Shown here one piece after another: positions 1 through 32,639 of a stretch of DNA of 32,639 nucleotides. A program made the translations under genes and the position numbers. Numbering within the stretch: position 1 is the first letter of the stretch; each line of letters begins with the position of its first letter. Location of the stretch: IMG/VR virus record IMGVR_UViG_3300033153_003796, positions 1 to 32,639 of that record. One strand, written 5' to 3'. This stretch comes from a virus. The notes under the pieces were generated by a model. It saw nothing but the letters and a program-made list of their open reading frames with translations. It had not been told where the DNA came from and did not search any database.

Positions 1-49
1 TTACTGTTACTTCCATTTTACCTAACTTTTTAAATGTATTGTTAAACAT
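1..49 (-). CDS. Possible start of a leftward gene cut by the window edge
   Basis: Reading leftward from an ATG at 49-47, sixteen codons stay open to the window edge (MFNNTFKKLGKMEVTV). It lies 66 bases beyond the stop of the 55-residue leftward gene and on the same strand, so it could be the next gene of that cluster. The upstream bases are purine-rich but show no strong Shine-Dalgarno sequence. Too little is visible to judge function, and it may be a chance start. Confidence 0.3.
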   Translation of the reverse strand, partial: MFNNTFKKLGKMEVTV

Positions 50-115
50 CTTATCTTTTCTTTAATTTGTTTATAATGTTATTTACCTAAAAGGTTAGAA
101 AACGGCTCTTACACA

Positions 116-283
116 TCAGCTTCTATTTAATCTTAAAGTAATTTGATACTGTTCATATGCATCCTTCACAGAAGCATTATGTTCACGCAACTCTTTTTCT
201 TCTTGCAATAATAACTTTGCTTCGTCTTTTGCATATTGCTCTTTATATGATATAGCGGCAACAGCAACACATCCCCAAGACAT
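116..283 (-). CDS. Small protein, 55 residues, paralogue of its neighbour
   Basis: Starts at ATG 283-281, sharing a base with the stop of the 88-residue gene (TAATG), which suggests translational coupling. It opens MSWGCVAVAA, nearly the same as the opening of the gp7-like ejection protein at 24821 (MSWGYVAVAG). Its C-terminal half (EEKELREHNASVKDAYEQYQ, then ITLRL) parallels the C-terminus of the adjacent 88-residue protein (VKEAWEMYQIMLKL). The charged middle should be helical. No catalytic motif is visible. The shared openings hint at a virion or internal-protein connection, but the function is unknown. Confidence 0.7.
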   Translation of the reverse strand: MSWGCVAVAAISYKEQYAKDEAKLLLQEEKELREHNASVKDAYEQYQITLRLNRS

Positions 284-549
284 TATTCAGTACTCGCTAG
301 TTTAAGCATTATTTGATACATCTCCCAAGCTTCTTTAACACCTGGATTCTCTTTACGCAAACGCAACTCTTCTTCATGTTTCTTATCAACATGTTGTCCT
401 CTATGGAAATGAGCTGCTTGTGCTTGAGATTGAATGTACTGTGCATTTAATTGTTGCTGAGTTGCAGACTGTTGTGCACCTAATGCACTACCTGCGGCAG
501 CCTGGCCTAACATACCACCTAAGCCACCGCCTAATAGATCACCTAACAT
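283..549 (-). CDS. Small Gly/Gln/Ala-rich protein, 88 residues
   Basis: Begins with a glycine-rich hydrophobic stretch (MLGDLLGGGLGGMLGQ, residues 1-16), continues with a Gln/Ala-rich segment, and ends in a charged helical tail related to the 55-residue protein downstream. The start shares a base with the stop of the 90-residue gene (TAATG) and has GGAG about 8 bases upstream. Glycine-rich openings followed by Gln/Ala helices are common in phage internal or ejection proteins, and the 299-residue protein at 23378 has a comparable start. That is only a resemblance. The opposite orientation to the virion genes argues for caution. Confidence 0.75.
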   Translation of the reverse strand: MLGDLLGGGLGGMLGQAAAGSALGAQQSATQQQLNAQYIQSQAQAAHFHRGQHVDKKHEEELRLRKENPGVKEAWEMYQIMLKLASTE

Positions 550-821
550 TACTTCGCTCCATCGTAATCTTTCTCATAAAAATCACTATTAAATTCTAAA
601 TGTGTGTACTGATTATAGTGACAAACATAATCTGAATATCTATCAAGTACTAAGTTAGTACTCTGACATTCTTTAAGTGTATCAAACACACCTACTTCTT
701 TAACATTACTAAACCTATGATATACAACACCGTGATACTTATGATCACCGTTATCAAAATCATTTGCTTGAACTGTTGCACCGATTGTGCATAAAACTAT
801 TGCTATTAATATATTTTTCAT
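549..821 (-). CDS. Small secreted protein with signal peptide, 90 residues
   Basis: The N-terminus is a classical Sec signal peptide: MK, a hydrophobic core (NILIAIVLCTIGA), and a signal peptidase I-like VQA site, giving a mature chain starting near residue 20 (NDFDNG). The mature part is rich in Tyr, Asp and His and has two cysteines (in KECQS and YVCHY) that could form one disulfide in the periplasm. AGGAG precedes the ATG at a good distance. The gene sits 16 bases after the 277-residue gene and overlaps the next by one base. I do not recognise the family. A periplasmic role such as superinfection exclusion or lysis is possible but not shown. Confidence 0.75.
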   Translation of the reverse strand: MKNILIAIVLCTIGATVQANDFDNGDHKYHGVVYHRFSNVKEVGVFDTLKECQSTNLVLDRYSDYVCHYNQYTHLEFNSDFYEKDYDGAK

Positions 822-837
822 TTCATCTCTCCTATTG

Positions 838-1671
838 TTATTTATCTTTTTCTGCTAATAACGCCGCTCTACGACGCTGAGTCCTACTTAACTTCTTCAT
901 CTTTAAATCTGGATAGTATATATGTTGAGCTATCATATTAGTACAACGCTGTGATTCCTTTAAGTCCTTAGACATTACATCTCCAGACATCCAGTGCTGA
1001 AACATTATAAGGTAACGCCACAACTTAGCACTATGATCAAACCATACTATTCCTAATGTACCTTCTTCAATAGCACCTAACTGTGCTTTATCAGTTATCC
1101 AATTACCACTCTCTTTGAACTTACCCATATAAACTACACTTCCAGGAAAGTCATATAGTATCTGTTCCTTCGCTTGCATAGCATATTCAAATATTTGTTC
1201 TTGATGTTTAGCACTAACATTAGTACCATAACGCTTTAATGATGTTATGTCCTTATTAAGTCTAGCAGTAAAATCTAAATAACCATCTGCTTTACTTTTA
1301 ATTTGTAATTTAAGATTGCGTGTTTCTTTCTTATTCTTACGAGTCCTTGGATTAACATAGTACTGAATACTTGCTTGTAGGACATCTTCTTCTGTTTGCC
1401 ATCCTAGCTCATCTGGCGCCGCGCTAACACTCTCGAGAGGCGACCCGGAATCAATATCTTCTTCTGTGTGAATCTCTTGTTCTTTGCTTTGCTCTTCAGA
1501 CGAAGTCTCACAAAGAGGCGTAGCAGAACTGTTATGTTTATTATATTTGTTTTCTTTATTATAATACTTGTCAACTTTGTCACACGGGGCGTCACAATGG
1601 GTGTCACAAGGGTCTACCCTATTAGCCTGTACTAATTGCAATATTTCAGCAGTTTGTTTTGAATCTTTCAT
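838..1671 (-). CDS. Hypothetical protein, 277 residues, first gene of the leftward cluster
   Basis: A long leftward frame with an acidic, low-complexity N-terminal third and a better-ordered C-terminal part from about residue 95. Near the N-terminus three Cys are spaced CxxxCxxxC (residues 22-30), followed by a Lys/Tyr/Asn-rich stretch. The C-terminus is basic (LSRTQRRRAALL). The ordered region contains aromatic-rich strands (VVYMGKF, GIVWFDHSAKLWRYLIMF). I recognise no family. The start is preceded by GGGA 8 bases upstream, inside a small hairpin. It heads a coupled cluster with the 90-, 88- and 55-residue genes. A regulatory or DNA-associated role is conceivable, but nothing proves it. Confidence 0.75.
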   Translation of the reverse strand: MKDSKQTAEILQLVQANRVDPCDTHCDAPCDKVDKYYNKENKYNKHNSSATPLCETSSEEQSKEQEIHTEEDIDSGSPLESVSAAPDELGWQTEEDVLQASIQYYVNPRTRKNKKETRNLKLQIKSKADGYLDFTARLNKDITSLKRYGTNVSAKHQEQIFEYAMQAKEQILYDFPGSVVYMGKFKESGNWITDKAQLGAIEEGTLGIVWFDHSAKLWRYLIMFQHWMSGDVMSKDLKESQRCTNMIAQHIYYPDLKMKKLSRTQRRRAALLAEKDK

Positions 1672-1679
1672 TAACTTAT

Positions 1680-1696
1680 TCCCTATTATTAAGGGA
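1680..1696 (-). promoter_or_regulatory. Hairpin covering the ribosome site of the 277-residue gene
   Basis: On the minus strand TCCCT pairs with AGGGA around a TAATAAT loop. The AGGGA arm is the only Shine-Dalgarno-like sequence before the ATG at 1671, 8 bases away. Five base pairs is a short stem that chance could supply. Confidence 0.35.
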
Positions 1697-1745
1697 CATT
1701 TGAATTGATGTAATTAGAATTATTTCTGATTTACATATACACGGT

Positions 1746-1856
1746 GTCCTACGCCGTTAGTGCAATAACATTGTTTAGAGCTTTAAGCCTTTTATTAGAA
1801 AGGGTAGGACGATTCGTATATGCAGTACAAAAAGCCCTAAACAATGCTATTACACT
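1746..1856 (-). promoter_or_regulatory. Large structured RNA leader of the leftward cluster
   Basis: Arms 1759-1784 and 1831-1856 are inverted repeats of 26 bases around a 46-base loop. On the plus strand three positions are A-C mismatches (1763/1852, 1768/1847, 1779/1836). Read as minus-strand RNA, all three become G-U pairs, so the whole 26 bp pairs, which points to function in the leftward transcript. In addition GTCCTAC in the loop (1810-1804, minus strand) is complementary to GTAGGAC just after the hairpin (1752-1746), allowing a 7-bp pseudoknot. It lies about 90 bases upstream of the 277-residue gene, and no open frame explains it. It could be a 5' mRNA-stabilising element, an RNase III site, a regulator or a separate small RNA. 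Confidence 0.5.
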
Positions 1857-1866
1857 GTTATTTATC
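1857..1866 (-). promoter_or_regulatory. GATAAATAAC, late-promoter-like box pointing leftward
   Basis: Matches the NATAAATA core known from T4-type late promoters. It lies directly upstream of the large hairpin in the leftward direction, so a start a few bases downstream would place the hairpin at the mRNA 5' end. A second leftward copy, GATAAATA, is at 1912-1905. Short AT-rich motifs arise easily by chance, and no late sigma factor gene is visible here. Confidence 0.35.
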
Positions 1867-1983
1867 TCTTAAAAAATAAACAACTTAAACTTATGTTACA
1901 CTTCTATTTATCAAAAGTCAACAAAAACGACGATTAAGATGCTCTAATTGTTCATAATGATTGCTTATTCTGTTTGAATTATC

Positions 1984-2016
1984 CATAAGTAAAGGCTTAT
2001 GAGTACTATTAATAGT
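1984..2016. promoter_or_regulatory. Two adjacent palindromes, possible operator
   Basis: CATAAG-TAAAGG-CTTATG (1984-2001) is followed after 3 bases by the perfect 12-base palindrome ACTATTAATAGT (2005-2016). Adjacent dyads between divergent genes are typical of binding sites for dimeric regulators. No regulator gene is identified in this window, and AT-rich palindromes are common by chance. Confidence 0.25.
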
Positions 2017-2066
2017 GTCGTAATCAAACCTATTTTTAAAACGGACTAAATAAGCGTATGAGGGCA

Positions 2067-2113
2067 GCTACTTCAACATCTCTCCGGATCAAAATGTAGC
2101 GTAAGTCCCTTAC
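2067..2113 (+). promoter_or_regulatory. Tandem hairpins in the leader of the small terminase gene
   Basis: GCTAC (2067-2071) pairs with GTAGC (2096-2100), and directly after it GTAAG (2101-2105) pairs with CTTAC (2109-2113). The two stems abut and could stack coaxially. They end about 10 bases before the AAAGGAG ribosome site of the gene at 2141. Each stem is only 5 bp. Confidence 0.25.
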
Positions 2114-2140
2114 TTCAATACAAAAGGAGACTTGGAGAGT

Positions 2141-2737
2141 ATGAGCAAAACAACAACATATGAACAATCAATGGACTTGGAAGCCTTGTATTACCTTAGC
2201 TTACCAGACCGTCCAACACTATATGGATTAGCCGATCACCTTGGCGTAGTCTATCTAACTATGCATAAATGGCGTAGACTACACCCAACATTCAATACCG
2301 CTGTTAAGAAAGGACTCGATGTCCGTAGTAAGAATATAGGTAATGTTACTAAGAAATATAATAAGGCCTTGTGTAATAAGGTTCTTAAGCTGTGTGCAGA
2401 AGGTAAATCAAAAGGTTCTGTATGTCTTGCCCTTGGTATAACATATGATACATTACGCAAATGGCAAGACGATCACGCAGACTTTAAGTTAGCTGTTGAA
2501 ACCGGTAAGCTACTTGCACAAGAACATTACGAACAGTTAGGATATGAAGCCATGTTAGGTAAGATCAAAGACTTCGATAGTAAGATATGGACAACCACAA
2601 TGAAGAACCGTTTCGACTATAGTGAGAAGACTGAAGTAAGTGGCAACCCAGATAAGCCATTACACACTGGCATTGTATTAACTTTCGTGGATAATGAGGC
2701 CGATAATGACGAAGAATCGCCTCAAGATGATAAATAA
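2141..2737 (+). CDS. terS: Probable terminase small subunit, 198 residues
   Basis: Likely the DNA-recognition subunit that selects phage DNA for packaging and hands it to the large terminase. Two helix-turn-helix-like units are visible: LADHLGVVYLTMHKWRRLHP near residue 30, and CLALGITYDTLRKW followed by HADFKLAVETG near residue 95. Both have the xxLGxxxxTxxKW pattern usual in these subunits. The C-terminus is acidic and probably disordered. The ATG at 2141 is preferred because AAAGGAG lies 11 bases upstream; the in-frame TTG at 2132 is too close to it. The large-subunit gene follows after three small genes, which supports the call. Confidence 0.75.
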   Translation: MSKTTTYEQSMDLEALYYLSLPDRPTLYGLADHLGVVYLTMHKWRRLHPTFNTAVKKGLDVRSKNIGNVTKKYNKALCNKVLKLCAEGKSKGSVCLALGITYDTLRKWQDDHADFKLAVETGKLLAQEHYEQLGYEAMLGKIKDFDSKIWTTTMKNRFDYSEKTEVSGNPDKPLHTGIVLTFVDNEADNDEESPQDDK

Positions 2738-2762
2738 AAGTATAACAAAGGAGAGATGTTAT
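2729..2762 (+). promoter_or_regulatory. GATAAATAAA box followed by a hairpin holding a ribosome site
   Basis: GATAAATAAAAGT (2729-2741) overlaps the small-terminase stop codon and recurs exactly at 7014. It is followed by ATAAC (2742-2746) and GTTAT (2758-2762), complementary arms with the AAAGGAG ribosome site of the 53-residue gene in the loop. The box resembles T4-type late promoters. Both elements are weak taken alone. Confidence 0.3.
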
Positions 2763-2922
2763 GTTTAAATCAATTCTAAAAGGAACACAGGCTACTATTG
2801 TATACATTACACTATTCACTCTAATGTGTTTTCCACCTGTTGGCTGGTTCATATGCGGTACATACTTTTGGTACCGTTGGGGCAAACGAGAAGAGGTCAT
2901 TGCAAATGGCAAGATCCAGTAA
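2761..2922 (+). CDS. Small membrane protein, 53 residues
   Basis: ATG 2761 follows AAAGGAG at a normal distance. The protein has a basic start (MFKSILKG), a hydrophobic span at about residues 10-35 (ATIVYITLFTLMCFPPVGWF), an aromatic patch (YFWYRW) and a charged tail, so one inner-membrane segment is likely. It overlaps the next gene by 17 bases in another frame. Family unknown. Its place between the terminase genes resembles other tiny phage genes that are poorly conserved. Confidence 0.6.
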   Translation: MFKSILKGTQATIVYITLFTLMCFPPVGWFICGTYFWYRWGKREEVIANGKIQ

Positions 2923-3151
2923 CGAACTGTATGTTATAATGACAGCACTTCAAAGCGACAAAGTATTAGAGATATATGATGTTCACTTTGAAGTACAGTT
3001 ACCTAGAATACTCTTAGAGTTCTTAGAATCAGATCACGACTTAGAAGAAGATGAAATGATCTTATTGTTTAATAACTTAGGTGTATCAATGTACAGAGCT
3101 ATTAAAGACAATGCTCCACCACCAAATACAAAGTTATGGAACTTCAAATGA
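2906..3151 (+). CDS. Small acidic protein, 81 residues
   Basis: The ATG at 2906 is preferred over an upstream TTG at 2840, because AGAGG precedes it by about 9 bases and the upstream part would overlap the whole 53-residue gene. The protein is acidic and helical (LLEFLESDHDLEEDEMILLF in the middle) and ends with a Pro/Asn segment. No known motif. Its TGA overlaps the ATG of the next gene (ATGA), suggesting coupled translation in the packaging operon. Confidence 0.65.
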   Translation: MARSSNELYVIMTALQSDKVLEIYDVHFEVQLPRILLEFLESDHDLEEDEMILLFNNLGVSMYRAIKDNAPPPNTKLWNFK

Positions 3152-3306
3152 ATACAATGGAAGAAACTAATAACTTCCGAGCATTCCAATTGGAATGCGA
3201 AGTACGAGCAGCTGAACAGGATATTAAAGAGTTATCTAAGGCTATTACTAACTTAGTGTCACAGAACAAGTGTAGACTCAAACTAATAGAAGACTTAAGA
3301 AAATGA
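3148..3306 (+). CDS. Small coiled-coil-like protein, 52 residues
   Basis: Bounded by two ATGA overlaps, with the 81-residue gene before it and the large terminase after it, which strongly suggests a real coupled gene. The sequence (FQLECEVRAAEQDIKELSKA and onward) has hydrophobic residues in heptad-like spacing and alternating charges, so a short coiled coil is likely. There are two cysteines. It could assist terminase assembly, but this is inferred only from position. Confidence 0.65.
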   Translation: MNTMEETNNFRAFQLECEVRAAEQDIKELSKAITNLVSQNKCRLKLIEDLRK

Positions 3307-4715
3307 ATCAATTAGAAGTAACAATACCAGCACATTATAAGATGTTATATCAACCGCGCCGTTATAAGATAACTTACGGTGGTCGTGCTGGTGGTAAGTC
3401 ATGGGCCATTGCCTTTGCTTTATTAGTACTCGGCGCTGAGAAACAATTACGCATCCTATGTACTCGTGAGTTCCAGAACTCTATTAGTGATAGTGTCCAT
3501 AAGTTACTATCAGATACAAACGATAGGTACAACTTAGGATACGACATAACCAATAACAGTATTAAACATCCAGTAACAGGGACAGAGTTTATGTTCTATG
3601 GATTGAAGTCTAACATTACAAAGATTAAGTCACTTGAAGCTGTAGATATATGTTGGATAGAAGAAGCAGAGACTATTAGTGAACGCTCACTAGAAGTACT
3701 AATACCAACTATTCGTAAGGACGGAAGTGAAATATGGATGTCATTCAACCCATTTGATGAGAACGATGCCGTATACAAAGAATACATCGTACCGTACTTG
3801 GACCAATTAACAGCAGACAATGAGTACACAGATGCAGAACATTGGATAAGGAAGATTAATTACACAGACAATCCATACTTACCAGAGACCATACAAAAGG
3901 AAATAGACTTAGTCAAAGCTACCAATTACCGTAAGTACCAACATATATACATGGGCTTACCAGTAGGTAACGATGAGAACTGTTTAATAGATCCATTATG
4001 GTTCGATGCCGCTATTGACTCACATAAGAAACTTAATGTACAACAGCGTGGTGCTAAGGTAATGGGATTTGATCCGGCTGATGAAGGTAATGATAATAAG
4101 AGTGCTGTTTACCGTTATGGTACCGTAGTAGAGAAACTAATGGATTGGGATGAAGGTAACTTAGAAGAAGCCGTAGAGAAAGTATATAACCAAGCTGAAG
4201 AACTTAGGGTCCAGGAAATCGTATATGACGGTACTGGTATTGGTGCAGGCGCTAAGATAAAGTTCAACCAATTTGATCCAAACGATAAGATAATTAAAAC
4301 ATCATTCATTGCAGCATGTAAGCCAGACTTTGAAATGACTAAATACAAAGATGATATACTAAATAAGGATATGTTCCGTAATAAGAGAGCACAGTACTAT
4401 TGGTTATTAAGAGATAGGTTCGAATTAACATACAGGGCAGTAGAGTTTAATGAGTACGCCGATCCTGAAGATATGATTAGTATTAGTTCAAAGTGTGAAC
4501 ATATTGATCAACTTAAATCAGAATTAACAAAGATTGAACGCAAACGAACAGGAAACAATCAACTAATATTAATTGAATCCAAAGCCGATATGCGTAAAAG
4601 AGGAATGAAGTCACCGAACATTGCAGATGCACTTGTATATTGTTTTGCAAATATGGGTGTACATAAAACTAAAGCCACAGGCACACCAAACATAGTGTTC
4701 GCTAGTCAATGGTAA
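3303..4715 (+). CDS. terL: Terminase large subunit, 470 residues
   Basis: ATP-driven DNA packaging motor and headful nuclease. The N-terminal ATPase has Walker A GGRAGGKS (residues 26-33), Walker B VDICWIEEAE (114-123) with catalytic Glu, and a coupling motif SFNP (147-150). The C-terminal RNase H-like nuclease has the expected acidic triad: D257 in MGFDPAD, D309 in VYDGTG, and D442 in NIADALVY. Length and motif order fit the PBSX/Terminase_3-type family. The ATG overlaps the stop of the preceding small gene, and the portal follows directly. The gene looks complete. Confidence 0.95.
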   Translation: MNQLEVTIPAHYKMLYQPRRYKITYGGRAGGKSWAIAFALLVLGAEKQLRILCTREFQNSISDSVHKLLSDTNDRYNLGYDITNNSIKHPVTGTEFMFYGLKSNITKIKSLEAVDICWIEEAETISERSLEVLIPTIRKDGSEIWMSFNPFDENDAVYKEYIVPYLDQLTADNEYTDAEHWIRKINYTDNPYLPETIQKEIDLVKATNYRKYQHIYMGLPVGNDENCLIDPLWFDAAIDSHKKLNVQQRGAKVMGFDPADEGNDNKSAVYRYGTVVEKLMDWDEGNLEEAVEKVYNQAEELRVQEIVYDGTGIGAGAKIKFNQFDPNDKIIKTSFIAACKPDFEMTKYKDDILNKDMFRNKRAQYYWLLRDRFELTYRAVEFNEYADPEDMISISSKCEHIDQLKSELTKIERKRTGNNQLILIESKADMRKRGMKSPNIADALVYCFANMGVHKTKATGTPNIVFASQW

Positions 4716-4738
4716 ATAAGCTACATAAGAGAGACATA

Positions 4739-6901
4739 ATGAAAAAGAAAAGTAAAATAGATTTAGAAAGTGTACACTCAGATGCCTTAGCAGCATATGA
4801 AATGTCATTCAATGCTGAGAAGGATGAAAGAGAGAAGTGCTTAGATGATATGCGCTTTTGTTTTGTTCCTGGAGCACAGTGGGAAGATACTGCTACTACA
4901 GCACGAAGTGATCGTCCACGCTTTGAAATTAATAAGGTAATAGTACCTGTTAATAATGCAATTGGTGAACAACGACAGAACCGTATTAGTATTAAAGCTA
5001 GAGCAGGGGATGGCGGCGCATCTAAGGATGTTGCAGAAACGCTTACAGGATTAATACGAAACATTGAATCTAAATCGCACTTTAACGATGTTAAGGATAC
5101 TGCATACAAAGAAATCGTAAGTGGTGGTATTGGCGCATGGTGTGTTACTACTGAATACGAAGATAAAGACGGCTTTGATCAAACATTAAAACTAAAAGCA
5201 ATTAAATCAGCTGCCGCTTCCGTATTTTACGATTCAGCTTCTAAAGATGAATTAAAGCGTGATGCACAATGGATAATGGTTACTCAGGATATGGGTGCTA
5301 AAGCATTTAAAAAGAAGTATCCAGAAGCTACTATTGGAGAGTTTGCTAAGTTACCAAGTGGTAATTTACAAGATTGGCAGACTAGAGACACTGTCAGAAT
5401 CGCAGATTATTGGGTTAAAGAACCTTGTACTAAACATATATCATTAATGTCAGATGGTCAAACACTTGAAATGAATGATGAAAACAAATCGGTTATGGAT
5501 GAACTTATGCAGGCTGGAGTAACAGTAGTTAACACTCGTCGTATTAGTTCACATAAGGTTGTTATGTATAAGCTATCAGCACATGAAGTACTAAGTGGTC
5601 CACATGCTTGGGCCGGTGAACACATTCCAGTTGTTCCAATCTTTGGCTTTAATGTTTGGATAGATGGTATGCATTACTACAATGGTATGGTTCGTCATGC
5701 TAAAGATCCACAGCGTGTATATAACTATGCAACATCACAAGCAATTGAAACAAGTGCATTAAGTCCTAAAGATCCTTATTGGTTAACAACTACACAAGCA
5801 CAGAATCATGAAGCACAGTTTGCTAACTTTAATGTTAAGAACAATCCGTTTATGTTTTATAATGCTGATCCAGAAGCACCTGGAGCACCACAAAGAACAG
5901 GCGCACCTAGTGTACAACAAGCATTAATATCACAAGTACAACAAGCAGATATGGATATCCAGGCTACCACAGGACAGTACAGTCCATCATTAGGTGACGA
6001 TACTACTGATCAAAGTGGTCGTGCTATTCTTGCTTTACAGAAGAAGAGTAATACAAGTACATTCGAATTACTAGATAACTTAGCTAAAGCTGTTGAATGG
6101 ACAGGCGAAATACTTATTGATCTTATTCCAAAGATTTATGATACTGAAAGACAAGTATCTATATTGGGAGAAGATGGTACTACAGAAGGTGTTGTACTTA
6201 ATCAACAAATATTAGATCAAGAAACAGGACAACCAGTTATATTAAATGATTTAAGTACTGGCAAATACAGTGTTACTTCAACGGTTGGTCCTACTTATGC
6301 TACACAAAGAGCAGAACAATTGAATGTATTAAGTAAGTTAAGTGAGAGTAATCCATTGTTTGGACAGCTTGCTCCAGACTTAATGGCACAGTCAATGGAC
6401 TTTCCGTTTGGTGAAGAGCTTACTAAGCGTGTAAGGGCACAACTTATTCAACAGGGTGCTATTGAACCTAATGAAGAAGAAGCACAGTTACTACAAAGTA
6501 AACAGCCACAACCAACTGCAATGGATCAAATACAATTCAAGCAAGCACAGTTAGCACTTGAACAACAAGCTGCATTAATTGATAACCTTGAACTTCAGAA
6601 TAAGAAGATAGCTGCTGATATTGCACACAAGTACTCACAGACTCGTAACAACTTAACTGATGATATTGAGACTAAGGTTGATATTAATGATAAGTTATTA
6701 CAACAAGGTAATCCAAATGGTATGCCAATTGAAGAAGATGAACTTAAGGCCCGTTCAGAAGTACTAAGGGAAATGAATGAAGCACTTGAGTTAGATGGTA
6801 AGTCAGTTGCACAGATGAATGTTAAAGAAAGTGAAACTGTTCGTAACTTAGAAGGACAAGGTGTACCACCAGAAGGCTTTGTTGGACCAGAAGGTGTCTA
6901 A
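4739..6901 (+). CDS. Portal protein, P22 gp1-like, 720 residues
   Basis: Forms the dodecameric channel at one head vertex through which DNA is packaged and ejected. Length (P22 portal about 725), position after terminase, and segments such as FEINKVIVPVNNAIGEQRQN near residue 75 and a Gln-rich C-terminal helical region (about 600-700) fit the P22-type portal family. The ATG at 4739 has AAGAGAGA upstream and is preferred over an ATG at 4709 that overlaps the terminase stop without a ribosome site. The C-terminal helical extension may form a barrel-like crown as in P22. Confidence 0.92.
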   Translation: MKKKSKIDLESVHSDALAAYEMSFNAEKDEREKCLDDMRFCFVPGAQWEDTATTARSDRPRFEINKVIVPVNNAIGEQRQNRISIKARAGDGGASKDVAETLTGLIRNIESKSHFNDVKDTAYKEIVSGGIGAWCVTTEYEDKDGFDQTLKLKAIKSAAASVFYDSASKDELKRDAQWIMVTQDMGAKAFKKKYPEATIGEFAKLPSGNLQDWQTRDTVRIADYWVKEPCTKHISLMSDGQTLEMNDENKSVMDELMQAGVTVVNTRRISSHKVVMYKLSAHEVLSGPHAWAGEHIPVVPIFGFNVWIDGMHYYNGMVRHAKDPQRVYNYATSQAIETSALSPKDPYWLTTTQAQNHEAQFANFNVKNNPFMFYNADPEAPGAPQRTGAPSVQQALISQVQQADMDIQATTGQYSPSLGDDTTDQSGRAILALQKKSNTSTFELLDNLAKAVEWTGEILIDLIPKIYDTERQVSILGEDGTTEGVVLNQQILDQETGQPVILNDLSTGKYSVTSTVGPTYATQRAEQLNVLSKLSESNPLFGQLAPDLMAQSMDFPFGEELTKRVRAQLIQQGAIEPNEEEAQLLQSKQPQPTAMDQIQFKQAQLALEQQAALIDNLELQNKKIAADIAHKYSQTRNNLTDDIETKVDINDKLLQQGNPNGMPIEEDELKARSEVLREMNEALELDGKSVAQMNVKESETVRNLEGQGVPPEGFVGPEGV

Positions 6902-7022
6902 GAAGCGTAGAATTAAAAACCCTGTAGCAAAGTTTGCAGGGTTGTTTAATAAAGCTAAAACATTTAAAGATAGGACTAAGTACAATCGTAAGAAGGTAAA
7001 AAGAATCATTTTAGATAAATAA
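6894..7022 (+). CDS. Very basic small protein, 42 residues
   Basis: Reads from GTG 6894, overlapping the portal stop in another frame. The sequence is dense in Lys/Arg and contains KNPVAKFAGLFNKAKTFKDR, which resembles tiny conserved phage proteins of the type NPxAKxxxxFNKAxxxxDR. An in-frame TTG at 6882 has a better-spaced AGAAGG and would add four residues. It may bind nucleic acid or aid head assembly; only its charge supports this. It sits between portal and scaffold. Confidence 0.6.
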   Translation: MSKKRRIKNPVAKFAGLFNKAKTFKDRTKYNRKKVKRIILDK

Positions 7023-7046
7023 AAGTGCTAACTACACAAAGGTTAG
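7014..7046 (+). promoter_or_regulatory. GATAAATAAA box followed by a hairpin before the scaffold gene
   Basis: GATAAATAAAAGT (7014-7026) is identical to the copy at 2729. After it CTAAC (7028-7032) pairs with GTTAG (7042-7046). The distance from box to hairpin (6 bases) is close to that at 2729 and 7934. A late-promoter-like element with a 5' stem-loop is the proposed reading. Confidence 0.3.
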
Positions 7047-7081
7047 TTAAGAGTCAAACAAAAACTCAAGGAGAGATAAAA

Positions 7082-7921
7082 ATGACTGAAGAAAACAATG
7101 AAGTACCAGTAGAAGAAATTGCAGCAACAGCAGAAGTTGTAACAACAGAAGAAGTTGTAGTTGAAAATACATCAGAAGATGCAGCGAAAGCTTCAGAAGA
7201 AGATGCATTAGTAGAAACTACTCAAGTATCACAAGAAGCATTTAACAAATTATATTTTGAAAAGATGCAAGCAGAGCGAGATTTAGAAGCATTACGCAAC
7301 CAGAGTCAAGCACCTGCACAACCAGATACACAAGCACCTGCTACAACTGTTGAAAAAGCACCTGTATTAGAAGACTTTGATTATGATGAAACTGCATATA
7401 CAGCAGCATTAGTTGATTATAAAGTTAAAGAACAGTTAAACACTGCAATGAATACACAGCAAAATCAATATGCAGCACAGCAGCAACAGCATTTTGAACA
7501 GAAGATAGCTAATGACTTTAATGATAAAGCTATTCAATATGCATCAACTAACCCAGATTATGAAAAGGTTGTTAATGAACACGGTAATCAAGTTCAATAC
7601 CCTGCATCTGTACAAGCAGCTATATTGCAGTCTGAAGTTGGACCACAGTTAGATTATATGTTATTGAAAGATCCTTCGTTAATTGTTAAATTAAGTGGTA
7701 TGAATGATTATCAAGCATTAATGGAAATGGGTCGTTTAGAATCAGTAGCAAAAACAACTGCACCAGCCGCACCAGCAGTTAGTACAGCACCAGCACCAAT
7801 TGAAGATGTTGTAACAGGTGGTAATGCTGCATCACATGATACACGATACGATGAAAATGCATCAATGGATGACTACTACAAGGCAACAATGGCAGCACAA
7901 GCAGCCAAAAATGGTCAGTAA
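7082..7921 (+). CDS. Scaffolding protein, P22 gp8-like role, 279 residues
   Basis: Directs procapsid assembly inside the coat shell and then leaves. It is recognised from place (between portal and coat) and composition: a very acidic N-terminus (about residues 1-55, many Glu), an Ala/Gln-rich helical middle (MNTQQNQYAAQQQQHFEQ), and a Pro/Ala linker near the C-terminus before a final short helix. Length is near P22 gp8 (303). Sequence identity in this family is low, so context carries the call. ATG 7082 follows AAGGAG at good spacing. Confidence 0.8.
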   Translation: MTEENNEVPVEEIAATAEVVTTEEVVVENTSEDAAKASEEDALVETTQVSQEAFNKLYFEKMQAERDLEALRNQSQAPAQPDTQAPATTVEKAPVLEDFDYDETAYTAALVDYKVKEQLNTAMNTQQNQYAAQQQQHFEQKIANDFNDKAIQYASTNPDYEKVVNEHGNQVQYPASVQAAILQSEVGPQLDYMLLKDPSLIVKLSGMNDYQALMEMGRLESVAKTTAPAAPAVSTAPAPIEDVVTGGNAASHDTRYDENASMDDYYKATMAAQAAKNGQ

Positions 7922-7933
7922 ATATTTTACTGT

Positions 7934-7968
7934 CATAAATAAACTTGCAAAGGACTTAATTGTCCTTT
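7934..7968 (+). promoter_or_regulatory. CATAAATAAA box followed by a 7-bp hairpin
   Basis: CATAAATAAA (7934-7943) recurs at 23346 and 30124, always in a gap before a gene. AAAGGAC (7949-7955) pairs with GTCCTTT (7962-7968) around TTAATT. The stem plus a short T run could be a weak terminator after the scaffold gene, or a 5' stem-loop of a coat-gene transcript started from the box. The two readings cannot be separated by eye. Confidence 0.35.
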
Positions 7969-8035
7969 TCGGGTGAAACATCAGTCAACAAAACTAATGC
8001 AATCAAAACATTAGCAAAAAGAGACGACTTGGCCC

Positions 8036-8098
8036 GCTCCGTGCAATGAAGCACAATTAACTTGCTACCGAAAGGTAGTCTTATATAATTAAAGGAGC
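8036..8098 (+). promoter_or_regulatory. Coat-gene leader junction that could mask its ribosome site
   Basis: GCTCC (8036-8040) is complementary to GGAGC (8094-8098), which includes the Shine-Dalgarno of the coat gene. Between them lie two hairpins: GTGC-AATGAA-GCAC (8041-8054), starting directly after the first arm, and CTACC-GAAA-GGTAG (8065-8078) with a GNRA tetraloop. Together they would form a three-way junction closing over the ribosome site 6 bases before the ATG at 8104. The 182-base gap before the coat gene is unusually long for this operon. Confidence 0.4.
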
Positions 8099-8103
8099 CC
8101 AAA

Positions 8104-9339
8104 ATGGCTAATACATTATTAAATCCTAGCGTGATCACAAAACGCGCAATGGTAGAATTCAAAAACGCAATGGTAATGCTTGACAAAGTTGATCGTCAGC
8201 TAGATCCAATGTTCGAAGGCAAGGTAGGCGATACTGTTTCAGTTCGCAAACGCGTTCGTTATACTGCTCATACAGCAGCAGACATCACATCAAACATTAA
8301 TGATACAACTGAAGGTAAGATCGCTGTTCAATTAGATCAACGCCGTGTTGTTGCTATCCAGTTTGATACTAAAGAATTATCTTTAGACATTGAAGACTTT
8401 AGCGAGCGTTATATCCGCCCAGCTATGATTGAACTTGCACAGGCTGTCGAAAGTCAGATTGCTGCACAGTACACAAAGATCTTCAACTTTACTGGTACTC
8501 CAGGTACTAACCCAAGCACATTCTTACAGATTGGTACTGCTGGTACTATCTTAGACGAAATGGGCGTTCCAAACGGAATGAACGATCGTGCTGCTTTTTA
8601 CACTCCAGGTGCTGCATTAACATTAGCAGATGGCCTTAAAGGTGTATTCCCAACAAGTATTGCTACTAAAGCAATTGAATATGCAAAAGTTAATGACTAT
8701 GCTGGTTTCAATGTTTATAAGTGCAACAGCTTGTCAACTCACACAACTGGTTACTACACAACTGGTTCAACTCCATTAGTTAACGGCGCTACACAGAATG
8801 TTACCTATGCTACATCTAAAGATGGTTACACACAGTCTTTGATTACAGATGGTTGGACTTCAGGTGGTGCAGTTATTTTAGCAGGTGATACATTCACTAT
8901 TGCTGGCGTATACTCAGTTAACCCACGCACACGCGTAAGCACTGGTCGTTTACAGTCTTTCGTTGCTACAGTTGACGGTACTGCAACAGGCGCAGATCTT
9001 ACAATGACAATTAGTCCACCAATTATTACTTCCGGTGCTAATCAAACTGTTGATGCTGCTCCAGCTAACAATGCTATTATTACAATGACTGGTGGTACTG
9101 AAAGTACTGCTTACTCACAGAACATGGCATTCCATAAAGATGCTATTACTGTAGCGTTTGGTCAGTTAGTTAAGCCACAAGGTAATGTAGAATTTGGTCG
9201 TGAAACAATGGACGGTGTTAGTGTTCGTTTAGTAGCTGACTATGATATACTTACTGATAACAACATTTGGCGTTTCGATATCTTATTCGGTGTAGAAGCA
9301 CAGAATCCAGGTATGGCTATTCGTCATGTTGGTGCTTAA
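8104..9339 (+). CDS. Major capsid protein, P22 gp5 coat-like, 411 residues
   Basis: Builds the icosahedral head in the HK97 fold. The opening (MANTLLNPSVITKRAMVEFK, then a VGDTVSVRKRVRYTA segment near residue 40) is typical of the P22 coat (gene 5) family. The length is close to P22 coat (430). A beta-rich segment at about residues 215-310 may be the inserted domain of this family. It follows the scaffold gene and is the last gene before a strong terminator. AAAGGAG lies 6 bases upstream, possibly in a folded leader. Confidence 0.92.
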   Translation: MANTLLNPSVITKRAMVEFKNAMVMLDKVDRQLDPMFEGKVGDTVSVRKRVRYTAHTAADITSNINDTTEGKIAVQLDQRRVVAIQFDTKELSLDIEDFSERYIRPAMIELAQAVESQIAAQYTKIFNFTGTPGTNPSTFLQIGTAGTILDEMGVPNGMNDRAAFYTPGAALTLADGLKGVFPTSIATKAIEYAKVNDYAGFNVYKCNSLSTHTTGYYTTGSTPLVNGATQNVTYATSKDGYTQSLITDGWTSGGAVILAGDTFTIAGVYSVNPRTRVSTGRLQSFVATVDGTATGADLTMTISPPIITSGANQTVDAAPANNAIITMTGGTESTAYSQNMAFHKDAITVAFGQLVKPQGNVEFGRETMDGVSVRLVADYDILTDNNIWRFDILFGVEAQNPGMAIRHVGA

Positions 9340-9371
9340 TTTAACAATTAAGTAAAACCTTAAAGGAAAAG

Positions 9372-9398
9372 GGTGGGCATAAACACCCACCTTTTTTT
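9372..9398 (+). terminator. Rho-independent terminator after the coat gene
   Basis: GGTGGG (9372-9377) pairs with CCCACC (9386-9391) around an 8-base loop, followed by seven T (9392-9398). It lies 33 bases after the coat stop codon and is the clearest intrinsic terminator in the window. It should lower expression of the genes from 9423 relative to coat. Confidence 0.85.
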
Positions 9399-9422
9399 CT
9401 TTATTACTCAAGGAGAAATACA

Positions 9423-9644
9423 ATGGGATTAAATACTCGTTTTAAAGAAGCAGATGACGCAACAGCAGCAGCTCTAGTTAATACCTGGACTACTAATGAA
9501 CCTACAGCAGCTAATACAGCTACTATTGCAGATGGTACCGTACCAACTGTAGCAGAATTAGGTCAAGCCGTAGCTAACTTAACAGCAATTGTTAACCAAT
9601 TGGTTGTTGATAATGCATCACTTCGCAACGCATTAAATGATTAA
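9423..9644 (+). CDS. Small head-decoration or fibre-like protein, 73 residues
   Basis: Good AAGGAG site before ATG 9423. The N-terminal half is Ala/Thr-rich; the second half (VPTVAELGQAVANLTAIVNQ and onward) has hydrophobic residues spaced as in a short trimeric coiled coil. Similar small proteins follow coat genes in many phages as head fibres or decorations. The assignment is from position and pattern only. Two hairpins follow the stop codon. Confidence 0.7.
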   Translation: MGLNTRFKEADDATAAALVNTWTTNEPTAANTATIADGTVPTVAELGQAVANLTAIVNQLVVDNASLRNALND

Positions 9645-9651
9645 TGAAATA

Positions 9652-9710
9652 GCCTTTACAGCAATGTAAGGGCACTTTCTAATGTGCTAAATAACTAGTA
9701 TATTAGAAAG
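9652..9710 (+). promoter_or_regulatory. Stacked and alternative hairpins before the 140-residue gene
   Basis: GCCTTTAC (9652-9659) pairs with GTAAGGGC (9666-9673), 8 bp including one G-U. CTTTCTAAT (9675-9683) pairs perfectly with ATTAGAAAG (9702-9710), and the last bases run into the AAAGGAG ribosome site. A third option, GCAC (9672-9675) with GTGC (9684-9687), excludes both. CTAAATAAC (9687-9695) in the loop is a variant of the late-promoter-like box. It could be an attenuating terminator or a translational switch. Confidence 0.4.
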
Positions 9711-9720
9711 GAGAGATAAA

Positions 9721-10143
9721 ATGATTATAGATGGCGAATACAAATTAGAAGAAACTGGCGTAACACCCGAAGCACACAAAGATTATAGAACCTGGGTATA
9801 CAATAGAATAGATGGCGAAATGCTATCTAAGGTAGTAACTGGCCCTGAAGCTGAATTACTATACGCAGAAGGTTGGAGAATGACTCCAGCAGACTTCACA
9901 GAAAACGAAGAACTTAAAGGCTCAAAAGAGTTTACTGATCTTGCTGATGATATGGCACAGGTTATGAACTTCTTACTTAACTTAGATAACTGTGAAGACT
10001 TAATGGCACTACGAGAATTTGCCACAGATTTCTTGCAAATGAAAGTGCGTAAAAACGCAACAGTAGCTTCTTTAAAGAAAGCTATGAATAAGAAGGCAAA
10101 CGAATTAGGATTATTTGATGACAACAGCAAACGAACTGATTAA
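9721..10143 (+). CDS. Hypothetical protein, 140 residues, between coat and gp4-like genes
   Basis: Starts at ATG 9721 after AAAGGAGAG. The N-terminal half (about 1-60) looks beta-rich with aromatic residues (YRTWVYNRIDG, EGWRM). The middle is acidic and helical, and the C-terminus (VRKNATVASLKKAMNKKANE) resembles a small HeH/LEM-type helical nucleic-acid-binding fold. It overlaps the next gene by 26 bases. Placement suggests a head-completion or head-to-tail role, but no family is recognised. Confidence 0.75.
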   Translation: MIIDGEYKLEETGVTPEAHKDYRTWVYNRIDGEMLSKVVTGPEAELLYAEGWRMTPADFTENEELKGSKEFTDLADDMAQVMNFLLNLDNCEDLMALREFATDFLQMKVRKNATVASLKKAMNKKANELGLFDDNSKRTD

Positions 10144-10603
10144 TGATGCATTCGACTTACTAGAAATTAAGTCGGCAGAAGTTGAATTAGAAGATGATGA
10201 AATTAATACTGCTATTAGACGAATGAATCGTATGATAACAAGCTGGGCACAGGAAGGTATGAACTTAGGATATAGTAAAGTTACTCTTAAGACAGAAACT
10301 GTTACTATTCCGGACTGGTCAGAAGAAGCAGTAGTAGCATTGTTAGCAGTTAGATTAGCGCCAGCATTTGGCGTACCACTAACACAAGCATTACAAGCAC
10401 AAGCAGCAGGATCATTAAAGAACTTACAACAGCAGTTAATTACTATTGGAGATGTACAGTTTCCAAGCAACTTACCAATTGGTTCAGGCAATGCTTATCG
10501 CAATGATCAGAACTTTTATGCAGATTCAAAGACTAACACCTTAACAACTAACGCCAAAGGCGAACTAACTGATGGCGAATCAGTAGACTTATCAACGGAA
10601 TAA
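10118..10603 (+). CDS. Tail accessory factor, P22 gp4-like head completion protein, 161 residues
   Basis: Forms the first ring added below the portal after packaging and carries the later tail parts. Length matches P22 gp4 (166). The pattern ANELINDAFDLLEIKSAEVE, then AIRRMNRMITSWAQEG near residue 35, and the helical stretch VALLAVRLAPAFGVPL (near residue 77) are typical of this family. ATG 10118 follows AGGA at about 8 bases; a TTG directly before it is less likely. The C-terminal tail is polar. In P22 the next gene is gp10; here an adhesin island intervenes. Confidence 0.87.
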   Translation: MTTANELINDAFDLLEIKSAEVELEDDEINTAIRRMNRMITSWAQEGMNLGYSKVTLKTETVTIPDWSEEAVVALLAVRLAPAFGVPLTQALQAQAAGSLKNLQQQLITIGDVQFPSNLPIGSGNAYRNDQNFYADSKTNTLTTNAKGELTDGESVDLSTE

Positions 10604-10607
10604 TAAA

Positions 10608-11648
10608 ATGTCAATAAAAGAAAATAACTTAGTAACAATCGCAGCAGCTGACTTATCCTTAACAGATAAGATTAGATGTTTAGATTCAAAAGCATCACGC
10701 AATATTACAGTTGCTGATCTAATTACAATATTTGAAGATAATACAGATGTTACAAATGCTTTAACATTAGCAGGTGGAACATTAACAGGTGATTTAGCAA
10801 TAGTTAAAGAAGATCCTACATTATCACTAACTACAAGCACAGGTAGTACTAAATTAGCATTACAAGCATCAAGTGCAGAAACAGTTACTATTGAAATGGG
10901 TGATATTACTGATCCAGATGCAGGACAAATTGAATATGATAATAATACAAATGCATTAACATTATCAGCAGACGGTGCTGTTGGATTAACACTAGATGCT
11001 TCACAGAATTTAACAATTGTCGGTGATTTAGCTATTACAGGTGGTAATATTACTACAGCAACCACAATGGACAGTACATTAACTGTTACTGGCGCAGTTG
11101 TTAATAATAGTACAACAGATTTAAACGGTGCATTAACTTGTAAAGCAATTACAGTAGATGCAAGCTCTGCACTTGATATGGGTGCTAACAAATTAACAAA
11201 TGTTGCAGATCCAACATCAGCACAAGATGTAGTTACAAAACAATTCCTAGAAAATGACTTTTATGAACAAGGTACATGGACTCCAGTACTAAGTGACGGT
11301 ACCTTTACTGCTACAGCCACAGTACTTGGGTATTACGAACGAGTAGGTGATTTAATTACATACCGTGGTAGTATTACAGTAACAAGTTTAGGTTCAATGA
11401 CTGGTATTGTTCGTATTACAGGACTACCTTATAATGCTATTGCAGTTGAATTAGGTGATTTAGTAGTTGGTACAGCAGAAAACTTAAATGTTACAGCTGG
11501 TGAAATCATTGTTGGTACAAATGTTGCTTCTAGTAACTATATTCAATTAGGACTTTGGGACGCAACAACCGGTACTACAGATTTGCTAAGTACTGAAGTA
11601 ACTGCAACTACAATACTAAGATTTAGTGGCGCTTATAGAGCAGTCTAA
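10608..11648 (+). CDS. Tail fibre-like virion protein, 346 residues
   Basis: Residues 1-45 (MSIKENNLVTIAAADLSLTD onward) are a module shared with the protein at 19233, probably docking both to the same virion site. A Thr/Ala-rich beta repeat region follows (about 50-200; GGTLTGDLAIV, LTLDASQNLTIVGDL). Then a module near 205-220 (TNVADPTSAQDVVTKQ) typical of fibre proteins, and a C-terminal beta domain starting with EQGTWTPVLSDG and YYERVGDLITYRG, also common at fibre tips. It starts 4 bases after the gp4-like stop. Confidence 0.75.
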   Translation: MSIKENNLVTIAAADLSLTDKIRCLDSKASRNITVADLITIFEDNTDVTNALTLAGGTLTGDLAIVKEDPTLSLTTSTGSTKLALQASSAETVTIEMGDITDPDAGQIEYDNNTNALTLSADGAVGLTLDASQNLTIVGDLAITGGNITTATTMDSTLTVTGAVVNNSTTDLNGALTCKAITVDASSALDMGANKLTNVADPTSAQDVVTKQFLENDFYEQGTWTPVLSDGTFTATATVLGYYERVGDLITYRGSITVTSLGSMTGIVRITGLPYNAIAVELGDLVVGTAENLNVTAGEIIVGTNVASSNYIQLGLWDATTGTTDLLSTEVTATTILRFSGAYRAV

Positions 11649-11649
11649 G

Positions 11650-11859
11650 ATGGAACAACCATCGTTGAAGTATTTAAGACCAGGTATTATAATCTGGTTA
11701 ACATTATTTGTAAGTTTACTTGCATTAGTAGATGGTAATGTAGGTGATTTTACAGTTAAAGATAGCTACATAAAATTGCTAGAAGCAATATTAATGGTAG
11801 TATATGGCGCTTTCTTTATTGGAAGGTCCGTTGAGAAGGTTAAGAAAGGAACACAATAA
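11650..11859 (+). CDS. Holin-like membrane protein, 69 residues
   Basis: ATG 11650 lies one base after the stop of the fibre-like gene, so translation is probably coupled; an in-frame GTG upstream overlaps that gene. Two hydrophobic segments are clear: GIIIWLTLFVSLLALVDG (about 12-29) and LLEAILMVVYGAFFIGR (about 43-59), with a basic tail (VEKVKKG). Layout and the YGAFFIGRSVEK end resemble small phage and gene-transfer-agent holins. No endolysin gene is visible near it, so a role in lysis is plausible but not proved. Confidence 0.65.
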   Translation: MEQPSLKYLRPGIIIWLTLFVSLLALVDGNVGDFTVKDSYIKLLEAILMVVYGAFFIGRSVEKVKKGTQ

Positions 11860-11861
11860 AG

Positions 11862-12140
11862 ATGAGCGATAACGACCAAGCCGATGAACGCAGAGCATAC
11901 GGTGTTGATAATCACGAAAGGTTAGTAAGAGTAGAAGTGAAACAAGATATGTTAAACAAAGCATTTGATGATCACGAAGTACACGACGAAGAGCGTTTTA
12001 GTGAGATGAATGCATTATTAAGAACTATTACTAATACGCAAGTTAAACTTTCAACTACTATGTGGTTAGTTGGCGGTTTCATTACACTAATGGTACCTGT
12101 TATAACAGCACTAGTAATTCATTTTTCAAGTGTAAGCTAA
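11862..12140 (+). CDS. Tail-anchored coiled-coil protein, possible holin partner, 92 residues
   Basis: Residues 1-65 are charged and helical (NHERLVRVEVKQDMLNKAFD near residue 17). A single hydrophobic segment lies near the C-terminus (MWLVGGFITLMVPVITALVI, about 67-86). This layout, soluble coiled coil then C-terminal anchor, resembles XhlA-type proteins that work beside holins. It lies 2 bases after the holin-like gene, supporting a lysis pair. AAAGGA precedes the ATG. Confidence 0.6.
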   Translation: MSDNDQADERRAYGVDNHERLVRVEVKQDMLNKAFDDHEVHDEERFSEMNALLRTITNTQVKLSTTMWLVGGFITLMVPVITALVIHFSSVS

Positions 12141-12150
12141 GGAGACCTAA

Positions 12151-12504
12151 ATGGCAAACTCATTAAGAAACGACAATCACAGATTAGATGAAGGTCTTGC
12201 TGTAACAACTGATTTTAATACAGATAATTTAGAAGTAGGTGGTGCACGAGGTTACTCTGTACTAGTTAAACTAACGGATAATGGTTCAGCAGCAGGAACA
12301 GTAAGTTTACGCGCTGGATTATCTGAAGATGACTTTATAACTATGGCAAATACTACAACTACTATGGTATATACAACTGGTGAATGCAAAATATTATTCA
12401 ATGTAACAGATCCACACTACAAGTACATGGATGTTATTGTTGCTATATCAGCAGGGGACTTAGATTACACTGTAGATGTAACTATTATTGAAGGAGAGAC
12501 ATAA
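12151..12504 (+). CDS. Small beta-rich virion protein, 117 residues
   Basis: Good AAGGAGA site before ATG 12151. The sequence alternates polar and hydrophobic residues as in a beta sandwich (RGYSVLVKLTDNGSAAGTVS, then MDVIVAISAGDLDYTVDVTI at the end). No signal peptide, no enzyme motif. Its stop overlaps the start of the giant fibre (TAATG), so it may be a fibre-associated or baseplate-like adaptor. The family is not recognised. Confidence 0.65.
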   Translation: MANSLRNDNHRLDEGLAVTTDFNTDNLEVGGARGYSVLVKLTDNGSAAGTVSLRAGLSEDDFITMANTTTTMVYTTGECKILFNVTDPHYKYMDVIVAISAGDLDYTVDVTIIEGET

Positions 12505-15500
12505 TGTCCGATATTTTTGTTAATATTGGTACTGGCGCTAGTTCAGATGGACTTGCGGACTTAGTAGACGATTTAAGCCCACAGTTAGGTTCACATTTAG
12601 ATGTAAATGGCTTCAATATTGCTTCAACCGCAGCTGGAGATATAGTATTACTTCCGGATACTACCGGTGATGTTATCATTGATGGTAACAAAATGCCACA
12701 AGGCTTTGGTAATAACGGCGAAGTACTACAAACGAACGGGGCTGGACAAACCAGCTGGGCAGCAGCATCTGCAGGTACTTTAACTGCATTATCAGATACA
12801 ACAATCACAACACTTGGTACAGATGAATTACTATTCTCACAAGACGGTGTTACATGGATAAATCAAACATTATCTGAAGCAGGTATTGAACCAGCTGACG
12901 CTACTATATTAAAAGATGCAGATATTGGTGTAAATGTACAAGCATATAGTGCAACTAATGCGCTAACAACAGACATAACTTACGGAACATTAGATACAAA
13001 TGGCGATGTTGGTACAAGTGCAGGGCAACTTGCAATTGGTAACCACACTCACACTGGTGTATACGAACCAGCTAATGCAACTATCTTAGTCGATGCAGAC
13101 ATAGGTGTAAATGTACAAGCATATGACGCTACTATTTTAGTTGATGCAGATATCGGTGTTAATGTTGCATCGCAAAGCCACAATCACACAGGTGTTTATG
13201 AACCAGCAAATGCAACGATACTTGTTGACGCCGATATAGGTGTTAATGTACAAGCATATGACTCAACGATACTTGTTGACGCAGATATAGGTGTTAATGT
13301 ACAAGCATATGACTCAACTTTACTAAATGATGCAGATATTGGTGTTAATGTAGCATCATTTGCACATACACACGGTGCAGATGATCTAACAGATGTAACA
13401 ATTGCAACACCACTAGATAAACATGCTTTAATGCATAATGGCGCCGGACAATTTGTTAATAGATTACTTGTTGAAGCTGATATTAGTGATCTTGGAACTT
13501 ATTCATTGACTTCACATAATCACACAGGTGTTTATGAGCCTGCAGATGCAACAATATTAAAAGACGCCGACATTGGTTCAACAGTACAAGCATATGATGC
13601 AACATACCTAGTAGATGCAGATATAGGTGTTAATGTACAAGCATATGATGCAACAATATTAGTAGACGCCGATATAGGTGTTAATGTACAAGCATATGAT
13701 GCTAACATACTTGCACTTAAGAGTAATCTTGTAGCAACAGCCGCACCAGCAGTCACAGACGACACAGCTGGAGGTTATGCAGTAGGTTCTGTGTGGATCG
13801 ATGTTACAGGAGACAAATCATATGTATGTGTCGATGCAACAAATAGCGCCGCTGTTTGGGTAGAGTCAGGATCAGCTGGTGCATTTACAGCAAGTTCAAC
13901 AGATACCTTAACAAACAAAACAATTAATACTGCAAGTAATACAATTACCGTAGTAGAAGCTGACATTAGTGACTTACAAAGCTATATTTTAGCTGCTGGA
14001 GTTACTTACGGAAACTTAGATGCAAATGGCGATGTAGGTACAGGAGCAACACAAGTATCACAAGGTACACATACACACACAGGTGTATATGAACCAGCTA
14101 ATGCAACTATCTTAGTCGATGCAGATATAGGTGTTAATGTACAAGCATATGATGCAACAATCTTAGTAGATGCAGACATAGGTGTTAATGTACAAGCATA
14201 TGATGCAACAATAGTTGTAGATGCAGACATAGGTGTAACTGTGCAAGGTTATGATGCCGACTTAGCTAAAATTGCAGCATTATCAAGTGCTGATAGTAAT
14301 TTTATTGTTGGTTCTGCAACTGGATGGGTTGCTGAAAGTGGAGTAACTGCAAGAGCAAGTCTTGGTGTTGCTATTGGATCACAAGTACAAGCATATGATG
14401 CTACTATCTTAAATGCAGCAGACATTGGTACAAGTGTACAAGCATATGATGCCACCAATGTTGTAGACGCAGATGTTGTTTATGCATTACTTGATACAAA
14501 TGGTGATGTTGGTACAAGTGCTGGTCAATTAGCTATCGGTAACCATACTCACTCAGGTGTATATGAACCAGCAGATGCAACAATATTAAAAGACGCAGAC
14601 ATAGGTGTAACGGTACAAGCATACGACGCTGTATTAGCCGACATTGCAGCATTAACAGTTACTAAAGGTAATATCATTGCAGCAAACGCAACCGACTATG
14701 TTGCTCTCGCTATTGGTACTAATGATTATGTACTTACAGCAGATTCAACAGCAGCTACCGGAATGGCTTGGAAAGCAGCAGCAGGCTTGCCAACACTAAA
14801 TGATGTTACTGATGTAACAATTACAACAGTTGCAACAGGCGAATTACTTGTTAAATCAGCAGGCGATTGGATTAACCAAACATTATCCGAAGCAGGCATT
14901 GAAGCTGTTGGACATACACATGTAGAAAACGATATTACTGATCTGCAAGCATATACTTTACCTGCTGATATTGTGTACTCGTTGCTTGACACAAATGGCG
15001 ATGTAGGTACAAGTGCAGGGCAACTAGCAATTGGTAACCACACTCACACAGGTGTGTACGAACCAGCAGACGCCACGATAGTAAAAGATGTTGATATTGG
15101 TGTTAATGTACAGGCTTATGATGCTACTATCTTAGTCGATGCAGATATAGGTGTTAATGTACAAGCGTACAGTGCAACTAATACACTTGACGCAGATGTA
15201 GTATATGCATTACTTGATACAAATGGCGATGTTGGTACAAGTGCAGGGCAACTTGCAATTGGTAACCACACACATACAGGTGTATATGAACCAGCTAATG
15301 CAACTATCTTAGTAGATGCAGACATAGGTGTTAATGTACAAGCATATGACGCAACCAATGTCGTAGATGCTGATGTCACATACGCATTATTGAACACAAA
15401 TGGCGATGTTGGTACAAGTGCAGGGCAACTTGCAATTGGTAATCATAATCACTCAGGTGTATATGAACCAGCTAATGCAACTATCTTAGTCGATGCAGAT

Positions 15501-16730
15501 ATAGGTGTTAATGTACAAGCGTACAGTGCAAGTAACGCATTATTAGCAGATGTTGACTATGAAAGATTAGACACAAATGGCGATGTTGGTACAAGTGCAG
15601 GACAACTTGCAATTGGTAACCACACACACTTACTTGCAGCCGGAGCAACAGATGTAACGGCTCTTGCTGCTGAATTAAACTTACTTGATCTAGTAGGACT
15701 TACTGCAGGTTATGTACTATCAGCAGATACTGCAACAACAGCTAGTTGGAAAGCACCAGCAGCAGGTGCGGAAGTTAATGATCTTACCGCTGCGGTTACT
15801 TGGGATAATATTCCAATTGCAAATGTTCCAACAGGCACATCAAGTTCAACTGTTTCACTAGGTAACCATACTCACACAGGTGTATATGAGCCATCTGACG
15901 CAGGACTAACTTCAATTGCAGGCTTAACTACTCTTGCAGATAGAATGATTTATACAACTGCTTCTGACACCTACGCAGTTACTCCGTTAACGGCTTTTGC
16001 AAGATCAATACTTGATGATGCAAACGAAGCAACATTTAAAGCAACAGTTAACTTAGAACCAGGTGTAGATGTACAAGCATACGATGCTACTAATGTAGTT
16101 GATGCTGATGTGGTGTATGCATTATTAGATACAAATGGCGATGTTGGTACAAGTGCAGGCCAGTTAGCAATTGGTAATCATACACATACAGGCGTATATG
16201 AACCAGCTGATGGCACTATCTTAAAAGACGCCGATATAGGTGTAACTGTAGAAGCCAAAGATGCAGGATTAACTTCAATTGCTGGATTAACCACTGTAGC
16301 TGATAGAATGATTTATACAACTGCTTCTGACACTTATGCAGTATCAACATTAACAGCAGCAGGTCGTGCATTAATTGACGATGCAAGTGCTTCAGCCCAA
16401 AGAGCTACATTAGGACTTGATAAGTTTGATTTAACATTCCAAATATCAACAGGTGAAGATGCTACATTTAACTTACATCAATATGCACAGTTTGCTTATA
16501 CTATTGATAAAGCATATTACAAAACAACTAGTGGAACTATTACAGCAGCTATTAAAATTGATGGTACTGATGTAACAAGTTTAAGTGCATTAGCAATAAC
16601 AAGCACAGAAGGCAATGCTACCGCATCAGCAGCAAACACAGTATCTGTAGGTAACACAGTCTCAGTTGTAACGACATCTAACTCAACAGCGGTAAATACT
16701 AGTATAACATTACATTGCACAAGGAGTTAA
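12504..16730 (+). CDS. Giant repeat tail fibre with HxH motifs, 1408 residues
   Basis: A very long adhesin. The N-terminus has the widespread phage fibre docking motif LVDDLSPQLGSHLDVNGF (about residues 19-36). Most of the chain is built from shuffled modules: about 19 copies of DADIGVNVQAYDA-like units, seven of DTNGDVGTSAGQLAIGNH plus a variant, and 13 HxH motifs (mostly in GNHTHTGVYEPA). Two tandem modules near the end begin DAGLTSIAGLTT, each about 55 residues. The last 100 residues form a distinct beta domain (FDLTFQISTGEDATFNLH onward), the likely receptor-facing tip. In T4 gp37, HxH motifs bind iron in a trimer; a similar metal-stitched trimer is likely here. The sulfotransferase gene follows with no gap. 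Confidence 0.88.
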   Translation: MSDIFVNIGTGASSDGLADLVDDLSPQLGSHLDVNGFNIASTAAGDIVLLPDTTGDVIIDGNKMPQGFGNNGEVLQTNGAGQTSWAAASAGTLTALSDTTITTLGTDELLFSQDGVTWINQTLSEAGIEPADATILKDADIGVNVQAYSATNALTTDITYGTLDTNGDVGTSAGQLAIGNHTHTGVYEPANATILVDADIGVNVQAYDATILVDADIGVNVASQSHNHTGVYEPANATILVDADIGVNVQAYDSTILVDADIGVNVQAYDSTLLNDADIGVNVASFAHTHGADDLTDVTIATPLDKHALMHNGAGQFVNRLLVEADISDLGTYSLTSHNHTGVYEPADATILKDADIGSTVQAYDATYLVDADIGVNVQAYDATILVDADIGVNVQAYDANILALKSNLVATAAPAVTDDTAGGYAVGSVWIDVTGDKSYVCVDATNSAAVWVESGSAGAFTASSTDTLTNKTINTASNTITVVEADISDLQSYILAAGVTYGNLDANGDVGTGATQVSQGTHTHTGVYEPANATILVDADIGVNVQAYDATILVDADIGVNVQAYDATIVVDADIGVTVQGYDADLAKIAALSSADSNFIVGSATGWVAESGVTARASLGVAIGSQVQAYDATILNAADIGTSVQAYDATNVVDADVVYALLDTNGDVGTSAGQLAIGNHTHSGVYEPADATILKDADIGVTVQAYDAVLADIAALTVTKGNIIAANATDYVALAIGTNDYVLTADSTAATGMAWKAAAGLPTLNDVTDVTITTVATGELLVKSAGDWINQTLSEAGIEAVGHTHVENDITDLQAYTLPADIVYSLLDTNGDVGTSAGQLAIGNHTHTGVYEPADATIVKDVDIGVNVQAYDATILVDADIGVNVQAYSATNTLDADVVYALLDTNGDVGTSAGQLAIGNHTHTGVYEPANATILVDADIGVNVQAYDATNVVDADVTYALLNTNGDVGTSAGQLAIGNHNHSGVYEPANATILVDADIGVNVQAYSASNALLADVDYERLDTNGDVGTSAGQLAIGNHTHLLAAGATDVTALAAELNLLDLVGLTAGYVLSADTATTASWKAPAAGAEVNDLTAAVTWDNIPIANVPTGTSSSTVSLGNHTHTGVYEPSDAGLTSIAGLTTLADRMIYTTASDTYAVTPLTAFARSILDDANEATFKATVNLEPGVDVQAYDATNVVDADVVYALLDTNGDVGTSAGQLAIGNHTHTGVYEPADGTILKDADIGVTVEAKDAGLTSIAGLTTVADRMIYTTASDTYAVSTLTAAGRALIDDASASAQRATLGLDKFDLTFQISTGEDATFNLHQYAQFAYTIDKAYYKTTSGTITAAIKIDGTDVTSLSALAITSTEGNATASAANTVSVGNTVSVVTTSNSTAVNTSITLHCTRS
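12892..16262 (+). repeat. Degenerate tandem repeats within the giant fibre gene
   Basis: DNA units encoding DADIGVNVQAYDA and DTNGDVGTSAGQLAIGNH recur through more than 3 kb. Copies are near-identical in protein but vary at third codon positions (for example GATGCAGAT versus GACGCCGAT). Such repeats allow recombination that lengthens, shortens or shuffles the fibre. Confidence 0.85.
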
Positions 16731-17306
16731 ATGATGGAGAGAACATTTTTCGTATCTGGATACATGAGATCTGGTACAAGTATGATGATGCAAGCATTAG
16801 TAGCAGGCGGTTTAGAACCTGCTTTTAATAAATCAAGAGAAAATATGAACCAGCAGTTTGGTGATGAAGATTATAAACCAAATGCTAAAGGATTCTATGA
16901 ATTAAACAGAAGTCAATACCGTGCATTGGATTTTCCAAAAGCACACGAAGGTAAAGTGCTTAAATGTTTATATGGTGGAATCAATAAAATCATTGCAGGC
17001 GATTATAAGATAGTTTTTATGATGCGTAACTTTGAAGAAATAAGACAAAGTTACGATGCATTCTTTGATACTGATGCAACATTAGATGTCGATCAGTACA
17101 CAGCTATAATGGCAAATACTATAGGTATATTGCAACAGCGTAGAGATGTAGATTTAACGGTTCTTAATTACAGAGATGTTATTGATAACCCTGTTAAAGA
17201 ATTTACCAAACTTGCACACTGGGGCATTAATGTAGAAGAAGCTGCTAAAGTAGTAGATCCAGAATTACTTAGATTTAAGTTAGAAGACTTAGAGATTGGA
17301 ATATGA
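16731..17306 (+). CDS. PAPS-dependent sulfotransferase family protein, 191 residues
   Basis: Predicted to move a sulfuryl group from PAPS to a hydroxyl or amine acceptor. The 5'-phosphosulfate loop is clear (VSGYMRSGTSMM, residues 8-19). The 3'-phosphate site has the family spacing Arg-x7-Ser in MMRNFEEIRQSYDAFF (R99, S107). It is shorter than typical members (about 250-300), so the acceptor-binding part is reduced. Which residue acts as catalytic base cannot be told by eye. ATG 16731 directly follows the fibre stop with AAGGAG upstream; ATG 16734 is equally possible. It overlaps the next gene by 4 bases, and an APS kinase lies one gene further. Confidence 0.85.
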   Translation: MMERTFFVSGYMRSGTSMMMQALVAGGLEPAFNKSRENMNQQFGDEDYKPNAKGFYELNRSQYRALDFPKAHEGKVLKCLYGGINKIIAGDYKIVFMMRNFEEIRQSYDAFFDTDATLDVDQYTAIMANTIGILQQRRDVDLTVLNYRDVIDNPVKEFTKLAHWGINVEEAAKVVDPELLRFKLEDLEIGI

Positions 17307-18745
17307 GAGTAGTTAAGAACATACAAGAAGCGGCGGCTAATATGACAGAGGTAAAACTGCGTCGAACTACACACAGCAAAACTTATCATATTAGCAACAA
17401 AACTTACAGAACATTTCAAACAATAACTCCTATTCATTGGATAGATGAGAATGATGACTTGCGAACTATTGACTTAACACCTGTTGATAAAGGTGACCAT
17501 TGGTTCATAGACAAAGCACCATATACCCTTAAAGTTTATAAGGATACACTTGATGTAGATTACACAAGTGACTTAGGTGGCAACACTAAAATTAAATTAA
17601 TGAAGATTGGAGATGTTCCTGTAACAGCACTGAATATTGAACCAATTATTGATGATGAAGGAATAACATTCAAGAATGTTAAGCCAAATTTGGACTTGCA
17701 GTTAAAGATTGGCCCAATGGGAATAGAATGGTATAAAGTACTACATAATAATACAGTAGCTACTAAGTTTGAGTGGGAAGTACTTGAAGATAAAGATAAG
17801 ACTACCGGACACAGACCAAAGGCTATTGGTAAAGATGCTGGAAACAATCACATTGAATTGATCAACAATAAAGAGCAAATAGATGATGTTCTTGGACAGA
17901 ACTGTTTTAAAATGACAGAAGAATTTACTGGTAGAATTAAAGTAGTACAGAATAATAAGACTCGTGTTAAGTCTTGGTCTACTAATGTTACATATCCTGT
18001 AACAATCGATGTACCTGATATTACGGAAAGTGTAGTTGCGGCTGAAGATGGCTTTAATGATGATTGGGCAAGTCAGTATTACTATTGGGGTGGTCCAGGC
18101 ACTGGTAGTCCAGCGTCAACTGGTTCTATAAGTGGTATGGCAGGAACATATGATGGTTACTGGGGGCGTAGAGGTTTCGCAACCCATAAGCACGCCTTAC
18201 ACCAAGGATATCCTCACTTTTACTTTGTTAAAATATATCAACAGAATATGGTATTTAGGTTTACAACAGTTGCCGTTCCAGTTGCGTCTACAATCGCATT
18301 AGCTGAATTGAAAGTGTATGTACAGTCAGTTGGCGGCGGTGGTATAACAACAGGTACAGTTAAAGGAATAGATGAAGATAATGTAGCAGTTAACTCTTCT
18401 GGTAACAGATGGTCTCCAAAAACAAAGACAACAGCAACAACAGCATCTGGCACAATTAATTCAACAGGGTCTAAAGCAATAGATGTTACTACAATCGTAC
18501 AAGAAATTGTAGACAGAGCTGGATGGGCTAACAACAACGCAATTGGTATGTTTATGAGTGGTGAAGATCCAACTGGATTAAGACCGATTGTATCATCAGC
18601 TGCAACAGGCTTTACAAATACTGGCTCAGCCCTAAACAGAGTACAGCTTGATTTAGTAGAAGCAGCAGGTACTAACCAGGCTGTACTTGAAATTACATTT
18701 GAAACAGCAAGTACTACACCACTAATTAACTTTGTTGGTCTGTAA
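17303..18745 (+). CDS. Probable virion surface protein inside the sulfation cassette, 480 residues
   Basis: No enzyme motif seen. Residues 1-230 look beta-rich and resemble a cell-surface or virion scaffold segment (SKTYHISNKTYRTFQTITPI near 25). Residues about 235-290 hold a Tyr/Gly/Asp-rich stretch (AAEDGFNDDWASQYYYWGG). The C-terminal part (about 310-480) resembles the DNRLRE-like beta sandwich of adhesive proteins (VFRFTTVAVPVASTIALAEL; VTTIVQEIVDRAGWANNNAI). Its ATG overlaps the sulfotransferase stop and its stop overlaps the APS kinase start, so all three should be translated together. It is a candidate substrate for sulfation, an inference from position and tyrosine content. Confidence 0.7.
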   Translation: MRVVKNIQEAAANMTEVKLRRTTHSKTYHISNKTYRTFQTITPIHWIDENDDLRTIDLTPVDKGDHWFIDKAPYTLKVYKDTLDVDYTSDLGGNTKIKLMKIGDVPVTALNIEPIIDDEGITFKNVKPNLDLQLKIGPMGIEWYKVLHNNTVATKFEWEVLEDKDKTTGHRPKAIGKDAGNNHIELINNKEQIDDVLGQNCFKMTEEFTGRIKVVQNNKTRVKSWSTNVTYPVTIDVPDITESVVAAEDGFNDDWASQYYYWGGPGTGSPASTGSISGMAGTYDGYWGRRGFATHKHALHQGYPHFYFVKIYQQNMVFRFTTVAVPVASTIALAELKVYVQSVGGGGITTGTVKGIDEDNVAVNSSGNRWSPKTKTTATTASGTINSTGSKAIDVTTIVQEIVDRAGWANNNAIGMFMSGEDPTGLRPIVSSAATGFTNTGSALNRVQLDLVEAAGTNQAVLEITFETASTTPLINFVGL

Positions 18746-19242
18746 TGGCTTATGTTATCTTATTTGAAGGGTTAAGTGGTGCAGGTAAAACTACTTTAGC
18801 CGAATGTGTAAGTAAAGAAATAGATTGTGTTATATTAGATGGTGATGCTGTACGCAGAACTATTAATAGAGATTTAGGGTTTAGTATACAAGATAGACAC
18901 GAAAACTTAAGAAGAATTGGTGAAATAGCAAGATTGTTGCAAGGCATAAATATAAATGTATTAATTGCTACAATAACACCATTTAATAATGATAGACAAA
19001 TGCTTAGAGATATGCTAGGTCCAGATTTTATAGAAGTATATTGTAAAGCCCCATTAAAGGTGTGTGAAGCAAGAGATCCAAAGGGCAATTATAAATTAGC
19101 TCGTGAAGGTAAGATACAACAGTACACAGGGATTAATTCTGCATTCGAACAACCAGATGGAGCGGATTTGATACTAAATACAAACAAATTAAGCATTGAA
19201 GAATGCACCAAACAGGTAATAAGGAAAATAAAATGTCAATAG
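18745..19242 (+). CDS. cysC: Adenylylsulfate (APS) kinase, 165 residues
   Basis: Phosphorylates APS with ATP to make PAPS, the donor used by sulfotransferases. Motifs follow the family in order: Walker A GLSGAGKT (9-16), LDGD (31-34), DLGFS (43-47), the RHENLRR segment (51-57), TITPF (76-80) where most members have ISPY or ISPF, then RDPKGNYKLAREGKIQQYTG (110-129) as the lid. Length is near full. The usual Ser before Pro is Thr here, which keeps a hydroxyl. The start overlaps the preceding stop (TAATG). No ATP sulfurylase is visible, so APS would come from the host. An enzyme gene amid tail genes suggests auxiliary metabolism serving sulfation. Confidence 0.93.
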   Translation: MAYVILFEGLSGAGKTTLAECVSKEIDCVILDGDAVRRTINRDLGFSIQDRHENLRRIGEIARLLQGININVLIATITPFNNDRQMLRDMLGPDFIEVYCKAPLKVCEARDPKGNYKLAREGKIQQYTGINSAFEQPDGADLILNTNKLSIEECTKQVIRKIKCQ

Positions 19243-19721
19243 AAGAAAACAACTTAGTAACAAATGCAACAATGGACGCTAGTGATAAAGTCCGTATACT
19301 TGATGGTGATACTTCGCGCAATATAACATTGCAAGATATGAGCGAATCACAGCAAGCAATACTTGAAGCACTTGGGTTTTATACAACCTCATCTGCACCA
19401 AGCAACTTATCACAAACCCGCAAAGTAACTACTGAAGCAGTAGATTTTGTACTAGATGATACAGATAGTATAATGCTATGTGATACTTCCAGTGGTGCTG
19501 TTACAATTACTTTGCCAACAGCAGCTTCGATTTGGGATGGTACTAACAATGTAAGTCAGCAGTTTACAGCAAAACGAATTACAGGTGATAGTAACTCAGT
19601 TATTATTGCACCAGCAGGCGCAGAGTTAATTGATGCTTCTGCAACATATACATTAGCTGGTCCAAGTTTAACAACTATAACTTTTGTCACAGACGGAAGT
19701 AATTGGTACACAGTAGGATAA
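19233..19721 (+). CDS. Fibre or adaptor protein sharing its N-terminus with the 346-residue fibre, 162 residues
   Basis: Begins MSIEENNLVTNATMDASDKV, closely matching the start of the protein at 10608, and the similarity continues through SRNIT. This fixes the start at 19233, with AAGGAAA upstream, rather than at an ATG at 19203 inside the APS kinase gene. The rest is a beta-rich domain (VTITLPTAASIWDG, VIIAPAGAELID) ending FVTDGSNWYTVG, a usual end of small phage tail-tip proteins. It probably docks at the same site as the 346-residue protein, perhaps as an alternative or short adhesin. Confidence 0.75.
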   Translation: MSIEENNLVTNATMDASDKVRILDGDTSRNITLQDMSESQQAILEALGFYTTSSAPSNLSQTRKVTTEAVDFVLDDTDSIMLCDTSSGAVTITLPTAASIWDGTNNVSQQFTAKRITGDSNSVIIAPAGAELIDASATYTLAGPSLTTITFVTDGSNWYTVG

Positions 19722-19725
19722 ATTT

Positions 19726-21201
19726 ATGCCTAAGTTAGAGATTTCAGTAGATCATGGTTTTTATGAAAGTGAAACAGTTCCGTTTGCAAATCAGAGCTGT
19801 GTAAACCTATATCCAAAACATGCAGAAACTAAAGATACATTAAGCAAGGGTGCATTATATCGTACTCCAGGTATTATTTCAACTGATACTGTACAAGGTG
19901 TTGGTAGAGGATTTTTAAAAGATACTATTAATAATTACTTGTACATTGTTGCAGGTACTACATTATATCGCAAATCAAATGTTGGACTAATAACAAACAT
20001 TGGTACTATAACAGGTACTGGTCGTGTTAGTATGGCATGGAATGGTATTACATTAGTTGTTGTTGCACCAGGCACATCAGGTTACTTTTACACAATAGCT
20101 AGCGGACTTGCACCAATTACTGCTACAGCATTTACAGACCAAATGACTAATGCTAATGGTGGAGTAACATCCGTATGTTATAAAGATAGTAGATTTATTT
20201 ATAGTACAGATGATGATTTCTTTATAGGGAAAGTAATATCAACCAACAACGGTCAGGATTTTGAAGTACTTGATTACGAAACTGCAGAAGTTAAAGCAGA
20301 TCCAATAGTATCAGTTAAATCTATTAAAAATGAATTATATGTTTTTGGTAAAGAAACAATAGAATTATATCAAGTAACAGGTGGTGCTGGCTTTCCATAT
20401 GTGCGTATTCCGGGAGCAACAATTGAAAAAGGACTGGCTGGCAGAAATGCAGTTGTGCCGTTTGATAACAGTTTTTTATTCCTTGGTAGTGATACACTTG
20501 AAAATCCATCAATATGGCGAGGTGCATCAGGGTTTGCACAAAAAGTAACAACTTCAGCAATTGACAAAATATTACAAACTTACACAGAAGCAGAATTAGA
20601 AACAGTTAGTGCTTGGACATATAATGATGGTGGTAGTTGGTTTGCTGGTTTTAATTTACCAGATAGAACATTAGTATATGATGCATCAGCAAGTTCAACA
20701 CAACAACGCCCAGTATGGCACGAACGCAAAACAAACGATACAACATGGCGTGTAGAAGATTGCATTAGTGCATACGGACACATTATGGTAATTGATAACT
20801 TAGCAGGAAAAGTTGGTTATCTTGATCGTGCTGTTTCAGATGAATATGGTACTGCAATTGATCGTACATTTAGTGGTGGATATTTACAGGATCAAGGAGA
20901 CTCATTTAGAGTTTCGAGCATTGAGTTAAAAGTTAGTGCTGGTGTTGGTAATTTAAAAGGTACAACAGATAGCAATCCAACAGTTGAAATGTTAATGTCA
21001 AAAGATGGTGGTAATACATTTGTATCATTTGGCACACGCAAAATTGGTATGCAAGGTGAATTTAATAAACGATTAATATGGCGTAGGGTTGGTCGTGTAG
21101 CACACAATGTTATGTTTAAGTTTGTTATGAATGGCACAGTAGCAGTTGATTTTTATAGAATTGATATTGAAGTTAAAGGCAACGACAAGAAGGGAATGTA
21201 A
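19726..21201 (+). CDS. Packaged DNA stabilisation protein, P22 gp10-like, 491 residues
   Basis: Closes the tail tube below the gp4 ring and keeps packaged DNA in the head. Length is close to P22 gp10 (472). The opening (LEISVDHGFYESETVPFANQ, then CVNLYPKHAE) and a beta-propeller-like run (NNYLYIVAGTTLYRKSNVGL, SVKSIKNELYVFGKETIELY) fit this family. It begins 4 bases after the previous gene. In P22 it follows gp4 directly; here they are about 9 kb apart. Confidence 0.87.
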   Translation: MPKLEISVDHGFYESETVPFANQSCVNLYPKHAETKDTLSKGALYRTPGIISTDTVQGVGRGFLKDTINNYLYIVAGTTLYRKSNVGLITNIGTITGTGRVSMAWNGITLVVVAPGTSGYFYTIASGLAPITATAFTDQMTNANGGVTSVCYKDSRFIYSTDDDFFIGKVISTNNGQDFEVLDYETAEVKADPIVSVKSIKNELYVFGKETIELYQVTGGAGFPYVRIPGATIEKGLAGRNAVVPFDNSFLFLGSDTLENPSIWRGASGFAQKVTTSAIDKILQTYTEAELETVSAWTYNDGGSWFAGFNLPDRTLVYDASASSTQQRPVWHERKTNDTTWRVEDCISAYGHIMVIDNLAGKVGYLDRAVSDEYGTAIDRTFSGGYLQDQGDSFRVSSIELKVSAGVGNLKGTTDSNPTVEMLMSKDGGNTFVSFGTRKIGMQGEFNKRLIWRRVGRVAHNVMFKFVMNGTVAVDFYRIDIEVKGNDKKGM

Positions 21202-21665
21202 TGAGTCATATATTTGTTCCAAGAAGAGACGAATTAGCAGTAATCGATGATAAGTTATCATTGCGATATCAGCAATATCTCGAAGAGCTTGGTAATAGTA
21301 CTAACGACAATTCAACTCAAGTAGACGCAAACACAGTTAATATTGCTACAAATACTACTAATATTGCAACAAATACTACAAGTATTGCAGGCATAAATAC
21401 AGAACTAGGGGTATTAGTAGTTGCAAGCACAAATTATACAACAGTTAGTACATCGCGAGTTATTTGCAATGCAGCAATTACAATTACTTTAAGAGCATCA
21501 CCCGGAGATGATGAAAAAGTTTATGTTAAAAGAACAAACGGTGAAGTTACTGTAAACGGTAACGGCAACAATATAGATGGCGAAGCATCGGTAATTTTAA
21601 ATGCAGAATACACAACAGTATTATTTGTATTTTCATCATTCCTAGATGCTTGGTACATAATGTAA
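21201..21665 (+). CDS. Short trimeric tail needle-like protein, gp26 position, 154 residues
   Basis: The place right after gp10 is that of the P22 tail needle gp26. The protein has a charged helical start (VPRRDELAVIDDKLSLRYQQ), then a coiled-coil-like repeat with hydrophobic spacing (NTVNIATNTTNIATNT, about residues 44-62), and a beta C-terminal domain ending SSFLDAWYIM. P22 gp26 is longer (233) but has the same order of plug, trimeric coiled coil and tip. The start overlaps the gp10 stop (TAATG). Sequence similarity to gp26 is not evident, so the role is inferred. Confidence 0.65.
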   Translation: MSHIFVPRRDELAVIDDKLSLRYQQYLEELGNSTNDNSTQVDANTVNIATNTTNIATNTTSIAGINTELGVLVVASTNYTTVSTSRVICNAAITITLRASPGDDEKVYVKRTNGEVTVNGNGNNIDGEASVILNAEYTTVLFVFSSFLDAWYIM

Positions 21666-21674
21666 GGAGAAAAG

Positions 21675-23321
21675 ATGTCATATATTCCATCAGCAGGCGG
21701 CGTAGTAAGTACTAATAATAGTAATGAAACCCCACTTGGTATTTCAGGTAATTGGACAGGTACAGGCGAAGATGTATCTGCTTATGCTTCTGTGTCTGTT
21801 TTTGTATTTGCTGATGAAGACGGCACAATAGACTTTGAATGGTCAACTAATAATACAGATTGGAATACAGTTAAAAGTATTTTTCTTGAAGCAAACAATG
21901 AACACGAATTCATTTTACCGGTAACAGCAAAATATTTCCGAGCTATATTTGATAATGGTATAACAGAACAAACAGCATTTAGATTACAAACAATTTTACA
22001 TCCAAGTAAAAATGGACAAAACACACTTACAATGGATGGTCACATTGATGAAGCATATCCAGCAGTTGTTACTCGTGGTGTTGTTACCGGTAAAAACGAT
22101 GCAAATGATTATGTTAATGTTGGCGTTACAAATGAAGGGCATTTAAAAACACATATTAGTGGACCAAGAACAGCATTTGGTGCTTTGCAAATTGCAGAAT
22201 CCGTACCTATTTTCCAAACAGATTTTATTTTCAATGTTAATGCTGAATTATGGGATACTTCAGATTCGTATGGTGGCGGAACAGTTGCTACTTCTGCTTC
22301 TGTTTGTACTATTAAAACTGGTACTACTGCAGGCTGGAAAGCTGGTGTATTAGCTGGATTAAAAGCATTTAGATATCGCCCAGGACAAGGTTTAGAAGCT
22401 GTATTCAGTGCATTGTTTTCAATAGGTGAAGCAAATGCATGGTTACGCGCAGGTGTTGGTGTAGTTGGGCAAAATGGTTTATGGTTTTATGATAATGAAG
22501 GTGTATTTGGTATTTTAATTACAAATGCAACATCAGATACAGCTATTGCACAAACAGCATGGAATATTGATGTATGCGACGGAAGTCACACAGCAAATAA
22601 CCCAAGTGGTTTTGATCTAGATCAAACAAAAGGTAATGTATTTAAAATTTCATATCAGTGGTTAGGTTTTGGTGCAATTACATTCAATATTCAACACCCA
22701 GTAACAGCTGAATTTTTCCCAGTACACAGAGTAGAATATGGTAATGCTAATACAACACCATCATTACGCAATCCATCATTTCCGTTTAGTTTCCATGTTG
22801 AAAGTGATCCGTCGGTTACTACAGACTTACATGTAAAAACTGCATCTGTTGGTGCATTTTGTCAAGGACCAATTATTCCAACTGGTCCTATTCATAGCAT
22901 TGATAATACAAAAACAGGTGTTACAACAACATTAACTAATATTTTAACGATACAAAATAAAGCAACATATCAAACATTAACAAATACAATTCCGATTATA
23001 ATGCAATTATTTTCAGGTGCTGTAGATGGTACAAAACCAGCAATTATTAAATTAGTATTAAATACAACATTAGGTGGTACACCATCATATGGAGATATTA
23101 GTGTAAATACATCTGTTGTTAGTTATGATACAGCAGGTACCACCTTAACTGGTGGAACAACATTAGCAAGTTTTACTCTTGCAAAAACAGCAGGTATTAC
23201 AGAAATATTAAAAGATTTAAATATTGAATTAAATCCAGGTGATACATTAACATTTGCTGCACAAGCAACATCAAGCACAACCGATGTAACTATATCGGGT
23301 GTTTGGCTAGAAGATATGTAA
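21675..23321 (+). CDS. Virion structural protein, 548 residues
   Basis: AAGGAG precedes ATG 21675. Residues about 15-110 form a beta sandwich of a type common in phage proteins (SVSVFVFADEDGTIDFEWST and AKYFRAIFDNGITEQTAFRL). The middle (about 180-400) is a larger beta region with conserved-looking aromatic strands (RYRPGQGLEAVFSALFSIGE; KGNVFKISYQWLGFG). The C-terminal 130 residues form another beta domain ending TISGVWLEDM. It probably is a tail or head surface protein that binds carbohydrate or host surface; this is inferred from fold impression and context. Confidence 0.75.
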   Translation: MSYIPSAGGVVSTNNSNETPLGISGNWTGTGEDVSAYASVSVFVFADEDGTIDFEWSTNNTDWNTVKSIFLEANNEHEFILPVTAKYFRAIFDNGITEQTAFRLQTILHPSKNGQNTLTMDGHIDEAYPAVVTRGVVTGKNDANDYVNVGVTNEGHLKTHISGPRTAFGALQIAESVPIFQTDFIFNVNAELWDTSDSYGGGTVATSASVCTIKTGTTAGWKAGVLAGLKAFRYRPGQGLEAVFSALFSIGEANAWLRAGVGVVGQNGLWFYDNEGVFGILITNATSDTAIAQTAWNIDVCDGSHTANNPSGFDLDQTKGNVFKISYQWLGFGAITFNIQHPVTAEFFPVHRVEYGNANTTPSLRNPSFPFSFHVESDPSVTTDLHVKTASVGAFCQGPIIPTGPIHSIDNTKTGVTTTLTNILTIQNKATYQTLTNTIPIIMQLFSGAVDGTKPAIIKLVLNTTLGGTPSYGDISVNTSVVSYDTAGTTLTGGTTLASFTLAKTAGITEILKDLNIELNPGDTLTFAAQATSSTTDVTISGVWLEDM

Positions 23322-23345
23322 CATGAAAGAACAATTTTTTTCAGG

Positions 23346-23373
23346 CATAAATAAAGACAATAAAGGAGATTAT
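23346..23373 (+). promoter_or_regulatory. CATAAATAAA box before the ejection-protein genes
   Basis: The same ten bases as at 7934 and 30124 (here 23346-23355). ATAA (23360-23363) and TTAT (23370-23373) flank the AGGAGA ribosome site, a weak 4-bp version of the arrangement at 2742-2762. The box is 23 bases before ATG 23378, in one of the few true gaps of the operon. Confidence 0.3.
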
Positions 23374-23377
23374 CAAA

Positions 23378-24277
23378 ATGCTTTTTAACAACGGAATCGG
23401 CGGCCTATATGGCGTTGGCGGATTAGCTGGTGGTTTAGTTAACAGACTTACAGGCCAGATGCAATCGCAAAACAACGGCTCCTGGAGCAATCCTGTATTA
23501 CCCGGCGCAATGCCATTTCGTGGCAATATTAATGTTGCCCCAGAAGGTGGTGGTCAAGCAGGGTTTGGATTAAACCCAGGCGCACAAACAACAGGCGTTG
23601 ATTCGCGTCAAGGTTATATGCAAGGTCAGCAAGATACACCATTACCAGTTCAACCAGAACAGAATATACAAGGTGGTCCAGTAACAAAACCAGTACTAAA
23701 TAGACCATTCGGAGGCGGTGGTGTTTTTGGTAAATTAGCTAATTTAGCTAGCCGATTTAGTGACGGTAATAGATATAATACTATGCCAATTGGTGGTGGC
23801 CCACAACAGATACAACCAGAATATTCACCAGCATTACAGACCCCACAGGGTGTACAGTCGGGTGGTGGTAGAGACTTTGTTTCAAATAGATTTGGACAAG
23901 GTGCTAGAAACTCAGTTGCAGATGTAATGAGAGCACAAGCAGGTGATCAAAGCCAAACAGGTTTACATTATAGCAGAGACGACTTAATCCGTAGTCAAAT
24001 GCGAAACGATCCAAGGATTGGTAGACAGTACGACAGAACAGACTTAGATGCGTATGCACCACCTCCAGCAGTATGGAATCCAGGTAGTAATAGCAGCTGG
24101 TTAGGTAATAGATTAGGCGGCGCTGCTAGTTTAGCAACCGGCTTACCGGGTGGTGTGTTAAATGCAGGCGGTAATTTACTTGGTGGTGCTGCAAGAGCAG
24201 GTGGTAATTTAGTTAGCGGACTTGCTAATGCAGGTGGTAACGCAGTTAGTAATGTATTTAGAAGCTTTGGATTTTAA
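23378..24277 (+). CDS. Gly-rich internal virion or ejection-block protein, 299 residues
   Basis: Good AAAGGAG site. The N-terminus is Gly-rich and mildly hydrophobic (NNGIGGLYGVGGLAGGLVNR). The centre is polar, Gln/Pro/Gly-rich and probably disordered. The C-terminus repeats Gly/Ala/Asn units (GGVLNAGGNLLGGAARAGGN), as in an amphipathic membrane-active helix. It heads the block that holds the gp7-like protein, in the region where P22 has gp14 and the ejection proteins. No family is recognised; packaging in the head and ejection with DNA is an inference. Confidence 0.7.
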   Translation: MLFNNGIGGLYGVGGLAGGLVNRLTGQMQSQNNGSWSNPVLPGAMPFRGNINVAPEGGGQAGFGLNPGAQTTGVDSRQGYMQGQQDTPLPVQPEQNIQGGPVTKPVLNRPFGGGGVFGKLANLASRFSDGNRYNTMPIGGGPQQIQPEYSPALQTPQGVQSGGGRDFVSNRFGQGARNSVADVMRAQAGDQSQTGLHYSRDDLIRSQMRNDPRIGRQYDRTDLDAYAPPPAVWNPGSNSSWLGNRLGGAASLATGLPGGVLNAGGNLLGGAARAGGNLVSGLANAGGNAVSNVFRSFGF

Positions 24278-24293
24278 TGTTTAGGAGAGATAA

Positions 24294-24821
24294 ATGAGTA
24301 CACAAGATCTACAAAGGGCGTTAACTTCGCAAACAACAGATACTTTTGTTGTGGCAGCAGATGATAAAGCACAAAGACTTCAAATTAGAACTAGCATTGA
24401 AGATCTTGAAAGTACAATGATGCGCGAGTTTGAAAGTGCCGAAGAGACTATGCAGGAAATTAATAATGATGGACTGCAAGAATATATAGTTGGTGGTTCA
24501 TATACTAGACAATTATTAATTCCAGAAGATATGATAATTGTTACTAAATTATGGAGTAAAGAAAGACTTTGGATAATTGCATCCGGTGAAGTTACTATTT
24601 ACACAGAATTAGGTATGCAACATATCAAGGCACCATATGTAGGCAAAGCACCGTTTGGAACAAAAGTAGTATTGTATACCCATGCAGATACACTTTGGTT
24701 TGCAGTTACAGGCACAGACGCAGAAGAGTTAGAACAAGTCGAAAGTGATGTAATTACAGACGATTATAAATCGATTAAATACGCATGGGATCGTTTAGAA
24801 CATAATAAGGAGAACAAATAA
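24294..24821 (+). CDS. Cupin-like domain protein, 175 residues
   Basis: Residues 1-60 are polar and helical. Residues about 65-145 have the strand pattern of a small cupin barrel: GGSYTRQLLIPEDMIIVTKL, then LWIIASGEVTIYTELG, then IKAPYVGKAPFGTKVVLYTH and DTLWFAVTGTD. Comparable cupin-like proteins occur in many phages near internal virion genes. A full set of metal ligands is not evident, so an enzyme role is not claimed. GGAGAG lies before ATG 24294, and its stop overlaps the next start (TAATG). Confidence 0.72.
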   Translation: MSTQDLQRALTSQTTDTFVVAADDKAQRLQIRTSIEDLESTMMREFESAEETMQEINNDGLQEYIVGGSYTRQLLIPEDMIIVTKLWSKERLWIIASGEVTIYTELGMQHIKAPYVGKAPFGTKVVLYTHADTLWFAVTGTDAEELEQVESDVITDDYKSIKYAWDRLEHNKENK

Positions 24822-25537
24822 TGTCTTGGGGATATGTAGCAGTTGCTGGAGCAACATTAGTTGCTGGTAAAATGAGCAGTGATGCATCTAGCAAAGCATC
24901 TTCACAGCAAGCAGGCGCAGCCCGCGAAGCTGGAGCAAGAGAGCTTGAAATGTACAACCAAACTAAAGAAACACTAATGCCGTTTATTACAGGCGCAACA
25001 GGTGTTGGCGGAGAAGGTGGTGGTTCATATGATTTGCAGTTGGCAATGTCAGGTGCACAAGGTCCAGAAGCACAAGCAAGAGCATACGCAAACTTTCAAG
25101 AAAGTCCAAATGTACAGTTCTTGCGTGATCAAGGTATGCGCGGTATTGAAGCTGATCTTGCAGCAAGTGGTAGAGGTGGCGGTGCTAGACTTAAAGCTAT
25201 ATCTGAATTTAATCAAGGACTTGCAATGCAAGATTTTGGTAACCAGTTTAATAGACTAGGTACACTTACTAATGTTGGATTAAGTGCTGCAAATGCACTA
25301 GGCGGTGTTAGTACAGCAGCTGGACAAGGTCAAGCACAAGCAGCATTGAATGTTGGTGCAGCACAAGCTGGTGGTACAATGGGAAGAGCAAATGCATTTA
25401 ACACAGGTATTGGGCAGTTAGCACAAACATACGGGCAGTATCAAAATGCAAACCCATCATCATTTAGTGGTATGAGTGGAGTTAATGCAGGATCACAACA
25501 AGATATGATGTTAGCACAACAGAACGCGGGTTTTTAA
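24821..25537 (+). CDS. DNA ejection protein, P22 gp7-like, 238 residues
   Basis: Ejected from the head to help DNA cross the host envelope. Length is near P22 gp7 (229). The N-terminus (MSWGYVAVAGATLVAGKMSS) is a membrane-active-like helix. The segment NVQFLRDQGMRGIEADLAAS (about 92-111), followed by GRGGGARLKAISEFNQGLAM, is the characteristic core of such proteins. Ala/Gly/Gln-rich helices follow. Its first residues match those of the leftward 55-residue protein at 283. The gene is coupled to the cupin-like gene. Confidence 0.8.
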   Translation: MSWGYVAVAGATLVAGKMSSDASSKASSQQAGAAREAGARELEMYNQTKETLMPFITGATGVGGEGGGSYDLQLAMSGAQGPEAQARAYANFQESPNVQFLRDQGMRGIEADLAASGRGGGARLKAISEFNQGLAMQDFGNQFNRLGTLTNVGLSAANALGGVSTAAGQGQAQAALNVGAAQAGGTMGRANAFNTGIGQLAQTYGQYQNANPSSFSGMSGVNAGSQQDMMLAQQNAGF

Positions 25538-25547
25538 GGAGAATATA

Positions 25548-26729
25548 ATGCAAGGTCCGATAGATTACACAGTACAAATGCCAAACATTCCAGAGCTATA
25601 TGCTCGTGGACAACAGCAAACGCAACAGCTTCAAGCTGGTGAACGCCGAGCAGAAATGGACGCGGTTGAAATGCGTGGATTACAAATGCAAGCTGGCGCA
25701 TTAGAAGATAAAGATAAATGGACAAAAGCATATTCAGATGTTGCTCCATACATGACAATACCGTATGCACAACGCAACGAAATGATTATGAATACTGCTA
25801 TCGAAAGCCAGGATCCAGAAAGAATTCAAGCAGCCCAGAACTTTATATCGTTACCAGAAGAAAAGCAAGTTGACGCATTTAGTGTTATGCATTCTAGAGG
25901 TACTATTAGAGGGTGGCAGCCAAAACCAGTAAAAGCAGCAGCATCAAAGGGTGTATACGATCTTGTAGATAAGAAAGAAACATTTGCTACTAATGCACAG
26001 ATACAAGCTGATCCAGCTCGTTATCGTCCAATTGAAAAGAAAGGTACTACTGTTAATGTTGGTAAAGGTGAAACTAAATTTGCCGAAGCAGAAGGTACTG
26101 CATCATCTAAGGAAATAACAGAATACGGTAAGACTATTACTACTGCTAAGAAAACAATACAAAATGTATCAAACATTGAAAGCCTGTTTAAGAAGATACC
26201 AAAAGGATCATTACTAACAGGCACCGGTGCAGCACCAATTGTTGGTAAAATTTCTAAGTACGCAGAAGCAGCAGGTTTTGATGTAGAAGGATTAGATGCA
26301 TCTGAAATGATTGACATGCTTGCTAAGAAAGCAGCTAAAGAATCAAAAGTTCCGGGTTCAGGTACATACACAGATGCTGATTTCCAAATAGATTTAAAAT
26401 TACAACCAGGTATTGAAGGTACTAATAAAGGTAATGCACTTAAGATTAAATATATGAAAGCAAATGCCAAGTACGAAATGGCCTATGCAAAAGAGGCTCG
26501 TAGTTACATATCTAAGAATAAGAGTCGTACAGGGTTAGATGAACATATGGCAGCATATGAAGCTAAGAGACCTTATAAAGAAACTTTGCAAAAAGCTATC
26601 TTTGGTAAAACAATTGAGTCTAGTGCAATGCAGTTAGCACCAGCAGATCAGGAAGCATTTAATTGGGCAAACTCCAATCCAAATGATCCTCGAGCACAGG
26701 CAATATTACAGAAACTAGGAGTACAGTAA
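25548..26729 (+). CDS. Probable ejection (internal virion) protein, 393 residues
   Basis: Follows the gp7-like gene with an AAGGAG site, where P22 has gp20. The sequence is largely helical and soluble: a Gln/Glu/Met-rich start (ARGQQQTQQLQAGERRAEMD), a linker, a helical core (TITTAKKTIQNVSNIESLFK near residue 200) and a helical C-terminus. There is a hydrophobic Gly-rich patch (GSLLTGTGAAPIVGKI) in the middle. The pattern fits a DNA-ejection protein packed in the head, but similarity to gp20 is not evident by eye. Its stop shares a base with the next start. Confidence 0.72.
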   Translation: MQGPIDYTVQMPNIPELYARGQQQTQQLQAGERRAEMDAVEMRGLQMQAGALEDKDKWTKAYSDVAPYMTIPYAQRNEMIMNTAIESQDPERIQAAQNFISLPEEKQVDAFSVMHSRGTIRGWQPKPVKAAASKGVYDLVDKKETFATNAQIQADPARYRPIEKKGTTVNVGKGETKFAEAEGTASSKEITEYGKTITTAKKTIQNVSNIESLFKKIPKGSLLTGTGAAPIVGKISKYAEAAGFDVEGLDASEMIDMLAKKAAKESKVPGSGTYTDADFQIDLKLQPGIEGTNKGNALKIKYMKANAKYEMAYAKEARSYISKNKSRTGLDEHMAAYEAKRPYKETLQKAIFGKTIESSAMQLAPADQEAFNWANSNPNDPRAQAILQKLGVQ

Positions 26730-27772
26730 TGCCGTTTGATCCTGACGCATATCTTGCTGGAGCAACTGCTCCTGCCCAGACTGGATTTGATCCGGATGCA
26801 TATCTTGCAGGGTCAAAATCAAAATCAATGTTTGATAAAGTATCAGATTTCTTTACTGGAGATGATAGAGAAACTCGTGCTACAAGAGAACTACCAGAAT
26901 TAGGTAGTGGCGGATTGCTATCCAATCAAGATCCAGCAACACTTGCAAAAGTTGCAGCATCATTAGCAGTAACATTAGATCCAAGAGAAATGGGACAGAT
27001 ATTAAGTACTATTCCAGGCATTGGTATTACTGAAGATGAAAAAGGTAACTTAATAGCTAACAATAATAAAACTGGCGCGCAAGTTGTTATAAATCAACCA
27101 GGTATGTCTAAATTAGATGCAATGCAACTTATTGGTTTAGGTGCTATGTATACTCCAGCAGGTAAAGCAGTTGGTGCAGCAAGTACATTAGGTAAGAAAG
27201 TATTAACAGGTGCAGCAGCACTAGGTACTACAGAAGCAGCAATACAAAGTGGACAAGAAGCAGCAGGTGGTGAATTTGATGTAGGAGATGTTGCATTAAT
27301 GACTGGCGCAGGGGTAGCAGCACCGTTAGTTGCACCAATAGCTAAAGCCGCAGCACCATTAGTTAAAGAAGCAGTCAAAAAAGTAGCACCAGCAGTTGCT
27401 AAAGGTGCTAAGACAGTTGTTAAAAGCGCAGCAAAAGGTGCTAAAGCAGTTGGTAAAGTTCCGGGTAAATTATGGAAAGTTGGACAAAACTTTAATTTAA
27501 TACCAGCTAACAAAGATGAATTTCTAGCACAAATTGCAGGACATTATATTGCTCCGGGTTTTGGTGGCCCTATAGCACAACGATTAGTTAGAAGATATGC
27601 AAACTTAGCAATTAAAAGTTCAAAGAAATCATTATCTAAGTCTGAAACAAAAGTACTTTCAGAAACCGAATCTAAATTAAAAGCATTAAAAGCAAAAGCT
27701 GTAGCTAAAAAAGCTAGACGCGATGCTCACTTACAAAAGAAACAAGCCGAAGCAGCTAAAAAAGGAAAATAA
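26729..27772 (+). CDS. Probable ejection protein with histone H1-like segment, 347 residues
   Basis: The N-terminus has the short motif FDPDAYLAG twice (residues 3-11 and 20-28), typical of large podovirus ejection proteins. A Gly/Ala-rich hydrophobic region follows (about 130-215; GLGAMYTPAGKAVGAAS, APLVAPIAKAAAPLV), able to enter membranes. Then comes an Ala/Lys repeat like histone H1 tails (VAKGAKTVVKSAAKGAKAVG, about 225-245), and a very basic coiled C-terminus. Position matches P22 gp16, the last ejection gene before the tailspike. The Lys-rich part probably binds packaged DNA. Confidence 0.75.
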   Translation: MPFDPDAYLAGATAPAQTGFDPDAYLAGSKSKSMFDKVSDFFTGDDRETRATRELPELGSGGLLSNQDPATLAKVAASLAVTLDPREMGQILSTIPGIGITEDEKGNLIANNNKTGAQVVINQPGMSKLDAMQLIGLGAMYTPAGKAVGAASTLGKKVLTGAAALGTTEAAIQSGQEAAGGEFDVGDVALMTGAGVAAPLVAPIAKAAAPLVKEAVKKVAPAVAKGAKTVVKSAAKGAKAVGKVPGKLWKVGQNFNLIPANKDEFLAQIAGHYIAPGFGGPIAQRLVRRYANLAIKSSKKSLSKSETKVLSETESKLKALKAKAVAKKARRDAHLQKKQAEAAKKGK

Positions 27773-29959
27773 ATGACAACTAAATTATCAGATACAGGCT
27801 ATCCAGTATACGAATCAATTGCAACATTAAAAGGTGTTGGATTAAGTGCTGGCGACATTGTAAGAACCGCAGCATATTATGGTGGTTGGGCAGCATTAGG
27901 TGATGCACCTATAAGTGGTTCAACATATGGTATTGTTACTTCTACAGAATTTACAAATATTACTGGGCATAGTAGCCCAGATGGGTTTGGCGATCATACA
28001 TTAGACAATGGCTTAGTTGCTATGCTAGTTGATCGTTCAATTAAGAATGTTCAACAATACGGTGCTAAAGGCGATGGTGTTCAAAACGACACTACATTTA
28101 TACAAGCAGCTTACGATGCTGTTGGTATAGACGGCGATGGACAGGTACACTTTACAAAAGGTATCTTTTCAATCGCCCCAGCAGCAGATAAGTCTACTTA
28201 TATGTGGATTGCTTCATTAAGCGGTCGTAAAAACTATGCTGTTATTTGGGTTCCAAGCAACTGTTTAACTACAGGTGAAGGCCCAAGTTCAGTTATTAAA
28301 TTAGCTAATACATTAGATAGTGACGGTACTCCAACAGATGGTCGTGGCGATTATGCAACAACACAGATGTTTGTTAACAAAGGTGTTGATGGAGTTGGTA
28401 CATATACAAAGTACATTGTTAATGAAAACATTCACTTTGACGGTGTCAAGTTTGATGGTAACTGGGTTAGTGAATCCGGTGAAGGTATTACCTTAGACGG
28501 TGTATCTAACTTTAGTGTACATAACTGTCACTTTACAAAATCCTTTTACGAATGCATGTACATGGTATATAGTCGTAATGGTATATTCAGCGATAACTTT
28601 GTTTACTTAAATGGTTTGCAAAGCGGAGCATTACAAGATGGCGGTGGCCCATTAGTTGATAGCAGCGAAGGTATTATTGTACGCGACAATGTTATTACAG
28701 ATAGTGGTTATTATGCTATATTAATGGTTGATAGCTGGAACTGTAAAATACAGAATAACACAATTACTAAGAAAACATATACATACGGTTCAGGTTTCCA
28801 AGCTATTCGCGGAGAAGTTAACAAGCACTGTGAAATCAGTGGTAACTTTGTAATGGAATCAGGATATGCTGGTATATGGGATCACAAAGGTGTTAACAAT
28901 ACCATTAGAGATAACACCGTAGTTAAGTGTGGTTATGCAGCAGCGGCTGGTAGCCAAATACACGGTATATTAGTAGATGACTTAGATAGCTTAGAAAATG
29001 GGCGTGATACAATTACTGGTAACTTATGTGTTTATAACTTCGGTAGTGGCATTGGTATTAATGGTGCTATACCAACAGGCGATACAGTTAATCACTTTGC
29101 AGGACATATTATTGCAGAAAACACTTGTTTATACAATGGCTGGGATGGCATTGCTGTGTATGGTGATCATCACAGAATAGTAAATAACACTTGCGAAGCT
29201 AATGGTACTTCAGAAACAAGCGGTACAGTTGGTAATGGTTATAATGGTATTGCATTAAACGGTTCAAAATATTGCATGGTTACAGGTAACAGTTGTCAGG
29301 ATATTCCTAGAACAACTGATATTGATATTAACTTAGATGCACAGTTATCTCCATATCAATCATATACAGCACTTGCAGTAACGCATACCTTCCAAACACA
29401 GAACTACGGTATTCGTGAATTACCGGCTGGTATTGCTGAAGTAGCTGTTACAATTACATCTGTAACCACAACTGCTACAGTTGCATTAGAAGGACACGGT
29501 GCAGTAGTTGGGCAAAAGATATTTGTTTACGGTGCAGATGAAACAACTTATGATGGTTACTACAAAGTTGCAACGGTTCCTGATGTAGATACATTTACAT
29601 ATACACTAGGGTCAACTCCAACTGATGCAAGTGTTGCAGCGCAATGTGCTGTAGAAGTAATTGAAGCAGACTATAATGTTATTACAAATAACAACATGTC
29701 AAACAACCTTGCAAATACAGGCTATGGTGTTGCTGGTGGATTTGAACATCGCACATTCTGGATTGAAACTGCTGGTGCTTTTGTTATAGGTGATCAACTT
29801 GAAATTGTAACAGTTGGTTCGACTGACTTTACTGCAATTGGTGCAAGTGCTAATACAGTTGGCGTTACATTTACCACAACCGGTGTTGGTACAGGTACTG
29901 GTGAAGCAAATGTAATCGTTGGAGCGAATACAACCCAAACAAACAACATAAGCGCATAA
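27773..29959 (+). CDS. Tailspike with parallel beta-helix, 728 residues
   Basis: Adhesin or depolymerase at the end of the late block, as gp9 in P22. A virion-binding start is followed by the signature QQYGAKGDGVQNDTTFIQAA (about 94-113), which marks the beginning of pectate-lyase-like beta-helices. Rungs follow to about residue 520 (FSVHNCHFTKSFYECMYMVY; GIIVRDNVITDSGYYAILMV). Two added beta modules are seen near the end: one of the EGHGAVVGQKIFVYGADETT type (about 570-620), and one of the GSTDFTAIGASANTVGVTFT type (about 685-710). Both are widely reused in phage tail proteins. Active-site residues cannot be assigned by eye. Confidence 0.87.
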   Translation: MTTKLSDTGYPVYESIATLKGVGLSAGDIVRTAAYYGGWAALGDAPISGSTYGIVTSTEFTNITGHSSPDGFGDHTLDNGLVAMLVDRSIKNVQQYGAKGDGVQNDTTFIQAAYDAVGIDGDGQVHFTKGIFSIAPAADKSTYMWIASLSGRKNYAVIWVPSNCLTTGEGPSSVIKLANTLDSDGTPTDGRGDYATTQMFVNKGVDGVGTYTKYIVNENIHFDGVKFDGNWVSESGEGITLDGVSNFSVHNCHFTKSFYECMYMVYSRNGIFSDNFVYLNGLQSGALQDGGGPLVDSSEGIIVRDNVITDSGYYAILMVDSWNCKIQNNTITKKTYTYGSGFQAIRGEVNKHCEISGNFVMESGYAGIWDHKGVNNTIRDNTVVKCGYAAAAGSQIHGILVDDLDSLENGRDTITGNLCVYNFGSGIGINGAIPTGDTVNHFAGHIIAENTCLYNGWDGIAVYGDHHRIVNNTCEANGTSETSGTVGNGYNGIALNGSKYCMVTGNSCQDIPRTTDIDINLDAQLSPYQSYTALAVTHTFQTQNYGIRELPAGIAEVAVTITSVTTTATVALEGHGAVVGQKIFVYGADETTYDGYYKVATVPDVDTFTYTLGSTPTDASVAAQCAVEVIEADYNVITNNNMSNNLANTGYGVAGGFEHRTFWIETAGAFVIGDQLEIVTVGSTDFTAIGASANTVGVTFTTTGVGTGTGEANVIVGANTTQTNNISA

Positions 29960-29960
29960 T

Positions 29961-30128
29961 ATGAATCGTTTTATTGAAATGTTAGAGAAGATTATTCTCG
30001 CTATTATTGGTAAACTTAATATAGTAATTATTTTGCTATTGCTTGTGGTGTTTGGTGTTATGAATACAGCTGAAGTATTTTTGTGGTTTAATGCTATAGG
30101 AACTTCATTCAAAGGTTTGTTGCCATAA
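29961..30128 (+). CDS. Small membrane protein, 55 residues
   Basis: Begins one base after the tailspike stop and ends CCA TAA at 30128. An amphipathic start (MNRFIEMLEKIILAIIGKL) leads to a strongly hydrophobic span (IVIILLLLVVFGVM, about 21-34), then an aromatic segment and a short tail (FKGLLP). One transmembrane helix is expected. The ribosome site is weak, so coupling to the tailspike is likely. It could be a lysis or membrane-accessory protein; there is no family evidence. Confidence 0.6.
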   Translation: MNRFIEMLEKIILAIIGKLNIVIILLLLVVFGVMNTAEVFLWFNAIGTSFKGLLP

Positions 30129-30133
30129 ATAAA
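30124..30133 (+). promoter_or_regulatory. CATAAATAAA box, third copy
   Basis: Identical to the boxes at 7934 and 23346, and overlapping the stop of the small membrane protein. It lies 17 bases before ATG 30151, just upstream of AAAGGAGAG. Proposed late-promoter-like element; no convincing hairpin follows this copy. Confidence 0.3.
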
Positions 30134-30150
30134 GGCAAAGGAGAGATAAG

Positions 30151-30390
30151 ATGCAATATAATAGATATGTAAAATATCAAAAAAAGTGTCAGAAGGCAGT
30201 TGCTAAGTTTAAATCATTTAATGATTTCTTAGAAGCAAACCCAGACACTGAGATCGGCGAAGGTGACTTCAGTCGATTTAAAACAAAGTTCATTATGAAA
30301 GAACCTGATTATTGGTTAGCTATTAGTAAACAAAATAGTATTCGTAATAACATGTTTAATAAAGCTATAAATAGCATAGAAGGGAAATAA
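30151..30390 (+). CDS. Hypothetical basic protein, 79 residues
   Basis: Strong AAAGGAGAG site before ATG 30151. Lys/Phe-rich, soluble, mostly helical (YQKKCQKAVAKFKSFNDFLE). No signal or membrane segment and no known motif. It lies between the tailspike block and small virion genes, 1 base before the next gene. Confidence 0.65.
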   Translation: MQYNRYVKYQKKCQKAVAKFKSFNDFLEANPDTEIGEGDFSRFKTKFIMKEPDYWLAISKQNSIRNNMFNKAINSIEGK

Positions 30391-30391
30391 C

Positions 30392-30694
30392 ATGCAAGAA
30401 TTTGACGACAGACACCGAGGCGGATTATTAATATCTGATAACCGCAATACATTAGTTTTAACGGCTAATACTGCAGAATCAATTGCTGTACCAGAAGGAG
30501 CACAGATTGCGTTGTTTAGTGCAACTGCCGACTTTTGGGCCGACTATGATAATACAGCGATAGTACCAAGTGTAGATATTACAAATGGCACCGCACCCGA
30601 ATTAAATCCTACATTGCGTAGGCTTAATAATGTGTCGAATATTAGTTTAATATCGGCATCAGCAGCTAAGATACAAATAAGTTTTTATCAATAA
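30392..30694 (+). CDS. Small beta-rich virion-type protein, 100 residues
   Basis: GAAGGGA precedes ATG 30392. The chain reads as a beta sandwich with a loop-rich centre (NTLVLTANTAESIAVPEGAQ, then ALFSATADFWADYDN and SLISASAAKIQISFYQ at the end). This pattern of a small domain anchoring on an ISF or FYQ end is frequent among small phage structural proteins. No enzyme motif. A decoration or adaptor role is inferred. Confidence 0.7.
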   Translation: MQEFDDRHRGGLLISDNRNTLVLTANTAESIAVPEGAQIALFSATADFWADYDNTAIVPSVDITNGTAPELNPTLRRLNNVSNISLISASAAKIQISFYQ

Positions 30695-30711
30695 ATTAAG
30701 GAGATAAACAA

Positions 30712-31167
30712 ATGGCTGGAATGACAAACAGAGGAAAGAAGGTTATGCTTAACGCATACTTTACTGCTGATACTACTGATGAACCTACAGCGTTCAAAAT
30801 GGCATTAGTTACTAGTGCAACGGCACCAACACAGGATACAAATGTATTAACTGATTTAACTGAAATTACAGCAGGTAACGGTTACACAGCCGGCGGTGTT
30901 GCAATTGCGCGTTCAGCAGTAGGTTTTGATGTAATTACTGAAGAAGATACATCAGACTACGGTGCAGCACAGTTAGCAGATGTTGTATGGACTGCATCAG
31001 GCGGAGCAATCCCATCAGCAGGTGGTGGTGCTCGTTATGCAGTATTACTTGATGATGAAGCGACTCCAAATATCATCGCATACTTTGACTTAACAAGTGA
31101 TCGTACGGTTTCCGATACGCAAACATTAACACTTGCGGACTTTGATGTAAGAATTACTGAAACTTAA
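30712..31167 (+). CDS. Putative virion structural protein, 151 residues
   Basis: AAGGAG before ATG 30712. The opening GMTNRGKKVMLNAYFTADTT followed by FKMALVTS is a recurrent start among phage structural proteins. The remainder is a beta domain with a Gly-rich turn (WTASGGAIPSAGGGARYAVL) and a regular end (TQTLTLADFDVRITET). It probably belongs to the tail or fibre base. It has no membrane segment or catalytic signature. Confidence 0.72.
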   Translation: MAGMTNRGKKVMLNAYFTADTTDEPTAFKMALVTSATAPTQDTNVLTDLTEITAGNGYTAGGVAIARSAVGFDVITEEDTSDYGAAQLADVVWTASGGAIPSAGGGARYAVLLDDEATPNIIAYFDLTSDRTVSDTQTLTLADFDVRITET

Positions 31168-31182
31168 TAGAGGAGAATAATT

Positions 31183-31494
31183 ATGTGGCCATTCAGCCCA
31201 TCTCTTCCAACCGGTGTAAGTAAAGTAAGTAAAGGTGTTTACTCAATAGATCCCGATATAGCATATCCAGAATGGCTGGATATGCTAGGGCTTGAGCATA
31301 ATCTTTACGGCATTGAAGTTGCTAAGAAATGCATTGTAAAACATTTACAAGAAATTGTAACTGGACATATCAGTGTACAAATTAAATATACACCGCATTG
31401 GAATTTTAAAAGCACACAAGAAAACGAACTTAATAATGCTGTCGCTGATAGTTTAATTCATTGGAATAAACTTAAGAAAAATAAGCTAATTTAA
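31183..31494 (+). CDS. Hypothetical protein, 103 residues
   Basis: AGGAGA site before ATG 31183. A short proline-rich start (MWPFSPSLPTGVSKVSKGVY) leads to a mixed alpha/beta body with a helix near residues 43-60 and a basic C-terminus (KLKKNKLI). I recognise no family. It precedes the open-ended fibre by 11 bases and may be a chaperone or partner of that fibre, judged only from position. Confidence 0.65.
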   Translation: MWPFSPSLPTGVSKVSKGVYSIDPDIAYPEWLDMLGLEHNLYGIEVAKKCIVKHLQEIVTGHISVQIKYTPHWNFKSTQENELNNAVADSLIHWNKLKKNKLI

Positions 31495-31505
31495 GGAGTT
31501 AATTA

Positions 31506-32639
31506 GTGGCTAACGAAACGCAACGACCAACTGGAGAATTAAGCGATAGTGGATTGGTGGCTAATGATCACCTTGACCACGACGCCGATCCAGATTCAGA
31601 TAATACTTGTGTTGCAGCAACAGGCAATAATGTAAGTACTGAATGGGGTGGAACATTTGATACCCCAACTGGAGACCCTACTGTAGGTGCAGACTTACAA
31701 GAGTTCCGTGTTGGTGTAATAGAATTTGATTCAGGTCAAGGTGGTACACCAGATGCTCGTATAGAGTTATGGGAAAATGGCACATTAGTTAGAGCTGGGT
31801 CAGACACACCAGTAAGTACATTCGCTGTATTAAGTTTTACTTGGAACGCAAACGAATTAGGAACTGCTGATGGGTCGTTAGTTGAATGTAAATTAATTGG
31901 TACAAAGTCAGGTGGTGCTCCAGGTAACAGAAATACTGTTAACATTGGCCAGATGGAATGGAATGTTGACTACACCGCAGGAGTACCATTCCCAAGCGTA
32001 ACAGTTAGTGATGTACTTGCAACTGGTATAGGTAATAGTACTGTTACAACAGTTGAACTTGGTTCACTTTCTTTCTCAGATGTACTTGCTACAGGCATAG
32101 GTAACAGCACAACCGGTACTACAATATATGGTTCATTATCATTAAGTAACGAACTTGCTACAGGCATTGGTAATAGTACTGTTGATACAATTACTATTAC
32201 TAATCCTTCAGTTACAGTTTCAGATGTACTTGCAACTGGTATAGGTAATAGTACTGTTACAACAGTTGAACTTGGTTCAATATCTCTTTCAAACGGTTTA
32301 GCCTCAGGTATTGGTAATAGTACTGTTGGTACAATTACTATCAGTGGAGGTGATGTTACAGTAAGTGACTTACTTGCAACAGGTATTAGTAATAGTACTG
32401 TTGGTACTACAATATATGGTTCATTATCATTAAGTAACGAACTTGCTACAGGCATTGGTAATTCAACTGATGGCACAACAATATATGGTTCATTATCATT
32501 AAGTAACGAACTTGCTACAGGTATTGGTAGTACCGTTGCAGGATCTGTAACTTATGGATCTGCATCAGTTACTAGTGAAATAGCAAGCGGTATAGGCAAT
32601 TCAACAGTTACAACTATTGAACTCGGTTCTTTATCATTT
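31506..32639 (+). CDS. Repeat fibre or surface protein, 5' part, cut by the window edge (378 residues seen)
   Basis: Starts at GTG 31506 with AAGGAG 7 bases upstream; an in-frame stop lies just before at 31500. Residues 1-160 form a beta domain with possible calcium-type acidic turns (HLDHDADPDSDN; VGVIEFDSGQGGTPDARIEL). From about residue 165 a repeat of about 23 residues begins (VSDVLATGIGNSTVTT, with LSNELATGIGNST and similar variants). Nine copies are seen before the sequence ends, so the full protein is longer. It probably is another adhesin or surface decoration. The C-terminus is unknown. Confidence 0.8.
   Translation, partial: MANETQRPTGELSDSGLVANDHLDHDADPDSDNTCVAATGNNVSTEWGGTFDTPTGDPTVGADLQEFRVGVIEFDSGQGGTPDARIELWENGTLVRAGSDTPVSTFAVLSFTWNANELGTADGSLVECKLIGTKSGGAPGNRNTVNIGQMEWNVDYTAGVPFPSVTVSDVLATGIGNSTVTTVELGSLSFSDVLATGIGNSTTGTTIYGSLSLSNELATGIGNSTVDTITITNPSVTVSDVLATGIGNSTVTTVELGSISLSNGLASGIGNSTVGTITISGGDVTVSDLLATGISNSTVGTTIYGSLSLSNELATGIGNSTDGTTIYGSLSLSNELATGIGSTVAGSVTYGSASVTSEIASGIGNSTVTTIELGSLSF
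31991..32639 (+). repeat. Tandem repeat of about 69 bases inside the terminal fibre gene
   Basis: Nine units of about 69 bases encode the LATGIGNST repeat. Three copies share 44 identical bases, starting at 32121, 32409 and 32478; another pair near 32010 and 32222 is also nearly identical. Such recent-looking copies mean the array can change in number by recombination and may be hard to assemble. Confidence 0.85.

Follow-up and report, generated by a model that had tools for sequence, protein, structure and literature searches.

The stretch of DNA analysed here (the window) covers positions 1 to 32,639 of an IMG/VR virus record 35,625 b long and belongs to a P22-like podovirus, as judged from its terminase, portal, scaffold, coat and head-closure genes. 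Its late plus-strand operon runs from a gene for a 1408-aa tail fibre into open reading frames of 191, 480 and 165 aa, which encode a PAPS-dependent sulfotransferase (ST; 16731..17306, +), a tail adhesin (P480; 17303..18745, +) and an APS kinase of the CysC type (APSK; 18745..19242, +). The repetitive fibre (12504..16730, +), which carries NHTHTGVYEPANATIL and VNVQAYDATILVDADIG repeats and matches the PHROG tail fiber protein family phrog_24210 (E 9e-17), lies immediately 5' of ST, and a Shine-Dalgarno-like AAGGAG read from the sequence (16721..16726, +) sits within the 3' end of the fibre gene, 4 b ahead of the ST start codon. ST and P480 overlap by 4 b (17303-17306; ATGA), and the APSK start overlaps the P480 stop by 1 b (18745; TAATG), confirming the gene positions, the overlaps and the giant fibre neighbour given in a preliminary description of this DNA. 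A downstream gene, likely encoding a tail protein (19233..19721, +), probably starts at 19233, a choice of start that would make it overlap APSK by 10 b, and has the same N-terminal anchor as the gene at 10608-11648. This anchor, MSI(K/E)ENNLVT, is found in two tail genes (window 10608-10700 and 19233-19320), with N-termini MSIEENNLVT.. and MSIKENNLVT.., and the fibre and the three-gene cassette are situated between them.

The PAPS-site motifs that had been proposed for ST map to residues 10-20 (GYMRSGTSMMM, G10 to M20; 16758..16790, +), the 5'-phosphosulfate-binding loop, and to residues 97-107 (MMRNFEEIRQS, M97 to S107; 17019..17051, +), the 3'-phosphate-binding motif. In an alignment of 72 sequences, G10, R13, G27, E57, R99 and S107 are invariant, and G15, T16, S17, M18 and M20 of the 5' loop are conserved at 90% or more; R13, R99 and S107 are expected to hold PAPS, and Glu57 (16899..16901, +) is a candidate general base by analogy with other sulfotransferases. 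Profile searches, which placed APSK above its cut-offs, left ST as a single sequence below that of Pfam Sulfotransfer_3 (PF13469; 23.5 bits, cut-off 27, E 7.5e-5), although family members in three other loci (numbered with the prefix L; L173, L165 and L171) exceed it, so that the shortfall reflects a limit of sensitivity rather than a missing feature. The P-loop-like fold agrees: for an AlphaFold2 model with a pLDDT of 95.2, the structural matches in the PDB are almost all PAPS sulfotransferases, and the model resembles TPST1/2, the olefin-synthase sulfotransferase, Teg12/14 and SULTs. The best VIA match is TPST1 (5wri, Z 12.5), with other sulfotransferases tied within about 1 Z, and Foldseek matched Teg14 (3nib, 1.2e-5), while phmmer matches in the PDB were repeat-protein noise only and were set aside.

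Within the Sulfotransfer_3/PAPS sulfotransferase superfamily (TPST1/2, Teg12/14, StaL, the olefin-synthase enzyme), ST shares the fold (VIA Z 10-12.5), the RSGTS 5' loop and the R...S 3' motif, but it differs in having just 191 aa, 12-15% identity and a single, sub-threshold Pfam score, and it is devoid of the large acceptor-binding additions of TPST. From the confident model and the conserved motifs, ST is a member of a small PAPS-sulfotransferase family, and it would be catalytically active. Its relatives were reached through a degenerate pattern for YxPNxxGFYE, and the alignment of the sequences so obtained was then used for scanning, which yielded 55 viral loci and more than 500 cellular stretches; single-sequence tblastn found no relatives among deposited phages and plasmids, nor did one-sequence patterns in viral contigs. 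Several cellular relatives neighbour genes of PAPS synthesis: L173 has the order ATP sulfurylase (Sat), ST, APS kinase, L207 likewise places ST beside APS kinase and Sat, and the relatives in L162, L172 and L205 adjoin APS kinase, which provides independent evidence that the ST family works with PAPS.

P480, previously described as a probable virion protein of 480 residues, is a tail-adhesin-type protein, an assignment that draws on its ST-adjacent homologues, profiles and a structural model. The model (pLDDT 81.8) is all-beta, with two main domains: an N-terminal beta domain delimited by our alignment A3 (RTTHSKTYHISN ... PIHW ... IDLTP ... YPVTIDV; 17342..18037, +) and a C-terminal DNRLRE/CBM96-like beta-sandwich (18236..18712, +) recognised from weak profile scores and structure matches. 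The sequence scores for CBM96 (E 6.6e-4; 20 of 26 bits) and DNRLRE (E 2e-3; 18 of 34 bits) fall below the curated cut-offs and denote fold resemblance only. By structure, the C-terminal half resembles carbohydrate-binding modules, the best covered being a chondroitin-sulfate-binding CBM (8wab, TMt 0.61), and it also matches phage CBM96 proteins. P480 thus has its C-terminal domain in common with DNRLRE/CBM96 phage tail proteins and differs from them in its additional N-terminal beta domain, the class that alone has ST neighbours. A comparison of hydroxyl-bearing columns between ST-linked and unlinked adhesins gave no clear candidate for a sulfated residue, since the columns conserved in the linked proteins are mostly conserved in the unlinked ones too.

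APSK, which had been called complete-looking, scores 162 bits against Pfam APS_kinase (cut-off 21.1; E 1.1e-47) and passes the NCBIfam equivalog TIGR00455 (176.4 bits, cut-off 138.7). An alignment that includes human PAPSS2 shows that it keeps the P-loop, DGDxxR, DRxENxRR and the lid KGxYKxAxxGKIxxxTGI, and it shares up to 48% identity with other viral copies. It is therefore like CysC in length and in all motifs, and it differs in its setting, a tail operon with neither PAPS reductase nor ATP sulfurylase; an ATP sulfurylase-like gene was sought in the window record with the CTP_transf_like profile and none was found. Judged by their sequences, both ST and APSK look intact and belong to families of the PAPS pathway. 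Matches to APS kinase among deposited phages were excluded from the evidence: L005 and L006 are small human-gut scaffolds, and 'Pseudomonas phage Y4' (OQ572406.1; L007), flagged UNVERIFIED, carries a stretch of glycan genes of bacterial appearance (glycosyltransferase, sulfotransferase and APS kinase) and is probably misassembled or contaminated.

Among 49 viral ST clusters defined at 80% identity, a P480 homologue adjoins ST in 27, and this recurrence in independent clusters places the arrangement well beyond chance. The pairing is found in 15 of the 18 clusters with at least 40% identity to the window ST and in 12 of the 31 below that level, and the commonest junctions are overlaps of 1 b (10 cases) and 4 b (9 cases). 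A P480 HMM gave 32 matches among 13,125 ORFs, all of them within ST loci, while the same scan gave none in 80 viral loci seeded with APSK, nor in 80 cellular ones. Conversely, in a scan seeded with P480, for which alignment A4 was taken because A3 was too diverse to scan the collection, ST was present in 10 of 24 loci with the N-terminal domain, a rate biased by the ranking of nearest relatives first, versus 0 of 55 loci with the C-terminal domain only (Fisher p 1e-6). The terminase of the window can be recognised in 3 of 50 ST records and a P22-type portal in 1 of 21, the window's own not counted, so the ST-P480 pair sits on different backbones, which are unrelated in most cases. ST and P480 distances are correlated (Mantel r 0.34, p 2e-4), a congruence that could reflect no more than the co-inheritance of tail genes. 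Two counts speak against reading the two as an enzyme and its adhesin, namely that no P480 neighbour could be recognised in about half of the viral ST clusters and that 14 of the 24 N-domain loci lack ST.

The joining of the two enzymes, on which the preliminary description had built its sulfation module, recurs in relatives at a lower frequency. An APS kinase above cut-off occurs in 5 of 50 viral ST records versus 0 of 50 controls, a positive outcome for the survey of relatives which that description had called for; by counts alone the enrichment reaches p 0.056, to which adjacency adds, each kinase gene lying immediately 5' of ST. The conserved unit is thus ST with P480, and APSK is an optional accessory, which leaves most relatives dependent on PAPS from the host. 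The description of the cassette as self-sufficient was overstated: most relatives lack APSK, and in the window phage APS would itself come from the host. What had been observed at the locus therefore holds, whereas its interpretation is partly supported, with a correction as to which partner is conserved.

In four of the five APSK-carrying ST records, an NMN-adenylyltransferase-like nucleotidyltransferase is also encoded. Reading the genes showed it adjacent to an APS-kinase-like gene in L111 and fused to it in L115 and L120, all three loci having the nucleotidyltransferase/APS-kinase genes first, then ST, then the adhesin, and a further fusion occurs in L078. The small HxGH NMN-adenylyltransferase-like protein and the APS-kinase-like domain come in either order and neighbour sulfotransferases (L111:508-1234, L115:3033-3851, L120:7373-8011, L078:7641-8498), and possibly form an unconventional PAPS synthase or make a different 3'-phosphonucleotide donor. 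L107, L111 and L120 encode short APS-kinase-like proteins that have no C-terminal lid and, from their sequences, may not be APS kinases. Other sulfotransferase subfamilies overlap or adjoin APS kinase in L053:7105-8516, L076:1256-2816 and L084:7938-9352, and these pairs, found in APS-kinase-seeded viral contigs, adjoin tail or fibre-like genes.

The preliminary description had offered as inferred outcomes that virion proteins or a surface glycan are sulfated; of these, the data gathered here point rather to tail proteins, the partner adhesin or others, as the acceptor. We infer, with about even confidence, that ST and P480 form the core of a sulfation cassette that is portable among tailed phages, whose activity, timing and benefit would be as follows. 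Late in infection, ST would transfer sulfate from PAPS onto the adjacently encoded adhesin or neighbouring tail proteins, the adhesin itself being the presumed acceptor, and it would probably do so during or just after translation, as overlapping genes should be translated in step. In the window phage, APSK may have been added to raise the supply of PAPS from host APS, since virion proteins are made in bulk and little free PAPS is available. With sulfate attached, the tail tip would become strongly negative, which could alter receptor binding, stability or recognition. A bolder form, in which a dedicated, mobile enzyme-acceptor pair serves phages for the post-translational sulfation of their own receptor-binding apparatus, some of them adding a complete branch for making the donor in which the NMN-adenylyltransferase-like/APS-kinase fusion is an unconventional PAPS synthase, is put forward tentatively and seems to us on balance doubtful.

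The most serious alternative, which we nevertheless regard as rather unlikely, is that the cassette acts on a glycan of the host surface such as capsule or O-antigen, sulfating it during infection or lysogeny and so altering the receptor and excluding other phages in the manner of phage seroconversion genes, with P480 as merely an adhesin fitted to the altered or original glycan. The carbohydrate-binding resemblance of the P480 C-terminal half, with a chondroitin-sulfate binder as its best-covered match, fits this idea, as would the co-inheritance of an adhesin with a receptor-altering gene, and bacterial sulfated-capsule clusters do contain sulfotransferases and cysC (PMC11641403, PMC11766843), with L007 and L173 as instances here. 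The phage also has a tailspike with a pectate-lyase-like fold, a 728-aa right-handed beta-helix protein encoded at window 27773-29959. However, the cassette lies in a late structural operon with translational overlaps rather than among early or lysogeny genes, ST is small and soluble, and a capsule sulfated by the product of a late gene could no longer protect the cell in time. Searches of the window record gave no match to the glycosyltransferase families PF00535 and PF00534, which argues against a phage-made glycan as acceptor, and the record showed no further glycan-modifying gene (glycosyltransferase, acetyltransferase, flippase), although virus records are incomplete and absences from them are evidence of lower quality.

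A further alternative is the exchange of tail-gene blocks. Tail regions recombine as blocks, so ST, P480 and APSK could have been co-exchanged while ST acts on a small molecule, and the Mantel congruence is expected under this account as much as under sulfation of the adhesin; the account is nonetheless improbable in our judgement, because ST is associated specifically with N-domain adhesins (10/24 vs 0/55), the pairing persists below 40% ST identity (12/31 clusters), and the pair holds across different backbones while the other neighbours change. Still less credible are two further readings. That APSK boosts host sulfate assimilation with ST as an unrelated passenger would accord with the cataloguing of viral cysC as an assimilatory auxiliary gene, a role not validated (PMC12713726, PMC10127799), but PAPS reductase is missing from all 50 ST-bearing records, including that of the window, which may be incomplete, APS kinase adjoins ST wherever it is found in them, and L053, L076 and L084 repeat the pairing of the two enzymes beside tail genes. 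A comparably slight probability attaches to an ST-fold enzyme whose donor is a 3'-phosphorylated nucleotide carrying some other group to be transferred, along the lines of the Campylobacter pathway to CDP-phosphoramidate 3'-phosphate. Cj1415 of Campylobacter is an APS-kinase homologue that makes the donor. The enzymes Cj1415-Cj1418 produce CDP-phosphoramidate 3'-phosphate (PMC11800397), and the fused or adjacent NMN-adenylyltransferase-like and APS-kinase-like proteins of L078, L111, L115 and L120 are where such chemistry may apply. In the window, by contrast, the kinase scores above the equivalog cut-off for APS kinase and has its lid, no NMN-adenylyltransferase-like nucleotidyltransferase is present in the record, and cellular ST relatives adjoin ATP sulfurylase.

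Little is known, as far as we are aware, about the sulfation of proteins in bacteria and in the viruses that infect them. Single viral genes of both kinds are known already: besides cysC, viral sulfotransferases have been catalogued as auxiliary genes (PMC8290583, PMC10829341, PMC12285232, PMC13079714). Virome surveys list members of these families singly and read them as assimilation or general host metabolism, whereas here ST, APSK and a tail adhesin are physically linked in one run of genes. The open-access literature yielded no match for phrases on phage or viral sulfotransferases and no description of an ST-adhesin pair or of ST with APS kinase in a tail operon, although an earlier report may have been missed. 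If sulfation of the adhesin or its neighbours is correct, a sulfotransferase that travels with an adhesin among phages that are for the most part unrelated would represent a novel means by which receptor binding is tuned or protected, and it would explain why sulfotransferase and cysC genes appear in viromes that lack assimilation genes. The cassette would also provide a defined enzyme-substrate pair, testable with three small genes.

Two further features were noted. The 1408-aa fibre contains 53 Tyr, mostly within AYDA/VYEP repeats whose context resembles an acidic one; as the repeat was considered in the window phage alone, it was left out of the evidence. Finally, the ST family, distinct, small and found in phages and MAGs, has cellular members that are often fused to other domains: in L165:5982-8540, L171:2437-5421 and about 20 more cellular loci, the ST relative follows a type I phosphodiesterase and TPR repeats in proteins of 850-1050 aa.
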